A stretch of 64,000 bases of DNA, from positions 1,240,001 to 1,304,000 of the forward strand of contig NZ_FSQW01000002.1 of assembly GCF_900128895.1 (NCBI RefSeq). Direction: 5' to 3'. Source of the stretch: Parasphingorhabdus marina DSM 22363. GTDB lineage: Bacteria > Pseudomonadota > Alphaproteobacteria > Sphingomonadales > Sphingomonadaceae. The notes below the pieces were generated by a model, which was not told the origin of the DNA, did not search any database, and saw only the letters and a list, made by a program, of their open reading frames with translations. Numbering within the stretch: position 1 is the stretch's first letter; the number at the start of each line of letters is the position of its first letter. Shown here in pieces: positions 1 to 64,000 of this stretch. The translations under genes were made by a program, and so were the position numbers.

Positions 1-74
1 GCCGCTTCCAGTCGTCCGCGCACGATCTCCGCTTCGACGCCGTGCATGTGCCGGGAGAGTTCGACCAGACTCAC
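1..74 (-). CDS. Partial N-terminus, possible DUF2007-type protein
   Basis: The first 24 codons of a gene that leaves the window. It starts with GTG at 74, overlapping the TGA of the upstream FMN-binding protein gene (GTGA arrangement), so the two are translationally coupled. The visible peptide starts MSLVELSRHMHGVEAEIVRG. This resembles the opening of the short DUF2007 putative signalling proteins of sphingomonads, which begin with a VEL strand followed by an EAEIxRxxLE helix. The family call is from memory and rests on very little sequence. The reading frame itself is well supported by the overlap. Confidence 0.5.
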   Translation of the reverse strand, partial: MSLVELSRHMHGVEAEIVRGRLEA

Positions 75-652
75 TGTTCCTCGCCTGTCGCGTTCAGAAA
101 TTTTTCGGTCTGACGAACCGGCAGCCCGTCAATGCTGCTATCATTGGCCCGCACTTTGCGAAACCACTCGTCTTCTTCGGTTTGCGCATGATATTTAACC
201 AGCGTTTCGCGCTCCCGTTCCAGCTTCATATGCGGCACGCCATAGCCGCAGCTGTTCTGGACAGATTCGACCCGGATATCGAAAATCTGCCGGGTGCCGG
301 GCAAAATCTCAAAATGCGAAGCCAGCTCGTCCCAGCCATCATCCTGTGGGAGCACGGGAACACCCTTGCCGTAGATCCGCAGGATATTGGCCGGATTGCC
401 GAAATTGTTGAACATGATGGTTATCCGCCCGGCATCTTCCTGCTCGGCGACCAGGTGGGCGTGGGTTTCGTTCCCCGATCCGCGCAGATCAAGATAGGCC
501 ACTCTATCAGGGCCGAGCACGCGAAAGACGTCATATCCCTTGGGCGACAGGTTGATCCGGCCATCGGCCGCAGCGGTGGCAACAAAAAACACCGGCTGGT
601 CCGCCACGAAAGCGCGGTGGTCATCATTCAGTGCATCAAAAAATTCCGCCAT
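71..652 (-). CDS. Pyridoxamine 5'-phosphate oxidase family (FMN-binding split barrel) protein
   Basis: 193 aa, cytoplasmic, no signal peptide. The N-terminal two thirds match the PNPOx-like split barrel: PVFFVATAAADGRINLSPKG is the typical first strand and substrate-facing loop, followed by a GxGNETHxH segment and an ILRIYGKG strand. The C-terminus (about 125-165) carries the SCGYGVPHM motif seen in the subgroup annotated as pyridoxamine 5'-phosphate oxidase family protein. Such proteins bind FMN or a deazaflavin; the substrate is unknown, and this is not PdxH itself. It is the penultimate gene of a tight minus-strand run starting at tldD. Confidence 0.85.
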   Translation of the reverse strand: MAEFFDALNDDHRAFVADQPVFFVATAAADGRINLSPKGYDVFRVLGPDRVAYLDLRGSGNETHAHLVAEQEDAGRITIMFNNFGNPANILRIYGKGVPVLPQDDGWDELASHFEILPGTRQIFDIRVESVQNSCGYGVPHMKLERERETLVKYHAQTEEDEWFRKVRANDSSIDGLPVRQTEKFLNATGEEQ

Positions 653-667
653 TGTGAGGTCCTCGGA

Positions 668-1171
668 TCAGTAAAAGGGGCCGCCCAGAAACAGTTTCCA
701 TATCACGACTGCCAGCCAATGTATCAGGATAACCGGCCAAAGCGAGCCGGATACGATGCGAATATGGGTAAATATGATCCCGATGAGGAAAGTCGCGATC
801 CAGAAGGACGGCTGCAGGAACATCGCGGCCCAGGGCGGCCCGATCGTCAGCGCCAGCAACGGATGCCAGGCGACAAACAGCAATGTTGACAGCCAGCCGG
901 ACCAGCGCGGAGACCAGCGGGTCAGCCAGGCAAGCAGCACGCCGCGGAACAGCAACTCCTCGACAAGCGCAGGCACCAAAAAGATGAGCAGCAAGACTTT
1001 GCCGATCAACACAGGGTCCGTGACCAGCGCTGGTGCCACCCAGCCGGAAAGATATCCGATTCCCGCAATGACCAGAAAAGTCGGCACGGCCAGAGCAAAG
1101 GCGGAACGCCAGTGCTTTCCTTCCGGCCACACGGTCAGCGCCTGCCAGGTCTGTTTCAGCGCCGACAGCAT
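668..1171 (-). CDS. CPBP family intramembrane glutamic endopeptidase
   Basis: 167 aa with about four membrane segments. The CPBP/Abi (Rce1-like) signature is complete: EExxxR at E71, E72 and R76 (VEELLFRG), FxxxH at F99-H103, and the final HxxxB histidine at H151. Members are membrane proteases or adaptor-type proteins; the bacterial substrates are mostly unknown. The gene starts at 1171, directly after the DUF924 stop at 1172, and so belongs to the lepB-tldD operon. The link between a signal peptidase and a CPBP protease suggests membrane protein processing, which is inference. Confidence 0.88.
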   Translation of the reverse strand: MLSALKQTWQALTVWPEGKHWRSAFALAVPTFLVIAGIGYLSGWVAPALVTDPVLIGKVLLLIFLVPALVEELLFRGVLLAWLTRWSPRWSGWLSTLLFVAWHPLLALTIGPPWAAMFLQPSFWIATFLIGIIFTHIRIVSGSLWPVILIHWLAVVIWKLFLGGPFY

Positions 1172-1705
1172 CTACCAGCCTGCCCCGCCATCTATGGCTT
1201 CCTGCTCACCCGGCCGCATGGCCCGACCCAACACTTCGTTCCGGTGGGGAAAACGGCCGAATTTGGCAATCACATCGCGATGGGAATTGGCAAATTTTTC
1301 ATTGCTGCCCAATTTGGTGAACAGCATCACTGAACGGTTTTGGTCCTGCAGGTCTTCACTGTGCATGAATGGCATATAGAGAAAGGATCGCTGATCCTCG
1401 CTCAGTTTGTCATCCAGTTCCTGGTCCACCGCCTTGTCTGCAATCTGCACCGCCAGATGATCGGTCGAATAGGCGTCCGCACTGCCGCGAAAAATATTGC
1501 GTGGAATTTGATCAAACAGGATCACAGCAGCCAGTGCGTCGTCCGCGCTGGTCAGAAAATCGTCAGCCACCCGGGACTTCTGCTCCTGCCACAATTCGAA
1601 AAACCGTTCCTTGCACAGGTTATCGACCGACTCGTTTTTATTCCACCAGTCTTTCGGCGCGAGTTCGGAAAACCAGAAACGCAGAATATCCGGTTGCCAG
1701 GTCAT
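1172..1705 (-). CDS. DUF924 family protein
   Basis: 177 aa soluble protein of the DUF924 family, predicted to fold as TPR-like helices. Conserved family motifs are visible: an aromatic N-terminus (ILRFWFSE), FDQIPRNIFRG near residue 65, FLYMPFMHSED near 108, and FGRFPHRN near 150. No enzymatic function is established for the family. Its ATG overlaps the TGA of the signal peptidase gene (ATGA, 1702-1705), so it is translationally coupled to lepB. Confidence 0.9.
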   Translation of the reverse strand: MTWQPDILRFWFSELAPKDWWNKNESVDNLCKERFFELWQEQKSRVADDFLTSADDALAAVILFDQIPRNIFRGSADAYSTDHLAVQIADKAVDQELDDKLSEDQRSFLYMPFMHSEDLQDQNRSVMLFTKLGSNEKFANSHRDVIAKFGRFPHRNEVLGRAMRPGEQEAIDGGAGW

Positions 1706-2676
1706 CTCGGCAGGTCCCCGTTCAGCTTTTTGCCGCGCTTCTCGCCGTTATCACTCCAATGGATGAAAAGCGGTTTTCCGACAATATCTGTCCGGCGAAC
1801 CATTCCCAGGCCCAAGGGTGGAGCCATTCTACTATCTGCTGATCGATCTCGATTATCGCCCATCATAAAGTAGTGGCCATTCGGCACCTGGACTTCCGCG
1901 AATTCATCGCCGACAGAGTGATCACAATTCACAACGGGATAAGATGGGCCGTTGTCGGGCAGACTCTCGGAATAAATCACGGCCTGACCAGATCGTGGCG
2001 CACCGACTGGATAGTCACAATATTCGGCTGATCCCGCGTCTTTGACCGTCACCGTGGAAACCGTTTCGCCATTCAGGATCAATTTTCCATTCGCCATTCC
2101 AACCGTGTCGCCGGGAAGACCCACTATCCGCTTTACATATTCAACGCCATTGGCGCGAAGAACCACGACATCACCGCGCTCAACCGGCTGATAATCTGAC
2201 ATTTTCACAAAGAAACGGTCATTCATTTGCAAGGTCGGACTCATTGAAATGCCAGCTGTATACAATGCTCTGTACTCGGATTGCATCTTCGCCACCACAA
2301 TGTCGTTCAGCCCAAACACAACGATCACATATACAGGTGCCATGAACCAGCGAGACCAAACCGTCCTGCTGGCTGAAATGTATCTGGAAACAAAGAAGGT
2401 CAGGACAGACGACGCAATCTGACAAAACAGGAAAATCATTAAGCCAAGCAACAGTATGACAACCAGAGCGCCGAAGGACATTTCGGGGCCAAGTGAATAA
2501 TAGGCAAAAAGAAGCATCAGACTCCCGAAGTAAACTGATGCGAAAATCAATCCCAACCGGATTTTGCCCGCCATCGCAAGGCCGAGGCCCGGAACCAAAA
2601 ACCCCAGAAAAGCTAATCCTGTTCTTGCCAGCAGGCCACGTTCAATTGAGTCGCTGACGTCATCGGACTGACTCAA
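1702..2676 (-). CDS. lepB: Signal peptidase I with extended membrane N-terminus
   Basis: 324 aa S26 serine peptidase that removes signal peptides from exported preproteins. The catalytic serine is S144 in GISMSPT and the lysine is K182 in YVKRIVGLPGD; the box E-type motif MMGDNRDRSADSR lies near residue 272. The catalytic domain is preceded by about 130 residues with several hydrophobic segments (roughly 22-38, 42-60, 68-95 and 112-128), more than the two of E. coli LepB, so the topology differs. It overlaps tldD by 4 bp upstream and DUF924 by 4 bp downstream. Whether it is the housekeeping enzyme or a second paralogue cannot be told here. Confidence 0.92.
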   Translation of the reverse strand: MSQSDDVSDSIERGLLARTGLAFLGFLVPGLGLAMAGKIRLGLIFASVYFGSLMLLFAYYSLGPEMSFGALVVILLLGLMIFLFCQIASSVLTFFVSRYISASRTVWSRWFMAPVYVIVVFGLNDIVVAKMQSEYRALYTAGISMSPTLQMNDRFFVKMSDYQPVERGDVVVLRANGVEYVKRIVGLPGDTVGMANGKLILNGETVSTVTVKDAGSAEYCDYPVGAPRSGQAVIYSESLPDNGPSYPVVNCDHSVGDEFAEVQVPNGHYFMMGDNRDRSADSRMAPPLGLGMVRRTDIVGKPLFIHWSDNGEKRGKKLNGDLPR

Positions 2677-4100
2677 GCCGTCCCTCCAACAGTGAGTCCT
2701 TCCACCAGCAAGGTGGGCTGACCCACACCGGCGGGGACTGACTGTCCACCCTTGCCACAGACACCAATACCTTCGTCCAGTGCCATGTCATTGCCGATAC
2801 CTGTCACCTTGGTCAGCGCGGTCGGACCGTCACCGATCAGGGTCGCGCCCTTGATCGGGGCACCCAGCTTGCCATTCTCGATCTTGTACGCCTCGGTGCA
2901 GGAGAACACGAATTTGCCGGACACGATGTCGACCTGGCCGCCACCGAAGCTTTTGGCAAATATCCCGTTCTTGACCCGGCTCATCAGTTCGTCCGGATCG
3001 TCATTGCCGCCGCGCATGAACGTATTGGTCATGCGGGGCATTGGCGCGTGGGCATAGCTTTCGCGCCGACCATTGCCGGTTGCCGGAACACCCATCAGGC
3101 GCGCGTTCAGGCGATCCTGCATATAGCATTTCAATATCCCGTCCTCGATCAGGACATTCTCCTGCGTCGGCGTTCCTTCGTCATCAATACTGAGTGATCC
3201 GCGTCGCTCGCTGATTGCGCCGTCATCGACCACGGTTACTCCCGGCGCCGCGACACGCTCCCCGATACGTCCGGAAAAGGCACTGGTCCCCTTGCGGTTG
3301 AAATCCCCTTCCAGACCATGTCCCACGGCTTCATGAAGCAATACACCCGGCCAGCCGGGGCCGAGCAATACGGTCTGTTCGCCCGCAGGAGCATCAACGC
3401 TTTCCAGATTGACGGTGGCCTGATTCAGCGCTTCATCAATTGCCCGGTTCCATCGCTGTTCCTCGAACAACTGGTCGTAAAGATACCGTCCGCCCATGCC
3501 GAAACTGCCGGATTCCCGGCGGCCATTTTGTTCGGCCACGATCGATACGTTCAGACGGACCAGCGGGCGGACATCGGTCGCAACAAAACCGTCCGGACGG
3601 ACAATCTCGACCACGCTCCAGCTGCCCGACAAGCCAACAGAAACCTGTGCCACGCGCGGGTCGCGCGCGCGGGCAACCTCGTCAATCTTCTGACACAAAG
3701 CCACTTTCCTCGCGAACGGGATGGCTTCCAGAGGATTTGCTTCGCCATAAAGATGCTGGTTCGAGCCGCGCGGCGGCGGTGCGGCTTCGCCCTTGGCCGG
3801 ATCGAGCAACTGCAACGTTTGTGCCGCACGACGGACCGCCGCTTCACTGATTTCATTACTATGAGAAAATCCGGTCATTTCACCGGAGACACCGCGGAGA
3901 CCGAAACCGCTGTCGGTGCTGTAATCCGCTGTCTTCAGCCGGCCGTCATCAAATCCGAAACTTTCCACGGCACTATATTGCAAATAGAGTTCACCGTCGT
4001 CACAGGCCGAAAGTGCGCCGGAAACAAGTGATTTGGCTCGTTCCGGATCGAGAGCGTCAGCGCGATAGAGAAACGAGCGGGGGTCAGGATTTTGTGTCAT
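2673..4100 (-). CDS. tldD: Metalloprotease TldD
   Basis: 475 aa, full length. TldD pairs with TldE/PmbA to form a cytoplasmic zinc protease that degrades unfolded peptides and matures some modified peptides such as microcins. The HExxxH zinc motif is at H256, E257 and H261 (LLHEAVGHGLEGD). The C-terminal half has the family signature RMTNTFMRGG and a CxGKGGQ-type end. The partner pmbA is not in this window. It heads the tldD-lepB-DUF924-CPBP-PNPOx run. Confidence 0.96.
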   Translation of the reverse strand: MTQNPDPRSFLYRADALDPERAKSLVSGALSACDDGELYLQYSAVESFGFDDGRLKTADYSTDSGFGLRGVSGEMTGFSHSNEISEAAVRRAAQTLQLLDPAKGEAAPPPRGSNQHLYGEANPLEAIPFARKVALCQKIDEVARARDPRVAQVSVGLSGSWSVVEIVRPDGFVATDVRPLVRLNVSIVAEQNGRRESGSFGMGGRYLYDQLFEEQRWNRAIDEALNQATVNLESVDAPAGEQTVLLGPGWPGVLLHEAVGHGLEGDFNRKGTSAFSGRIGERVAAPGVTVVDDGAISERRGSLSIDDEGTPTQENVLIEDGILKCYMQDRLNARLMGVPATGNGRRESYAHAPMPRMTNTFMRGGNDDPDELMSRVKNGIFAKSFGGGQVDIVSGKFVFSCTEAYKIENGKLGAPIKGATLIGDGPTALTKVTGIGNDMALDEGIGVCGKGGQSVPAGVGQPTLLVEGLTVGGTA

Positions 4101-4159
4101 GCCCTTTCATATAGAAACGAAATGGCGGATGCGCACCCCCTTAGTGCAGCGAAACAGGA

Positions 4160-4372
4160 CTAATCAGCAGAAATTGCATCGTCGGCAAGATCGGCCGGTC
4201 CGCCAACAAGAACAAACCGCCGGTCGCAATAGCCGCAATCGACATAGCCTTTTTCGTCAATTTCCAGCCAGACGCGCGGATGACCGAGCGCCGCGCCGCC
4301 GGGGATATCAGAAGCCCCGTCACAGGCGTTGCGCTTCGCTGTAGTACGAACGATTTCAGGATTGTCTGTCAT
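4160..4372 (-). CDS. Zinc-finger domain protein, NDUFS6-like
   Basis: 70 aa. The protein carries the C-x(n)-H-x(n)-CxxC pattern of the zinc-finger domain shared with the complex I 13 kDa accessory subunit (NDUFS6): CDG at C17, GHPRVWLEID at H31, and CGYCDRRF at C46/C49. In alphaproteobacteria these small proteins are usually annotated only as zinc-finger domain-containing. A role in complex I assembly is inferred from homology. It lies 59 bp upstream of tldD on the same strand. Confidence 0.88.
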   Translation of the reverse strand: MTDNPEIVRTTAKRNACDGASDIPGGAALGHPRVWLEIDEKGYVDCGYCDRRFVLVGGPADLADDAISAD

Positions 4373-4454
4373 GCCCCGCGATTAGCAACGCTTACCCGCC
4401 GGTGCAATGGGCTAAAATCTGCCCGACAGAAAAATTTCCGCCTGGAATCCTGGC

Positions 4455-4985
4455 TTAGAAATAGGTGACGGTGATGTCGAAGGTTCCGCGATAGGTGCCG
4501 GGTTCCTGATCGGCTCCCACCTGAAGTGTCCCCCCGACATTGAGATCAACAACACCTGCTGCGTTGAGGAACCGGAAAGTCGAACCGTCCAGCGTCAAAC
4601 CACTGACATTCATCGTTTCCGTGCCGCCATCGCGAGTCAGTACCGGCAGTGGGCCGCGGGTCACAAAAATGAACTGCAACGGACCCCCATAGGTCACGAA
4701 CCGGGCTGCGGAACTGTCATTGCTCGCGCCGGTCACCCCGCCCGTGGTCGAACGGGCTCCGGTAAAGGGATTGACCGTGGCTGTTCCCGGCGCTGGACCG
4801 GAAATCATGGTACCAAATTCCAGATCAGTCACATTCACCAGTGACAGCGGCGCCAGCGCAATGGCACGCCCTTCCGCGCTTGCGGACTGAGCGAACGCGG
4901 CAGGAGCGGTGGTCAGTGCGACCAGCGCAAATATCAGCCCCCCGATCAGCCGTGTAATATATTGGTCTTTGAATGTCATGGCCAT
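4455..4985 (-). CDS. DUF4402 domain secreted protein (copy 1)
   Basis: About 176 aa. A signal peptide (hydrophobic stretch ending AAFAQS) is followed by a DUF4402 domain: LSLVNVTDLEFGTM at the start, RDGGTETMNVSG in the middle, FLNAAGVVDLNVGG, and the terminal PGTYRGTFDITVTYF. The family is a secreted beta-sandwich, often linked to pilus-like or surface structures; the function is unknown. I chose ATG 4985 because GGTGAG sits about 7 nt before it; ATG 4979 is also possible. It is a paralogue of the next gene upstream (5070-5594). Confidence 0.88.
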   Translation of the reverse strand: MAMTFKDQYITRLIGGLIFALVALTTAPAAFAQSASAEGRAIALAPLSLVNVTDLEFGTMISGPAPGTATVNPFTGARSTTGGVTGASNDSSAARFVTYGGPLQFIFVTRGPLPVLTRDGGTETMNVSGLTLDGSTFRFLNAAGVVDLNVGGTLQVGADQEPGTYRGTFDITVTYF

Positions 4986-5024
4986 TAAACTACTCACCAA
5001 ACTCGAAAAAAGTGGATATAAATG

Positions 5025-5032
5025 ATGGTTAA
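5025..5032 (-). promoter_or_regulatory. TTAACCAT motif upstream of DUF4402 copy 1
   Basis: A TTAACCAT octamer reading on the minus strand, about 40 bp before the copy-1 start codon. The sequence resembles a CtrA half-site. The same octamer recurs in four other intergenic regions of this window, which is the main reason to report it. Confidence 0.35.
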
Positions 5033-5069
5033 TCGATATTAGGCGGTTCGATTGACATCATTTTTACGG

Positions 5070-5594
5070 TCAGAAATAATCGATCGTGACATTGAACGCA
5101 CCGCGATAGGTTCCGGGTGCCTGATTGGGCCGTACCCGTATCTGCCCGCCGACCCGGTATGTCGCTTCACCGGCCGCATTCAGAAAACGGTTGCGAGGAC
5201 CATCAAAGCGAAACCGGTTGACCCGCATGGTCTCGGTGCCGCCATCGCGGACAATGAAGATACGGTTCTGGCCGCTTGTGATGCGCACCCGGAGCAGCGG
5301 TGTTCCGGTTGCCGTGAAGGATGCTGGAGCGGGCGCGCCGCCGATGGCCACCGCATCACCGTTGCGCTGATTGAGGTTGCCATTATTGGGGTTCAGCCGG
5401 AATACACTGCGGACCGTGCCCGGAACAAACGTCCCGAATTCGAGATCTGCGTTTTTGACGACTGTCACGCTCTGGTTGATATTGGCGCTTGCCTGGCCAT
5501 TGGCAGACTGTGCCTGTGCCGGTTGCACAAACAGCGCCGAAGTCGCGACTGGCAGTGCGATCCCCGCACGCCAAATGGATGACATGAAAGTCAT
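5070..5594 (-). CDS. DUF4402 domain secreted protein (copy 2)
   Basis: 174 aa from the ATG at 5594, which follows GGGGA with good spacing; an ATG 60 bp further upstream has no comparable site. The signal peptide ends AQAQS, then the DUF4402 domain follows: KNADLEFGTF, RDGGTETMRVN, FLNAAGEATYRVGG and PGTYRGAFNVTIDYF. It shares the landmark motifs of copy 1 but is richer in arginine and asparagine, so the duplication is not recent. No chaperone or usher gene is adjacent. Confidence 0.88.
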   Translation of the reverse strand: MTFMSSIWRAGIALPVATSALFVQPAQAQSANGQASANINQSVTVVKNADLEFGTFVPGTVRSVFRLNPNNGNLNQRNGDAVAIGGAPAPASFTATGTPLLRVRITSGQNRIFIVRDGGTETMRVNRFRFDGPRNRFLNAAGEATYRVGGQIRVRPNQAPGTYRGAFNVTIDYF

Positions 5595-5677
5595 GTTCTG
5601 GTCCCCGTTTTTTCCCACGAGAGCCCAAATAGACCGGAGACGGCAAAGAAACATTTAATGACATGGTAAAAATACCG

Positions 5678-5685
5678 TTAACCAT
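5678..5685 (+). promoter_or_regulatory. TTAACCAT motif between DUF4402 copy 2 and the ABC ATPase
   Basis: A TTAACCAT octamer on the plus strand in the divergent region, 84 bp upstream of DUF4402 copy 2 and 81 bp upstream of the ABC ATPase. It could be a CtrA half-site serving either gene. Confidence 0.35.
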
Positions 5686-5765
5686 TGCAGCGTTCCGCGC
5701 ATATTCGGCGCAAGTCTCTGCGCAAAGCCTTTGATTGTCCCGGACAAGATGGTTATGCGGTCTGG

Positions 5766-6701
5766 ATGACCGAAGCAGCGATCTCGATAAACCAGCTCTG
5801 TAAAACCTATGAAGACGGCAAGAAGGCACTCGACAATGTCTCCTTTGACGTCCGCCGCGGCGAGATTTTCGGCCTGCTTGGCCCCAATGGCGCCGGAAAG
5901 TCCACATTGATCAACATCCTGTCAGGCATGGTCAGCAAGACCAGCGGGTCCGCCAGCATCTGGGGTTTTGACATCGATCAGGACCATCGCAACGCCAAAG
6001 CCTCGATCGGCATCGTGCCCCAGGAAATCGTGTTCGATCCGTTCTTCACACCTGCCGAATCTCTCGAAGTGGTCGCTGGCCTGTATGGCATCAAAAAATC
6101 CGAACGGCGGACCATGGAACTGCTCCGCGCCGTCCATCTGGACGACAAGGCCGATGCCTATTCGCGAACTCTTTCGGGCGGAATGAAACGCCGGTTGCTG
6201 GTTGCCAAGGCGATGGTCCATTCACCTCCGATACTCGTGCTTGACGAACCCACGGCCGGCGTCGACATCGAATTGCGACAACAGCTTTGGGAATATGTTG
6301 AAGAGCTCAACAAATCCGGCGTGACCATCGTCCTGACAACCCATTATCTGGAAGAAGCCGAAAACCTGTGCGACCGGATAGCCATTATCAACCATGGTCA
6401 GCTGATTGCGCTCAAGACGACGCCCGAACTGGTGGGCATGGCCCGCGAGAAGCTGGTGGAGCTGACACTTGACCGGGACATTTCGGAAGAGTCCGATGCC
6501 GTGTCCTTTGCAGATGACCAGTTCCTCAAAGCGGAAGTTGTCGGCCCGCGCACCCTGGCGGTCACCTATAACATGGATCAGACCAATGCCGGCGGTGTGA
6601 TGCGGTCGGTTCAGAAGCGTGGCTACGAGATTGTCGATGTCACCACCCGGGAAGCGGATCTGGAAGACGTCTTCCTGAACCTCACCCGTAAAGCCGCATG
6701 A
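5766..6701 (+). CDS. ABC transporter ATP-binding protein
   Basis: 311 aa from ATG 5766; the in-frame upstream codons have no domain content. It is a complete ABC ATPase: Walker A GPNGAGKST (about 40-48), signature LSGGMKRR, Walker B ILVLDEPTAGVD and H-loop TTHYLEE. The short C-terminal extension is typical of ABC-2 drug, polysaccharide or NodI-type exporters. No permease gene is adjacent; instead the TGA overlaps the nadB ATG by 4 bp (6698-6701). The substrate is therefore unknown and the membrane partner must be encoded elsewhere. Confidence 0.9.
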   Translation: MTEAAISINQLCKTYEDGKKALDNVSFDVRRGEIFGLLGPNGAGKSTLINILSGMVSKTSGSASIWGFDIDQDHRNAKASIGIVPQEIVFDPFFTPAESLEVVAGLYGIKKSERRTMELLRAVHLDDKADAYSRTLSGGMKRRLLVAKAMVHSPPILVLDEPTAGVDIELRQQLWEYVEELNKSGVTIVLTTHYLEEAENLCDRIAIINHGQLIALKTTPELVGMAREKLVELTLDRDISEESDAVSFADDQFLKAEVVGPRTLAVTYNMDQTNAGGVMRSVQKRGYEIVDVTTREADLEDVFLNLTRKAA

Positions 6702-8293
6702 GCGGATATGATGTCATCATCGTCGGGTCGGGTGCCGCCGGGCTGAGCGCTGCCATTACTCTGGCGCGGACCCACAAGGTCCTGGTGCTCGCGAAGGGCG
6801 ATCTGGCCGGTGGTTCCACCGCCTGGGCACAGGGCGGCATTGCGGCCGTTCTCGACGCTGGCGACACGTTTGAGAACCATATTGACGACACCATGGTCGC
6901 CGGGGCGGGCCTGAACCGCCAGGAAACAGTGGAATTCGTGGTCGAAAACGCGCCGGCAGCGATCGAGCGGCTGGTCGACATGGGTGTCCCCTTCAACAAG
7001 GAAGCGGAAGTTCTGCACCTCACGCGCGAAGGCGGGCACAGTCACAGGCGGATCGTCCATGTCGATGACGCCACAGGCTGGGCGGTTCAGGATGCATTGC
7101 AGAAAACCGCCGAAGCCAATCCGAATATCACCCTTCGGCCGCATATGGTTGCAATCGACCTGATCGCCGATCGGCACCGGGACACGCCGGACGGATCAGC
7201 CAGTATCTGGGGCGTTTACGCGCTGGACAACAGCACGGGGCGGGTCGAAACACTGACGGCCCGTGCAACCATCATGGCCAGCGGCGGGGCCGGTCGCACC
7301 TATCTGTTCTCGACCGCTCCGCGTGGCGCAACCGGCGACGGGATCGCCATGGCCTGGCGCGCGGGGGCCAAGGTTTCCAATATGGAAATGATGCAGTTTC
7401 ACCCGACATGCCTGTACAATCTCGAGGTCAAGAATTTCCTGATTACCGAAGCGGTTCGCGGCGAAGGTGGGCATTTGAAACTGCCGCAGGATGCGGGATC
7501 CGAGGCCGGCGAACGGTTCATGCAACGCTTTGATCCGGAACGGATGGAACTCGCTCCCCGGGATATTGTGGCGCGCGCCAATGACCATGAAATCAAGCGA
7601 CTTGGTCTGGATTATGTCCATCTCGACATTTCCCATCGCGATCCGGAATTCGTCAAAGAGCATTTCCCGAACATCCACGAGAAACTGACCGGACTGGGCA
7701 TAGACATGACCCGGGAGCCGATCCCGGTGGTGCCAGCCCAGCATTATACTTGCGGCGGGATATTGATCGACTTGCGCGGCCGCACCGAACTGCCCGGTCT
7801 GTACGCCGCTGGAGAAGCCAGCGAAAGCGGCCTGCACGGGGCCAATCGTCTGGCTTCCAACAGCCTCCTGGAATGCTTCGTTTTTGGCGATGCCGCTGCC
7901 AGAGACATCGTCAGTCGCTGGGATGACCTCCCCGAACCGCCAGCAATCCGGCCATGGGATGAAAGCCGGGTAACCGACAGCGACGAAGAAGTGGTCATCA
8001 AACAGACCTGGACCGAGATCCGCCGCTTCATGTGGAATTATGTCGGCATCGTCCGCACCACAAAGCGTCTCGAACGCGCCCGAAACCGCATCGATCTGCT
8101 CAGGGAAGAAGTCGAGGAATATTACAGCAATTTCCGCGTGACCCAGGACCTGATCGAGTTGCGCAACCTGATCGAAGTCGCAGATCTGATCGTCAAGTCC
8201 GCGCTGGCCCGGAAAGAAAGCCGGGGATTGCACTATATCACCGACTATCCGGATCTCCTCCCGGAAGCGAAGGATACGGTGCTGGCACCATAA
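6698..8293 (+). CDS. nadB: L-aspartate oxidase
   Basis: 531 aa. NadB oxidises L-aspartate to iminoaspartate, the first step of de novo NAD synthesis, with FAD. Visible features: N-terminal dinucleotide fold GSGAAG (about 11-16), GGSTAWAQGGIAAV, GGHSHRRIVH, the family motif MMQFHPTCLY, the basic segment APRDIVARA, and TCGGILIDLRGRTELPGLYAAGE before the C-terminal helical domain. Length and architecture are normal. nadA and nadC are not adjacent; instead it is coupled to an ABC ATPase. Confidence 0.95.
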   Translation: MSGYDVIIVGSGAAGLSAAITLARTHKVLVLAKGDLAGGSTAWAQGGIAAVLDAGDTFENHIDDTMVAGAGLNRQETVEFVVENAPAAIERLVDMGVPFNKEAEVLHLTREGGHSHRRIVHVDDATGWAVQDALQKTAEANPNITLRPHMVAIDLIADRHRDTPDGSASIWGVYALDNSTGRVETLTARATIMASGGAGRTYLFSTAPRGATGDGIAMAWRAGAKVSNMEMMQFHPTCLYNLEVKNFLITEAVRGEGGHLKLPQDAGSEAGERFMQRFDPERMELAPRDIVARANDHEIKRLGLDYVHLDISHRDPEFVKEHFPNIHEKLTGLGIDMTREPIPVVPAQHYTCGGILIDLRGRTELPGLYAAGEASESGLHGANRLASNSLLECFVFGDAAARDIVSRWDDLPEPPAIRPWDESRVTDSDEEVVIKQTWTEIRRFMWNYVGIVRTTKRLERARNRIDLLREEVEEYYSNFRVTQDLIELRNLIEVADLIVKSALARKESRGLHYITDYPDLLPEAKDTVLAP

Positions 8294-8349
8294 ATCTCGC
8301 CGGAACGGAACACATTATCCGGATTTCCCTTTGCCGATTCAAGAAACCG

Positions 8350-10524
8350 TCAGGACAGACCCTGCTGCAATTGCTTCGAATCCGGCAATCCGGCAGCAGC
8401 AATCAGATAAGGCGAGACGCGTCGACGGGTACACAGACCGCCGAAGCCGTCATTTATCAGCCGCTCCTCAAACTCGACGCCCATCTGGCTTTCGTTCGAA
8501 CGACGGACCGTGGCCACGGCCAATTGTCCGTCCCCCAGATCGACAACAAGCTTGGTCCCCTTGGGCAGGCAGATTAATCCTTCGATCAAAGCACCGCTTT
8601 TGGACAGGTTACGCAGAACTGCCGCCTCGTAACTGTCGCCGAAAACAATCCTGACCTTCCGGAAAATGCTCATCCGGTCATCCCGCTGGAGGGCTGGTCC
8701 TTCTGGTTCAATCTTCCATTCCCCGGATCCGAAATGGCCCAATACCTCGTCCTGAATGATCGGCTTGCTGTAGATATAACCCTGGATCTGACTGACATTG
8801 AGGCTCTTGATCCAGTCAAGTTCATCATGGGCCTCAATGCCTTCGGCAGTAGTGTCCATCTTGAGCGCTTCGGCGAGCGCAACTATCGCTGCGATAATGG
8901 CTCCGTTCCTGGAGCCGGGCTTGTTCGAGCCGCGAACAAAACTCTGATCGATCTTTATTTTGTCGAACGGCGCGTTTTGCAGATAGCTCAGCGACGAATA
9001 TCCGGTACCAAAGTCGTCCAGTGCCAGTCGTACGCCCAGGCGCTTGAGACTGGCGAACATTTCTTCGGTTTCAGTGGTTTCTTCGAGAAATACGCTTTCA
9101 GTGATCTCCAGTTCCAGTCGGTCCGGATGCAATCCTGAGGATTTTAGCGCTTGCTTGACGATTTCGGGAAGGTTGGGATCCGCAAACTGGATGGGAGACA
9201 CGTTGACCGCCACGCGTACCTTGCCTGGCCATGACATGGCATCATGGCAGGCCTGCCGTATTGCCCAGGTACCGAGTTCCAGAACAAGTTTGGTTTCTTC
9301 CGCAATCGGAACAAATATCCCGGGCGATATCGGACCGCGTTCATGGTGGTTCCATCGCATCAACGCCTCAAAGCATGATACTTTGTCCGTGGTTGACTTG
9401 ACCAGTGGCTGGTAGTGCAGTTCGATTTCGTTTCTGTCCAGGGCGTCCCGAAGATCGTCTTCGAGGATTTTTCGCTCGTTCACAGCTTCGAGAAGCTTTT
9501 CGGAAAAGAAGCTAAATCGCCCCCGACCAGCCCCTTTTGCCGCATAAAGTGACATATCGGCGCTTCTGATCAGATCTTCTGGCGTCCGTCCGTCAAACGG
9601 GCTTATCGCAATGCCAACCGAAGCACCGATCACACAGCGGCTGCCTTCAATGGTATAAGGCTGGGACAGACTCGAAATTATGGCATCGGCAAGGTCGCTC
9701 AATTCTCCGCGATCGTCCCAGTCAGGCAACAAAACCTGGAATTCGTCGCCACCGATTCGTGCAACTTCCCCGCGACCGGAAAGTAGCCTCATCAGCCGTT
9801 CTGCAACATTTTTCAGCAGCGCATCTCCCGCCGGATGGCCGAGCGTGTCGTTGATAAGCTTGAACCGGTCGAGATCGATCTGCATCAGTGTGCAGGCGCG
9901 TTTTTGTTGCTTGAACGCTGATAATGTCGATTCCAGTTTTTTGGACATCAGGGCACGATTTGCGAGGCCGGTCAGCGAATCATAATGCGCCAGGCGGCTC
10001 TCTTCCTGTTCGGCGTCGATCCGCTCCGTGACATTTTTTCCAATGCCAACAAATCCGTCAAATTCTCCACCCTGGTCAAATTGGGGAATCCCCGTCAGAT
10101 CCCACCAGATATCTTCTTCCTTGCCCGCGCTCTTGAAAGGAATATCGCTGAATTTTCGGTGCTTGGTCAGAATAAAACGTAGCGAGCGATTCTGCTCGGC
10201 TTCCTGCTCCTCCGAATCAAAAAGGTCGGCAAAGTCTGACCCGATCAGGGCACCGGCCTCCTTTCCGATTGCCGCAGCGGTATTGGCCGAAATGTAAGAC
10301 AGCTTCCCGCGCCGATCGGTTGACCAAAACCAGCCGAGGTTGGCCTCTTCGAAGCAGTCAACCAGCCTTCGCGCCTCTTCGGCATTGATGGAAGGGGTGT
10401 CGGTTCGTTCGCCCTGAACGTTTTTGCGAAAGCTCTGGCCAATACGCGAGAACAGGCTCTCCGCCTGGTCTGTATTCAGGCCTTCGGCCTGAGACATATC
10501 GAACTGGTCATGACTTTGTTTCAT
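8350..10524 (-). CDS. PAS-GGDEF-EAL-PilZ cyclic-di-GMP turnover and binding protein
   Basis: 724 aa from ATG 10524. Longer starts would run antisense through the nitroreductase promoter, so I rejected them. Domains: PAS about 52-170, GGDEF with an intact GGDEF at 258-262, EAL with EALMRW at 386-391 and the DDFGTGYSSL loop, and a C-terminal PilZ domain (RKVRI followed by NLSKSGALIEG) at about 620-710. Both catalytic motifs are intact, so it could make and degrade c-di-GMP, with PAS as sensor and PilZ as a product-binding readout. There are no membrane segments, so it is probably cytosolic. Confidence 0.93.
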   Translation of the reverse strand: MKQSHDQFDMSQAEGLNTDQAESLFSRIGQSFRKNVQGERTDTPSINAEEARRLVDCFEEANLGWFWSTDRRGKLSYISANTAAAIGKEAGALIGSDFADLFDSEEQEAEQNRSLRFILTKHRKFSDIPFKSAGKEEDIWWDLTGIPQFDQGGEFDGFVGIGKNVTERIDAEQEESRLAHYDSLTGLANRALMSKKLESTLSAFKQQKRACTLMQIDLDRFKLINDTLGHPAGDALLKNVAERLMRLLSGRGEVARIGGDEFQVLLPDWDDRGELSDLADAIISSLSQPYTIEGSRCVIGASVGIAISPFDGRTPEDLIRSADMSLYAAKGAGRGRFSFFSEKLLEAVNERKILEDDLRDALDRNEIELHYQPLVKSTTDKVSCFEALMRWNHHERGPISPGIFVPIAEETKLVLELGTWAIRQACHDAMSWPGKVRVAVNVSPIQFADPNLPEIVKQALKSSGLHPDRLELEITESVFLEETTETEEMFASLKRLGVRLALDDFGTGYSSLSYLQNAPFDKIKIDQSFVRGSNKPGSRNGAIIAAIVALAEALKMDTTAEGIEAHDELDWIKSLNVSQIQGYIYSKPIIQDEVLGHFGSGEWKIEPEGPALQRDDRMSIFRKVRIVFGDSYEAAVLRNLSKSGALIEGLICLPKGTKLVVDLGDGQLAVATVRRSNESQMGVEFEERLINDGFGGLCTRRRVSPYLIAAAGLPDSKQLQQGLS

Positions 10525-10678
10525 TGTACTGATCAACAACTTGCCTGCACCCCGGATAACGACAATGTGTAAATATTCCCTAAGTGCCTCCAATTCCGGG
10601 AAAATGGATCCAACATCGAGGTTTCCATTCGGCGTCTTGTGCGCTAGCGAACCGGGGTTCAGCCAAACGGAGCCATGT

Positions 10679-11356
10679 ATGCAATTTGATGAAGTCATCC
10701 TCGGTCGCCGAAGCATTCGCGGATACAAACCCGATCCCGTGCCCCGGGAACTGATCGAGGAAATTATCGGGCTCGCCATGCGCGCGCCGTCATCGATGAA
10801 TACACAGCCTTGGAGTTTCTATGTCATCACCGGCGAACCGCTGGAGAAAATCCGGGCGGGCAATACCGAACGTATGTTGGCCGGCGTCCCGCAATCTCGG
10901 GAATTTCGCACGGGAGAAGCCTTTACAGGCCAGCATCGCGACCGGCAGATTGGTGTAGCCAAGCAGCTATTCTCGGCGATGGACATCGCGCGGGATGACA
11001 AGGAAGCGCGGCAGGACTGGGTGATGCGCGGATTTCGCCAGTTCGATGCGCCGGTCTGCGTAATCATCACCTATGACCGCGTCCTGGATGGCAGCGATGA
11101 CACGCCGTTTGATTGTGGTGCGGTTGCCACGGCGCTGGTCAATGCCGCCTGGTCGCGCGGGCTTGGTACGGTCATCAACAGCCAGGGCATCATGCAATCG
11201 CCAGTGGTGCGCGAGCATGCCGGGATTGCCGAAGATCAGGTGATCATGAAGAGCATCGCGCTGGGATGGCCCGACGAAAGCTTCCCGGCGAACAGTGTCG
11301 TATCGACTCGGAAATCGATTGCCGATGCCTCGGTGTTTGTCGGCTTCGACGGCTAG
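10679..11356 (+). CDS. Nitroreductase family protein
   Basis: 225 aa from ATG 10679, preceded by GGAG. It is an FMN-dependent nitroreductase: the N-terminal RRSIRGYKPDPVP, the APSSMNTQPWSFYVITG phosphate-binding region, and C-terminal GLGTVINSQGIMQSPVVREH and SIALGWPDE. It resembles the oxidoreductase branch whose proteins reduce nitroaromatics or quinones with NAD(P)H. The natural substrate is unknown. It is divergent from the c-di-GMP gene, sharing a 154 bp promoter region. Confidence 0.92.
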   Translation: MQFDEVILGRRSIRGYKPDPVPRELIEEIIGLAMRAPSSMNTQPWSFYVITGEPLEKIRAGNTERMLAGVPQSREFRTGEAFTGQHRDRQIGVAKQLFSAMDIARDDKEARQDWVMRGFRQFDAPVCVIITYDRVLDGSDDTPFDCGAVATALVNAAWSRGLGTVINSQGIMQSPVVREHAGIAEDQVIMKSIALGWPDESFPANSVVSTRKSIADASVFVGFDG

Positions 11357-11389
11357 ATTAACCGCAAAAAAAGCGATCAACAACCGACT

Positions 11390-13585
11390 CTATCTTGCCG
11401 TTCCCACAACCTTCTCGCTGGCCTTGTGCTGTTCGAGATCTTCCGGGTCAAAGTGCACCGGCTTGAGCTTGTGATCGACGAATAGCTGCATCTGATCCGT
11501 ATAATGCGGACTGTCGGGGCGAGTGGTCGCAGCGCCAAAAGGCTGAATGGATCGCGAGTTCACTTTGCCGTCCGTGTCCCATTCGACGAACATGATGAAA
11601 CTGTCGCCATGCCGAACCGAAAGGCGGCCATCGTCATCCACATCCCAAAGGGTGGATGCCCGGATCGTGTCATTGCCCCCGTCGAGCGGCAGATCGACCT
11701 CACCCTGACGCAAGCGCAGCACTTCTTTCATCGGCGGATCGATCCGGTCGAAATATTGGTTCAGATGATCGACAGTCTCCTGCAAAATCTCCCTGGCATC
11801 GGGAATTTCGCCGCGCTGGTAATGGGCCTTGTTCGCGGGGCGCAACACCATCAGCGCCAGCGCGTCTGCAGCTCCTTCCCCGTCCAGATCCCAGTCCCAA
11901 CTGGCGAGCAATGCTTGCGCTTTCTGCAGGTCGCTGTCTTGGTCCAGCTCAAGCGCGGCGATACGGTCCATCCAGTCTTTCGCGTAACCTGCCTGTTCAT
12001 AACCTGTGTCATATTTGATCCGGCGGATTTCTGCTTCGCCTATTTTGCCGCTATTGGCGATGGCTTCCTCGAACAGGACAATCGACCGCAGCGAACGGTT
12101 GGTCTCGTCATTCTCGATCCCCATGAGCGGCGAATAATTGTCAGGACTGAGCTCGTCGCCGGGCCCGGCCGCCGTATATGGCGTATTATTGGCATTCATG
12201 ACATATCCGGAATCCGGATTGATCAGCGCGGGAACGCGGGAAAATGGCAGCGTCTGCTGCCATACGGCTTTGGACGTATCTCCGGGAAGCACCGTCCGCC
12301 AGTCAAATCCCGGCGCGCGATCCGGGAACATGGCATTGTAGAAAAGGCCAATATTTCCCTTTGCATCGGCATAGACAAAATTGGTGGCCGGAACCCCCTG
12401 ACCCGCCATTGCGGCCTGCCATTCCTCAAAATTGCGCGCCTTGTTGATCCGGAAATACTGGGTGAGCATGTCGAGCTGGTCCATCCCGGCATATCGAATT
12501 GCAAAGGCTCCGCTGTCATTGAGAATGACCGGGCCGTGGATCGAGCGATACACTGTCTGGGGATAGGGGATGACCAGTGGACCGAATTTGATTTTCAGCC
12601 AAACCCGCTTTTTCTGGAGCGGCTCCCAGGCCCCGTCAAACTGATACTGGCTGCGGGTCTGGTTGACGATCAGCTTGTAAATATCGATCAGGTCGGGCCG
12701 GTTGACCGTGTTGGTCCAGCCGAGATATTTGTTGTGTCCGAGGAAGGGGAACGGTGATCCCGGAAAATTGGCTCCGGCGAAATCCCAGCCTTCCTCGCTG
12801 TGCACAACAAGTTCGTACCAGGCGACATTGCCGCGCAGCGGCTGGTGGGAATTCGAGATCAGGCGCGTCCTGTTGTCGGAAGACCGCTCCGGCGCAACCG
12901 CATAGGCATTGGATCCGTTTTCATCCGGGTCCGGCCCAACGGGAGTAATCACCTTGTCGTCGCTCAGCGGATGGATGGATTTCTCTTCAATTGGCCCAGC
13001 CAGAACCGGACCGCCTTCCCGCGGCAGATCCTTGTTTTCCACAAGCGCCTGGATCGGGCCGTTCAGGCCAAAAAAGAAGGGTGACCGCAGAACGAATCCC
13101 CTGGCGATATCCTTGCCGTTAACCGGAAACAGGTTGGACAATTCCACTTCATCCGGATGTTCCTCGGCATAGGCGTTGAGGCCCGATGCATAACCGTCCA
13201 GCAAGAGCCGTACATCTTCGGGCAAGTCGTCATATTTGCGCGCCACCGTCCCGGCAACATCGAGCAGGGCCGCAACATAGTCGATCGCGGCCCCGTCGGC
13301 GCCATTGAGTGTGGCAAGGCGGCCGCGCGACATGGCGGAAACTTCCTGCAATGTCGCAAAGTCGTCTTCGGCATGGGCATAGGCCACGCCATAGGCGACA
13401 TCGGCATCGGTCTTTCCAAAAATGTGCGGGACCCCGAATTCATCGCGGACAATCCGCGCTTCATAGGACCGCTCGGGTGGGGGTTCGACGCCTTCCGACG
13501 TCAGCGGCTCCCAGATCATCAGTCCGACCAGAATGACAGCCGACAGCAACAACAAGGTCAGGCCAAGCCGTTTCAGAAGTTTCAC
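11390..13585 (-). CDS. Penicillin acylase family (Ntn hydrolase) protein
   Basis: About 731 aa. An N-terminal membrane anchor or signal (about 3-23) precedes the acylase A-chain, with IVRDEFGVPHIFGKT near 45-59. Autocatalytic processing should occur at G224|S225 (ENGSNAYAVAP), making S225 the nucleophile. The GWTNTVNRPDLIDIY and YADAKGNIGLFYNAMFP motifs of the B-chain follow. The family includes penicillin, cephalosporin and acyl-homoserine-lactone acylases, and substrate cannot be assigned from sequence. I preferred GTG 13585 because GGAAGGA lies about 8 nt upstream; an ATG at 13624 is the alternative. Confidence 0.9.
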   Translation of the reverse strand: MKLLKRLGLTLLLLSAVILVGLMIWEPLTSEGVEPPPERSYEARIVRDEFGVPHIFGKTDADVAYGVAYAHAEDDFATLQEVSAMSRGRLATLNGADGAAIDYVAALLDVAGTVARKYDDLPEDVRLLLDGYASGLNAYAEEHPDEVELSNLFPVNGKDIARGFVLRSPFFFGLNGPIQALVENKDLPREGGPVLAGPIEEKSIHPLSDDKVITPVGPDPDENGSNAYAVAPERSSDNRTRLISNSHQPLRGNVAWYELVVHSEEGWDFAGANFPGSPFPFLGHNKYLGWTNTVNRPDLIDIYKLIVNQTRSQYQFDGAWEPLQKKRVWLKIKFGPLVIPYPQTVYRSIHGPVILNDSGAFAIRYAGMDQLDMLTQYFRINKARNFEEWQAAMAGQGVPATNFVYADAKGNIGLFYNAMFPDRAPGFDWRTVLPGDTSKAVWQQTLPFSRVPALINPDSGYVMNANNTPYTAAGPGDELSPDNYSPLMGIENDETNRSLRSIVLFEEAIANSGKIGEAEIRRIKYDTGYEQAGYAKDWMDRIAALELDQDSDLQKAQALLASWDWDLDGEGAADALALMVLRPANKAHYQRGEIPDAREILQETVDHLNQYFDRIDPPMKEVLRLRQGEVDLPLDGGNDTIRASTLWDVDDDGRLSVRHGDSFIMFVEWDTDGKVNSRSIQPFGAATTRPDSPHYTDQMQLFVDHKLKPVHFDPEDLEQHKASEKVVGTAR

Positions 13586-13726
13586 GCGATAATCCTTCCC
13601 CGAATGCGGTCCTTTCGGACGCATCCATCTTTTCTATCGAGACAAACGGTGGATTGCCTCTTGCTCGCTCTTGCGCAAAGTTACAACATTGGTCAACCGG
13701 ATACCCTCAACCCAAAAGGATCATTC

Positions 13727-15304
13727 ATGCCTGGAGCAAAAAACCACCGTCTCGCCCTTACCGCTCTCCTGCCCCTGCTGGCCCTCGCCTCCCCGGTTCA
13801 CGCGCAGAGTGTGATCGGTTCCGGCGTACCGGCAAGTACCACGGCAAACAGTCAGGAGCGCCCAATTGCATTTGCCGCACAGGCTCCCGAAAATGCCGGC
13901 CTGATCATCCTGACCCAAAGTGCCGCCTTGCCCGAGACTCCGGCGCTTTCCGGCGCGGATCGCGGCGCCGTGGAAGCGGCGATTGCCGCTGCCGATTTCC
14001 AGGGGAAAGCGGGTCAGCACCTCAAATTGCGTGGCATCGGTGGCCGACCGCTGATCATGATTGTCGGGGCGGCAAAAGCAGAGGGAGAGAATGCCGACTG
14101 GCGCGCGGCAGCCGGTGGCGCCATCCAGAAACTGATGGCCGAGGAAACCGAGCTGGCAATGATCGGGGCACCCGATGCCGAAGCCATGGCGAGTGCAGCC
14201 CTCGGACTGGCGCTCGGCCAGTACCGGTTCGACCGCTACAAACATGATGTCGAAAAGGCCCCGGCCAGCCAGCAAGTCACCATTGCAGGCGCTGCCGCGA
14301 ACGCGGCACAAATGCTCTGGACCAACCGCCACCAACACCTTGCCGAGGGCGTACGCTTTGCTCGCGACCTGCAAAGTGAACCCGCCAACACCATCTATCC
14401 GGAGAGCTTTGTCGATAGGACGCGCGCGGCTTTGGCCGGCGTGCCCAATGTCCGCGTCGAAGTTCTCGACGAAGCGCAGATGCGCCAGCTCAATATGGGC
14501 GCAATTGTTGGTGTGGGTCAGGGCAGCCCGCGCGGGTCGCGAATGATGGTTGTGACCTATCGCGGCGCGAGCGGTCCGCCACTGGCTCTCGCAGGCAAAG
14601 GGATCACCTTTGATACCGGCGGCATTTCCATCAAACCCAATAGCGGCATGTGGGGGATGAAGGCCGACATGACCGGTGCCGCAGCCGTTATGGGAGCGAC
14701 CCTGTCGCTCGCCAAGAGCCGTGCGCCCGTGCATATTGTCGCGGTGGCGGCGCTGGCCGAGAATATGCCCGGCGCCAATGCCCAGCGTCCCGGAGATGTC
14801 GTGCGCACCTATGGCGGAAAGACCATTGAAATCCGCAGTACCGATGCCGAGGGGCGACTGGTGCTGGCCGATGCGGTGCAATATGTCGCCGACAAATATG
14901 ATCCATATGCCCTGGTCGATATCGCGACACTGACCGGTTCAGTGGGGCGGGCGCTTGGGCCGCAATATGCCGGGCTGTTTGCCCGGGAAGACGCAATTGC
15001 CGGCAAGCTGCTCGATGCGGCAGAGGCAAGCGGTGAGAATCTCTGGCGACTGCCGCTGCACCCGGCCTATGCCAAGGCGCTGAAATCGGACATTGCCGAT
15101 GTCAAAAATTCCAATATCGATGCGCCCGGTGCCAGCGCCGGAGCACATTTCATCGGCTATTTTGTCGACAGCGACCTGCCCTGGGCCCATCTCGACATCG
15201 CCGGGGTCGACTGGCTCGATTCCGCCCGTCCCCTGACTCCGAAAGGCGCCTCGGGCTTTGGAGTCCGCTTGCTCGACCAGCTGGCACGGGACTGGCGAGA
15301 ATAA
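13727..15304 (+). CDS. Exported leucyl aminopeptidase family (M17) protein
   Basis: 525 aa from ATG 13727, with AAGGA about 7 nt upstream. Unlike cytosolic PepA it begins with a clear signal peptide (hydrophobic core ALTALLPLLALA, ending VHAQS). The catalytic M17 motifs are complete: GKGITFDTGGISIKP, GMKADMTGAA and the signature STDAEGRLVLADAVQ with metal-ligand D and E and the catalytic R. It releases N-terminal amino acids, here probably in the periplasm. It is divergent from the penicillin-acylase-type gene, across 141 bp. Confidence 0.93.
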   Translation: MPGAKNHRLALTALLPLLALASPVHAQSVIGSGVPASTTANSQERPIAFAAQAPENAGLIILTQSAALPETPALSGADRGAVEAAIAAADFQGKAGQHLKLRGIGGRPLIMIVGAAKAEGENADWRAAAGGAIQKLMAEETELAMIGAPDAEAMASAALGLALGQYRFDRYKHDVEKAPASQQVTIAGAAANAAQMLWTNRHQHLAEGVRFARDLQSEPANTIYPESFVDRTRAALAGVPNVRVEVLDEAQMRQLNMGAIVGVGQGSPRGSRMMVVTYRGASGPPLALAGKGITFDTGGISIKPNSGMWGMKADMTGAAAVMGATLSLAKSRAPVHIVAVAALAENMPGANAQRPGDVVRTYGGKTIEIRSTDAEGRLVLADAVQYVADKYDPYALVDIATLTGSVGRALGPQYAGLFAREDAIAGKLLDAAEASGENLWRLPLHPAYAKALKSDIADVKNSNIDAPGASAGAHFIGYFVDSDLPWAHLDIAGVDWLDSARPLTPKGASGFGVRLLDQLARDWRE

Positions 15305-15336
15305 TTGCGCGCGAAGACAATAATTTGCATCCATCC

Positions 15337-15364
15337 CTTGTGTTGTAAATTCGTCACACCATAT
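15337..15364 (+). promoter_or_regulatory. Heat-shock sigma-32-type promoter for clpB
   Basis: CTTGTGT at 15337-15343, a 13-nt spacer, then CACCATAT at 15357-15364. This closely matches the RpoH consensus CTTGAAA-N11-16-CCCCATnT, and the predicted transcript would start about 25 nt before the clpB ATG. Its position in front of the classic heat-shock disaggregase makes it credible. Confidence 0.7.
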
Positions 15365-15396
15365 CGGCTGAGAACTACAGACGAGGGAACGGGACG

Positions 15397-17976
15397 ATGA
15401 ATCTCGAGAAATTTACAGATCGCGCCAAGGGCTTCCTGCAGAGCGCACAAACTGTCGCAATACGAATGAATCACCAGCAGATTGCCGCCGTGCATCTGTT
15501 GAAAGCCCTGCTGGAAGATGATCAGGGCATGGCCTCCGGGCTGATTGCCAAGGCCGGCGGAAATGCGAAGCAGGCACATGTTGCCGTTGATGGCGCCCTG
15601 GCAAAAATTCCTGCGGTTTCCGGTGGCGGTGCCCAGCAGACTCCGGGCCTCAACAATGATGCCGTAAGAGTACTCGACCAGGCGGAACAGATTTCCGAAA
15701 AGGCCGGCGACAGTTTTGTAACCGTTGAACGGCTGTTGCTGGCGCTGGTGCTGTCCAAAGACACCGAAGCCGGCAAAGCGCTTGCCGAAGCCGGGGTGAC
15801 GGCTGAAGCCTTGAACAGCGCAATCAACGATCTGCGCGGCGGGCGGACAGCGGACACGGCGTCTGCCGAAGACCGTTATGAGGCGATGAAGAAATTCGCC
15901 CGCGATCTGACCGAAGCAGCGCGGGATGGCAAACTGGATCCGGTGATCGGACGCGACGAGGAAATTCGGCGGACCATCCAGATCCTGGCCCGGCGCACCA
16001 AAAACAATCCCGTCCTGATCGGCGAACCCGGTGTCGGCAAGACCGCGATCGCGGAAGGCATGGCCTTGCGCATCGCCAATGGGGATGTTCCGGACAGCCT
16101 GAAAGACCGTCGCCTGATGGCGCTCGACATGGGCTCTCTCATCGCCGGCGCGAAATATCGCGGTGAATTTGAGGAACGGCTGAAAGGCGTGCTCGACGAA
16201 GTGCGCGGAGCCGATGGCGAGATCATTTTGTTCATCGACGAAATGCATACCCTGATCGGGGCCGGAGCATCGGAAGGCGCAATGGATGCGAGCAATCTGC
16301 TGAAACCTGCGCTGGCGCGCGGCGAACTGCATTGTATCGGTGCCACAACGCTCGATGAATATCAGAAACATGTCGAGAAGGACCCTGCCCTGCAGCGCCG
16401 GTTCCAGCCGGTAGTGATCGGTGAACCCACTGTGGAAGACACGATCTCGATCCTGCGCGGGCTCAAGGAAAAATACGAATTGCACCATGGCGTCCGCATC
16501 ACCGACGGGGCGCTGGTCAGCGCTGCGACCCTGTCACATCGCTATATCAGCGACCGTTTTCTGCCGGACAAGGCCATCGACCTGATGGACGAGGCCGCGT
16601 CCCGGATCCGGATGGAAGTGGAATCCAAACCGGAAGAAATCGAGACGCTTGACCGGCGGATCATCCAGCTGAAAATCGAACGCGAGGCTCTGTCGAAAGA
16701 AAATGACGACGCATCGAAAAGCCGGCTGGAAGCGCTAGAGAAAGAACTGGCCGATCTGGAGCAAGAGTCGACCGAACTGACCACCCGCTGGCAGGGGGAA
16801 AAGGACAAGATTCACGCTGAAGCCCATCTCAAGGAAGAGCTTGACGCCGCCCGGCTGGAGCTGGAGCAGGCGGAACGTGCCGGTGACCTCGCAAAGGCTG
16901 GCGAACTGAGCTACGGCAAGATTCCCGATCTCGAAAAGAAGCTGGAAACGGCCGCTGATGCGACCGAAGGCGCGATGTTGCGGGAGGAAGTGGTCAGCGA
17001 AGACATTGCCTCCGTGGTTTCGCGCTGGACCGGTATTCCTGTCGACAAGATGCTCGAAGGCGAACGCGAGAAGCTGCTCGCCATGGAAGAATTGATCAGC
17101 AAACGGGTGATCGGACAGAAAGATGCCATCGAGGCCGTGTCTGCTGCCGTCCGGCGCTCCCGCGCGGGGCTGCAGGATCCCAACCGTCCGCTGGGCAGTT
17201 TTCTTTTCCTCGGACCGACCGGTGTCGGCAAGACGGAACTGACCAAGGCGCTCGCAGGATTCCTGTTCGACGACGACCAGGCAATGGTCCGTATCGACAT
17301 GTCCGAATTCATGGAAAAGCACAGTGTCGCCCGCCTGATCGGTGCACCACCAGGCTATGTTGGTTATGATGAAGGTGGTGTTTTAACCGAAGCGGTTCGT
17401 CGTCGTCCCTATCAGGTCATCCTTTTTGATGAAGTGGAAAAGGCGCATGGCGATGTTTTCAATGTCCTGCTTCAGGTGCTTGATGACGGACATCTCACCG
17501 ATGGACAGGGCCGACGCGTCGATTTCTCCAATACACTGATCATCCTCACCTCCAATCTTGGCAGCCAGTTCATGGCCAATCTGGAAGAGGGTCAGAAGGT
17601 CAAGGATGTCGAGCCACAGGTGATGGATGTGGTCCGCGCTCATTTCCGGCCGGAGTTTCTCAACCGGCTGGACGAGATCATCCTGTTCCACCGGCTGGCG
17701 GAAGAGCATATGGCGCCGATCGTCGAAATCCAGGTCGGCCGGGTGCAGAAGCTGCTCAAGGATCGCAAGATCGTTCTGGAACTTACCGATGCCGCCAAGC
17801 GCTGGCTGGGCCGTGTCGGTTATGACCCTGTCTATGGCGCGAGGCCGCTCAAACGCGCCATCCAGAAATATCTGCAGGATCCGCTGGCCGACAGCATCTT
17901 GCGCGGGGATATTCCCGATGACACAATCGTCAGGATTGATGAAGGTGACGGGGCGCTGGATATAAAAACAGCATGA
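15397..17976 (+). CDS. clpB: ATP-dependent chaperone ClpB
   Basis: 859 aa, full length. ClpB is a hexameric AAA+ disaggregase that rescues aggregated proteins with DnaK. N-domain about 1-145; NBD1 with Walker A GEPGVGKT at 209-216; the coiled-coil middle domain about 400-525, typical of ClpB and absent from ClpA; NBD2 with GPTGVGKT near 608. The NBD2 sensor region [10 protein letters not shown] is present near the C-terminus. It lacks the IGF loop that would link it to ClpP. It is preceded by a sigma-32-like promoter. Confidence 0.98.
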
Positions 17977-18006
17977 CAAACGGGCGGAGCTGGTCATAAT
18001 CGCTGC

Positions 18007-19134
18007 ATGATCAAATCTCCGCCCTTTACCCGCCGAACATTCCTTGCTGCCTCTGCTGCCACCGCCCTGGTCGGCTGTACTGGCCGCACATCCCTGGCTG
18101 CTTCTACACCCGACAAGCCTGCTCCCGTTATTGACGGACTCAGTTTCCTGCCGGACAATCTGGAGGAGATCCGGCAGGCCGGGCTGACCGCCATGATTTG
18201 CGATGTCTCCAAAGTGGAGGAGGTCCGCGATCCTGACGGTACACCGCGTTACCAGCGCAATTTCGGCGTCAATGACGAAGCGCTGGACAAGGCTTTGGAA
18301 CGCATTGCAGGAAGCGATGCAATATTTGTCGCCAGGCGTGGAAGCGACATCGGCAGCAAACCGGGCTGCGCCGCCTTTTTGCAGTTTCAATCCTGCGAAA
18401 CGATCGGCGATGATCTGCGGCGGATTTCCTATTTCCACAAAAAGGGCTTGCGCGCGCTCCAGTTGACGCATCACAACAATAATCTGTTCGCGGGCGGCGC
18501 AATCGAGACCGAACATAGCGGTCTGACCGAACTTGGCAGGGCGGGACTGGCGGAGATGAACAGAGTGGGTCTGCTCCCCGATGTTGCCCATGGCTCGGTC
18601 CCCACCATTCTCGAAACAGCCGAAGCCAGCCAGTCGCCCATCATTTATTCCCACGGCGCGTGCCGGGCGATTGTCGATCATCCGCGCTGCATTACCGACG
18701 AAGGTATCCGGGCGATCGCATCTCGCGGCGGCGTCATCGGCATTTTCATGATGAGCTTCTGGCTGACCAATGAGCCGGTTCCGGATATCAGTCACCTGAT
18801 CGCCCATATCCGGCATGTCGTGAACGTCGGCGGCATTGATGCCGTGGCGATCGCCAATGACTTCCCGATGTCCGGTCAGCAGCATTTGCGCAAGCTCGAT
18901 AACGACAACCGGGAAGGCGTAAAACAATATCTGGGCTGGTGGCGAGCGATGCGCAAGCTCGGCATTCCCGGATATGAGAAAGATCCCGAACATGTTGTCA
19001 TCCCAGAGCTCAACAATCTCGCACGCATGGCCACGATCAGGAAAGCGCTGGTCGATGATGGCTTTGGGCAATCCGATATAGCCAGGATCATGGGCGGCAA
19101 CTGGCAGAGGGTGCTGACCGACGTTTTGGGTTGA
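18007..19134 (+). CDS. M19 membrane dipeptidase homologue with altered metal site
   Basis: 375 aa exported protein. The N-terminus combines a Tat-like RRTFLAAS motif (9-16) with a lipobox-like LVGC at 21-24. Overall it aligns with peptidase M19 (renal dipeptidase), with DVAH (H195), YSHG (H216) and NDF (D285) retained. However, the HxD zinc ligands are replaced: where the family has DGHNDLP this protein has DGLSFLP (43-49), and the usual EG bridging glutamate is Q128-S129. Canonical dinuclear zinc catalysis is therefore unlikely. It lies 32 bp before the 2OG oxygenase and is probably co-transcribed. Confidence 0.85.
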   Translation: MIKSPPFTRRTFLAASAATALVGCTGRTSLAASTPDKPAPVIDGLSFLPDNLEEIRQAGLTAMICDVSKVEEVRDPDGTPRYQRNFGVNDEALDKALERIAGSDAIFVARRGSDIGSKPGCAAFLQFQSCETIGDDLRRISYFHKKGLRALQLTHHNNNLFAGGAIETEHSGLTELGRAGLAEMNRVGLLPDVAHGSVPTILETAEASQSPIIYSHGACRAIVDHPRCITDEGIRAIASRGGVIGIFMMSFWLTNEPVPDISHLIAHIRHVVNVGGIDAVAIANDFPMSGQQHLRKLDNDNREGVKQYLGWWRAMRKLGIPGYEKDPEHVVIPELNNLARMATIRKALVDDGFGQSDIARIMGGNWQRVLTDVLG

Positions 19135-19166
19135 CGAACGGATCAACCGGTCGTCAATGAAAGCTT

Positions 19167-19904
19167 ATGGATCAGAACAACGTGCAGTTCGAGATTAATC
19201 CGGCGCTGGACCGCGCCGCCTTGCAAAAGCGGTTCATTCAGGATCATCGCTTGCAAATCAGAGATGTCCTAGAACCAGCAAGCGCCGAAGGCCTGCGGGA
19301 GATATTCGCATCGCAGATCAATTGGGGACTCGCCTGGCGGGCGGCACCATCAGATCCGAAAAACTACCGGTTTGAAGACCTGTCATCCATGCAACCGTCA
19401 GAATTGCAGAGTCTGTCTGAACAAGCCCATGCGGCCATCGGTTCTGGTGAATATGGTTTTCTCTATCGGCAGTATCCCATGCTGGAGGCCTATCTCAACA
19501 AATGGGATCCGGGTCACCCGCTGGACAAGATGCTGGAGCACCTTAACAGCCCGCCTTTTCTCGACCTGATCCGGGATGTCACGGGAATAGATACGATCAT
19601 TCGCGCCTCTGCTCAGGCGACCAGCTATGAACCCGGCAATTTCCTGTCCGAACATGATGACAGCCATTCAATGGAACCGCGCCGGGTCGCCTATGTGCTG
19701 CACCTGACCATTCCCGACTGGAAATCGGAATGGGGTGGTTTTCTGAATTTTTTCGACGAAGAAGGCAATGTCAGCCTGGGCCTTAAACCGGTATTCAACA
19801 GCCTGAACCTGTTCCGCGTTCCACAGCGCCATTCGGTATCCCTGGTTGCGCCATCTGCCCCCGTCGGACGCTTTTCCATCACCGGCTGGGCGATGGACCC
19901 CTGA
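19167..19904 (+). CDS. 2OG-Fe(II) oxygenase superfamily protein
   Basis: 245 aa, soluble. The double-stranded beta-helix iron site is visible: the HxD pair in FLSEHDDSHS (about 155-165), the distal histidine in VPQRHSVSLV, and the 2-oxoglutarate-binding arginine in GRFSITGW near the end. It resembles the prolyl-hydroxylase-like group with an N-terminal helical part. The substrate is unknown. Followed by a strong bidirectional terminator and a convergent TonB-dependent receptor gene. Confidence 0.87.
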   Translation: MDQNNVQFEINPALDRAALQKRFIQDHRLQIRDVLEPASAEGLREIFASQINWGLAWRAAPSDPKNYRFEDLSSMQPSELQSLSEQAHAAIGSGEYGFLYRQYPMLEAYLNKWDPGHPLDKMLEHLNSPPFLDLIRDVTGIDTIIRASAQATSYEPGNFLSEHDDSHSMEPRRVAYVLHLTIPDWKSEWGGFLNFFDEEGNVSLGLKPVFNSLNLFRVPQRHSVSLVAPSAPVGRFSITGWAMDP

Positions 19905-19967
19905 GGCAATGGTCTTCAGCTGAAGACAGTTTCGGCCGCTGTCCCATCGTTACGCAGACAAATAAAA

Positions 19968-19997
19968 AAGGCGGGCCCGAGAGCCCGCCTTCTTTTT
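19968..19997. terminator. Bidirectional rho-independent terminator
   Basis: Perfect 9-bp stem AAGGCGGGC/GCCCGCCTT (19968-19976 and 19983-19991) with a 6-nt loop. It is followed by CTTTTT on the plus strand and by TTTTTTATTT on the minus strand. It serves both the 2OG oxygenase gene and the convergent TonB-receptor gene. Confidence 0.92.
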
Positions 19998-20016
19998 CAC
20001 CAGTGGTCGGTTGCGA

Positions 20017-23001
20017 TTAGAAGCGCATCCGGACGCCGGTGTAATAGCTACGACCGAAGACGTCATATACGTCTGCAGCGGTATCGGTACCCGTCACGTT
20101 GAACGAGGTGCCGGACAGAATGTTCGGCGCATCGTTGTCGAGCAGGTTGTTCACACCGAAGTAGAACTCGAACTCATCCGATACAGCATAGTTGATCTGC
20201 GTATCGAGATAGAATTCAGCCGGTACACTGATACACTCGGCGTCCAGCCCAAATGCCTGACAGAACTGATCGTCTTCGAACGACTTGCTGATGAACGTAC
20301 CCGTCCAGTTCCAGCGCAGTGGTCCCTTTTCAAAGTTCAGGTTAGCCGTGAACTTGTCTTCAGCCGTTCCGATTTCCCCGGCGGACGGGTCAAACGGTGC
20401 GGTTGTCGAAGGAGCAAAGTCGTTGTTGAACACGTGTGTGTACGCAATCCGTGCACTGACCGAAGCGTCCTCGATACCGAGGGCGTCCAGATTGGTGCGA
20501 TAGGTTGCGGTCACGTCGATACCGTCGGTCTTCAGCACAGCGCCGTTGATCTGCGTTGCGTTGATGAACTCGATGGAACCGGCACTGTTCTGAGCATCGC
20601 CCTGCTGGCGCCGAATAATCAGCTGACAGAAGGTCGGGTTGTCCTGATTGTAACACTGGTCGAGTGTGAAGGCACGCGGTGGTGCAGCAATCACGTCTTC
20701 AACTTCGATGTTATAATAGTCAACCGTGATGGTCAGGTTACGCAGAGCGTCGATCGAGCGCGGGTTGATGACCGCACCAATCGTGTAGCTGTCTGCAGTT
20801 TCTTCAAACAGGTTGGGGTTACCACCGTTGAAGCCACCGATACCCTGGATGTCGGGCTGCGTCAGCGTAAAGGTGCCGTTAGCCGCGATATTCGCGTTGA
20901 CACCAGCGTCACGACGACAGACGTCACCAGCGGTTCCGCCACCGGTAGGCCCGATTCCCGCACAGGGATCGGTCAGACCAGACGGGAAGGTCTCGCTCAG
21001 GCCGCTGAACAGCTCGCCGATGTTCGGTGCACGAACAGAGCGGGAGTATGTACCGCGGAGACGGATGTCATCAATCGGCTGCCAGGTGACCTGACCGTTG
21101 TAGCTGACGACGGTTCCTGCAGTCGAGTAATCGGCAACACGGACCGCACCGCCAACTTCGAGCAGTTCGAAGAACGGCTGATCCGAGAGGATCGGCAGTT
21201 TGACTTCGACATAGCCTTCAATGACGTTGAAGTTACCGCGACGGTCGGGAATGGCGTTACCGGCATTCAGACCAGCATTGGTCAGAGCGTCAAGCTCGGT
21301 AATGCTGTTTTCACGACGATATTCCACACCGGCAGCGATACCAGCTGCTCCACCCGGAAGGTCAAACAGCGAACCGGAAATGTTTGCCGAGATAACCTGC
21401 TGGGTCTGATCGACCTGGAAGCTGGATTCGCCGTTGGCATATGCCAGAGCACCCGGAGAGATCGAGCCAGCACCGAAGAAGTTCAGCGGAACACAGCCCT
21501 GTGCCCGAGCTTCTGCATCGGCACAGATAGCTTCCGTGGTGTCGCCGTCGCCGTCAACATCGTTCGCGTCAGGAATTGCCGCAAGAGCATTTCTGGCGTT
21601 CAGAACGTTGATCTGACCGGACGAGAACTGGTTTTCCGTATTCGAACCATAGTTATAGCTGATGTCCCAGGTAAACTTGTCGTCAAACAGTGTACCGTCG
21701 AGACCGACAACAAAGCGATAAACGTCACGTGTCGTGCTACCCTGACGCGGTCCGAATTCCACGATACGGCGAATGAAGCCATAGTCGCGCAGTCCGTCAC
21801 CGTCGACATCCTGCGAAGCATCGACAACTTCCTGCGGCACGAGCGGGTTAACGATCAGAGTACCGTTAACGTCGGTTTCAAGAGGAACACGTCCGCCGTT
21901 CGCCGGGAAAATATCACCGGAAGAAAGGAAGAACGGTTCAATGATACGCGAAGACTTGGTTTTGCTGTACGTACCTTCGAAGAACACGTTAATATTGTCG
22001 GTGACTTCATATGTACCTGCAGTCGCGAACAAATAACGTTCGACCGGAACAGCAATGGTCCGGAAAAACTGACGGTTAAAGCCATCGGCATTAACGCCAT
22101 CACCGGCCGGGCCGTTGGTAAAGAAGCCTTGCCTGATAGCGCCCGTCACCGGATCAAATGTAAAGTCATCCGCGGTTGTAGGCGTACCATTTACGTCAAA
22201 ACGGCCCTGAGGCGAACCGCTGGAGAAGAATGGCCCACGTGAATCACCAAAGTCTTCGACATTGCCGGTGACCCGAAATCCGTCAAAATCATCGGTGAAG
22301 GTGTTTGCACGTTCACGCGACAATACGCCTTCTTCGTTGGAATAACCGAAGTGCACCATGATGTTGCCACGGCCGTCAGCGACGTTCGTGCCAACCGTCA
22401 GGTTTGCCTGGTAGCGAAGATCGTCACCCTGCTCGGTCTGTCCGATCTGGCCATTGGCTTCGATGCCTTCAAAATCGCGCTTGTAAACAAAGTTCACAAC
22501 ACCGGCGACAGCGTCAGAACCGTAGAGTGACGAAGCACCACCGGTCAGAACGTCAACCTGCTGCAGGAACTGCGTCGGGATGATGTTCAAGTCGACATTG
22601 GGGGTACCGGCAACACCACCGATTACGCGGCGGCCGTTGATGAGAACCAGCGTACGGGCTGAACCGAGGTCACGAAGGTCAACCGTTGCAACACCGGTAC
22701 CGGAGGTCAGGAAGGCCGAGTTGGTACGGCTGAGAGCCGGAGTACCAAATGCCGGATTTTCCAGCAGAAGCTCCTGAACGTTGGTAACACCAGCGTCGTC
22801 AATTGCGACATCGTCGAGAATCTGCAGCGGAGCCGAAGAGGTCACCGTCGGAGACGCGATACGCGAACCCGTGACGACGATCAGTCCCTGATCTTCTTCA
22901 GCTGCCTCTTCCTGATCCTGCGCATATGCAGGCGTCGAAAGCATGGCAAGGCCAAGAGCTACAGGAGCCACAGTCGCCTTCAAGCTTGTAAATTTTTTCA
23001 T
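20017..23001 (-). CDS. TonB-dependent receptor
   Basis: 994 aa from ATG 23001 (MKKFTSLK). Outer membrane active-transport channel. Signal peptide ending PAYAQD, then TonB-box-like DQGLIVVTGSRI, plug domain about 55-175 (LVLINGRRVIGG, GGASSLYGSDAVAGVVNF), then a 22-strand-type barrel ending with the terminal aromatic in YTGVRMRF. The TYSRSVRAPNIGELFSG motif marks the barrel. It belongs to the large sphingomonad type with no obvious siderophore signature. Two DxDGDG loops in the extracellular regions look calcium-binding-like. The substrate cannot be inferred from its neighbours. Confidence 0.95.
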   Translation of the reverse strand: MKKFTSLKATVAPVALGLAMLSTPAYAQDQEEAAEEDQGLIVVTGSRIASPTVTSSAPLQILDDVAIDDAGVTNVQELLLENPAFGTPALSRTNSAFLTSGTGVATVDLRDLGSARTLVLINGRRVIGGVAGTPNVDLNIIPTQFLQQVDVLTGGASSLYGSDAVAGVVNFVYKRDFEGIEANGQIGQTEQGDDLRYQANLTVGTNVADGRGNIMVHFGYSNEEGVLSRERANTFTDDFDGFRVTGNVEDFGDSRGPFFSSGSPQGRFDVNGTPTTADDFTFDPVTGAIRQGFFTNGPAGDGVNADGFNRQFFRTIAVPVERYLFATAGTYEVTDNINVFFEGTYSKTKSSRIIEPFFLSSGDIFPANGGRVPLETDVNGTLIVNPLVPQEVVDASQDVDGDGLRDYGFIRRIVEFGPRQGSTTRDVYRFVVGLDGTLFDDKFTWDISYNYGSNTENQFSSGQINVLNARNALAAIPDANDVDGDGDTTEAICADAEARAQGCVPLNFFGAGSISPGALAYANGESSFQVDQTQQVISANISGSLFDLPGGAAGIAAGVEYRRENSITELDALTNAGLNAGNAIPDRRGNFNVIEGYVEVKLPILSDQPFFELLEVGGAVRVADYSTAGTVVSYNGQVTWQPIDDIRLRGTYSRSVRAPNIGELFSGLSETFPSGLTDPCAGIGPTGGGTAGDVCRRDAGVNANIAANGTFTLTQPDIQGIGGFNGGNPNLFEETADSYTIGAVINPRSIDALRNLTITVDYYNIEVEDVIAAPPRAFTLDQCYNQDNPTFCQLIIRRQQGDAQNSAGSIEFINATQINGAVLKTDGIDVTATYRTNLDALGIEDASVSARIAYTHVFNNDFAPSTTAPFDPSAGEIGTAEDKFTANLNFEKGPLRWNWTGTFISKSFEDDQFCQAFGLDAECISVPAEFYLDTQINYAVSDEFEFYFGVNNLLDNDAPNILSGTSFNVTGTDTAADVYDVFGRSYYTGVRMRF

Positions 23002-23320
23002 GTTAATCCAGTCCCTTATTCTGGAGAGGTCGGCCACCATTGGACGCCCCCGGTTGTGGTTCGAGAGACACCCATACGCCCCAAACGCACGGATTCGTCT
23101 CCCGAGTTAGCGCCCGGATGCAACATGGGTTGTTGGCTGTAAAGCGTCAGCTAGGGAAAAAGAGCGGTTTTTGTGACTATTGTAACTATTTTGCCACAGT
23201 CGGTCAGCACGGGATTTCGGTTGTGCATCGTCACTTGTCGGTTTACCAGCTGGAACAACAGTTTGATCAGGTTACGGTGCTGCGCATGTACCGTGACGAC
23301 CATTTGAGTGAGGTAATATC
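23002..23320. other. 319-bp intergenic region between divergent genes
   Basis: Separates the TonB-dependent receptor (minus) from a small secreted protein (plus). It contains the sigma-70-like promoter listed separately and a near-direct repeat, TGACTATTG/TAACTATTT, around 23175-23192. No Fur-box-like sequence was seen by eye. I found no convincing coding frame or RNA gene in it. Confidence 0.5.
23179..23207 (-). promoter_or_regulatory. Candidate sigma-70 promoter for the TonB-dependent receptor
   Basis: On the minus strand, CTGACC (23207-23202), a 17-bp spacer and TACAAT (23184-23179). Transcription would start near 23172, giving an untranslated leader of about 170 nt, long enough for post-transcriptional control. 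Confidence 0.4.
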
Positions 23321-23893
23321 ATGGTGCGCAAATCCGTTCAGAAGTTCCCAGCAGCCCTTTCTACAGCTCTGTTCGCTGTCAGTTGCATGATTGCTACGCC
23401 CGCGCTCGCCAGGGATGACAAGGAAGATGACGCACCGCCGGCGATTTTCCAGGCGGTGATTGATTGCAAGGATGTTTCCGACCCGACGGCCAGACTGGCC
23501 TGCTATGATGAAAAAGTTGCGGCCCTTGAATCTGCACAGGCCAGCAAGCAGGTGGTTGTCGCCGATCGGGAACAGATCAAAAAAGCCCGTCGCGGCCTGT
23601 TCGGCTTCTCGCTTCCCAAGATCAAGCTGTTCGGTGGAGGGGACGATGACAAGGATGAAAAGGAAGAGTTCAAGGAGCTGACCACCAAGATCAAGTCGGT
23701 TCGGCAAAATTACCGCGGACTCTACATCATCACCATTGAAGAAGGCGATGCTGTCTGGGAGCAGACCGAAAAGTCGCGGTACAGCGTGCGCGCTCGATCC
23801 GGGGACGAGATCATCATCAAACGTGCCAGCCTTGGCAGTTACAAGGCGAACATTAAAGGCGGTCGTGCGATCCGGGTGCGGCGGGTCCGGTAA
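23321..23893 (+). CDS. Secreted hypothetical protein
   Basis: 190 aa with a signal peptide ending PALARDD. The mature N-terminus has VIDCKDVSDPTARLACYDEK: a cysteine, a spacer, then RLACYD. This pattern recurs in several families of exported proteins, including T6SS-associated VasI-like proteins, and the two cysteines probably form a disulphide. A charged Asp/Lys/Glu segment (about 107-118) separates it from a C-terminal beta-rich basic domain ending RAIRVRRVR. I do not recognise a function. It stands alone between divergent and convergent neighbours. Confidence 0.75.
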   Translation: MVRKSVQKFPAALSTALFAVSCMIATPALARDDKEDDAPPAIFQAVIDCKDVSDPTARLACYDEKVAALESAQASKQVVVADREQIKKARRGLFGFSLPKIKLFGGGDDDKDEKEEFKELTTKIKSVRQNYRGLYIITIEEGDAVWEQTEKSRYSVRARSGDEIIIKRASLGSYKANIKGGRAIRVRRVR

Positions 23894-23914
23894 AACCGCC
23901 GTCGAAAGTCCCGG

Positions 23915-24820
23915 TCAGTTCATCGGTCCGGTAAGCAGAATCGGGTCAATCCGGGCCTTGTTCCATTTCATTGACCAGTGCAGGTGGGGGCCGGTTGCGC
24001 TGCCGGTGGCACCGATGCGGCCAATAGGTTCACCGCGCTTGACCACCTGGCCGGTCTTCACCAGGATTTCCGAACTGTGCAAAAAGGCGCTGTTCAGGCC
24101 CATGCCATGGTCGATGATCAGGAGATTCCCCTCCAGCGAAAAGGGCCGGTTTGTCGCCAGGGTCACGACACCATCAGCGGGCGCGACATAATATGTGCCT
24201 GTTTTCGCCGCGATATCAATACCGCTATGATAGCTTCCGGGAGTCCCGTTATAGATGCGCTGATTGCCAAACATCCCTGAAATGCGACCCTTGGCCGGCC
24301 AGATAAAAGTCTGACGCCAGCCTTCGCTGGACGAATTTGCCGCCCGCGCCGCGCCAATTTGCGCCAGCTCCGGAGCACGGCGCTTCATGAAGGCGGCGCT
24401 CGCTGTCCGGCCCCGGCGATTGAGAGCGACATGCTCTATTTTCCATTTGCGCGGCGCAACGCTGAAAAACTTGCGCACGGTTTCGCCACTATCGAGAGTC
24501 GCCACCAGCTGGGAAGACTGCCCGGCATCGCGGTTGAAGGCGATGATAAATTTGCCATCCGCGTCAAATTTCACCGGTTGCCCGTCCAGGGTCAGACTGC
24601 GCGTGCCCTCAGGGGCATCGCCGAGCATCACACCGCCCTGGATGGCCTGACCGGAAAAACCAAATCGCGTCGCCTGGCGGAAGGCTGAGGCTTCCACAGC
24701 CGCTGAGTCTGACGATTCCGAAGCTGTGGCACCCGATCCGTTTGCATCCAGATCTGCCGCAGCAGGAGCGCCGAGCATGGCGGCTCCGATCACAATTCCC
24801 ACAAATACTGTTTTACGCAT
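23915..24820 (-). CDS. M23 family metallopeptidase (LytM type)
   Basis: About 301 aa, exported (signal peptide ending APAAADL). The C-terminal LytM domain has the zinc motif HSGIDIAA (HxxxD), the internal VAPADGVVTLA strand, and the final HLHWSMKW. All ligands are present, so it is likely an active peptidoglycan endopeptidase rather than an EnvC-type activator. The N-terminal 130 residues include a beta domain (SLTLDGQPVKFDADGKFIIA) with no known role. ATG 24820 is preceded by GAGGGG; GTG 24829 is an alternative start. Confidence 0.93.
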   Translation of the reverse strand: MRKTVFVGIVIGAAMLGAPAAADLDANGSGATASESSDSAAVEASAFRQATRFGFSGQAIQGGVMLGDAPEGTRSLTLDGQPVKFDADGKFIIAFNRDAGQSSQLVATLDSGETVRKFFSVAPRKWKIEHVALNRRGRTASAAFMKRRAPELAQIGAARAANSSSEGWRQTFIWPAKGRISGMFGNQRIYNGTPGSYHSGIDIAAKTGTYYVAPADGVVTLATNRPFSLEGNLLIIDHGMGLNSAFLHSSEILVKTGQVVKRGEPIGRIGATGSATGPHLHWSMKWNKARIDPILLTGPMN

Positions 24821-24843
24821 GCCCCTCACTCTACTCCGTCTGT

Positions 24844-25050
24844 TCAGCCTGTCCCTCGCACATGTGCCTGTGCCGAAATCTGCGCTGTCGCATAGGGTTC
24901 CTGCTTTTCCACGCTCCAGTAGCGCAGGTCGTCAAGTGCCACCCGTTCCCCGGAAACCGCACAAAATACATGGTCACCGGAAGACAGCATGCGAAATCCG
25001 TTCGGCATGTAGTGGAGTTTCGCTGTCTTGTTGCGATTGGACATCAACAT
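24844..25050 (-). CDS. DUF2093 domain-containing protein
   Basis: 68 aa alphaproteobacterial protein of unknown function. The conserved family core is present: KLHYMPNGFRMLSSGDHVFC, AVSGERVALDDLRYWSVEKQEPY. It lies 23 bp upstream of the M23 peptidase gene and 77 bp downstream of xseA on the same strand, so the three may be one transcript. The start could also be 25044 (MSNRN). Confidence 0.85.
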   Translation of the reverse strand: MLMSNRNKTAKLHYMPNGFRMLSSGDHVFCAVSGERVALDDLRYWSVEKQEPYATAQISAQAHVRGTG

Positions 25051-25127
25051 GGCAGTAACTTTACCTCATTTCCCATTTACCCGCAATTTACAGGCCATTC
25101 ATTAAGCCCGATATAACAAAAAATGGC

Positions 25128-26606
25128 TCAAAACAAATCCTGCTGACGGTCATCAACGGGTTTCTTCGCTCGCGATTTTCGTGAAACTGGCTTGGAAACC
25201 TCAGATTTTTCCGGTTTTTTGCCCTTCTTGCCGACTGTTGCACCAATACTGCCGTCATGAAAATGCAGCTCGATCTCACCGGCCTGCTCCGCTTCCCTAC
25301 GACCGCCGACAAATGATCCGTCTACGGCCGAAACCCTGGCATATCCTCTTTTCAATGGACCATCCGGAGACACCTGTCGGGCCAGTCTCCACAGGGAATC
25401 GAGCCTTTGCCGGGCATCTTCCAGCGGCTTTTTCACCAGTGATACCGGCAAATCCAGCCGGCTCAGCCTTTCTTCCGCCTGCACCAGTCTCTGCCTGAGC
25501 AGAGCCGGACGCAGCGCGCCTTCACTTGATGCAAAGCGGCTGCGGGCTTTCGCAACATTCTGCCCCATCGCATATTTCATCGCATCGGATATCTCGTCGA
25601 CCCGTTGCTGGTGTGGCCGCAACAAATCTGCCAGTGCCGGCATCAGGCGCCGCTGGGATTCCAGCCTCTCCTGAGCGGTTGACAGTCCGCGCTGAACGGA
25701 GCGAGCCATGCGGGCCTTGCTGTCAGCGAGCGTGGCCAGCCACTCTGCCCGCACGGGGACGGCCATTTCCGCCGCCGCTGTCGGGGTTGGAGCGCGCAAG
25801 TCTGCTGCATAATCGGCAAGTGTCGTATCGGTTTCATGTCCGACAGCAGAGATGACGGGAATGCTGCTCGCAGCAATGGCCCGGACAACTTCTTCTTCGT
25901 TGAAGCTCCATAGGTCTTCGATCGATCCGCCGCCACGGGCGACGATCAGCAGATCGGGGCGCGTCACGGGACCATCTTCAGGCATGCTGGAAAAACCGTT
26001 GATCGCACTGGCAATCTGGCGGGCTGCGCCTTCGCCCTGCACCAGAACCGGCCAGACGATCACATGGCTGGGGCATCGGTCGGACAGGCGGTGCAGAATA
26101 TCTCTGATCACCGAGCCGGTGGGCGATGTCACAACACCGATGGTACGTGGCAGCAGAGGTGTGGGTCGTTTGCGGTCGCGGTCAAACAGGCCTTCCGACT
26201 GCAGGCGGGCCTTCAGCTTTTCGAGAAGCTGCATCAATGCGCCTTCGCCAGCCAGTTCCATCTTGTCGATGACCACCTGATATTTGGAACGCCCCGGATA
26301 GGTAGTGAGCTTGCCGGAGACAATAACCTCTATGCCGTCCTCCGCCGCAAAACCCAGCCGGGCAGCATTACCCTTCCACATCACCCCATCGAGCACGGCC
26401 TTGTCATCCTTCAGGGCAAGATAGACATGCCCCGAGGCAGCCCGCTTGAACCCGGATATCTCGCCTCGCACACGGACATAGCCGAACCGGTCCTCGACCA
26501 CTCTTTTCAGTGCGCCGGAAATTTCCGAAACACTCAGCGGCGGGGCATTGTCGCCGCTGCCGCTCTCGGCTAACAGCTTCGCATCCAAAGAGAGGGAATC
26601 GTTCAT
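25128..26606 (-). CDS. xseA: Exodeoxyribonuclease VII large subunit
   Basis: 492 aa. XseA with XseB degrades single-stranded DNA in both directions and acts in mismatch repair. N-terminal OB fold ([37 protein letters not shown]), then the catalytic domain with [34 protein letters not shown] and [17 protein letters not shown], then a long coiled coil. Its ATG (26606-26604) overlaps the purD ATG on the opposite strand by two bases. An AGGA site about 7 nt upstream lies inside purD codons. No other in-frame Met lies nearby. Confidence 0.97.
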
Positions 26607-27900
26607 GAATATCCTGTTGCTCGGGTCCGGTGGTCGCGAACATGCCTTGGCATGGAAGCTCGCGCAATCCCCGTTGGTCGAGAAATTTTATGCCGCACCC
26701 GGCAATCCCGGAATTGCGCAGGACGCCGAATGCGTATCGCTGGACGCCACGGATCATGCGGCCATCTCCGACTTTTGCCGGATGCGAAACATTGATCTCG
26801 TGGTCGTCGGACCAGAAGCGCCGCTGGTTGACGGACTGGCAGACAGTTTGCGGGCCGAGAATATCGCGGTTTTCGGACCGAACCGGTTGCCGGCGCAACT
26901 GGAAGGGTCGAAGGGCTTTACCAAGGATCTGTGCATCCGCGCCAATATTCCCACCGCACGATTTGTCCGGGCAACCAATGCAGCTGATGCCCTCGCGGCA
27001 CTGGACGACTTTCCGATTCCGGTGGTGATCAAGGCCGATGGACTGGCTGCTGGCAAGGGCGTGATAATTGCCGAAACCCGTGCCGATGCCGAACAGGCGA
27101 TCGCAATGATGTTCGACGGCGAATTTGGCGATGCCGGGGCCGAAGTAGTCATCGAGGAATTTCTGACCGGCGAAGAGGCCAGTTTCTTTGCAATTACCGA
27201 TGGCGAAACCGTGATGCCATTCGGCACTGCACAGGATCACAAACGGGTCGGCGAAGGTGACGTGGGCCTGAATACCGGCGGCATGGGCGCCTACAGCCCG
27301 GCTCCGGTCCTGACCGATGCGCTGCAGCAGGAGGTTCTCGACACGATCATTCAGCCAACGGTTGATGCGCTGGCCAGCGAAGGCATGCCGTATAGCGGGG
27401 TACTCTTCGCGGGCCTGATGCTGACTGACAAGGGCCCACAGCTGATTGAATATAATGCCCGGTTCGGGGACCCCGAGTGCCAGGTGCTGATGATGCGGCT
27501 GCAATCCGATCTTGCCCGGTTGATGCTGGCGACGGCAAAGGGCGAACTGTCCGGCTTTGGGCAGCCGGAATTTTCCGCTGACACGGCTTTGACAGTGGTG
27601 ATGGCCGCCAATGGATATCCCGGCTCACCAGACAAAGGGGGCCAGATCCGCAATCTCGCAAGGGCAGAACGGGGGCACCCGGGCTCGTCTGCCATCAAGA
27701 TCTTCCATGCCGGTACCGCTGAAGAGGACGGCAAGTTGCTCGCCAATGGGGGACGCGTGCTCAACATTACGGCAACCGGCAGCAATACAACCGAAGCCCA
27801 GGCCGCAGCCTATTCCGCCGTCGACAAGATCGACTTTGATACGGGCTTTTGTCGTCGTGATATCGGCTGGCGACAGGTGGCGCGCGAAGCAGACAGCTGA
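26605..27900 (+). CDS. purD: Phosphoribosylamine-glycine ligase
   Basis: 431 aa. ATP-grasp enzyme for the second step of purine synthesis: phosphoribosylamine plus glycine plus ATP gives GAR. The start is fixed by the invariant opening [19 protein letters not shown]. Also present are [32 protein letters not shown], the signature RFGDPECQ near residue 290, and the C-terminal lid domain. Its GAGAGGGA ribosome site lies inside the xseA start region, and the two start codons overlap on opposite strands, so regulation of the pair is physically linked. Confidence 0.97.
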
Positions 27901-28049
27901 CACGCCTTTCCTTGGCCGGTGGAGAACGGCGTCTCAATGGAGGAATATCGGCAGACGTTGGTCTAACAGCATATCATTTCACTGGTTCATTCTCCAGTCA
28001 GCCTGGCTTTGCCACTTTCCGTCGTGGGTTGCGTAGCGAGGGAGAGTAT

Positions 28050-29798
28050 ATGATGTCCCGATATGCCTTGTTTTCAAAAAGCCTTTGCGGACTGGCCGTG
28101 ATTGGACTGATGGCCGGACCGTCCACGGATCCGATCAATGCGAGGTCGGTCAAGCATCCCGAAAGCCAGCATACCCGATACCCGCATCCGGTGAATTGCA
28201 GCATATTCTCTCGTCAGGGGGAAGGGTTCAAACGCGGTCGATCGGGCGTAACAGGCAGCCGGGTCGGACGGCAGGTTTCCGCATTGCCTGCTCCACCCCC
28301 GCCACCCCCGGTGGCGATGTCCCGCGCAGCCAGCCCCGCGGCAGCCGAAAGACGCATCGCACCCTATCCCCTGCCCCGCCCCTATCCGGTCCCCCGCGAT
28401 CGCGAACGCTATGACGGCAAGGACGTCGCCAGCATCAAGCGGGTGGCGGACGAACCCGTATCGACCTTCGCCGTTGACGTTGACACCGGCAGTTACTCCA
28501 ACGTCCGCCGCTTCCTCAACGACGGGAAACTCCCGCCGGAAGCCGCGGTCCGGACCGAAGAGATGATCAATTATTTCCGTTATGACTATCCCCGGCCATC
28601 CGACCGCAGCACGCCGTTCAGCATCACCACCGATATCGCCCGGACGCCGTGGAATGACAGCAGCCGCCTATTGCGCATCGGACTGCGCGGCTATGACGTG
28701 AGCAGCGACGAACGGCCGCGCGCAAACCTGGTTTTCCTCGTCGACGTGTCCGGTTCGATGGGCAGCCGGGACAAATTGCCGCTGGTCAAGGCCACGTTGA
28801 AGTCCCTGACCGGCGAATTGCGAAGCGATGACCGGGTGTCAATCGTGGTCTATTCCGGCACCGTCGGATTGTTGCTGGCACCGACCTCCAACAAGGACCA
28901 TGTGCGGGAAGCCGTTGATTGTCTGCATGCCGCAGGTTCCACTGCTGGCGGCGACGCTCTGAAGCTGGCCTATGCCACGGCGCGGGACAATTTCCTCAAA
29001 GGCGGGATCAACCGCATCATCATGGCCACGGATGGTGATTTTAATGTCGGCACATCCAGCACGGAGGAACTCAAAAAATATGTCGCCAGACAGCGCGACA
29101 GCGGCGTGACAATGACCATGCTCGGTTATGGAACGGGCAACATTCGCGACGAACTCATGGAAGGCATCGCCAATGTTGGTAATGGCAATTACGCCTATAT
29201 TGACAGCGCGATGGAGGCCAAAAAGGTGCTTGGTCAGGAACTGAGCTCCACTTTGTTCACGATCGCAAAGGACGTGAAGATCCAGGTCGAGTTCAATCCC
29301 GCCCAGGTCAAGGAATACCGCCTCATCGGCTATGAAAATCGGCTGCTGGCAGAAGAGGATTTCGACAATGACCGGATTGATGCCGGCGACATTGGAGCGG
29401 GGCATCAGGTAACCGCGCTGTACGAAGTGATGCCGGCAAGCGCTTCAGGCTGGCTCCCGGAACGTCGATACCCCGGCAATCGCAATGCACAAGCAGCCAC
29501 TGGTCTGCAGGAAGAGCTGGCGCAAATCAAGCTGCGCTACAAGCTTCCCAAGGGGAAAAAATCCCGTCTGATCACTCGCCAGATCGCGGCATCGCGACTG
29601 CAAGATGCATCCGAACCAAGCGGCGACATGGCCTTTGCGGTGGCCGTTGCCGCCTTCGGCCAAAAGCTGCGAGGAGACAAATATCTCGGCGACTATGACT
29701 TCGGAAAGATCGGATTGCTGAGCGGATCGGGCGGCGACTACTGGCGCCAGGAATTCCGTCAGCTGAATGAACTGGCTGCGGATCAAAGCCGGAGCTGA
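28050..29798 (+). CDS. YfbK-type von Willebrand factor A domain protein
   Basis: 582 aa from ATG 28050, with GAGGGAGAG just upstream. An N-terminal hydrophobic segment (about 10-22) suggests export or anchoring, followed by a proline-rich linker (PAPPPPPPVAM). The YfbK N-domain has TFAVDVDTGSYSNVRRFLNDG and EEMINYFRYDYP. The VWA domain has an intact MIDAS, DVSGSMGS at about 232, plus the downstream ATDGDFNVG loop. The C-terminal domain (YKLPKGKKSRLI, FAVAVAAFGQKLRG) is typical of the family. Function is unknown; it is probably a periplasmic adhesion or assembly protein. Confidence 0.9.
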   Translation: MMSRYALFSKSLCGLAVIGLMAGPSTDPINARSVKHPESQHTRYPHPVNCSIFSRQGEGFKRGRSGVTGSRVGRQVSALPAPPPPPPVAMSRAASPAAAERRIAPYPLPRPYPVPRDRERYDGKDVASIKRVADEPVSTFAVDVDTGSYSNVRRFLNDGKLPPEAAVRTEEMINYFRYDYPRPSDRSTPFSITTDIARTPWNDSSRLLRIGLRGYDVSSDERPRANLVFLVDVSGSMGSRDKLPLVKATLKSLTGELRSDDRVSIVVYSGTVGLLLAPTSNKDHVREAVDCLHAAGSTAGGDALKLAYATARDNFLKGGINRIIMATDGDFNVGTSSTEELKKYVARQRDSGVTMTMLGYGTGNIRDELMEGIANVGNGNYAYIDSAMEAKKVLGQELSSTLFTIAKDVKIQVEFNPAQVKEYRLIGYENRLLAEEDFDNDRIDAGDIGAGHQVTALYEVMPASASGWLPERRYPGNRNAQAATGLQEELAQIKLRYKLPKGKKSRLITRQIAASRLQDASEPSGDMAFAVAVAAFGQKLRGDKYLGDYDFGKIGLLSGSGGDYWRQEFRQLNELAADQSRS

Positions 29799-29830
29799 CC
29801 GCCCATCGAATCCCCAAGTGTCACACCTGA

Positions 29831-29838
29831 TTAACCAT
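29831..29838 (+). promoter_or_regulatory. TTAACCAT motif between VWA and OmpA genes
   Basis: A TTAACCAT octamer 157 bp upstream of the OmpA-domain gene, one of five in intergenic DNA of the window. It is followed at 29853-29869 by a small inverted repeat, TGTCCC/GGGACA. Confidence 0.3.
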
Positions 29839-29994
29839 GTTTGTCAGGACTTTGTCCCAATTGGGGACAGAATTGCCTCGAACTGCCCGATAATTTGGGC
29901 TGAATCCAGTCGGGGGAACTGGACTCGGTCCGCATAATCCTCCATTTTACAGGATTGTACAAAAGACAATCTGGACAGACACGGGGTTTCGGGA

Positions 29995-30729
29995 ATGGAA
30001 GTTGGTGGCAAGATATTCACCGGAGCGGCAGCAACAGTCATACTCGCCATAGCTGGGCATTTGGTGACCGGAGAAAGCTATATTTCCGGTCTCGAAGAAA
30101 AGGCAAAAACCGAACTGGCTGCGCAGGGTATGGACGGGGTCGAAATGCAATTGTCCCGCAACCCCCTCTCCCGTCACGCCATCCTCGATGGCGAAGTCAG
30201 CGACGATATCAAGGAAACCGCGCTAGCAGCGGTGGCATCGGTTGCCGGCATATCGGGTGCAAACTGGGCTGGAGACCAAAACAGCCCTGAGTCCACAACC
30301 GACGGCAGTTCGCAGGAAGCTTCCACAGTGAACAGCAATTGTCAGGAGAAAGTCGATACCGCGATTGCCGGGAGAAAACTCAGTTTTCGGTCAGGCAGCG
30401 CGTACATCTCGAGAGAATCAAATGAAATCATCGATTCTGTCGCGAGCGCCCTTCAGACTTGCAGTGATTATGCCATCGCGATTGGCGGGCACACCGACAA
30501 CAATGGCAATGCCGAAGTCAACAAGACCATGTCACAGGAACGGGCGGACCGGGTCAGAGCCGGGTTGATCGATCGGGGCATTGCCGAAAATCTGGTCACA
30601 GCAACCGGTTACGGTTCGGAACAGCCGCTCGCGACAGACAGCGGCCCTGAAGCAGATGCCACCAACCGGCGGATTGAGTTCAAGATTTTGGCCAGCGGCA
30701 ATGATGCCGACGCGCAACAGGGAAAATAA
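29995..30729 (+). CDS. OmpA family protein with N-terminal BON-like region
   Basis: 244 aa. An N-terminal hydrophobic segment (about 6-22) acts as an anchor. Next is a region like a BON repeat (about 30-80; SRHAILDGEVSDDIKETALAAVASVAGIS). The C-terminal OmpA/Pal peptidoglycan-binding domain starts near 120, with FRSGSAYIS, IGGHTDNNGNAEVNKTMSQERADRVRAGL, GYGSEQPLA and the binding-site NRRIEFKI. It probably tethers the inner membrane to the cell wall. Four bases separate it from the small membrane protein that follows. Confidence 0.88.
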   Translation: MEVGGKIFTGAAATVILAIAGHLVTGESYISGLEEKAKTELAAQGMDGVEMQLSRNPLSRHAILDGEVSDDIKETALAAVASVAGISGANWAGDQNSPESTTDGSSQEASTVNSNCQEKVDTAIAGRKLSFRSGSAYISRESNEIIDSVASALQTCSDYAIAIGGHTDNNGNAEVNKTMSQERADRVRAGLIDRGIAENLVTATGYGSEQPLATDSGPEADATNRRIEFKILASGNDADAQQGK

Positions 30730-30732
30730 ACC

Positions 30733-30834
30733 ATGCCTCTGCTCATTGAAAACATGTTGCTCCTCTTGCTGACTTTTGCAATTGGCCTCGGCATCGGCTG
30801 GCTCATCTGGGGCCGGGACCGGGGAGATATCTGA
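30733..30834 (+). CDS. 33-aa single-pass membrane protein
   Basis: A short gene starting MPLLIENM, then one hydrophobic helix (about 8-25, Leu- and Gly-rich with GxGxGW), ending in the charged tail WGRDRGDI before TGA. AGGGA lies 11 nt upstream, inside the last codons of the OmpA gene, and it is followed 78 bp later by another single-TM protein. Codon usage and position between two membrane-protein genes suggest it is real. Function unknown. Confidence 0.6.
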   Translation: MPLLIENMLLLLLTFAIGLGIGWLIWGRDRGDI

Positions 30835-30912
30835 AAGGCCCGTCGAACGGGAGAACGTCCGGCACCAGAAATGATCGGGCGACAATGATTTGGATTATAG
30901 GGATTTAGAGAA

Positions 30913-31554
30913 ATGATATCGCTGGTTTCTGCCAATTGGCTGCTCTTTCTGATTGCATTGGTGCTGGGTGTCGCAACAGCTTTCTGGGCCTGGGCGGCTT
31001 CCGGCCGCGAGGCTGGTCCGGAACAATTTGATGCCGATGATGGCCTGCTGGAAAAAGCCGGTGATGCCGTGCCACCAGCACCGGAACCGGAATCCGTAAC
31101 CGAGGTTGCCGAAGAGCCAAAAGCAGCCCCCGTGGCCGCGCCAGAACCGGCACCGGCACCAGCGCCCTCCCCCAAACCCGCGCCAGCAGCCAGGACGAAA
31201 CCGGTAGCGGCGGCAGCAACGCCCACGCCCAAACCGCGGGTGCGGAAACCGGCAAAACCGACTCCTCCACCGCCACCTCCCGGCGGCAAGCCGAACATTC
31301 CACAGGCCTCCGGTGATCCGGACAATTTGCGGCTGATCAAGGGTGTGGGTCCGAAGCTCAATACACTGCTCAACAATCTTGGCATCACCCGTTTTGATCA
31401 GATTGCCGCCTGGAAAGAGGCGGAAATCGCAGAAGTGGATCAGTATCTGGAAAGCTTTAGCGGCCGGATCACGCGCGATGCCTGGATTGACCAGGCGAAA
31501 TATCTTGCGAAGGACGATATTGCCGGCTTTGAGAAGAAATACGGCAAGCTCTAG
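30913..31554 (+). CDS. Membrane-anchored protein with C-terminal helix-hairpin-helix domain
   Basis: 213 aa. A TM helix (about 8-26, WLLFLIALVLGVATAFWAWAA) is followed by an acidic then Pro/Ala-rich low-complexity linker (about 55-130, many PAP and PKP repeats). The C-terminal domain (about 135-213) begins DNLRLIKGVGPKLNTLLNNLGI, a helix-hairpin-helix motif also found on some alphaproteobacterial L21 and NuoE proteins. HHH motifs usually bind DNA, but a membrane-tethered one could also bind protein. Ends 29 bp before a convergent gene. Confidence 0.8.
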   Translation: MISLVSANWLLFLIALVLGVATAFWAWAASGREAGPEQFDADDGLLEKAGDAVPPAPEPESVTEVAEEPKAAPVAAPEPAPAPAPSPKPAPAARTKPVAAAATPTPKPRVRKPAKPTPPPPPPGGKPNIPQASGDPDNLRLIKGVGPKLNTLLNNLGITRFDQIAAWKEAEIAEVDQYLESFSGRITRDAWIDQAKYLAKDDIAGFEKKYGKL

Positions 31555-31576
31555 ACAGCGGCAAACAAGCTTGCCG
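31542..31576. terminator. Possible hairpin between convergent genes
   Basis: A perfect 9-bp inverted repeat, CGGCAAGCT (31542-31550) and AGCTTGCCG (31568-31576), with a 17-nt loop that contains the stop codon of the HHH gene. Neither side has a clean T-tract, so termination is only suggested. Confidence 0.35.
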
Positions 31577-31583
31577 GTTAACT

Positions 31584-32885
31584 TCAGGCTTCCGGATTCT
31601 CCCGGACGATCAGCTTGTCGATCTTGCGGCCGTCCATGTCGATAATCTCGAACGTCCAGCCCTGATCCTCAAAGCTTTCCCCTTCTTCGGGCAAGTGACG
31701 AAGCTGGGCCAGGGCATGCCCTGCGGTGGTGGCATAGTCCCGGTCATCTGGGAGCTTGATACCCAGACGTTCGGCCAGAGCGTCAATCGACATCGCACCT
31801 GCCACCAGAAAGCTGCCGTCGGTCCGTTCGATCAGACTGCGCTGGGTTTTTTCGTCCTGGTCGGAGACAAATTCTCCGGCAATTGAGCTCAACAGATCGT
31901 TGGGCGTGACGATACCTTCGAAATGTCCATATTCATCATGCACCAGTATCATCGGCACATCCGCTTCCCGCAATATGTCCAAAGCGTCCAGTGCGTCCAG
32001 CTGGTCGGGAACCTTTTCCAGTGAACGCATCATGTTCGTCAGGTCCAGTTCCTCGCCGCTGAGTTGCGCGGCGACAATGTCCCGCGCAACAACCACACCG
32101 CGGATCTCGTCCACCGAACCTTCCGCAACAGGAAACCGGCTGTGCTGCGATGCGATCAGCATGTCGTGGATGTCTGCGGTTGTGGCCGACATGTCCAGCC
32201 AGTCCACTTCGGTGCGAGGGGTCATGACTTCCCGGATCGGGCGATCAGCCATTCGGACCACCCCGGAAATCACCGCCCGTTCATGTTCTTCAATCACGCC
32301 CGACTGGGTGGCTTCGGCAAACACCATCTGCAGCTCATCGGCAGTCACATGACTGCTTTTGTTGCGTTTCATTCCCAGCAGGCGGAAAATCAGCGCACTG
32401 GTGCCGTCCAGCAACCAGACCAGCGGCGCCGCAACCCGAGCGAGCAGGTCCATCGGCGGCGCCATGATGACCGCGATTTTTTCGGATGAGCGCAACGCGA
32501 ATTGTTTGGGAACCAGTTCACCGATGACCAGCGACGCGTAAGTCGTCAAACCGATGACCAGCGCAAAACCGAAACTGACCGACAGATCCGGTGCCATGCC
32601 CAGTCGTTCGAGCCGTTCTGCCACCGGACCGCCAAGACTGGCGCCGGAAAATGCCCCGGCAACAATGCCGATCAGGGTGATACCGATCTGGACGGTCGAC
32701 AGGAACTTTCCCGGATCACTGGCGAGGCGCAGCGCCACCCGGGCACCGCGGCTGCCCTTGTCTGCCAGGCTGTTCAGCGACGATTTCCGTGCGGAAACAA
32801 TGGCCAGTTCGGACATGGCGAATACGCCGTTGATGAGCACCAGAACGACGATGATTGCAACATCAAACCAGGGAAAAGGTGTCAT
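31584..32885 (-). CDS. Hemolysin family protein (CNNM domain, CBS pair, CorC_HlyC)
   Basis: 433 aa from ATG 32885. N-terminal CNNM/DUF21 membrane domain (about 5-190, with FAMSELAIVSARKS and VIGELVPKQFAL), then a CBS pair (about 210-330, with REVMTPRTEVDWLD and EYGHFEGIVTPNDLL), and a C-terminal CorC_HlyC transporter-associated domain (GSFLVAGAMSIDALAERLG). The family is linked to Mg2+ and Co2+ efflux; despite the name there is no evidence of hemolysis. Monocistronic, with an upstream spacer of 181 bp to the divergent OmpA lipoprotein. Confidence 0.93.
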   Translation of the reverse strand: MTPFPWFDVAIIVVLVLINGVFAMSELAIVSARKSSLNSLADKGSRGARVALRLASDPGKFLSTVQIGITLIGIVAGAFSGASLGGPVAERLERLGMAPDLSVSFGFALVIGLTTYASLVIGELVPKQFALRSSEKIAVIMAPPMDLLARVAAPLVWLLDGTSALIFRLLGMKRNKSSHVTADELQMVFAEATQSGVIEEHERAVISGVVRMADRPIREVMTPRTEVDWLDMSATTADIHDMLIASQHSRFPVAEGSVDEIRGVVVARDIVAAQLSGEELDLTNMMRSLEKVPDQLDALDALDILREADVPMILVHDEYGHFEGIVTPNDLLSSIAGEFVSDQDEKTQRSLIERTDGSFLVAGAMSIDALAERLGIKLPDDRDYATTAGHALAQLRHLPEEGESFEDQGWTFEIIDMDGRKIDKLIVRENPEA

Positions 32886-33066
32886 ATTGTCCAATAGAAA
32901 AGCGAAAGGAGCGCGAAAAACCCTATAGCCACATGTTTTACAAAATATCAAACCCGCTGTCAGTTTCGGTTCATCATCGCCCGTTCATTTTGCACCGGAT
33001 ATAAGGGAGCCAACTCGCTGAAAACGCCTGGTCCCCCTGAAACAAGCAACCGGGAAACAACGCAAA

Positions 33067-33747
33067 ATGAAACATAATCATCTTTTCACCATCTCGCTTT
33101 CCGCAGCTGCCCTGGCCCTCACCAGCGGCTGTGTGACCAACCCGGAAACCGGAGAACGGACCATTTCGAAGGCCGCCATTGGCGGCATTGGCGGGGCGCT
33201 GGGCGGCTATCTGCTCGGTGACCTGATCGGCGGCCGCAATGACCGGACCGAAAAGATCCTCGGGGCCGGACTTGGCGGTCTGGCCGGGGCTGGCGTCGGC
33301 TATTATATGGACGAACAGGAAAAGAAGCTGCGACAGCAAACAGCAGGCACCGGTGTGGACGTGACTCGCGATGGCGACAATCTGATCCTCAACATGCCGT
33401 CTAACGTCACCTTCCCGGTCGACAGCTCGGCAATTCAGCCGGAGTTTCGCGATACGCTTATGAGTGTCGCCAATACCCTTTCCGAATATGAGAAAAGCTA
33501 TATCGATGTTTATGGCCACACGGACAGCACCGGAACGGATCAGTATAACCAGTCCTTGTCCGAGCGCCGCGCCGACTCGGTGGCGAATTTCCTTGCCAAT
33601 AGCGGTGTACAGCGCGCCCGTGTCGAGACCCGTGGTTATGGCGAGAGCCAGCCGATTGCCAGCAACAGCACGGAGGAAGGCCGGGCAGCCAACCGGCGGG
33701 TTGAACTGAGAATCGTGCCGATCAGGGAGCAAGACCTCACCGGCTAG
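33067..33747 (+). CDS. OmpA family lipoprotein with glycine zipper
   Basis: 226 aa. Lipoprotein signal with lipobox LTSGC (C22). A glycine-zipper membrane segment follows (about 38-85, repeating GGIGGALGGYLLGD and GAGLGGLAGAGVGYYMD), then an OmpA C-domain (about 100-220: VTFPVDSSAIQPEF, VYGHTDSTGTDQYNQSLSERRADSV, GYGESQPIA, NRRVELRIVP). It resembles YiaD-type outer-membrane lipoproteins that bind peptidoglycan. This is the second OmpA-domain protein within 4 kb. Confidence 0.93.
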   Translation: MKHNHLFTISLSAAALALTSGCVTNPETGERTISKAAIGGIGGALGGYLLGDLIGGRNDRTEKILGAGLGGLAGAGVGYYMDEQEKKLRQQTAGTGVDVTRDGDNLILNMPSNVTFPVDSSAIQPEFRDTLMSVANTLSEYEKSYIDVYGHTDSTGTDQYNQSLSERRADSVANFLANSGVQRARVETRGYGESQPIASNSTEEGRAANRRVELRIVPIREQDLTG

Positions 33748-33787
33748 ATTCCGGCGGCCAAGTTCGCTCTTGCATTATCGAACAGCT

Positions 33788-33828
33788 ATCGGGCATCCCG
33801 TTCCGGATAACAGAACAGGATGCCCGAT
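33788..33828 (+). promoter_or_regulatory. 16-bp inverted repeat across the SDR start codon
   Basis: Left arm 33788-33803 (ATCGGGCATCCCGTTC) and right arm 33813-33828 (GAACAGGATGCCCGAT) pair at 15 of 16 positions around a 9-nt loop. The right arm contains the ATG at 33820 and part of its ribosome site. As RNA it could hide the start of the SDR gene, or terminate the upstream lipoprotein transcript, although no T-tract follows. Confidence 0.6.
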
Positions 33829-34599
33829 TTCATGACTACACCAAATTTCTCGATCGACCTGACCGGCAGCACCGCCATCGTCACCGGTGCGTCGGCCGGT
33901 CTGGGCAAGCGTTTTGCCGAAGTCCTGGCTGCCAGCGGGGCCAAGGTGGCGTGCACCGCGCGGCGCAAGGACAAGCTGGATGATCTGGTCGAACAGATCC
34001 GGGCCAATGGCGGAGAAGCACAGGCCTTTGCGCTGGACGTGCGTGATGCAGAACAGCTCAAGGCCATCGTGCCAGAGGTGACCACAGCACTGGGACAGCC
34101 CGACATTCTCGTCAACAATGCCGGAATCGTTGATGCCGAACATGCGACCCGAATGTCGCTGGAGCTGATCGACAATGTACTCGACACCAACCTGCGCAGC
34201 GTCTTCATCCTGTCCAATGAATTTGCCCGGCCATTGATCGAACAGAAACAGCCGGGCCGGATCGTCAACATCGCCTCGATCGCGGCGTCTCATTATGGCG
34301 GCAATGGCGCAGCGCTTTATTCCATCACCAAGGCCGGAGTCGCCCGGGTTACCGAAACGCTCTCGGTGGAATGGTCAAAATTCCATATCAACGTCAATGG
34401 CATCGCACCGGGCCTGTTTGCCACCGACATGGCGGATGGAATGATCGAACGATCGGGAGATTTCTCGGTACATTTTCCGCGCAAAAGAATTGCCCGGCCG
34501 GACCAGCTCGACAGCACGCTGCTGTTTCTGGTGTCGCCTTCGTCAGATGCCGTGACGGGGACTGTAGTGAAGGTCGACGACGGACAGGGGCCGCGTTGA
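33820..34599 (+). CDS. SDR family NAD(P)-dependent oxidoreductase
   Basis: 259 aa, classical short-chain dehydrogenase. TGASAGLG cofactor loop (about 23-30), NNAG near 102, catalytic serine in NIASIA and YSITK (Y and K) near 165, then PGLFATDMAD. The ARR after the second strand suggests a preference for NADP(H). The substrate is not evident. The start may be 33820 (inside a hairpin) or ATG 33832, which lies just outside it; both leave the Rossmann fold complete. Confidence 0.93.
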   Translation: MPDFMTTPNFSIDLTGSTAIVTGASAGLGKRFAEVLAASGAKVACTARRKDKLDDLVEQIRANGGEAQAFALDVRDAEQLKAIVPEVTTALGQPDILVNNAGIVDAEHATRMSLELIDNVLDTNLRSVFILSNEFARPLIEQKQPGRIVNIASIAASHYGGNGAALYSITKAGVARVTETLSVEWSKFHINVNGIAPGLFATDMADGMIERSGDFSVHFPRKRIARPDQLDSTLLFLVSPSSDAVTGTVVKVDDGQGPR

Positions 34600-34751
34600 G
34601 GCTTTGGGGCCGGAAGAGTGACAATGTCCACATTGGGTGCAAAAGTGGGCGTCTTGGCCCGCCGTCATTGCGGACTCGCAACGCTTTGACCGATATTGAA
34701 TCCCGACTTCTGGCTTCCCATGTCTGATTTGAACATCGATGGGAGCGTGTC

Positions 34752-35378
34752 ATGCCTAAATCTGCAGAGTTCTGGAATAAAATCGCTGAAGGATACGCCA
34801 ATTCCAAGATCCGGGACGAACGTGCCTACGAGAAGAAGCTGGAGATCACGCAAAAGCTTTTCCCGCCCCATGCTGAAGTCCTCGAAATCGCCTGCGGCAC
34901 GGGTACAACGGCTTTGCGCCACGCTCCCCATGTCGCCAAATATCTGGCCACGGACATTTCATCCAAGATGCTGGAAATTGCTCGCAAGAAGGCGGAAGAT
35001 CAGGATGTCAACAATGTGACCTTTGCGGAGGAGGACATCGGTACGGCAAACTGGCCACCCGCTCAATACGATACCGTACTCGCCATGAGCATCCTGCATC
35101 TGCTGCCGGATCGGCCCGCCGGGCTGGTCAAGATCCACGATACGCTGAAGCCGGGCGGCAGGTTCATTTCTTCAACGGTCTGCCTCGGCAATATGGCATT
35201 TTTCTTTCCGCTCCTGATCCGTGCGATGAAGTTGATCGGCAAAGCTCCGAAAGTCGTTGACAGTTTGACACATGAAGAGCTTGCTGCAGCCATCACAGAG
35301 GCCGGATTTGTCATTGAGGATCATCATCGCATGAGCAAAGACAAAGTTGCTTTTATCGTCGCGCGGAAACCGGAATAA
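34752..35378 (+). CDS. Class I SAM-dependent methyltransferase
   Basis: 208 aa. Opens with FWNKIAEGYANSKIRDERAYEKKLEITQ in the manner of the UbiE/YrrT-like group. Motif I is VLEIACGTGTTAL (about 42-54), followed by the acidic loop ATDISSKMLEIARKK, AEEDIG, and post-motif LKPGGRFISSTV. The substrate is unknown; a neighbouring ubiquinone hydroxylase on the opposite strand is not evidence of a shared pathway. Confidence 0.9.
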   Translation: MPKSAEFWNKIAEGYANSKIRDERAYEKKLEITQKLFPPHAEVLEIACGTGTTALRHAPHVAKYLATDISSKMLEIARKKAEDQDVNNVTFAEEDIGTANWPPAQYDTVLAMSILHLLPDRPAGLVKIHDTLKPGGRFISSTVCLGNMAFFFPLLIRAMKLIGKAPKVVDSLTHEELAAAITEAGFVIEDHHRMSKDKVAFIVARKPE

Positions 35379-35450
35379 TCAGAGCTTTAGATACTGCTTT
35401 CAGAGATGCGCAGACCCGAAGCACAAACCGACGGTTATCCAATCAGAAAC

Positions 35451-36683
35451 CTAAACCAGATCACCCATCAGCAATTTCGGCAGGTCCCCGCTTTCCCCTC
35501 TGGCCTCGGCCATAAGTTGGGATTTCAGCGGCGGGATTCTCTGGATCATGCCGATTCCGAACCGACGGATCGCGGAAGATGTATCCCCGGGCAGACCGAA
35601 CAGCCGGGTCAGAATATCCGTGGCGGCTGACACCATCATGTTGTCGAGCCCGCGCCAGCGGTCATAGCGGGCCAGTATCTGCGCATCGCCGAGATCTAGC
35701 CCCGTTCGTGCGCCATCGACAATGGATTCTGTGAGGGCCGCGACGTCACGCAGTCCCAGATTCAGCCCCTGCCCGGCGATCGGGTGAATGCCGTGACCGG
35801 CATCTCCGACCAGCGCCATCCGGTGCGCGGTCAGCTCGGCGCTGTGATGAAAACCGAGCGGATAGGTGGCGCGTTCGGACAAAAGAGTCATCTCGCCCAA
35901 AAACCCGCCGGACTTTTTCATCAGTTCCGCCTGAAAGGCCCGCGCATTGATCCCGGCCAGTGCCGGACCGTCCTGCCGGGCGACTGTCCAGACAATGGCC
36001 GACCGGTGTTGTCCCGTGTCACTGTCCCGCATCGGCAGGATCGCGAACGGTCCACCCGGGTAGAAGATTTCGTAAGCCGTGTTGCCGTGCGGATGCTCGT
36101 GCGCGGCAGTACAGATGATGGCGCTGTGATCATATTGCCATTTGGCCATGACAATGCCGGCCTCCTCACGCATCGCACTCCCGCGTCCATCGGCGGCAAT
36201 CAGCAGCGGAGCCGTGACTTTTCGGCCGTCATCAAGCGTCACGCTGACGTGATGTTCCGCGCGATCAACGGTCCTGACTGCAGCCTCCATAAGCAATTCG
36301 ACCTGATCGCTGGCTTCGGCAGCCGCAAACAGGATCTGGCGCAACAATCCGTTTTCCACCATCACACCAAGCGGATCGTCATCTTCGTCCGGCCGAAAAT
36401 CGAGTTTGCCGGGTTTCAGGCCATCATTGATCACAATCTGGCGGATCGGGCAGCCGCTGGGCTCCAGTTTGTCCGCCAGCCCGATCGCGTCGAACATCTT
36501 CCAGCTGGAGCTGTTGATGGCCGATACGCGCGCATCCTTTCGGGGATCCAGGAGATCGCTGGCCCGCGCCCTGTCGATAACGGTAATGTGCAAACCGTGC
36601 GCCGCCAGGGTCAGCGCCTGGGTGAGTCCGATCAGGCCAGCTCCAAGAATGACAATATCGCTATTCTGGCCTTTGGCGTTCAT
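35451..36683 (-). CDS. FAD-dependent ubiquinone-type hydroxylase (UbiH/UbiF/COQ6 family)
   Basis: 410 aa from ATG 36683. Flavin monooxygenase of the kind that hydroxylates the ring of ubiquinone precursors. GxGxxG in ILGAGLIGLTQAL, DARVSAINSSSWKMF (the family DxR motif), LLIAADGRGSAMRE and the FAD-ribityl motif LVGDAGHGIHPIAGQGLNLGLRDV. It cannot be assigned to one ring position from sequence alone. coq9, another ubiquinone-biosynthesis gene, lies 14 kb away in this window. Divergent from ftsK. Confidence 0.9.
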   Translation of the reverse strand: MNAKGQNSDIVILGAGLIGLTQALTLAAHGLHITVIDRARASDLLDPRKDARVSAINSSSWKMFDAIGLADKLEPSGCPIRQIVINDGLKPGKLDFRPDEDDDPLGVMVENGLLRQILFAAAEASDQVELLMEAAVRTVDRAEHHVSVTLDDGRKVTAPLLIAADGRGSAMREEAGIVMAKWQYDHSAIICTAAHEHPHGNTAYEIFYPGGPFAILPMRDSDTGQHRSAIVWTVARQDGPALAGINARAFQAELMKKSGGFLGEMTLLSERATYPLGFHHSAELTAHRMALVGDAGHGIHPIAGQGLNLGLRDVAALTESIVDGARTGLDLGDAQILARYDRWRGLDNMMVSAATDILTRLFGLPGDTSSAIRRFGIGMIQRIPPLKSQLMAEARGESGDLPKLLMGDLV

Positions 36684-36837
36684 GAGAGACTCTCGCGTTT
36701 CGGGGTGGGTGGCGCCCAGAATAGGCGCCGCCTGCGGCAATTGCCAGACACAAATCAGGCCAGTCAGCGGAAGCGATTATCTGGGGGTGGTTTGCATCAA
36801 AACTTGACGGGGACTCCCCGATTCGCGCAAAGGTGGC

Positions 36838-36845
36838 ATGGTTAA
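36838..36845 (-). promoter_or_regulatory. TTAACCAT motif upstream of ftsK
   Basis: A TTAACCAT octamer on the minus strand, inside a GTTAAC palindrome, 49 bp upstream of ftsK. GATTC, a potential CcrM (GANTC) site, lies just before it near 36820. Both would fit cell-cycle-controlled expression of a division gene. Confidence 0.4.
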
Positions 36846-36893
36846 CAACGGCGCGGTGTTTCGCGTCCGCTGGAGGAGGTCCCGAAAAGAGTT

Positions 36894-39194
36894 ATGGCGG
36901 GAAAGGCAAAAGAAGCAAACTGGCGCGATATCATGCGCTCCAGCCTGTTGCGCAGCAGCGCCCTGATCGGCGCAGTTTTGCTGGGTCTTGGCGCGATCAT
37001 GCTGTTCCTGGCACTGGTCAGCTATTCGCCCAGTGATCCTTCGTTCAACACCGCTGCAGGCAATGTCGAACATAACTGGATGGGTCTGATCGGGTCCTAT
37101 GTTTCGGACCTGCTGCTTTCGCTATTTGGTATTCCGGTTGTCATTTTGCTGCCGCTGATTGCCGTTTTCGCTCACCGGCTGTGGCGGGATATTGAACAGG
37201 CCGAGTGGAAGAAACAGCTGGGCTGGTGCCTGCTGGGCATTCTGCTGATCGCCTTCGGACTCTCGCTCTGGTTCCCGGACAGCCAGGCGGACCTCCCGGC
37301 CGGCCCGGGTGGTCTTGCCGGCATGCTGGTCGCCAAGGCGACCGGGGCCGGTCTTGACGCGATTTCGACCAGCTGGAGCGGCCTGGTGTCCGGTATCCTG
37401 ACGGCGCTAACCGTAACCGGCGGCCTGGTGCTCAGCTATTTCAGCCTGCGTCTCGACCGGCCGCTTTTTTCGATACCGGAATTCCGTTTGCCAAAATTGC
37501 GGCGAGAAACCGACACTGGCCTGGTCATCGAACCCGAAGCCGGTACCGCCAAGAAACCCCGCAAGGCGCCCGAACCCCGCAAGTCCGTCAAGCCCGACAA
37601 CCGGCCACCGCCGGAAATCAGCGATCGGGCATTGCCGCCGAAAAAGGCCAGTCTTGGCAAGGGCAAACAGGGCGATTTCTTTGGCCCCTATTCTCTGCCC
37701 TCGATCGACTTGCTGAGCCCCGCGGAAGAGCAACCGAACAATGTCATCGACAAGGCCGGGCTGGAACGCAATGCTCGTCTGCTGGAGTCCGTGCTGGACG
37801 ATTTCCACGTCAAGGGCACGATCAATGCCGTTCGCCCGGGCCCGGTCGTCACCATGTATGAACTGGAGCCCGCTCCCGGCATCAAGGCGAGCCGGGTAAT
37901 CCAGCTGGCAGAAGATATTGCCCGCAACATGTCGGCGCTGTCCGCTCGCGTGGCGGCGATCCCGGGTCGCACGGTCATGGGCATCGAGCTGCCCAATCAA
38001 AACCGCGAAATGGTGTCCCTCCACGAAATGATCGGCAGCGACAGTTTCGCCGACCAGTCGGGGCAACTGCCGATCATCCTCGGCAAGAATATCTCGGGCG
38101 ATCCGGTCATTGCCGACCTCGCACCAATGCCGCATCTGCTGATTGCGGGAACCACCGGATCGGGTAAATCCGTCGGGCTTAACTGCATGATTGTTTCGCT
38201 GCTCTATCGTCTGACACCAGACCAGTGCAAAATGATCATGATCGATCCAAAGATGCTGGAGCTCAGCACCTATGACGATATCCCCCACCTGCTCGCGCCC
38301 GTGGTCACCGAACCGACCAAGGCGATCCGCGCCCTGAAATGGGCAGTCGAGCAGATGGAGGAGCGCTACCGGATGATGTCCTCCATCTCAGTCCGCAATC
38401 TCGCGAATTTCAACGAGAAGGTCAAAGCCGCCAAGGCCAAGGGCGAACCGCTGGGACGCAAGGTGCAGACCGGATATGATCCCGAAACATCCCGGCCTAT
38501 CTATGAAGAGGAAACGCTGGAATATGAGGTGATGCCGCAGATCGTTATCATCGTCGACGAGCTTGCCGACCTGATGATGACCGCCGGCAAGGAAGTCGAA
38601 TTTCTCATCCAGCGTCTTGCTCAGAAAGCCCGAGCGGCCGGGATTCACCTGATCATGGCGACCCAGCGGCCGTCGGTTGACGTGATTACCGGTGTGATCA
38701 AGGCCAATCTTCCGACCCGGATTTCCTTCCACGTCACCTCGAAAATCGATTCCCGGACGATCCTCGGCGAACAGGGTGCCGAACAACTGCTGGGCAAAGG
38801 CGACATGCTGTACATGCCAGGCGGCAAACAGCTGACCCGGGTCCATGGTCCGTTTGTGTCCGATGACGAGGTCCGGCAGATCGCCGATCACTGGCGCGCA
38901 CAGGGATCACCCGAATATATTCAGGCCGTCACCGAAGAACCCGAGGATGGCAGTTTCGCTCTCGACGGTGCCGACCTGTCAGACAACAAGGAAGACCGGC
39001 AATATGCCCAGGCTTGCCAGATTGTCTTTGAGGGACAGAAAGTCTCGACCAGCTGGCTGCAGCGCCAGATGCGGATCGGTTACAACACGGCCGCACGGAT
39101 TATCGACCGGATGGAGGAGGATGAGTTCATCAGCCCGCCCAACCATATCGGTCGGCGCGAGGTCTTGCGTGACCAGAATGGCGAACCCATCTGA
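36894..39194 (+). CDS. ftsK: DNA translocase FtsK
   Basis: 766 aa. Septal DNA pump that clears and aligns chromosome dimers for XerCD. Four N-terminal membrane helices (about 23-45, 68-90, 105-122 and 160-185), a short linker (about 210-270), then the motor with Walker A AGTTGSGKS, Walker B IVIIVDELADLMM and RRPSVDVITGVIKANLP-type residues. The C-terminal gamma winged helix (about 695-760: SWLQRQMRIGYNTAARIIDRM) reads KOPS. The linker is short compared with E. coli, as is usual in alphaproteobacteria. Confidence 0.97.
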   Translation: MAGKAKEANWRDIMRSSLLRSSALIGAVLLGLGAIMLFLALVSYSPSDPSFNTAAGNVEHNWMGLIGSYVSDLLLSLFGIPVVILLPLIAVFAHRLWRDIEQAEWKKQLGWCLLGILLIAFGLSLWFPDSQADLPAGPGGLAGMLVAKATGAGLDAISTSWSGLVSGILTALTVTGGLVLSYFSLRLDRPLFSIPEFRLPKLRRETDTGLVIEPEAGTAKKPRKAPEPRKSVKPDNRPPPEISDRALPPKKASLGKGKQGDFFGPYSLPSIDLLSPAEEQPNNVIDKAGLERNARLLESVLDDFHVKGTINAVRPGPVVTMYELEPAPGIKASRVIQLAEDIARNMSALSARVAAIPGRTVMGIELPNQNREMVSLHEMIGSDSFADQSGQLPIILGKNISGDPVIADLAPMPHLLIAGTTGSGKSVGLNCMIVSLLYRLTPDQCKMIMIDPKMLELSTYDDIPHLLAPVVTEPTKAIRALKWAVEQMEERYRMMSSISVRNLANFNEKVKAAKAKGEPLGRKVQTGYDPETSRPIYEEETLEYEVMPQIVIIVDELADLMMTAGKEVEFLIQRLAQKARAAGIHLIMATQRPSVDVITGVIKANLPTRISFHVTSKIDSRTILGEQGAEQLLGKGDMLYMPGGKQLTRVHGPFVSDDEVRQIADHWRAQGSPEYIQAVTEEPEDGSFALDGADLSDNKEDRQYAQACQIVFEGQKVSTSWLQRQMRIGYNTAARIIDRMEEDEFISPPNHIGRREVLRDQNGEPI

Positions 39195-39275
39195 CAGCCA
39201 GTCTGACAAGGCAATTCAGCAATGGTTCAATTGTCACAGCCTATGCGTAGACTTAATTTTTCAGGAGTTTTCAAG

Positions 39276-39905
39276 ATGTTGAAATACGCTTTGGCCTTGG
39301 CAGCTGCACCGGTCGCCCTGCTGGCAAGCATTCCTGCCACCGCGCAGCAAAGCTCCACCGCGAGCCTCGATCAGATTTCCGCGCATTTGCGGGCCATGAC
39401 CACGATGACCGCCGATTTTACTCAGACAGACCGCTCAGGGCAGACTCTGTCCGGCAAGCTGACTTTGAAACAGCCGGGCCGCATTCGGTTCCAATATGGC
39501 AAGGAAGCCAATTTGCTGATCGTTGGCAACGGCAAATCGCTGACGATGATCGACTATGACGTGAACCAGGTGCAGCGCTGGCCGATCCGGAACAGCCCGC
39601 TGGGTGCCCTGCTCAATCCGGAGCGGGATCTATCCAAATATGGCAAGATGATCCCAACCAGGAATCCGGATGTGCTCAGTGTCGAAGTTCGTGATCCGAA
39701 ACGCCCGGAATATGGTGTGATCACAATGGTTTTCATCAAAACACCAGGGGCGCCGGCCGGACTCAGACTGGATGGCTGGGTATCGGTCGATTCGAAAAAC
39801 AATCGCACCACCATTCGATTATCCGACCAGAAATTCGGCGTTCCCGTAGCCAATCGTACGTTCAACTGGACCGACCCCAGAAAGAATCGTCGCGGCAGGC
39901 GATGA
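39276..39905 (+). CDS. lolA: Outer-membrane lipoprotein carrier protein LolA
   Basis: 209 aa from ATG 39276, preceded by AGGAG at 8 nt. Periplasmic chaperone that ferries lipoproteins from LolCDE to the outer membrane. Signal peptide ending TATAQQS, then LRAMTTMTADFTQTD and the strand pattern GKLTLKQPGRIRFQYGKEANLLIVGNGKSL typical of LolA. The ftsK-lolA order is conserved widely. It is followed by a 306-bp gap holding a putative sRNA. Confidence 0.93.
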   Translation: MLKYALALAAAPVALLASIPATAQQSSTASLDQISAHLRAMTTMTADFTQTDRSGQTLSGKLTLKQPGRIRFQYGKEANLLIVGNGKSLTMIDYDVNQVQRWPIRNSPLGALLNPERDLSKYGKMIPTRNPDVLSVEVRDPKRPEYGVITMVFIKTPGAPAGLRLDGWVSVDSKNNRTTIRLSDQKFGVPVANRTFNWTDPRKNRRGRR

Positions 39906-39987
39906 ACGGAGGCCCCACCCCGATAAGGTGAAGGCCTGTTATCTTTCGTTCATCTAAGCGACAGAAATGGCGGCGTATAAGGATTAC

Positions 39988-40111
39988 AGGATGAGACGAG
40001 GCGGTCAGGTTTTCCCCCTGTTACCTGACTTTACAAACTTCGGAGCATCCCAAGCGTGACGAACGCGAGTTAGCCCCCACCTCCTAAATGCCCCCGGAGG
40101 TGGGGGTTTTT
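39988..40111 (+). ncRNA. Putative structured small RNA in the lolA-xth gap
   Basis: The 306-bp region 39906-40211 has no coding frame of note but contains three successive hairpins ending in a strong terminator: GTCAGGT/ACCTGAC (40004-40010 and 40023-40029), GCGT/ACGC (40054-40057 and 40063-40066), and the terminator at 40074-40111. A TATAAG at 39976-39981 could be a -10 box, giving a start near 39988 and an RNA of about 124 nt; no good -35 is visible. CCTCC in the terminator stem and a C-rich loop could pair with ribosome binding sites. It may instead be a long lolA 3' UTR. Confidence 0.5.
40074..40111 (+). terminator. Strong rho-independent terminator
   Basis: Perfect 11-bp stem CCCCCACCTCC/GGAGGTGGGGG (40074-40084 and 40096-40106), 11-nt loop, then TTTTT. 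It ends either the lolA transcript or a separate sRNA. xth starts 100 bp later and so needs its own promoter. Confidence 0.93.
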
Positions 40112-40211
40112 CGTTCAAAACCAGCCTCTTCCACTCCAGTTCAGCCGATCCGGACAGTTTGTTCGGCTTTTGGCTTGGGTTTCGGGATGAGCCTGTCTAG
40201 ATAGCATCTTC

Positions 40212-41006
40212 ATGAGTGAAACCCTGAAGATCGTTAGCTGGAACATTAACAGCGTTCGCGCCCGAATCGAACTGGTCGAGCGCTTTTTGACCGAAGAATC
40301 CCCCGATATTCTCTGTTTGCAGGAAACCAAGGTCCGCGATGACCAGTTTCCGGAGGGCATGTTCCGGCGGCTGGGCTATAACCATCTCATTCTGTGTGGC
40401 CAACCGATGCATCATGGCGTCGCCATGCTGAGCCGCGTTCCGCTGCACGAACATAATCGCTTTGACTGGCAGGATAACGGCGAAGCCCGACACATCGGTG
40501 CGGTGCTGGAAAATGGTGTCCGCATCGAAAATGTCTACATACCGGCTGGCGGCGACTTACCGGACCGGGAAGCCAATCCCAAATTCGGGCAGAAACTCGA
40601 TTTTTACGAGCGCATGACCAACTGGTCGGCCAGTTTGAAGACCCCGACCATCCTGCTTGGGGACTTCAATGTTGCACCGCTCGAATCAGATGTCTGGAGC
40701 CACAAGCAGTTGATCAATGTTGTCAGCCACACACAGATTGAGGTGGACACCATGAAGAAGCTGCAGGATGCGCATGGCTGGGTCGATATCGGACGCAAGT
40801 TCATTCCGGATCCGGAGCGCCTCTACACCTGGTGGAGCTACCGTGCCCGCGACTGGCGCCAGTCCGACAAGGGCCGGCGACTGGATCATGTCTGGGTCAG
40901 CCCGGAACTGGAAGACAAGGCGGTCAGCCATGTGGTGCATGAGGACAGCCGCGGCTGGACCAAGCCATCTGATCATGCCCCTCTCATCACCGAGTTCAAA
41001 TTCTGA
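40212..41006 (+). CDS. xth: Exodeoxyribonuclease III
   Basis: 264 aa AP endonuclease/3'-exonuclease of base excision repair. Motifs in order: IVSWNINSVRAR (Asn metal site), CLQETKVRDDQFP (metal-binding Glu), YIPAGGD, LLGDFNVAP (D and N), RRLDHVWVSP and the catalytic SDHAPLI at the C-terminus. Its TGA is immediately followed by the ribA ATG (TGAATG), so the two are probably co-translated. Confidence 0.96.
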   Translation: MSETLKIVSWNINSVRARIELVERFLTEESPDILCLQETKVRDDQFPEGMFRRLGYNHLILCGQPMHHGVAMLSRVPLHEHNRFDWQDNGEARHIGAVLENGVRIENVYIPAGGDLPDREANPKFGQKLDFYERMTNWSASLKTPTILLGDFNVAPLESDVWSHKQLINVVSHTQIEVDTMKKLQDAHGWVDIGRKFIPDPERLYTWWSYRARDWRQSDKGRRLDHVWVSPELEDKAVSHVVHEDSRGWTKPSDHAPLITEFKF

Positions 41007-42083
41007 ATGGCGCCGTCGACCGGATCTGACCGACAAGCGGCCAGACGCGCCGCCCGGGCGATTGACGCCCTGCGCCGCGGATGGTCGATAACCGTACACG
41101 CTGATGGAGAAGCGCTCCATCTATTGCCGGTAGAGACGGTTGATCTGGAGCAGCAGCTTGCCGGTTCGAAATCCGTGACATTGCTGATATCCTCCAGCCG
41201 GGCCGACACGCTGAAACTGCTCAACCAGCGCGCGGCGGCCGATCCCGAACTGCCGGTTCAGATCGCGCTGGATCCCGAAACATCGGCTGCTGAAATCCAG
41301 GCCATTGTCGATCCGGTCCTCGACATGCAATTCCCCCTGAAAGGTCCGTTCCGCAGCGAGCAACTACATTCCGTTCCGGCGGCAAAGGCAGCGATGGAGC
41401 TGACCCGGCTTGGCGCCATTTTGCCAGCATTTGTGATTGTTGATGAGCCGGCCGAAGACACCGTATCGGCAAGCGATGTCTCCGCCTACGCAGATTCCGG
41501 TTCACTCACGATCAGCACGCATGCCCGGCTTCCGGTTGCCGCGAATGCCCAGGCGCATATTTACGGGTTCCGCAGCGATGCCGATGCCACCGATCATATC
41601 GCGCTTGTGGTTGGCGAACGGAACAGTTCGACGCCGATCGTCCGCCTGCACAGTGAATGCCTGACCGGGGACGTGCTGGGCAGCCTGAAATGCGATTGCG
41701 GCCCGCAACTGCATGCCGCGCTGGGCCAGATGAGCGAAGCGCAATGGGGTGTATTGCTTTATCTCCGTCAGGAAGGACGCGGCATTGGTCTGATCAACAA
41801 GCTTCGGGCCTATGCGCTGCAAGATCAGGGCTTTGATACGGTTGACGCCAACCAGCGGCTCGGGTTTGCTGTCGATGCGCGGGATTTTTCAACCGCCGCC
41901 CGAATGCTCGACCTGCTCGGCATTTCCACAGTAAAACTGCTGACCAACAATCCCGAAAAAGTGGAAGGCCTGGAGGCCAGCGGCATCGGGGTGGAGGAAC
42001 GATTGCCGGTGAAGATTGCCGCCAATCCGCACAATGAATTCTACCTCGACACCAAACGCGATCGCACGGGGCACAAGCTTTGA
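41007..42083 (+). CDS. ribA: GTP cyclohydrolase II with degenerate RibB-like N-terminus
   Basis: 358 aa. The C-terminal half (about 165-358) is a complete GTP cyclohydrolase II, which opens GTP in the first step of riboflavin synthesis: zinc ligands in HSECLTGDVLGSLKCDCG, then LRQEGRGIGL and LLTNNPEKVEGLEASGI. The N-terminal 160 residues follow the outline of DHBP synthase (AARAIDALRRGWSITVHADGE; AAMELTRLGAILPAFVI) but lack the catalytic DDExREnEGD motif. DHBP synthesis must therefore come from another gene. Adjacent to xth and overlapping the next gene by 4 bp. Confidence 0.92.
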   Translation: MAPSTGSDRQAARRAARAIDALRRGWSITVHADGEALHLLPVETVDLEQQLAGSKSVTLLISSSRADTLKLLNQRAAADPELPVQIALDPETSAAEIQAIVDPVLDMQFPLKGPFRSEQLHSVPAAKAAMELTRLGAILPAFVIVDEPAEDTVSASDVSAYADSGSLTISTHARLPVAANAQAHIYGFRSDADATDHIALVVGERNSSTPIVRLHSECLTGDVLGSLKCDCGPQLHAALGQMSEAQWGVLLYLRQEGRGIGLINKLRAYALQDQGFDTVDANQRLGFAVDARDFSTAARMLDLLGISTVKLLTNNPEKVEGLEASGIGVEERLPVKIAANPHNEFYLDTKRDRTGHKL

Positions 42084-42586
42084 CCGATATCCAGGTGGAC
42101 GCGGCGGCGCGGACCCTGACTTTCGGCGAAATCACCATTCCTTGTGCCATCGGCCGGTCCGGTGCCTGTCCGGCCATAGATAAACGCGAGGGTGACGGCT
42201 GCACGCCGCTGGGAAACTGGCCGTTGCGGACCGCGCTTTTTCGGCCCGGCCGGGCGGCCCCGCCCCCAGGCATGGCCCTGCCCTGGCGGTGGACAGCGCT
42301 GCGCGATGGATGGTCCGATGATCCTGCTGATCCAGCCTATAACCGGCCGGTGCGCCTGCCACACGGTTTCAGTGCCGAGAAGCTGCAGCGAGACGACCCG
42401 CTCTACGATATCATCCTGGTTCTCGGCCACAATGATGCTCCGCCCGTTCCGGACAAAGGCAGCGCGATCTTTTTCCACATATGGAATGACGGTCAGCCGA
42501 CCGAAGGCTGTGTGGCGATTGCCCGCGATGCGATGGACCGAATTCTGCCGTCACTTCGACCGGGCGACAGGCTCGATATCTCATGA
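42080..42586 (+). CDS. L,D-transpeptidase family (YkuD) protein, TTG start
   Basis: 168 aa. The YkuD catalytic motif is present: H133 in FFHIWND and C144 in PTEGCVAI. YkuD enzymes form 3-3 peptidoglycan cross-links or attach lipoproteins. Two things are odd: it starts with TTG at 42080, overlapping the ribA TGA (TTGA), and there is no signal peptide, so export is unexplained. No other plausible start lies upstream of the domain. It may belong to the small subgroup annotated as L,D-transpeptidase family without signal. Confidence 0.85.
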   Translation: MTDIQVDAAARTLTFGEITIPCAIGRSGACPAIDKREGDGCTPLGNWPLRTALFRPGRAAPPPGMALPWRWTALRDGWSDDPADPAYNRPVRLPHGFSAEKLQRDDPLYDIILVLGHNDAPPVPDKGSAIFFHIWNDGQPTEGCVAIARDAMDRILPSLRPGDRLDIS

Positions 42587-42620
42587 AAAAGCCGCCGCGA
42601 CCATCAGAGGGCGCGGCGGC
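42586..42620 (-). terminator. Rho-independent terminator for the fasciclin gene
   Basis: 9-bp perfect stem GCCGCCGCG (42591-42599) and CGCGGCGGC (42612-42620). Read on the minus strand it is followed by TTTTT (42590-42586), which overlaps the stop codon of the convergent L,D-transpeptidase gene. Confidence 0.75.
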
Positions 42621-42630
42621 GAATGGGCAT

Positions 42631-42640
42631 CTCCGTCAAA
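42631..42640 (+). repeat. CTCCGTCAAA decamer, copy 1
   Basis: One of three identical decamers in intergenic DNA, all on the plus strand just after a G/C-rich stretch. This copy lies between the convergent L,D-transpeptidase and fasciclin genes. Confidence 0.4.
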
Positions 42641-42700
42641 GGGAGAGGGAGGAACGGGATGCCCGGGGGGATTTTTCTGACGATGTTGTAGTCAGTCCGT

Positions 42701-43228
42701 TCAGGGCATGATCACCGTGTCGATGACATGGATCACGCCGTTTGACGTTTTGATGTCAGCACTGATCACATTGGCGTTGTCGACCTTCACGCCATTGGTT
42801 CCGTCGATGGCAACCGTGGTACCCTGGACAGTCGGGGCTTCGAGGGTCTTGCCCGCAAGGCTCTTTGAATAGACCTTCCCGGAAACGACATGATAGGTGA
42901 GGATGGAAACCAGCTGGTCCTTGTTTTCCGGCTTCAACAGTGTTTCGACGGTGCCAGCGGGAAGTTTGGCAAATGCTTCGTCGGTCGGAGCAAAAACCGT
43001 GAAAGGCCCCTCACTGCGCAGGGTTTGTTCGAGTCCGGCAGCCTGAACAGCAGCCACCAGCGTGTTGAAGGAGCCAGCTCCGACGGCCGTATCTACGATA
43101 TCAGCAGATGCCTTCTTTGCGTGGTCGCCGGCAATGGCGGTATCGGTGGGTACGAGGGTCGCGCTCAACAGGGCGGTGGAGAGAATGGCGGCGGACGCCA
43201 TGCTGGTCATTTTTTGTGCAATATTCAC
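42701..43228 (-). CDS. Secreted fasciclin domain protein
   Basis: 175 aa. Signal peptide (about 1-33) then one FAS1 domain: [17 protein letters not shown], the H1-box-like [39 protein letters not shown], and the C-terminal [16 protein letters not shown]1 proteins mediate adhesion in the envelope or matrix. It is divergent from an ECF sigma/anti-sigma pair across a 196-bp gap, which is an arrangement worth noting (see findings). Confidence 0.94.
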
Positions 43229-43424
43229 GAGAGATTTCCTTTCGGTCTTGGTGGGGGACTTGCTCCCTGACTACGAACCGGCCGGCAAAGTGGATTGCAT
43301 AAAATTGGAAAAAAACTGTGCGCCACAATCAGATTCAAGGAATTCCGCGGAAGAACAGAAAAAATATCTTCCCGATATCATCCAAAATCATCGCTTGACC
43401 GTAGATGGTTTATTGGAGACAAAA

Positions 43425-44069
43425 ATGCGTGAGCAACGACAATATCCGCAGGCAGCATCGGCATCCGGTTTCAAAGGGTCCGCGACTGTGAATGCTTTGC
43501 CCGGACGTGGCGACCGGGATGCGTATCTTATGCAGCGTATAGTAAAGGCGTCCGATCGCTCTGCCCTCGAAGATATTGCCAGTCACTATGCCCCACGATT
43601 AAAGGCGTGGCTGATGTATCGCGGCGAACAGTCCTCGACTGCAGAGGACATTGCGCAGGACGTTATCATCCAGGTGTGGGTCAAGGCTGGCAAATTCGAT
43701 CCTGCGAAAGGGACGTTCTCTGTCTGGGTCTTTCGCATGACCCGCAATTGCTGGATTGATCACAAGCGCAAACATGACCGGCTCCAGCCAACATCCCCCG
43801 ATATCATGTCGATCATGGCCGACGCGCCAGTGGACGCTGCCGATGTTGCCGTCGATCAGAACGAGGCCGCCGAAGCGGTGCAGTCCGAACTGGCCAGATT
43901 GCCCCTCGATCAGAAACAGATGCTGCACCTCGCCTTCTTTGAAGGCCTGTCCCACAGTCAAATAGCGGAGCGCACCGGACTGGCGCTTGGTACGGTCAAG
44001 AGCCGGATCCGCGCCCCGCTCAAAAAAATGCAGAACCGCCTAGAGAATTTTCGTGGAGTTAACCGATGA
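43425..44069 (+). CDS. ECF-type RNA polymerase sigma factor
   Basis: 214 aa from ATG 43425 with GGAG at 7 nt; longer in-frame starts would run into the fasciclin promoter. Sigma region 2 is YAPRLKAWLMYRGEQSSTAEDIAQDVIIQVWVKAGKFDP, followed by FRMTRNCWIDHKRKHDR. Region 4 has LPLDQKQMLHLAFFEGLSHSQIAERTGLALGTVKSRIRAPLKKM. It overlaps the downstream ChrR-like gene by 4 bp (ATGA), which makes that protein the likely anti-sigma factor. This is the ECF11-like, RpoE-ChrR arrangement. Confidence 0.94.
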   Translation: MREQRQYPQAASASGFKGSATVNALPGRGDRDAYLMQRIVKASDRSALEDIASHYAPRLKAWLMYRGEQSSTAEDIAQDVIIQVWVKAGKFDPAKGTFSVWVFRMTRNCWIDHKRKHDRLQPTSPDIMSIMADAPVDAADVAVDQNEAAEAVQSELARLPLDQKQMLHLAFFEGLSHSQIAERTGLALGTVKSRIRAPLKKMQNRLENFRGVNR

Positions 44070-44752
44070 ACATGTCATCTCAGACCGAATTTCATTCCGT
44101 CGATGAGGAATGGCTCGCCTCTTACAGCGCCGGCGGATTGTCACGCGCCAAGCGCCTGCTGATTTCCTGTCAGGCAGCGCTTCGCCCGGAACTGTCGTCC
44201 CGGTTGTCGGCAATGGACGCCGTAGGTGGCGCCTTGCTGCAGTCGGCCCAGGGTGAAGCAGTTTCAGACGGGTTCCTGTCCCGCGTAATGGACAAGCTGG
44301 ACGCTTCTCCGGCGCCTGTGGCGCAGGACGCAAAGGATGACGCCCAGACCGAGCCATCAGCCAGACCGGCATGGATGCCATCGCCTCTGGAGGATTTTCT
44401 CAGCAGGGCCGGGATCGATCTCAAATGGAAGAAACTCGGCTTTGGTGTCGAACGCGCTTCGCTGTCGACCGAGAATGACGAGGAGCTCTACCTCCTGAAA
44501 GCGCGCCCCGGACTAAAAGTGCCTCAACACAGCCACAAGGGCGAAGAATGGGCGCTCATCCTGCAGGGCGGATATCATGTCGGCGAAACCGGATATGGAC
44601 TTGGCGACCTGCACCGCGAAGATGAGGATTGCACCCATATGCCCATCGTCGACGATCATGGCGAAGCGTGCATCACGCTCGTCGCGCTGGAAGGAAAGCT
44701 GAAATTCTCCAACCCGGTAATGAGAATGCTGCGGCCGATTATCGGGATCTAG
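44066..44752 (+). CDS. ChrR-like cupin anti-sigma factor lacking the N-terminal zinc ligands
   Basis: 228 aa. The N-terminal anti-sigma domain (about 1-75) follows Rhodobacter ChrR closely (WLASYSAGGLSRAKRLL, MDAVGGALLQS). At the zinc site, however, ChrR H31, C35 and C38 correspond to Q36, R40 and L43, and H6 corresponds to S11 (next to H10). The C-terminal cupin (about 130-228) keeps its metal ligands: PQHSHKGEEW and THMPI. ChrR releases its sigma factor in response to singlet oxygen. Here the fold is present, but zinc in the N-domain is doubtful. Confidence 0.87.
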   Translation: MNMSSQTEFHSVDEEWLASYSAGGLSRAKRLLISCQAALRPELSSRLSAMDAVGGALLQSAQGEAVSDGFLSRVMDKLDASPAPVAQDAKDDAQTEPSARPAWMPSPLEDFLSRAGIDLKWKKLGFGVERASLSTENDEELYLLKARPGLKVPQHSHKGEEWALILQGGYHVGETGYGLGDLHREDEDCTHMPIVDDHGEACITLVALEGKLKFSNPVMRMLRPIIGI

Positions 44753-44933
44753 GGATCAACCCCCGGTTTCGCCCGATTGATCAGTGGCGCCGGTTTCCCG
44801 GTGAGGATATCAGCAAACCCGCCAGCCTGAAAAAACATGCGGATGGTATTGTGGATTTGATTTTCAGGAAAGTCTGACGAGAGCTTTTCGGGATGTAGGA
44901 CAAGAGCATTCCCCCCTGCAATTCCCGCGGGAC

Positions 44934-45242
44934 CTAGTTACCACCCGCACCAAATGACTTTATTTCATCATAAAGTCCTGCCAGCCGCTCGACGCCGAGA
45001 TCTGTTAACACCTGTGACAATCTCTGGAATTCCGGGTTTTTCACCGATGCCATGAACGAATCTTCGGTTTCATAGCGGCCTTTGTTTATTAGAGTGTTCG
45101 GCTGACGGCGGTTACGATAAAGAGTTGAGCCCAAGAAACCTGGCTGCTGTTCCATCCAATCACCGACGGCTGCCCATGCCTTGAGCGCTTCGGTGTCATC
45201 GCCTTCCGGAAGCGTGATGATATTGAAAAATGTATGAGTCAT
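44934..45242 (-). CDS. Antibiotic biosynthesis monooxygenase (ABM) domain protein
   Basis: 102 aa, one ferredoxin-like ABM domain. THTFFNIITLPEGDD, WMEQQPGFLGSTLYRN and RYETEDSFMASVKNPEFQRL are typical. Small ABM proteins are cofactor-free quinol or haem monooxygenases; the lack of a clear haem-ligand pair argues against an IsdG assignment. It is the last gene of the operon 47346-44934 and may act on a quinol or on a product of the NOX-like reductase, which is inference. Confidence 0.85.
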   Translation of the reverse strand: MTHTFFNIITLPEGDDTEALKAWAAVGDWMEQQPGFLGSTLYRNRRQPNTLINKGRYETEDSFMASVKNPEFQRLSQVLTDLGVERLAGLYDEIKSFGAGGN

Positions 45243-45264
45243 GGTTTCTCCTTTTGACTACAGG

Positions 45265-45471
45265 CTATGATTGGGAGTGAACAATGCGCCGGGTCACGAA
45301 CCAGGCGACGGGAAAGCCAAGTATGAAGCCCGCCGTCACGCAGCCAAAGAGTATCGGCAGGCTCGCCGATCCCATGGTGATAACGACCACGACTGCCCCA
45401 AAACCGGTCAGGCAGGATGCCAGAAACTGGATCATGTTGAACAGGAACAGGTTTTGCTTGATCAGTTCCAT
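45265..45471 (-). CDS. Two-TM small membrane protein
   Basis: 68 aa, starting after a strong GGGAGG ribosome site 6 nt upstream of ATG 45471. Two hydrophobic helices (about 9-33 and 38-58) and a basic tail (FVTRRIVHSQS). The architecture is that of small DUF2798-type membrane proteins, but I cannot assign a family with confidence. It lies between the NOX-like reductase and the ABM gene on the same strand. Confidence 0.75.
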   Translation of the reverse strand: MELIKQNLFLFNMIQFLASCLTGFGAVVVVITMGSASLPILFGCVTAGFILGFPVAWFVTRRIVHSQS

Positions 45472-45506
45472 TGGGGCCTCCCTTGTTGTGCTGTTCCCGC
45501 TGTCGA

Positions 45507-46766
45507 TCAGCGAAATTCAAAAGCTTCGGTATGGATTGCATCGCGAGAGACGCCTGCTTTGCGCATGTCCCTCGTCAGACCATTGATCATCGGTTTGGGA
45601 CCGCAGAGGAAATAGCCATATTCGCTGAGCGGTTCAGACAGGTTCTCTTTCATCTTGTCGACCCGCGCAAACTCTCCTTCATTGGATTGCAGCAGCACCA
45701 GCCGGAAATTGGTCATTTCCGCTGCCTTGGCCAGCAATTCATCCAGGAACAGCGCTTCATCCTTTTCGCGAACGGCATAGACAAGCGTGACTTCCCGCAC
45801 GTCGTCCGGTTGCATCGCGCGAACCATCGACAGAAATGGTGTGACTCCGATACCGCCAGCAAACCAGACCTGCTTGCTCCGTGCTTTGCTGGTGTCAAAA
45901 CAGCCATAGGGGCCGCGCACCAGCACTTCTGCGCCGGTTTCAATCTCTTCGCGTACCTTGCGGGTCCAGTCGCCGAGCACTTTCAACGTGAAACGTAATT
46001 TCTCATCAGCAGGCGCGCTGGAGATGGTGAACGGATGGGGCTCTCTCCAGCCTTTGCCCTGCACCTCTACAAAGGCAAATTGACCGGGGCGAAACTCTAG
46101 CGGCTGTTCGAGCGGATTCAAAACCAGTTCGGTCGCACGTTCCAGCGCGTTGACCTTTTCGATCACATAGCGCTTTGCGGTTTTTCGGTTCATCCCGAAA
46201 AGGCTATAGAGCAGTGAGAGTGTACCGATCACGGCAGCAATGATGAGCATTATGCCGGATGGACTGAACCGTTCAAAAAAGACAGCTGGCGCCGTGATAA
46301 AATGTCCTGTGCCCAACAAATAGACCAACCCCATCAGCTTGTGGGGGTTGCGCCAGCGGTGATAGGGGATCTTGCGGTTAAGCGTGATCGCGAGCGCCAA
46401 GATCAGCAATATCATCGACAGCATGCCAAGCGGAGCTGATGGCACAAGTGCATTGGCGATGGGATCGATGCCTTCGGGCAGTTCTTTCGGGATCAAGAAA
46501 AAATGCGCAAGGATAAGCAGCATCGCAAAAATCCCGCAGAATTTGTGCACCTGATACATCCGGTCGAGGCCTCCAAAGAAAGGTTCCAGAAACCGCAGCC
46601 GCGTTGAAAGGAAGATCGAACAGCTCATCAATAAGAATGCCCAGCCGCCAAGCATGCTGGTTCCAACTACCTGTCGCTCGATTTCGGCGGGTGAAAAACC
46701 GAGATGCAGGATGGAAAAAACCAGCAACAAAACGATGATGGCGAGCGATGCCCTTCGCTTCAACAT
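45507..46766 (-). CDS. NOX-like transmembrane flavocytochrome (ferric reductase-like)
   Basis: 419 aa from ATG 46766. About six TM helices carry two bis-histidine haem sites: H74/H88 and H142/H155, i.e. HxnH spacings of 14 and 13, the same as human NOX2 (H101/H115, H209/H222). The cytosolic FNR part has HPFTISSAP (244-252), LGDWTRK, VRGPYGCF, the NAD(P)H motif AGGIGVTP (303-310) and FLCGPKPM. It should pass electrons from NAD(P)H via FAD and two haems across the membrane to O2, metal or quinone. Flanked by an EF-hand lipoprotein gene and a two-TM gene. Confidence 0.9.
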   Translation of the reverse strand: MLKRRASLAIIVLLLVFSILHLGFSPAEIERQVVGTSMLGGWAFLLMSCSIFLSTRLRFLEPFFGGLDRMYQVHKFCGIFAMLLILAHFFLIPKELPEGIDPIANALVPSAPLGMLSMILLILALAITLNRKIPYHRWRNPHKLMGLVYLLGTGHFITAPAVFFERFSPSGIMLIIAAVIGTLSLLYSLFGMNRKTAKRYVIEKVNALERATELVLNPLEQPLEFRPGQFAFVEVQGKGWREPHPFTISSAPADEKLRFTLKVLGDWTRKVREEIETGAEVLVRGPYGCFDTSKARSKQVWFAGGIGVTPFLSMVRAMQPDDVREVTLVYAVREKDEALFLDELLAKAAEMTNFRLVLLQSNEGEFARVDKMKENLSEPLSEYGYFLCGPKPMINGLTRDMRKAGVSRDAIHTEAFEFR

Positions 46767-46797
46767 GGCGCGTTTTCCTTCGTGAGAGAATATAGAT

Positions 46798-47346
46798 TCA
46801 GCTTGTTTTGAGCGCGGAGCGGATCGCCGCAAAGACCGAGAATCCATTCAGGAACTCCGGCTCCTCCAAAATGCCGTTCTGGTTGATATCAATTCGGTCA
46901 AAGTCGCTGCGGATCGCATAGCGATGTTCGGCTTCGGAAATCTTGCCGTCCGTATCCCGGTCCCATAGCGCGAACACGGTCTTCAAAGCGGTGTCATATT
47001 CGCTGCGCCGGTTTGCCGCATCCGCAGCCTGGGAGAAACCATAGTCCCAGCCCGTAAATTCGGCGAGACTGATATCTTTGCTGTCGTCAGCATCCATGGA
47101 TGCGAAAATGTTTGTGCGGTATGTCTCGATATCTCCGGTGTTGAGATATCCCTTCTTGCCATTATCGACCTGGTCAAAGCCCAGGCGCGCGAGTCTTTGC
47201 CCTTCCGTCTTGGCTTCGCCACGCTGCGATTTCTCGAATTTCTGCTTTGCTGGTGCTTCGGTTTCCGACCGCGTGTCACGCTGATCCGGAGCCGTACAGG
47301 CTGGTACCGCAACGAACAGGGGAAGCAAAAAAAGTGCCTTTGACAT
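46798..47346 (-). CDS. EF-hand domain lipoprotein
   Basis: 182 aa. Lipobox VPAC (C17) gives an exported lipoprotein. Four EF-hand loops: a degenerate one at 61-72, and canonical ones starting at D85 (DADDSKDIS), D129 (DRDTDGKIS, ideal) and D153 (DINQNGILE). It should bind calcium in the periplasm. It is the first gene of the operon, 31 bp before the NOX-like reductase, which suggests that it senses calcium for, or buffers it near, the reductase. Eukaryotic NOX5 and DUOX carry EF-hands too, but on the cytosolic side. Confidence 0.92.
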   Translation of the reverse strand: MSKALFLLPLFVAVPACTAPDQRDTRSETEAPAKQKFEKSQRGEAKTEGQRLARLGFDQVDNGKKGYLNTGDIETYRTNIFASMDADDSKDISLAEFTGWDYGFSQAADAANRRSEYDTALKTVFALWDRDTDGKISEAEHRYAIRSDFDRIDINQNGILEEPEFLNGFSVFAAIRSALKTS

Positions 47347-47392
47347 CTTGAGTATCCTCTTAGCTGAATGGGATCAGTGTGGATTTGCCTTT

Positions 47393-47440
47393 AACTTGCA
47401 TATGCTATACTTGCAAGTGCATTTGTTGCGTATACAAGTT
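47393..47440. promoter_or_regulatory. Likely MarR operator region with overlapping palindromes
   Basis: Between the EF-hand operon and marR. It has a perfect palindrome, ACTTGCAAGT (47409-47418), flanked by AACTTG (47393-47398) and its complement CAAGTT (47435-47440). TTGC/GCAA half-sites recur throughout. This is the layout expected of an autoregulated MarR repressor that also controls the divergent operon. Confidence 0.6.
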
Positions 47441-47502
47441 TAATTGCGTTTGCAACTGATTTCAGCGCAACAGTTGCAGCAGGCATGATTTAGGATTATC
47501 CG

Positions 47503-47985
47503 ATGATCGAAAGCAGATATTTGATGGCCAAAATCTCGGCAGGGCAGAAACAGAGGCAATCCAGCTTTGGATTCTTGATGCAGGTGATCGCCCGCCGCAT
47601 TGACGCGACCATGAAAGAAGAACTGGCTAAAATTGACGTCGATGTGAAGCTGTTTGCCAATCTCATGGTGTTGAGCGACAGGGATGGCATCACCCAGAAA
47701 GAACTGGGGCATTTGCTGGAATTTCCAGACTATTTCACAAGCCGCAACGTCGATGCCCTGATTGACGCCGGATTGGCAGAGCGGCGCCCCGATCCAAATA
47801 GCAGGCGTTCAGTATTGGTATTCCTCACAGACAAGGGACGAAAAAAAGCAACCGAGCTTCCGCGGGTAATTCAGAAGGTAAATTCGCAGTTCCTCGAACC
47901 CCTCAAGTCTTCAGAAAAGAAAGCCATCATCCAATTGTTGCACAAAGTGGGTGGCATTCCGGAAGGTGGCGATCCCAATTTGTAA
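47503..47985 (+). CDS. MarR family transcriptional regulator
   Basis: 160 aa from ATG 47503 with AGGA 8 nt upstream. N-terminal dimerisation helices (FGFLMQVIARRIDATMKEEL), then winged HTH: LMVLSDRDGITQKELGHLLEFPDYFTSRNVDALIDAGLAERRPDPNSRRSVLVFLT. The ligand is unknown; MarR proteins often respond to phenolics or oxidants. It lies 156 bp from, and divergent to, the EF-hand/NOX-like operon, so that operon is the probable target. Confidence 0.93.
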   Translation: MIESRYLMAKISAGQKQRQSSFGFLMQVIARRIDATMKEELAKIDVDVKLFANLMVLSDRDGITQKELGHLLEFPDYFTSRNVDALIDAGLAERRPDPNSRRSVLVFLTDKGRKKATELPRVIQKVNSQFLEPLKSSEKKAIIQLLHKVGGIPEGGDPNL

Positions 47986-48109
47986 ATTACCACGAAGTCT
48001 CCGCCGGTTGAAAATAGCCCGCAACCCACTTCCGCTTCCGAAGATGATGCCAACTGCGCTGCAAAACCCGACCGGCATCCGCCTCAAAAAAAGAACTTCG
48101 CCCCAAACC

Positions 48110-48634
48110 CTAAAACGGAACGTCGTCATCCAGATCATTGTCGAAGGCACCACCGCCCTGGCCGCCTCCGGATCCACCGCCGGTATTACCCCAGCCGTCG
48201 TTCGAGCCGCCACCCTGACCACCGCCGGATGCACCACCACCCCAGCCGTCATTTGAACCGCCGCCCTGGCCGCCACCGCCCTGACGTCCGTCGAGCATGG
48301 TCATGACCGCGCCGGGGCCTTGCAGGACGACTTCGGTCGAATAGCGGTCATTGCCGGACTGGTCCTGCCACTTGCGGGTCTGGAGCTTGCCTTCAAGATA
48401 GACCTTGCTGCCCTTGCGCAGATAGCGCTCGGCGACTCCGGCGAGGCCTTCGGAGAAAATTGCGACGCTGTGCCACTCGGTCTTTTCCTTGCGCTCGCCG
48501 GTATTGCGGTCTTTCCAGTTTTCGCTGGTCGCGACACGCAGATTGCAGACTTTTCCGCCATTGCTGAACGTCCGCACTTCGGGATCAGCGCCAAGATTTC
48601 CCACGATGATGACCTTGTTTACGCTGCCTGCCAT
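48110..48634 (-). CDS. ssb: Single-stranded DNA-binding protein
   Basis: 174 aa from ATG 48634. OB fold (about 1-115): [56 protein letters not shown]. Then a Gly-rich linker with two copies of [13 protein letters not shown], and the acidic tip DLDDDVPF that recruits repair and replication partners. uvrA, the common neighbour in other groups, is not adjacent. feoB lies upstream on the same strand. Confidence 0.97.
48190..48277 (-). repeat. Tandem repeat encoding the SSB glycine-rich linker
   Basis: Two similar units starting near 48190 and 48241 (period about 51 bp) encode the duplicated [13 protein letters not shown] linker of SSB. Linker length in SSB varies freely between species. Confidence 0.7.
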
Positions 48635-48684
48635 TATGCAATTCCCCAGATTTATTGAATGTGTTTCGAGTCTCTGGCGGTTCT

Positions 48685-50547
48685 TTACAGGCCGAGTGCA
48701 ACCGCCGTCCAGTAGGTAATACCGGCCGCGACATAGGCGAGCGCAAAAAGATAGACCAGCATGAAGGTCGGCCATTTCCAGCCATTGGTTTCCCGTTTTG
48801 TCACTGCAATGGTCGAGATGCATTGTGGCGCGAACACAAACCAGGCGAGGAAAGCCAGCGCCATCGGCAGTGTCCAGCGGCTTTGCAGCCTTTCCGTGAG
48901 CGACCGGGCCTCTGCTTCTTCATCCGGCGCATCGATCGCATAGGTCGTGGCCAGTGCCGACACCGCCACTTCGCGGGCGGCCATGGCCGGGATCAGGGCG
49001 AGCGCCATGTCGCGGTTGAAGCCAATCGGCGCGACCACCGGTTCGATGACATTGGCAATCCGCCCGGCTGCCGAATAATCAACCTGGCTCATCGGGCTGT
49101 CGATAGGAACCTTGGGGTAGGTCAGCATCAGCCAAAGCACGACTGTCGCTGCAAAAATGATCGTGCCGGCCCGGCGCAGGAAGATCCATGCGCGCTGCCA
49201 CAGGCCGAGCAATATGTCTCGGATCCGGGGCAGCTGGTATTTCGGCATTTCCATCAGGAATCCGGCATTGGGTCCTTTGGCGACCGTGCTGCGCAGAACC
49301 AGCGCGACGATCATCGCGCCGACTATGCCAAATATGTAAAGCCCGAACAGGACCAGCCCCTGCAGGCCAACACCGCCACCAACGTCGCGAGCCGGAATGA
49401 AGGCGCCAATGATGATCGCATAAACGGGCAGCCGCGCCGCGCAGGTCATCAGGGGGGCGACCAAAATGGTGGTCAGCCGGTCATTGGGATCCGATATGCT
49501 GCGCGTCGCCATGATCCCGGGAATCGCACAGGCGAAGGAGGAAAGCAGCGGAATGAAGCTCCGGCCAGACAGCCCGACGCTGGCCATCAGCCGGTCCATG
49601 ATAAAGGCCGCACGGGTCATGTAACCGCTGGCCTCCAGCAGCAGGATGAACAGGAACAGGATCAGAATCTGCGGCAGGAACACCACCACTGACCCGACAC
49701 CACCGATGGCGCCTTCGATCAGAAAGTCCTTGAAAAACCCGTCGGGCAGCCCGGCTTCGACGGCGGCGGCCGCGATTTCCGTGCCCTGCTCGATCCACCC
49801 GATCGGCGCCTCGGACCAGGCGAAGACCGCCTGGAACATGACAAACAGGATGGCGAGCAGGATGATCGGTCCGGCAACGGGATGCAGGAAAAGCGCATCG
49901 GCCCGCTCCGACCAGCGCCGCCCGGCGGTTTCCGAGACAATGGCCGCCTGAGCGATTTTCTTGGCCTGAAAACGCAGTCCGTGATCCCGTTCCTTCGCCA
50001 CCACCGGCTCCGCAACCGGGGCGTTTCCGGACAGACGGTTTTCGACGGCGGCGGACAGATCCTCCAGTCCCCGGCGGCGGACGGCCACTGTCGGTACGAC
50101 CGGCACGCCGAGCAATTCCTCAAGCTTCGCAGGATCGAGCGTCAGCCCGTCTCTCTCAGCCAGGTCCATCATGTTGAGTGCGATAATGGTCGGTTGCCCC
50201 AGCGCAATAATTTCCAGCGCAAAGCGCAGATGATTGTCGAGATTGGCAGCATCCAGAACCACAATGATCGCGTCCGGCTTCCGCTCGCCATCCTGCGCGC
50301 CCATGATCACGCCACGCGTCACCGCTTCGTCCGGACTGGTTGGATCGAGACTGTAGCTTCCAGGCAAATCGACCAGTTCCGCCGGCCGGCCATTTGGCAG
50401 GGCAAAATGTCCCGCCTTGCGTTCCACTGTCACGCCCGGATAGTTGGCGATTTTCTGACGTGCGCCGGTCAGCGCGTTGAACAGCGCACTTTTTCCGGCA
50501 TTGGGGTTGCCCGCGAGGACAATCAGGGGCGCTGCTTCCGTCATCAT
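48685..50547 (-). CDS. feoB: Ferrous iron transporter FeoB
   Basis: 620 aa. N-terminal G-protein domain (G1 [12 protein letters not shown] about 13-24, G3 DLPGSYSL, G4 NMMD), then a helical membrane domain with the two gate regions ([13 protein letters not shown], and the later [12 protein letters not shown]) and [13 protein letters not shown]. It imports Fe2+ across the inner membrane. It is shorter than E. coli FeoB (773 aa), which is common in alphaproteobacteria. Its ATG shares one base with the feoA TGA. Confidence 0.97.
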
Positions 50548-50813
50548 CAGTCGCTCAGAACAACCGAAATGGCCATGGCGTGGGATTTCCGGACGGCCAC
50601 CATCATCCGCCCGACTTTCAGGGCTATCGGGTCGTTAAAGCCGAACATGCCCTTGTGTAGTTTTTCCACCGCAACTCCTTCGTCGAGCCCGAGGGCGCGC
50701 AAGCGGCGCCCCTCGTTTTCCGACATGGCTTCCCAGTCGACAGAGCGAATTTGCGCCACCTGTCGCAAGGACAGGCGATCGAGCGTAATTTCAGTTAGAT
50801 CGGAACGGGCCAT
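50547..50813 (-). CDS. feoA: FeoA family protein
   Basis: 88 aa SH3-like accessory protein of FeoB. VDWEAMSENEGRRLRALGLDEGVAVEKLHKG, then DPIALKVGRMMVAVRKSHAMAISV. It probably regulates the FeoB GTPase domain. First gene of the feoAB operon, starting just downstream of a Fur box. Confidence 0.93.
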   Translation of the reverse strand: MARSDLTEITLDRLSLRQVAQIRSVDWEAMSENEGRRLRALGLDEGVAVEKLHKGMFGFNDPIALKVGRMMVAVRKSHAMAISVVLSD

Positions 50814-50838
50814 TCAGCTACTCGAAAACAGGTTAGTT

Positions 50839-50857
50839 GCGAGTGATTATCATTATA
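50839..50857 (-). promoter_or_regulatory. Fur box upstream of feoAB
   Basis: The minus strand reads TATAATGATAATCACTCGC, matching 14 of 19 positions of the Fur consensus GATAATGATAATCATTATC, including an unbroken ATAATGATAATCA core. It lies 26-44 bp upstream of the feoA start. This predicts iron repression of feoAB. Confidence 0.75.
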
Positions 50858-50896
50858 GAAACAGGCTGGCGAGTCTTTTGTTGCGGGACATCCGGA

Positions 50897-51562
50897 TCAG
50901 AGATTGCGATAGCGAAGCCGACCGAAGAAGCGCGCCATGCTGAAGCGGTCGCCGCCCCGGCCCGTCACCCTTGCCTTGATCTTTTCAAACTGCATCACAT
51001 TTTCGATCCGCCGATCCAGAAACGCCCGCGTCTCGGCGAAGTCTTCGCTTTCATCGTCAAGAAACACGCTGATGGTGCTGCCATAGACTGCAGATAACAA
51101 GGTCCGCTTGGTATAGTGATTATAATCCGTCGCGGTATCGCCGGCGAGCCGCCACATCTTGTCCGCGGCACCCCAGCCCAGCTTTGCGGCCCGGCGGACA
51201 TTGGGTGGCGCAGCGAGAATGGCCAGCGCCCGGCGCAGCCCCTCGCGATCCGGTTCCAGAATTTCGAGCCGCGCCCGCACCAGATTTGTGATCCGTTCGC
51301 GGATCTTCATCGCCTCCAGTTCTTCAGCAGAATATCTTTCAGCCATGCGGGCGTCGACGGATTCAAACCAGGCTGCAATCATGTCGACTGGACCATCATT
51401 GAACGCCAGTCGCGCGAGGTCGGTATCGACATCGTCCTGCACGGCGGCCGCTTCGACGGCTGTCTCGTTCCATCCGTCAAATGCCGCCTGCATGGCCAGC
51501 GACGGCGCCAGAAAGGCGCGCACTTCATCAAGGGTGGGGTCTTCGGGAAGGCTGGCGGTCAT
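50897..51562 (-). CDS. coq9: COQ9 family protein
   Basis: 221 aa. COQ9 binds lipid and presents ubiquinone intermediates to COQ7-type hydroxylases. GWNETAVEAAA, LAFNDGPVDMIAAWFE, KIRERITNLVRARLEIL and DTATDYNHYTKRTLLSAVYGSTISVFLDD are the family landmarks. It lies just upstream of feoAB, whose Fur-controlled promoter separates the two. A UbiH-type hydroxylase is present at 35-37 kb. Confidence 0.94.
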   Translation of the reverse strand: MTASLPEDPTLDEVRAFLAPSLAMQAAFDGWNETAVEAAAVQDDVDTDLARLAFNDGPVDMIAAWFESVDARMAERYSAEELEAMKIRERITNLVRARLEILEPDREGLRRALAILAAPPNVRRAAKLGWGAADKMWRLAGDTATDYNHYTKRTLLSAVYGSTISVFLDDESEDFAETRAFLDRRIENVMQFEKIKARVTGRGGDRFSMARFFGRLRYRNL

Positions 51563-51698
51563 GGCGACTCCGGAGTTATCACAGCGATTTGCGCTGCTAT
51601 CAATATAGGGGAAACATATGGGCTTTCAAAGCATTGCATTTCGATGTGCGCGCTCTTAACTGTGCAGTTAACATTCATCTGCACATCGGAATTCCGCC

Positions 51699-52799
51699 AT
51701 GACCACATTGTTCGACCCCATCAAGCTGGGAGCCATTGAAGCGCCGAACCGGATGCTGATGGCACCGCTGACCCGGTGTCGCTCTACCATGGAATTCGTG
51801 CCAACCCCGCTGATGGGCGAATATTACGCCCAGCGCGCCGGTGCCGGCCTGATCATTTCCGAAGCCACCGGCATCAGCCAGCAGGGCCTCGGTACACCGT
51901 TCGCGCCGGGTATCTGGAACGAAGCACAAACCGAAGCATGGAAACCCGTTGTCGAACGCGTACATGAAGCCGGTGGGCGGATCATCTGTCAGCTGTGGCA
52001 CATGGGCCGGATTGTTCATCCGGATTTTCTGGATGGGGAAAAGCCCGTTTCCTCATCCGCGACCACCGCTCCGGGTTCGGTGCGCACCTATCTCGGCAAA
52101 AAAGACTATGAGGAAGCACGGCCGCTGGAAAAGGACGAAATCCCTGCCCTGCTCGACGACTATTCCCATGCTGCCGAGAATGCGAAGAAGGCCGGGTTTG
52201 ACGGTGTGCAGCTGCACAGTGCCAACGGCTATCTGATCGACCAGTTCATCCGCTCGGGCTGTAATTTCCGGGAAGATGAATATGGCGGTTCGATCGAAAA
52301 CCGGATCCGCCTGCTCGGCGAGGTCACGCAGCGGCTTGTCGATATCTGGGGCAGCGACCGGACGGCCGTGCGCCTGTCCCCCAATGGCGATTCCCAGGGC
52401 GCTGACGATGCGACCCCTGTCGAAACCTTTACGGCGGCGGCCATGCTGCTCGACAAGATCGGAATCGCGTTTCTGGAACTGCGGGAACCGCCCGCACATG
52501 GCACTTATGGCGCCACGGATGTGCCACCCGTGAGTCCGGATATCCGCCCGGTATTCAATAGCCCGCTGGTTCTGAACAGTGATTATTTCTACGATAACGC
52601 CACGGATGCGCTGGCCAATGACCGGGCTGATGCGATCAGTTTCGGGCGGACCTTCATGACCAATCCCGACCTGCCGGAACGTTTCAAGGCAGGCGCTGAC
52701 CTCAATCCGATTGATTTCACGCCGACCTGGTACAGTCAGGGGCCGGAAGGTTATGTGGACTATCCGACGATGGACCAAAACCGGGAAACAGCTGCCTAA
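51699..52799 (+). CDS. Alkene reductase, Old Yellow Enzyme family
   Basis: 366 aa FMN-dependent TIM barrel that reduces activated C=C bonds. APLTRCRSTMEFVPTPLMGEYYAQRAGAGLIISEAT at the N-terminus is the classical OYE/NemA pattern. WHMGRIVHPDF follows, then the active-site HSANGYLIDQF (H and N), then SIENRIRLLGE. The ending DYPTMDQNRETAA is typical of NemA-like members. The physiological substrate is unknown, although electrophile detoxification is usual. It is monocistronic and divergent from coq9. Confidence 0.94.
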   Translation: MTTLFDPIKLGAIEAPNRMLMAPLTRCRSTMEFVPTPLMGEYYAQRAGAGLIISEATGISQQGLGTPFAPGIWNEAQTEAWKPVVERVHEAGGRIICQLWHMGRIVHPDFLDGEKPVSSSATTAPGSVRTYLGKKDYEEARPLEKDEIPALLDDYSHAAENAKKAGFDGVQLHSANGYLIDQFIRSGCNFREDEYGGSIENRIRLLGEVTQRLVDIWGSDRTAVRLSPNGDSQGADDATPVETFTAAAMLLDKIGIAFLELREPPAHGTYGATDVPPVSPDIRPVFNSPLVLNSDYFYDNATDALANDRADAISFGRTFMTNPDLPERFKAGADLNPIDFTPTWYSQGPEGYVDYPTMDQNRETAA

Positions 52800-52831
52800 G
52801 CCTGAACGCAGCCGAGGCGGGCCGGTGGCGG

Positions 52832-52841
52832 CTCCGTCAAA
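52832..52841 (+). repeat. CTCCGTCAAA decamer, copy 2
   Basis: Second copy, 33 bp after the alkene reductase stop, following the G-rich stretch GGGCCGGTGGCGG. Confidence 0.4.
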
Positions 52842-52862
52842 AGGACAAGTGAGAAGGAAGAG

Positions 52863-53318
52863 CTAGAAGGAAGATTGCAACCGGCGGAACAGGTTGTGCA
52901 CTTCGGGCTCGGGATCGGCAATCGTCTCCAGCTTTGCCGACAAGCGCTGCAGACGGAAAAACAGTTCTTCGCTCGCCATCACAATCTGACGGGCTTCTTC
53001 CGGGAAAAGCCGGGTCATTTCGGTGTCACTGGACGCCGCATAGCCCAACGCCCGGTCATGGTTCCAGGCCTCGCCTTCGGTCAGCTCGTCGCCATGCAGC
53101 GCGCGCTGGTTCAGCAGCCAGGCGATGCAGTGCATCAACCGTGTGGTGACTTTCAGGGACTCGCAGGAAAAAGCGACCGAAACTTCCGGATCATCGGAAC
53201 ATTCGTCGTGGAAGCGGCCCGATTCGAAATAGGATCTTGCTTCATCAGCAAGCACCATAGCCTCTGTATAGAGGGCATCCAGCACCTTCGGCGTGATCAG
53301 TGTTCCACTTGTCGACAT
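52863..53318 (-). CDS. rcdA: DUF1465 protein, RcdA homologue (CtrA degradation)
   Basis: 151 aa helical protein of the DUF1465 family, to which Caulobacter RcdA belongs. RcdA is an adaptor that delivers CtrA to ClpXP at the cell pole. Recognisable segments: LADEARSYFESGRFHDE, VAFSCESLKVTTRLMHCIAWLLNQRALH, GELTEGEAW-like, and FPEEARQIVMASEELFFRLQRLS. Three TTAACC motifs lie upstream, consistent with CtrA control in a feedback loop, which is inference. Confidence 0.85.
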   Translation of the reverse strand: MSTSGTLITPKVLDALYTEAMVLADEARSYFESGRFHDECSDDPEVSVAFSCESLKVTTRLMHCIAWLLNQRALHGDELTEGEAWNHDRALGYAASSDTEMTRLFPEEARQIVMASEELFFRLQRLSAKLETIADPEPEVHNLFRRLQSSF

Positions 53319-53374
53319 GAAGCGATCATAGCAGTATTTTCCCCTGCAGGGACAGTTAAAATTTCCGGAAACAG

Positions 53375-53446
53375 GGTTAATATTCCGGTTGTTTCAATGT
53401 GATACGGCCCGGAGTTGCAGGTTAATCAGTTGACGATCAGGGTTAA
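53375..53446 (-). promoter_or_regulatory. Cluster of three TTAACC motifs upstream of rcdA
   Basis: TTAACC on the minus strand at 53380-53375, 53425-53420 and 53446-53441. CtrA sites contain TTAAC-type half-sites. None is paired at the canonical N7 distance, so this is a cluster of half-sites rather than a consensus CtrA box. Confidence 0.35.
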
Positions 53447-53478
53447 CGGGCTGTCATGCACAAACCGACAGCCGGAGT

Positions 53479-53682
53479 TCAGGCAATGATGTCCGGTATC
53501 AACTGATTTTCGATCATGATCATGCGGTCTCGCAGTTGCAGTTTCCGTTTCTTCAGGCGGGCGATCCGCAACTGGTCCTGGCTGCCGGAATCACGCAGCG
53601 CCGTGACGGCTTCATCGAGATCACGATGCTCTTCCCGCAGCAGCTCAAGCCGTTGCCGCAACTCCTCATCGCTCATCCCCAT
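53479..53682 (-). CDS. DUF465 (YdcH) family protein
   Basis: 67 aa, entirely helical and highly charged, with a probable coiled coil (ELRQRLELLREEHRDLDEAVTAL, then LRIARLKKRKLQLRDRM). DUF465 proteins are small, cytosolic, and of unknown function. A second, shorter DUF465 protein is encoded divergently 203 bp away. Confidence 0.88.
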   Translation of the reverse strand: MGMSDEELRQRLELLREEHRDLDEAVTALRDSGSQDQLRIARLKKRKLQLRDRMIMIENQLIPDIIA

Positions 53683-53885
53683 AACGGTCCTAATTCTCTC
53701 TTGCCTGTCCGCTACATTTTTGTCATCTTCACCTTATTCACGGAACAGGCCGAAACCAAGACAAATCGGCCGGAGCCAATCGGATCGTGAACTCCCGGAC
53801 CGCAAGATAATGCCGGCCGGATCGCAGAAAGGGACACCCGCAACCGCTTTCATCATCGAAAATCTAGTCTTTGAGGAGAATTAAT

Positions 53886-54044
53886 ATGGATCAGAATCAT
53901 GTGTCGGCATTGCGCGGAAAACACGAAGCTCTCGACCGCAAGATCAGCGAAGAAGAGTCCCGCCCTTCCCCCGATACAATTCTGATCCACAGTCTCAAGA
54001 AAGAGAAATTGCGGCTCAAGGAAGAGATGCTCGCCGAGGCCTGA
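53886..54044 (+). CDS. Short DUF465 family protein
   Basis: 52 aa, starting MDQNHVSALRGKHEALDRKI and ending KKEKLRLKEEMLAEA. Same heptad-like charged helical hairpin as YdcH proteins, with a GAGGA ribosome site just upstream. It is divergent from the other DUF465 gene and 98 bp upstream of ptsP. Confidence 0.82.
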   Translation: MDQNHVSALRGKHEALDRKISEEESRPSPDTILIHSLKKEKLRLKEEMLAEA

Positions 54045-54142
54045 GCTTTCGGCGCTTCGGCCGACTCCAAAATTCAAAGATTACGCATTTTGACACCCCA
54101 ATGCATGTCGCCTGAGGGCATGCTTTCTGCTAGGCATGCCTC

Positions 54143-56425
54143 ATGGACACAAAACCGAATCCTGTTCCGGTCACCGCGCGGAATATTCTCACGGGGTTGC
54201 GCGAGATCATGGCCGCGTCAACCAATGCGCAGTCGAAACTGAATCAGGTTGTCGATACCATTGCTGACGCCGTCAGCAGTGAGGTGTGCTCAATCTATCT
54301 GCGCCGCGATGGCGTGCTCGAACTTTTCGCCACGCGCGGTCTGAACCAGGAAGCTGTCCACGTCACAAAACTCGCTTTGGGGGAAGGACTTACCGGCTAT
54401 ATTGCTAATAATGTCGAAACCCTGAACCTGGACGAGGCGGCCAGCCATCCGGACTTTCAATACAGGCCGGAAACCGGTGAGGAAAAATTCCACAGCTTTG
54501 CCGGCGTCCCGATCATCCGCAACCAGAAAGCGGTCGGGGTATTATGCGCCCAGCATATTGAACCGCGGAAATATCATGAAGAGGAAATCGAAGCTTTTCA
54601 GACGGCGGCGATGGTGCTGTCCGAACTGATTTCCAATGCGGAACTGATTGATGACAATAGCGCGGAAATCACCGAGGCGACCGAAAGCGGTGCCATCCGG
54701 CTCTCGGGGTTCCAACTGGTCAAGGGCAAGGCCAGCGGACATGCCGTTTTTCACCAGCCACGCGTGAAGATCGAGCATACGGTCGCAGAAGATATCGAAG
54801 CCGAACGCCACCGCGTTTACTCTGCATTCGACAAGATGCGGGTCCAGATCGATAATATGACGACCCAGGCGGAATTCGGTGTCGGCGGGGAACATGAAGA
54901 GGTGCTCGAAACCTACAAGATGTTCGCTTATGACGAAGGCTGGAGCCGGCGGATCAACGAGGCGATCGACAGCGGTCTGACCGCCGAGGCCGCGATCGAA
55001 CGCGTGCAGCAGCATACCCGCATGCGGATGCGCCAGATTGACGATCCGCTGCTTGCCGACCGGATGCATGATCTCGAGGATCTGGCCAACCGGCTGCTGC
55101 GGATCGTGTCAGGACAAATGGGTACGGCGGCCACTCTCGGCCTGCGCCAGGACACCATCTTGATCGCGCGCAATCTCGGTCCGGCAGAGCTGCTCGAATA
55201 TGATCGGCGACGGCTCAAGGGGGTCGTGCTCGAGGAAGGTTCGCTGACCGCCCATGTCACCATCATTGCAAGGGCCATGGGCATTCCCATTCTTGGTCAG
55301 GTGCCGGGCCTCAGGCAGCGGATTCGCGAAAATGATCTGCTGCTCCTCAATGTCGATGACAATGCGCTGTTCGTGCGTCCGAATCCGTCGATGGAGGAAG
55401 CGTTCGAGGCACAGGTGGAACTCAGCCAGAAAAAGCGGGCCACCTATATGGCACTCCGCGACAAGGAGCCCATTTCGCTCGATGGCACGCGGATTGCGCT
55501 AAACATCAATGCCGGACTGCGGGACGATGTCGGCATGCTGAAACTGACCGGCGCCGATGGTATCGGACTGTTCCGGACCGAATTCCAGTTTCTTGTGGCG
55601 GCCACCATGCCGGGTCGGGCGGGCCAGTTGCGACTCTACCGCGACGTCCTCGATGCGGCGGGCGACAAGCCTGTGATATTCCGGACGGTGGATATTGGTG
55701 GCGACAAGCCCCTGCCCTATTTTCAGGCCAGCGAAGTCAGGGAAGAAAACCCGGCCATGGGCTGGCGCGCCCTGCGGATAGGGCTCGAACGGGATGCGCT
55801 GATGAAGGTTCAGGCGCGGGCCTTGCTGGAGGCGTCCGCCGGAAGAAAACTCAACGTGATGTTTCCAATGATCGCCGAACCATGGGAATTTGACGAAGCC
55901 AAGGCGGTTTTTGAGAAACAGCTGGCCTTCCTGAAAGACCGGAAAAAACAATTGCCGATTTCCATTCGCTATGGCGCGATGCTGGAAGTCCCGGCGCTGG
56001 CCGAGTGCCTCGACCTGATCGCACCCAGGCTCGATTTCCTTTCGATCGGCACCAATGATCTCACCCAGTTCCTGTTTGCCGCAGATCGCAGCAACCCCAA
56101 GCTGGCCGAGCGGTTCGACTGGCTCAGCCCGGCCATCCTGCGCTATTTGCGCCGGATCGCGCGTCAGGCAGACTCGCTGGGCGTTGAGCTCAGCGTATGT
56201 GGAGAAATGGGTGGTCGTACACTGGACGCTCTGGCCTTGCTCGGCCTCGGGATCCGCCGATTGTCGATTACACCCGCATCCGTTGGACCGATCAAGGCGA
56301 TGATCCGTTCCGTGAATCTGGAGGACATTTCGGCGTTTATGGAAGACCATCTGTCCAGCCCGATCACCGATTCCCGAACCGCGCTGGAAAAATGGGCGCA
56401 AGAGCGCAAGATCGATCTCGGCTAA
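54143..56425 (+). CDS. ptsP: Phosphoenolpyruvate-protein phosphotransferase PtsP (EI-Ntr)
   Basis: 760 aa. Entry enzyme of the nitrogen PTS, which regulates carbon, nitrogen and potassium metabolism. N-terminal GAF domain (about 20-165: GLTGYIANNVETLNLDEAASHPDF, FAGVPIIRN), then the EI part with phospho-histidine H371 in GSLTAHVTIIARAMGIP. The PEP-binding barrel has GIGLFRTEFQF, RTVDIGGDKPLPYF, FLSIGTNDLTQ and the active-site cysteine in ELSVCGEMGG. NPr (ptsO) and EIIA-Ntr (ptsN) are not in the window. Confidence 0.97.
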   Translation: MDTKPNPVPVTARNILTGLREIMAASTNAQSKLNQVVDTIADAVSSEVCSIYLRRDGVLELFATRGLNQEAVHVTKLALGEGLTGYIANNVETLNLDEAASHPDFQYRPETGEEKFHSFAGVPIIRNQKAVGVLCAQHIEPRKYHEEEIEAFQTAAMVLSELISNAELIDDNSAEITEATESGAIRLSGFQLVKGKASGHAVFHQPRVKIEHTVAEDIEAERHRVYSAFDKMRVQIDNMTTQAEFGVGGEHEEVLETYKMFAYDEGWSRRINEAIDSGLTAEAAIERVQQHTRMRMRQIDDPLLADRMHDLEDLANRLLRIVSGQMGTAATLGLRQDTILIARNLGPAELLEYDRRRLKGVVLEEGSLTAHVTIIARAMGIPILGQVPGLRQRIRENDLLLLNVDDNALFVRPNPSMEEAFEAQVELSQKKRATYMALRDKEPISLDGTRIALNINAGLRDDVGMLKLTGADGIGLFRTEFQFLVAATMPGRAGQLRLYRDVLDAAGDKPVIFRTVDIGGDKPLPYFQASEVREENPAMGWRALRIGLERDALMKVQARALLEASAGRKLNVMFPMIAEPWEFDEAKAVFEKQLAFLKDRKKQLPISIRYGAMLEVPALAECLDLIAPRLDFLSIGTNDLTQFLFAADRSNPKLAERFDWLSPAILRYLRRIARQADSLGVELSVCGEMGGRTLDALALLGLGIRRLSITPASVGPIKAMIRSVNLEDISAFMEDHLSSPITDSRTALEKWAQERKIDLG

Positions 56426-56549
56426 ACATCTATTTACAAATTCCGATTCACCGGCCGGTGATTGCCATTGACATTTGGCCGTCCAGATGGCTTTTCTGTT
56501 TGCAGTTGGGGGAAAGGGTCGCACCGCGAACCGGCCGCTGGAGAGTGAT

Positions 56550-57437
56550 ATGGCCGCAGAATCGATTGACAATGAAGAGAATGATGACGGTGTAGCAGAA
56601 CTCAGTTTGCACAGCGCAGGCCAATTGCTCAAACAGGCGCGCGAGCAAAAAAATCTGACCATCGAGGAAGTCGCGAAGACAACGCGCATCCCGCAACGAC
56701 ATTTGTCATCCATTGAAATTGGGGATTTTGAGGCGCTTCCGGGACGAACCTATGCCATCGGATTCGGGAAATCCTATGCCAGAGCTGTCGGACTGAGCGA
56801 TGCCGCCATTGGCACGCAGCTGCGCGAAGAAATGGATGATCAGGGCCATGCCGCCTATCAACCGGAAACCAGCGGCTATTCCCCTGCCAGTCCGAGCAGC
56901 ATTCCTCCGAAGACCCTGGCCGTTGTTGCCGCGGGCCTCGGTGCAATCATTCTCGTCGGCTATATTGTCTGGCGTACGGTGATCTTGCAGCCATCCGATT
57001 TTGATGCGCTGGGCAACAGCACCGATCTTGCCGACAACGGTAATTCGGCCAGCGATATCGTCACCGATGGCACCATCCCGGCTGCCGCGGGAGATCAGCC
57101 GTCCGCGGATGGTACTGTTGTCCTCACGGCAACCGAGACTGTCTGGCTGAAAATCTATGATGAAAACGGCGACCGCCTGTTTGAAAAAGAGATGGCACCG
57201 GGCGAAACCTACACGGTGCCTTCGGATGCCGCAGGACCCCAGATCCTGACGGGTCGACCGGACGCACTCACTGTCACGATCGACGGCAATGTGATCCCTG
57301 CGCTGGGGACCGCAGAACGAACAATCAAGGATGTCGGGATCAGCGCGGCGGCCCTGCTTGCACGCAACAATGTCGGAAGCGAAGCATCCAGTAGTGTCGG
57401 CAACACCAATAGTGGAAATAGCGACAACGCTGAGTAG
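56550..57437 (+). CDS. RodZ-like helix-turn-helix membrane protein (DUF4115)
   Basis: 295 aa from ATG 56550 with GGAG 6 nt upstream. N-terminal Xre-type HTH (about 25-85: AGQLLKQAREQKNLTIEEVAKTTRIPQRHLSSIE), a TM helix near 115-140, and a periplasmic DUF4115 domain (about 190-265: TETVWLKIYDENGDRLFEKEMAPGE). This is the RodZ architecture, in which the HTH binds MreB and the protein supports cell shape. ispG, the usual neighbour, is absent. Confidence 0.88.
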   Translation: MAAESIDNEENDDGVAELSLHSAGQLLKQAREQKNLTIEEVAKTTRIPQRHLSSIEIGDFEALPGRTYAIGFGKSYARAVGLSDAAIGTQLREEMDDQGHAAYQPETSGYSPASPSSIPPKTLAVVAAGLGAIILVGYIVWRTVILQPSDFDALGNSTDLADNGNSASDIVTDGTIPAAAGDQPSADGTVVLTATETVWLKIYDENGDRLFEKEMAPGETYTVPSDAAGPQILTGRPDALTVTIDGNVIPALGTAERTIKDVGISAAALLARNNVGSEASSSVGNTNSGNSDNAE

Positions 57438-57510
57438 CGCGTGGTCGGTCTCGTTTATCAATAACTGGGTGTCGGCATGACCGATCCTGCTTTGCTTTTG
57501 CAACTCGTTT

Positions 57511-57518
57511 ATGGTTAA
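57511..57518 (-). promoter_or_regulatory. TTAACCAT motif upstream of the cpoB-like gene
   Basis: A TTAACCAT octamer on the minus strand, 41-48 bp upstream of the CpoB-like start codon, similar to the distance of the ftsK copy from its gene. Confidence 0.35.
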
Positions 57519-57558
57519 CAGAAAGCTGAAATTCCGTTTGAGCCTCAGGAGCCACTGC

Positions 57559-58422
57559 ATGAAATTGTTCGTTTTGCCCTTCCTCGTTTCGGGCTTGCTC
57601 TTTTCCGTTCCCGCCGCGGCGCAGGAAAGCGGTGTGGACAAGCGGGTCGAGCGCCTGGAAAAAGAAATGCGCGCTGTACAACGAAAGGTTTTCCCGGGCG
57701 GTTCTTCAAGGTTTTTCGAACCCGACATTGCACCGGAAACGGAGACAGCCAACGCCCCTGCAACCACAACGTCCGCCGTATCGGACCTGATTACCCGGGT
57801 TGATGCCCTGGAACGCAGCCTCGCGAACCTGACCGACCAGGTAGAACGCAACGGCTTTCGCATGAAGCAGATCGAAGACAAGCTGGCCGCAATGGAAACG
57901 GCGCCCGCACCGCCAGCAATTGGTGACAGCGGACCATCGTCAACCGCAACAACCACGCCCGCCGCGGCAACACCGGCGCCGGATCCGGAGCGCGTCAGCG
58001 CGGTGGCGGCCATTGTGATGCCCGACACCGGTGACGCCGGGGAAGATTCCTACATTTACGGCTTCCGTCTCTGGGAGGCCAAATATTATCCCGAGGCGCA
58101 GGCGCAGCTGAAGAAAACGGTCGAGGATCATCCCGACCACCGCCGTGCCAGCTTTGCCCAAAATTTGCTGGGCCGCGCGTATCTGGATGACGGCAAGCCC
58201 GCTCTGGCATCGGTTGCCCTCTATGAAAATTACCAGAAACGGCCGCGCGGCGGTCGCGCAGCCGACAGCCTGTATTTTCTGAGCACTGCTCTGGTGCAGC
58301 TGGACAAAAAGGACGATGCCTGCCGGGTATTGGCCGAACTGGAGGACGTCTATCCCGATCTGGCGAGCGGTCGCCTGGCCCGGCGCGTTGCCAGCGGGAA
58401 ACAGGCCGCCAATTGCCGGTAG
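57559..58422 (+). CDS. CpoB/YbgF-like periplasmic protein
   Basis: 287 aa from ATG 57559 (AGGAG at 8 nt). Signal peptide ending PAAAQES. N-terminal coiled coil (about 24-45 and 75-115: VERLEKEMRAVQRK, RVDALERSLANLTDQV), an Ala/Pro/Thr-rich linker, then TPR repeats (about 165-275: YIYGFRLWEAKYYPEAQAQL, NLLGRAYLDDGKPALA). CpoB/YbgF links the Tol-Pal system to peptidoglycan synthesis during division. The tol-pal genes themselves are not here, but the ybgF-tilS-ftsH order is. Confidence 0.87.
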   Translation: MKLFVLPFLVSGLLFSVPAAAQESGVDKRVERLEKEMRAVQRKVFPGGSSRFFEPDIAPETETANAPATTTSAVSDLITRVDALERSLANLTDQVERNGFRMKQIEDKLAAMETAPAPPAIGDSGPSSTATTTPAAATPAPDPERVSAVAAIVMPDTGDAGEDSYIYGFRLWEAKYYPEAQAQLKKTVEDHPDHRRASFAQNLLGRAYLDDGKPALASVALYENYQKRPRGGRAADSLYFLSTALVQLDKKDDACRVLAELEDVYPDLASGRLARRVASGKQAANCR

Positions 58423-58449
58423 TCATGTGGGGCCCGGGATCTTTGGCAC

Positions 58450-59397
58450 GTGACTGAAGTCTCCCTCCAGGATCGTTTTGCCCTGGCGCTGAACAAACTG
58501 CTTCCGGATTTTGCCGACAATAGTGACCGGCTGGGTCTGGCCGTATCGGGCGGGCCTGACAGCCTTGCGCTCCTTCTGCTCGCCCATCAGCACAGCCCTG
58601 ACCGGATCGCTGCGGCCAGTGTCGATCACGGCTTGCGCCCGGAAGCACGAGCAGAATGCAAATTCGTGGCCAGCCTCTGCGCCGACAGGGGCATACCCCA
58701 TGAAATATTGCAGCCCGCCATTCCCATTCGGGGCAGTATTCAGGCGGAAGCCCGAAAGGTCCGCTATACCTTGCTGGGCGGCTGGCTGGAGCGGCACCAG
58801 ATTGCCTGGCTCGCCACCGCCCATCATGCCGATGATCAACTGGAAACCCTGGTCATGCGGATTTTGCGGGGCAGCGGACTGGACGGCATGTCGGCCATTC
58901 GGTCGCGACGCGGGCATATCATTCGTCCGCTGTTGCATCTGGCCAAGGATGAGCTGGCGGAGTTTGTTGCGGCTCAGGGCATCACTCCGATTGACGACCC
59001 GTCCAATGCCGACAACAGTTTCGATCGGGTCCGAATTCGCAAGGCATTAGCTGAGTTACAGGGGTTCAATGTCAGCAACGCGAGCCAGAGTGCTGCCGCG
59101 CTGGACGACTCCCGGACAGCATTGCAGTGGGCGGTTGACCAACAGGCCGATCAACATTTGCGCAAGACCGGGACGGGTGCTGTGCTGGAGCGCTGGGATT
59201 TTCCGCATGAAATCGTGCGCCGCCTGGTGCTGAAATCCCTGCATCTATGCGATCCGGCCCTTTCGCCGCGGGGTGCGCAACTCGAACGGACCATTTCCGC
59301 CTTGCAGCAGGGTCAGACGGTGACGATTGGAGATATCATCTGCAAAGGTGGTAAAAAATGGCAATTTTCCAAGGCCCCCAGTCGCCGAAGCAGTTGA
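58450..59397 (+). CDS. tilS: tRNA(Ile)-lysidine synthetase
   Basis: 315 aa, GTG start at 58450. TilS modifies C34 of the tRNA-Ile CAU anticodon to lysidine. PP-loop SGGPDS at 33-38, then ASVDHGLRPEAR, the HHADDQLETLVMRILRGSGLDGM signature and DPSNADNSFDRVRIRK. The C-terminal domain is short, giving a small TilS as in other alphaproteobacteria. It is followed by 171 bp before ftsH. Confidence 0.95.
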   Translation: MTEVSLQDRFALALNKLLPDFADNSDRLGLAVSGGPDSLALLLLAHQHSPDRIAAASVDHGLRPEARAECKFVASLCADRGIPHEILQPAIPIRGSIQAEARKVRYTLLGGWLERHQIAWLATAHHADDQLETLVMRILRGSGLDGMSAIRSRRGHIIRPLLHLAKDELAEFVAAQGITPIDDPSNADNSFDRVRIRKALAELQGFNVSNASQSAAALDDSRTALQWAVDQQADQHLRKTGTGAVLERWDFPHEIVRRLVLKSLHLCDPALSPRGAQLERTISALQQGQTVTIGDIICKGGKKWQFSKAPSRRSS

Positions 59398-59441
59398 ATT
59401 CCGGACAAAATCCAGACGGCATCGGGCGGCCATGGGGGTCA

Positions 59442-59451
59442 CTCCGTCAAA
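59442..59451 (+). repeat. CTCCGTCAAA decamer, copy 3
   Basis: Third copy, 45 bp after the tilS stop, again after a G-rich stretch (GGGCGGCCATGGGGG). It precedes the ftsH start region. Confidence 0.4.
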
Positions 59452-59568
59452 AACATGGCTAATGATATTGTCATTACCCGGAAAAGACCTATCTTGAGGG
59501 AAGAATTTCCCCGCCAGAAGCCAAAACCGGGCACTGGTCCGCTGAATAATGACAGGACGCACGACATC

Positions 59569-61527
59569 ATGAATGACGAACAGGATCCCAAGGAAAATCC
59601 GTGGATGAAAAGCATGCTCATCTGGGCAGGCGTCATCGTCGCACTGCTGCTGACCGTGTCCATGTTTGGCGCAGGCGCTACGGCCGAACAGGGTAGCGCG
59701 ATGAGCTATTCATCCTTCCGCGACAAGGTTGCGGAAGGCAGCGTCAAAAGCGTCGCTATTGCTCCTGACCAGATTTCCGGTGAACTGACCAACGGCGACC
59801 GCTTCACCACCACGCCCGTCGGCAATGATACCGGCCTCGTAAAGCTGCTCGACGACAATGGCGTCGACTATAGCGGCCAGGCCGAAGAAACCCCAAGCAT
59901 CTGGCAATATCTCCTGATCCAGTCCCTGCCCTTCATCCTTATTCTCGGCATCGCGTTTTTCGTGCTGCGGCAAATGCAGAAAGGCAGCGGCAGCGGCGCC
60001 ATGGGCTTTGGCAAGTCCAAGGCAAAGATGCTCACCGAAAAACAGGGCAAGGTGACCTTCGAAGATGTGGCTGGTATCGACGAAGCGCGGGAAGAGCTGG
60101 AAGAGATTGTCGAGTTTCTGAAAAACCCCGGACGCTTTGCAAAGCTGGGCGGCCAGATCCCGAAGGGCGCGCTGCTGGTCGGCTCACCGGGTACGGGTAA
60201 AACGCTGCTCGCCCGGGCCATTGCCGGAGAGGCTGGTGTGCCGTTTTTCACGATTTCCGGTTCCGACTTTGTCGAAATGTTCGTCGGCGTCGGCGCCAGC
60301 CGTGTCCGCGACATGTTTGAACAGGCCAAAAAGAACGCGCCCTGTATCGTGTTTATCGACGAGATCGATGCAGTGGGTCGCCACCGTGGTGCCGGCCTCG
60401 GCAACGGCAATGACGAGCGCGAACAGACGCTGAACCAGCTGCTGGTCGAAATGGACGGTTTTGAAGCCAACGAAGGCATTATCATTATCGCCGCCACCAA
60501 CCGGCCGGATGTGCTTGATCCGGCGCTGCTGCGTCCTGGTCGCTTTGACCGCCAGGTCGTGGTCCCGCGTCCCGACATTGAGGGCCGCGAAAAGATTCTC
60601 GAAGTGCACATGAAGAAGGTGCCGATTGCACCCGACGTCAATGCGCGCACCATTGCCCGTGGCACGCCCGGATTTTCCGGTGCTGATCTCGCCAACCTGG
60701 TGAACGAAGCCGCCCTGATGGCTGCCCGGCGCGGCAAGCGCATGGTGGCGATGGACGAGTTCGAAGCGGCCAAGGACAAGGTCATGATGGGCACCGAACG
60801 CAAGTCGATGGTGATGACCGAAGACGAAAAGAAAATGACCGCCTATCACGAAGCAGGCCATGCATTGGTCGCTGTCCACGAACCGGCTTCCGACCCGATT
60901 CACAAGGCCACCATCATTCCGCGTGGCCGCGCACTGGGCATGGTCATGCGCCTGCCCGAGCGGGACAATTACAGCTATCACCGGGACAAGATGCACGCCA
61001 ATATGGCTGTATCGATGGGCGGCCGTGTCGCCGAAGAAATCATCTTTGGCTATGACAAGGTGTCTTCCGGCGCATCCGGCGACATTCAATATGCGACAAA
61101 ACTGGCCCGTGACATGGTCACCCAGTGGGGCATGTCCGACAAGATGGGGCCTCTGCAATATGAAGAGGAACAGGGTGAAACCTTTCTCGGCTATTCCCAG
61201 GCTCAGCGCGTCCATATGTCCGACGAAACCGCCAAACTGATCGACAAGGAAATCCGCGGACTGGTTGATGCCGGTTATGACCGGGCAAAGGACGTGCTCA
61301 CCACGCACGAGAAGCAGTTGCACCTGCTGGCCAATGCCTTGCTGGAATATGAAACCCTGTCCGGGGACGAAATTGACGAGCTCATTGAAACGGGCAAATT
61401 CGAACGGCCGGACGGCGATGTGATCAAGCCGTCCGAAGTTCCCAGCGTCGGAACGTCGATCCCCAAAGCCGGGAAGAAGCGGAAGGGTCCGTTTGGCGGC
61501 GGAGATCCCAAGCCACAGGGCATCTGA
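59569..61527 (+). CDS. ftsH: ATP-dependent zinc metalloprotease FtsH
   Basis: 652 aa from ATG 59569 ([12 protein letters not shown]). I prefer this to an upstream in-frame ATG at 59455, because alphaproteobacterial FtsH begins close to the first TM helix and 59455 has no ribosome site. Two TM helices (about 16-36 and 115-135), AAA module with Walker A GSPGTGKT (205-212), Walker [37 protein letters not shown]. The zinc motif is HEAGH at 427-431. It degrades membrane proteins and LpxC-type regulators. Confidence 0.96.
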
Positions 61528-61708
61528 AGCCCTGTCCGCGACAGTCCGGGCACGAGACCCGATCAAATCCGGTATTTTGCGACGGACGGAACCTGGTGCC
61601 CGTTGAAGGAATCGGTCAGGCGTAGTAAATTTCCTTTTGTTCGGCAGCGGTTTACAGGGGACCGTTTCCGGACAATCCGGGGGCTTCTGCAGGAAGGAGT
61701 TGCCCCGC

Positions 61709-62275
61709 ATGTCCAGATTTCTGAAAACTGCACTCATCACCGCCATGGCGTTGCCCGCATCAGCACAAGCCGCGACCGTGATGGATACCCAGGCCCAGAC
61801 GAGCGCCGGGCAATTGTTCACCTACAGTTTTGGCGGGCTGGAACCGGCCACCGGTCCCGGAACGATTACGATTACAGCGCGCGGGGATTACTCGACGCCA
61901 TTTCCCGATATCGAGTTTCTGGAATATGATATCGAGGGCCTGTTGACCGGTGCCCTTGCACCCGTCGGCGCGGACAGTTTCACCCGGTTCAGTTTCAATG
62001 ATGTCGAATTCACGGCTGTTTTTGACCTGTCCCTCGCCGACCTGAACGGTCTGCTTTCCGACAATGTGATAGAATTATCGCTCGATCTCTCCGGTCCTGT
62101 GAACATTTTTGATGCCGATTCCTTCACGTCTGTGATGATCGACTATCCATCATCCAGTCCGACACCCGAGCCGGCCAGCTGGGCCATGATGATCGGCGGA
62201 TTCGGCCTTGTCGGAGGAGCGATGCGCCGCAGCCGCAAACGCCGGTTGCGATTTTCTGCTGACCCGTCCGCATAG
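61709..62275 (+). CDS. PEPxxWA-CTERM sorting domain protein
   Basis: 188 aa from ATG 61709 (AAGGAG upstream). Signal peptide ending AQAATVM, then a beta-rich body. The C-terminal sorting signal is textbook: PEPASWAMM, a hydrophobic stretch (IGGFGLVGGAM), then basic residues RRSRKRR. Such proteins are cut by an exosortase and end up in the matrix or outer envelope. No exosortase gene lies in the window. The function of the body is unknown. Confidence 0.9.
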   Translation: MSRFLKTALITAMALPASAQAATVMDTQAQTSAGQLFTYSFGGLEPATGPGTITITARGDYSTPFPDIEFLEYDIEGLLTGALAPVGADSFTRFSFNDVEFTAVFDLSLADLNGLLSDNVIELSLDLSGPVNIFDADSFTSVMIDYPSSSPTPEPASWAMMIGGFGLVGGAMRRSRKRRLRFSADPSA

Positions 62276-62366
62276 CCACCGGCACGCGCATCTGGCGAGT
62301 TGTCTGGTAGAGCAGGCTGCGTGAACAAGGCCTTGCCTCGGGCGGGTTTCACTGCAAAATGCCATA

Positions 62367-63200
62367 ATGGAATTTCTCGCCCCCTATGAATCTGCAATCC
62401 GATTGGGCGTTTTTGCAGGCATGTTGCTGATCATGGCGGTTGTTGAAGCCGTGATGCCCCGAAAACAGCGGGTGCAGCCGCGCGGATATCGATGGGCGAC
62501 AAATCTCGGTCTGGTCATCACCGGTACGCTGCTCTTGCGGGTTACTATGCCCATGTTGGCGATTGGAATGGCGCTCCTCGCCACACAAAATGGATGGGGG
62601 CTGCTGGCGATGATCACCCTGCCGCTCTGGGCGGAAATCATCATGGCCTTCCTGTTGCTCGATTTGCTGATCTATGCCCAGCATGTTGTGTTTCACAAGG
62701 TTCCGATATTCTGGCGGTTTCACAAGATCCATCATGCCGACCGCGATCTCGATGTGACCAGCGGGGTCCGCTTCCACCCGGTAGAGGCCGTCCTGTCGAT
62801 GCTGTGGAAACTGCTCTGCATTGCCGCAATCGGCCCGGCAGCAATCGCCGTCTTCCTGTTTGAGGTTATCCTGAACGCTGCATCATTATTTCATCATGCG
62901 AATTTTCGCCTGCCAGCTAGACTGGATTCTCTCCTGCGATGGATAATTGTCACGCCCGACATGCACCGGGTTCATCATTCGGTTCGCCCCGCAGAAACGG
63001 ACAGCAATTTCAGCTTCTTTCTGACCATCTGGGACCGGCTTTTCGGGACATATGTCGAGCAGCCCAAAGACGGACATGCAGGCATGACCATCGGACTGGA
63101 TGAATATCAGTCCGATGCGCCTTCGGGTCTCGGCTGGAGCCTGGTCGAGCCGTTTCGGTCACACAGCAAAAAGCCACAAAAAACGGGCGGTCACTCCTGA
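62367..63200 (+). CDS. Sterol desaturase family (fatty acid hydroxylase) protein
   Basis: 277 aa, four to five TM helices. The eight-histidine di-iron signature is complete: HVVFH (H106, H110), HKIHH (H119, H122, H123), LFHHANF, and HRVHHS (H200, H203, H204). The family hydroxylates or desaturates lipids; in sphingomonads such enzymes can act on carotenoids, hopanoids or ceramide chains, and none is proven here. Its TGA lies in the loop of a terminator. Confidence 0.92.
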   Translation: MEFLAPYESAIRLGVFAGMLLIMAVVEAVMPRKQRVQPRGYRWATNLGLVITGTLLLRVTMPMLAIGMALLATQNGWGLLAMITLPLWAEIIMAFLLLDLLIYAQHVVFHKVPIFWRFHKIHHADRDLDVTSGVRFHPVEAVLSMLWKLLCIAAIGPAAIAVFLFEVILNAASLFHHANFRLPARLDSLLRWIIVTPDMHRVHHSVRPAETDSNFSFFLTIWDRLFGTYVEQPKDGHAGMTIGLDEYQSDAPSGLGWSLVEPFRSHSKKPQKTGGHS

Positions 63201-63219
63201 GAGCACCGCCCGTTTTTTT
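63181..63219. terminator. Bidirectional rho-independent terminator
   Basis: AAACGGGCGGT (63181-63191) pairs with ACCGCCCGTTT (63205-63215), followed by TTTT to 63219; on the other strand the stem is followed by T residues from the A-run before 63181. It serves both the desaturase gene and the convergent rpoZ. The desaturase stop codon is inside the loop. Confidence 0.9.
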
Positions 63220-63236
63220 GAACAGCAAACTGGAGA

Positions 63237-63590
63237 TTAACGGCGGTTGGCGCCATAGTCTCCGGGGACGCCTGCACTGCGTGGCGGCGCGGCTGCGGTC
63301 AGCCGAAGGGCTTCTGCAGACTGGCTGATCGAACCGATTTCGTCCGGCGCATCATCATCATCAACCTGCACTTTGCGCAACGACTGAATGAGGCTGTCTT
63401 CCAGTTCATCCGGCTTGATCGTTTCTTCGGCAATCTCGCGCAGCGACACCACCGGATTTTTGTCACGGTCGCGGTCAATGGTCAGCTCCGCACCACCGGA
63501 AATTTCACGAGCGCGCTGCGCCGCAAAAAGCACCAGATCAAAACGATTGGTGACCTTGTCCACGCAGTCTTCAACGGTAACGCGAGCCAT
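63237..63590 (-). CDS. rpoZ: DNA-directed RNA polymerase subunit omega
   Basis: 117 aa from ATG 63590 ([10 protein letters not shown]). The omega signature is clear: [33 protein letters not shown], then [14 protein letters not shown]. The C-terminal extension is acidic ([10 protein letters not shown]) as in other alphaproteobacteria. Omega helps assemble RNA polymerase and forms part of a ppGpp site. rpoZ-spoT linkage cannot be tested because the plus-strand gene begins directly upstream. Confidence 0.95.
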
Positions 63591-63735
63591 AAGCCGCTCC
63601 TGATTCTCTAAAATTCCTGAAAATGAGAGGTGCATCTAGGGTTTCAGCCAGCTTTTGTCAACAAATCCGTCACGCCGGCTGATCCCCGAACAGGCCAGTG
63701 TTGCGACGGCAAAGCGGATCGCCTACATCGCCGGA

Positions 63736-64000
63736 ATGGACAGTCGGGCTTCTCCTTCAGATCATCAGCCTCCATGGTTCGACATCGGGGAAAACCGCCT
63801 GAAACTGGTGCATGAACCGCAGGATCGCATGGATGCCCTGACGCATTTGATTGATCGGGCAGAACACAGGCTGCAGCTATTCTATTACATGTTTGAAGAT
63901 GATGCGGTCGGAACCAAACTTCTGAGCAAGCTTGTTGCTGCCTGTGAACGCGGTGTTTCCGTCGAACTGATGATCGACAGTTTCGGGTCCAATACCACCG
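63736..64000 (+). CDS. Partial phospholipase D family (cardiolipin synthase-like) protein
   Basis: The first 88 codons, cut by the window end. Starts MDSRASPSDHQPPWFDIG. The visible part is the first PLD half before the HKD motif: LIDRAEHRLQLFYYMFEDDAVGTKLLSKL, then ERGVSVELMIDSFGS. This segment is typical of cardiolipin synthase type PLD enzymes. Neither HKD motif has been reached, so catalytic competence is unknown. The frame stays open upstream of 63736, so the start is tentative. Confidence 0.8.
   Translation, partial: MDSRASPSDHQPPWFDIGENRLKLVHEPQDRMDALTHLIDRAEHRLQLFYYMFEDDAVGTKLLSKLVAACERGVSVELMIDSFGSNTT

Follow-up and report, generated by a model that had tools for sequence, protein, structure and literature searches.

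A NOX-type flavocytochrome encoded beside a predicted periplasmic EF-hand protein and a divergent MarR-type regulator in Parasphingorhabdus marina

Among the known systems compared here, the closest is SpNOX of S. pneumoniae (PDB 8qt6, 8qq7), a single chain with a six-helix haem domain, in which the haem histidines show a 14/13 spacing, and a FAD/NAD(P) domain. In the account of PMC5676040, purified SpNOX makes superoxide, SOD cutting the reduction of cytochrome c; 40% of this reduction is SOD-insensitive and is taken as direct, and no Fe3+ reduction is reported when SOD is present. SpNOX is also described as constitutively active. Its authors depict the outer haem as openly accessible and regard acceptors besides O2 as possible, citing the MsrQ-MsrP system, in which a ferric-reductase-domain membrane protein feeds a periplasmic protein (PMC11031084). 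They call the roles of SpNOX and CsNOX unknown and regard MsrQ as the one prokaryotic protein of the superfamily whose function is clear (PMC11031084). EF-hands are associated with the NOX core in human NOX5 and in cyanobacterial NOX5-like proteins; in human NOX5 they belong to the same chain, where the EF-hand domain is reported to be cytosolic and to touch the dehydrogenase domain (PMC11088703). Exported EF-hand proteins are also found in bacteria, for instance lanmodulin, EfhP and the Caulobacter CaBP, the last being described as periplasmic with three EF-hands (PMC13171946). Finally, some bufferin/MNIO clusters are reported to contain EF-hand_5 fusion proteins and a few of them ferric reductase-family genes (PMC12452194).

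The window analysed, that is the whole stretch of 64,000 nucleotides from P. marina DSM 22363 (NZ_FSQW01000002.1, positions 1,240,001-1,304,000, forward strand), contains a minus-strand operon with an EF-hand gene, a NOX-type reductase gene, a two-helix gene and an ABM gene, from which marR is divergent. All five genes of the layout given in a preliminary description of this DNA are present. The part of the open-access literature that was searched yielded no account of a gene set like this one. An assignment to phage or defence genes was set aside: at 1e-3, neither PHROGs nor PADLOC gave a match to any of the four operon proteins, and a query with the EF-hand protein alone confirmed no relative in viral contigs.

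The reductase (P0002, 419 aa; 45507-46766, minus strand) matches Ferric_reduct, FAD_binding_8 and NAD_binding_1 above the Pfam cut-offs. An alternative start at 46847 would give 446 aa; the relatives begin at the position of the 419-aa form. The membrane part of its model (mean pLDDT 91.4) has six long helices, and haem histidines 74/88 and 142/155 are found in TM3 and TM5. Their 14/13 spacing is kept in 76 of the 81 aligned rows, P0002 included, the other five being two fragments and three sequences with one ligand replaced. By analogy with NOX2, His74 and His142 are assigned to the inner haem, and His88 and His155 to the outer one. The fused FNR-type FAD and NAD(P) domains carry the motifs HPFTISSAP and AGGIGVTP, respectively, the latter of the GGIG.TPF type, and end with an aromatic residue, Phe416, which is Phe in 81/81 aligned rows, as in the F397 region of SpNOX. 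Positive charge is found in loop D and in the segment following TM6, negative charge in loops A and C, and loops B and E are near neutral, a pattern that fits a cytosolic dehydrogenase domain. SpNOX is the best PDB match both by sequence (E 5e-45, residues 38-418) and by fold (TM-score 0.83). Identity to SpNOX is nevertheless 26-27% in the fold alignment and, in a 96-row tree of the matches listed, built without eukaryotic ferric reductases and eukaryotic NOX, the protein belongs to a separate, long-stemmed clade of ten members (SH-aLRT 100). It groups there with bacterial NOX-like proteins, including that of S. pneumoniae, and keeps the NOX spacing. This supports the NOX identity first proposed; the grouping with ordinary ferric reductases lacking that spacing, named beforehand as a refutation, is not what this tree shows. 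Transmembrane electron export, expected from family membership, is probably its activity.

The EF-hand protein (P0003, 182 aa; 46798-47346, minus strand) has an export leader and three Pfam EF-hand models above cut-off. On the same strand, its sequence shows canonical loops at residues 85-96 (47059-47094), 129-140 (46927-46962) and 153-164 (46855-46890), and a degenerate loop at residues 61-72 (47131-47166). The resulting 24/44/24 register fits all 14 EF proteins compared, P0003 among them, and throughout the clade the loops are intact with standard ligands. Its single cysteine, Cys17, is located in the leader within a lipobox-like VPAC, which departs from the strict lipobox consensus because of Pro at -2. 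Among the nine EF proteins of the clade, only this one carries such a motif at the end of the leader; the ASAC of the L054 protein, at residues 6-9, is too early for a lipoprotein leader. The term lipoprotein may thus suit the window protein but does not extend to the other eight, for all that the protein is predicted to sit on the periplasmic side. Pro at loop position 2 is a trait of lanmodulin, and P0003 lacks it. Lanmodulin (8fns) is the best fold match, with E 2.4e-3 on a moderate model (mean pLDDT 71.5, built from five rows), and a lanmodulin reading was rejected, the scores of P0003 (18.3 bits) and of the L049 protein (24.8 bits) being far under the NCBIfam cut-off of 135 bits. Bufferin/MNIO precursors differ by their Cys-rich EGKC part (PMC12452194). 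MsrP differs in that it has molybdopterin and is itself the acceptor, whereas the EF-hand protein has no visible redox cofactor site.

Recurrence of this neighbourhood in other genomes, proposed earlier as a check, is found: among the matches listed, an EF-hand gene lies directly upstream of NOX in nine of the ten clade members. By contrast, a scan with a looser pattern (a stricter one missed L054) brings up no EF-hand ORF at 2 kb or less from any of the 74 other NOX loci examined, 61 of which have that length available on both sides. Around the S. pneumoniae NOX gene, no ORF carrying two EF loops occurs up to 6 kb away. In the tenth clade member, from Shimia (L050), MarR and NOX genes occur and the EF gene is absent, so that the EF partner is not always needed. 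No flanking gene is common to the ten loci (mechanically picked ORFs; 2.4-6.0 kb per side in the relatives), hence the EF-NOX pair persists as a unit. Mean identity within the clade is 71% for NOX and 52% for the EF protein, and the pairwise identities of the two correlate (r 0.83, 36 non-independent pairs). From sequence comparison, the EF-hand protein and NOX are encoded as a conserved pair.

The two downstream genes, which the preliminary description had counted as parts of the set, are both in the window but prove to be optional. The two-helix membrane protein (P0001, 68 aa; 45265-45471, minus strand) matches no family above cut-off; its topology was taken from inspection of the sequence, for which a single long hydrophobic stretch was computed, and its gene occurs in 3/10 clade loci (the window, L054 and L136). 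The ABM-fold monooxygenase (P0004, 102 aa; 44934-45242, minus strand) scores 37.9 bits against a Pfam cut-off of 23.1, has no visible leader and is encoded in 2/10 loci (the window and L052). Quinol-type oxygenation is its predicted reaction. In E. coli, MdaB, a soluble reductase, and YgiN, an ABM-fold quinol monooxygenase, reportedly form a quinone redox cycle. The study to which this cycle is ascribed (Adams and Jia, 2005) is cited in PMC8357807. Here too a reductase is paired with an ABM-fold protein, but it spans the membrane and the ABM gene is optional.

Outside the NOX clade, relatives of the EF-hand protein precede cytochrome b561 in six loci (L045, L142, L143, L161, L162 and L163), none of which contains NOX. 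A MarR-type gene is beside five of the six. Anthrone_oxy (PF08592) is above cut-off in L142, L161 and L162, ABM is fused in L143 and adjacent in L162, and Dioxygenase_C is found in L045. Other surroundings occur: in two genomes (G018 and G030), the EF relative is beside LysR and FMN_red genes without cytochrome b; middling relatives in G593 and G554 lie between complex I genes and, like that of G465, have no NOX or cytochrome b561 match; and a Microvirga plasmid carries two EF relatives beside an RND pump gene. Weak relatives (1e-12 to 1e-14) are found in seven genomes, and the five examined, that is all but G632 and G533, show no NOX or cytochrome b561 match.

Control of the operon probably lies with the divergent regulator of MarR type (160 aa; 47503-47985, plus strand; MarR_2 at 35.2 bits, cut-off 27). 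A regulator 56-63% identical is at the same place in eight of the nine clade relatives, L052 having instead two other MarR-type proteins of 24-26% identity. In the divergent promoter region, TTGCAAGTATAGCATATGCAAGT (47394-47416, minus strand) is a candidate MarR operator. Its pattern, which was written from these very sequences, has one match in the window and none in 100 shuffles; it is found in 6/9 relatives with at most 3 mismatches, L050, L138 and L052 showing 5, 6 and 8. The second candidate, TGCAACTGTTGC (47467-47478, minus strand), is weak alone, since 0.69 matches are expected by chance at one mismatch.

Considering these properties, we tentatively propose, at slightly less than even chances, that the locus encodes a MarR-controlled electron-export module in which the EF-hand protein docks as a partner and the acceptor likely includes a small quinone or phenolic molecule. 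NAD(P)H would be oxidised in the cytosol by the dehydrogenase domain, and electrons would pass from FAD to the His74/His142 haem, then to the His88/His155 haem and to the periplasmic face. There, the calcium-bound EF-hand protein, having a fixed shape rather than acting as a calcium switch, would dock or assemble at the outer-haem side. A small periplasmic redox molecule of quinone or phenolic type would more likely be among the acceptors than O2 alone, because close EF relatives accompany a different membrane cytochrome of b type and predicted cofactor-free quinol/anthrone oxygenases. MarR would release the operon on such a compound or on another redox signal. The quinone part of this scheme draws on the families to which neighbouring genes are assigned, mostly in the cytochrome b561 loci. 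Several observations weigh against docking or quinones: L050 has no EF gene, ABM is in 2/10 loci and leaderless in the window, EF relatives also lie beside genes other than cytochromes b, and SpNOX makes superoxide. Loop scores are also ambiguous: the clade gives 0.70 for loop C and 0.74 for loop E, versus 0.74 for the dehydrogenase domain, and four control groups are mixed, loops C and E being both lower in two, E alone lower in one and both higher in one.

Superoxide production without calcium control, serving to signal or to attack compounds or microbes in the vicinity and with the EF-hand protein as an accessory, appears rather unlikely, yet it has the superoxide made by SpNOX on its side (PMC5676040). 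It would also agree with the ECF sigma and ChrR-type genes that converge on the operon end. Such a pair is linked to singlet oxygen. However, comparison of the flanks of the ten clade loci places it outside the conserved unit. (Within the genus, chrR relatives at 1e-30 occur in 2/17 genomes; the surroundings differ in both, so that they offer no clean empty site.) Residues bear on the same question. Zhang et al. (2013; PMC3591440) give four positions as indicative of ROS-making NOX, among them His119, located four positions C-terminal to the outer-haem histidine of TM3, which is reported to separate NOX from metalloreductases in eukaryotes. At this place P0002 has Ile92 and five close relatives have Val; no His is found there in 79 rows. 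This counts against superoxide, although the SpNOX row lacks the residue as well. At the likely place of Thr178/Gly179 in TM4, read by eye without a NOX2 alignment, P0002 has Leu113-Gly114, so Thr178 is probably absent.

The preliminary description had gone further and seen a split NOX5, a superoxide producer whose EF-hand protein would sense periplasmic calcium and switch the enzyme on. Homology to SpNOX, itself a superoxide maker (PMC5676040), calcium loops with standard ligands and the recurrent pairing speak for it; we nonetheless hold this reading to be improbable. The NOX core fold is shared with human NOX5 (8u86, TM-score 0.62 by query). The EF-hand protein, encoded by a separate gene with an export leader, is predicted to be across the membrane from the dehydrogenase domain, the target of the NOX5 EF-hands; the label therefore misleads. 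SpNOX is constitutively active, Ile92 stands at the His119 position and Leu113 at the likely place of Thr178, and the same EF family precedes cytochrome b561 in loci devoid of NOX. Furthermore, marine bacteria probably meet calcium at saturating levels outside the cell. What stands of that first interpretation is a NOX-type enzyme, an EF-hand protein encoded separately and predicted to face the outside, and a divergent MarR.

A ferric or other metal reductase supplying Fe2+ to FeoB is a doubtful reading too. The Ferric_reduct match, the missing His119 and feoB at 48685-50547, past marR and ssb, would suit it, as would the link between EfhP of P. aeruginosa and iron uptake described in PMC11559002. 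Yet the regulator is of MarR type, purified SpNOX with SOD is reported not to reduce Fe3+ (PMC5676040), and none of the nine other clade loci has feoB nearby (2.4-6.0 kb per side), so the route through feoB was rejected. Least probable is that the EF-hand and reductase genes moved together once as passengers without joint function: the nine pairs, all in one clade, may trace to one event and L050 lacks the EF gene, but the pair has outlasted the divergence given above without shared flanks and with intact EF loops.

Returning to the proposed docking partner, it is tempting, if speculative and on balance doubtful, to imagine the periplasmic EF-hand family as an exchangeable subunit of b-type cytochromes, NOX or b561. 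Its calcium-held shape would dock at the outer haem and steer electrons to periplasmic cofactor-free oxygenases processing quinones or phenols, one of them fused in one genome. For the NOX family, the finding adds to a known enzyme a conserved and testable partner on the acceptor side, in a pairing that recurs in distant relatives. The module also offers a candidate operator for its regulator, and its neighbours give a hint of a substrate. As predicted, EF-hands would here meet NOX from the side of the membrane opposite to that used in NOX5.

Four minus-strand genes lie in series between 47346 and 44934. In order, they code for an EF-hand protein, a reductase of NOX type, a two-helix protein and an ABM monooxygenase; the MarR gene starts at 47503 in the opposite direction (+). 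The gene coordinates and features given for these genes in the preliminary description hold on re-examination of the window, which covers 1,240,001-1,304,000 of its contig in a genome of 3.55 Mb. The G+C content is 0.50-0.54 across most of the operon, as against 0.55-0.63 in the surroundings. Among 60 genomes, its own included, a reductase of the window's subfamily was found in its own genome only (3/60 matched at 1e-20, the two non-window matches being 27 and 30% identical). It is thus inferred that the operon was likely acquired horizontally. An ECF sigma factor and a ChrR-type anti-sigma factor (43062-44752, +), the latter scoring above the TIGR02451 cut-off, converge on the operon 3′ end; among 17 genomes of the same genus, only two have relatives at E 1e-30.

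In the divergent region, a 23-base candidate operator is located at 47394-47416. The site is found with at most three mismatches in six of nine relatives, and with 5, 6 and 8 mismatches in L050, L138 and L052, respectively. The MarR proteins of L052 are of another kind, 24-26% identical to that of the window. MarR may bind this candidate site.

The closest PDB match of the window NOX is the Streptococcus pneumoniae enzyme, SpNOX, by sequence (5e-45) as well as by fold (TM-score 0.83; mean pLDDT of the model, 91.4). The NOX2 spacing of the haem histidines (PMC3591440), claimed in the preliminary description, is indeed present (74/88 and 142/155). It is shared by 76/81 aligned bacterial and archaeal rows and therefore marks the wider NOX-like family, not the window protein in particular. 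At the outer end of TM1, His21 (46704-46706) is conserved as a histidine throughout the ten-member clade described below; 45/81 aligned rows have a tryptophan at this position, where the alignment is uncertain. Distant NOX-like reductases also occur on plasmids, as in L046 and L047 (Psychrobacter) and L048 (Salmonella). Of 72,556 records, 952 match at 1e-5, all below 60% identity; in only 102 does a single region account for 80% or more of the query.

A ten-sequence profile was used to scan genome contigs, and the best 80 of 572 relatives were taken as loci. Among the 80 matches listed, six are 58-66% identical to the window NOX. Three further genomes with a NOX relative were found among 395 of a family resembling Rhodobacteraceae by its other NOX proteins, and one further relative besides the window among 397 genomes of the window's order. 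In a 96-row tree, ten of these sequences (the window, L049-L052, L054, L134-L136 and L138) group together with an SH-aLRT of 100. Omitted from this tree were L053 (the locus starts 299 bases before the gene, and its NOX is split over two ORFs), the fragment L125, L137 (an incomplete, stop-containing copy from the genome that also carries L135) and eight class-level loci (L016, L021, L023, L025-L027, L029, L030). Named members are Rhodobacterales (Aliiroseovarius and others) and one Roseibium (Hyphomicrobiales); the window and L138 belong to the same order.

It had been proposed to look for the EF-NOX pair in other genomes. The pair recurs in nine of the ten clade members, with the EF gene directly upstream of NOX; the exception, L050, has MarR and NOX and no EF gene. 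The window's MarR type is found in 9/10 clade loci, and together with EF in 8/10. In the flanking stretches compared, the ten loci have no ORF in common at identities above 35% and E 1e-15. Among the matches listed, none of the 74 other loci, 61 of which have 2 kb on both sides, shows an ORF carrying at least two EF loops within 2 kb, and a single multi-EF-loop ORF (517 aa, L068) lies within 6 kb. The nine pairs do not count as independent events but represent a single association, maintained across deep divergence. In four clade loci, the gene after NOX encodes a protein of about 156 aa, membrane-type and with no Pfam match (L049:7340-7819; L138:7210-7680; also L054 and L135).

Proteins of the EF family also occur apart from NOX. 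The loop register, 24/44/24, fits all 14 EF proteins compared, including the window's, and the first loop is degenerate in 9/9 proteins of the NOX clade. With leaders read by eye, a lipobox-like motif was seen at the leader end in the window's protein alone within the clade. Profile searches found the EF family in three of 387 genomes of the class, the window's included, and in fifteen of 199 genomes of one family (f25) at 1e-12, five of them better than 1e-50. Of these five, one is of the NOX type and four have an adjoining cytochrome b561 (G271, G605, G446 and G636). Of the cytochrome gene in G636, only 56 codons remain, with transposase-like ORFs on both sides. In the three others, a predicted anthrone oxygenase (PF08592) comes next, and G271 and G446 (loci L142 and L162) also encode a membrane FNR-domain protein with no ferric-reductase domain match; there, the NOX function looks as if divided over separate proteins. 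In G249 (L143:5136-5903), an EF domain with a leader-like start is fused to an ABM monooxygenase and precedes cytochrome b561. On a Paracoccus plasmid, MarR, EF and cytochrome b561 are accompanied by a dioxygenase-like protein, and L052 has a second ABM protein with a leader-like start. Two groups of distant EF-hand proteins were also seen: relatives (1e-29 to 1e-33) between complex I genes (L165:5976-6569, beside NuoG and a 2Fe-2S thioredoxin-like subunit; L166:6821-7438, beside NuoF and NuoG), and two adjacent ORFs beside an RND pump gene on a Microvirga plasmid (L144:5367-6402).

A MarR-type gene is present in 14 of 15 EF loci (nine of the NOX and six of the cytochrome b561 type), the exception being the broken L163. 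Since NOX and cytochrome b561 loci both pair with EF, nearly all with a MarR-type gene, the recurring set, as judged from gene content, combines an EF protein with a membrane b-cytochrome and, in those 14 loci, with a MarR-type gene. Two genomes (G018 and G030) are however counter-examples, in which LysR and FMN_red genes accompany an EF relative and a cytochrome b is lacking.

The loop charges of the window NOX agree with the known family topology, the dehydrogenase domain being inside. If exported as its leader suggests, the EF protein would meet the outer-haem side. The NOX5-like mechanism initially put forward is not retained, because the EF-hands of NOX5 are cytosolic and act through the NADPH domain (PMC11088703), on the membrane side opposite to that predicted here. 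For the EF protein, a part in docking or assembly at the acceptor side would fit better. MsrQ-MsrP (PMC11031084) may serve as a model of such docking, although the EF protein has no visible redox cofactor site.

Several electron acceptors may be envisaged. In the case of O2, Zhang et al. list His119 and Thr178 among the positions indicative of ROS-making NOX (PMC3591440). His119 is absent from all 79 readable aligned rows, SpNOX included, and Leu probably occupies the place of Thr178 in the window NOX. The O2-pocket residues of SpNOX are reported as not conserved (PMC11031084). The absence of His119 makes an oxidase role less likely without excluding it, because SpNOX still makes superoxide; it also reduces cytochrome c directly (PMC5676040). 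Iron is another rival acceptor; ssb and feoB lie beyond marR (48110-50547, -), and in the flanking stretches compared none of the nine other clade loci has feoB nearby. As for quinones, electron uptake in Shewanella needs a YgiN-like protein, for which a connection with quinones is put forward as speculation (PMC8357807), and a Campylobacter quinone reductase is controlled by a MarR-family protein (PMC8765430). In the EF-associated systems, the family names of the neighbouring oxygenases suggest that the acceptors may be quinols or other phenolics.
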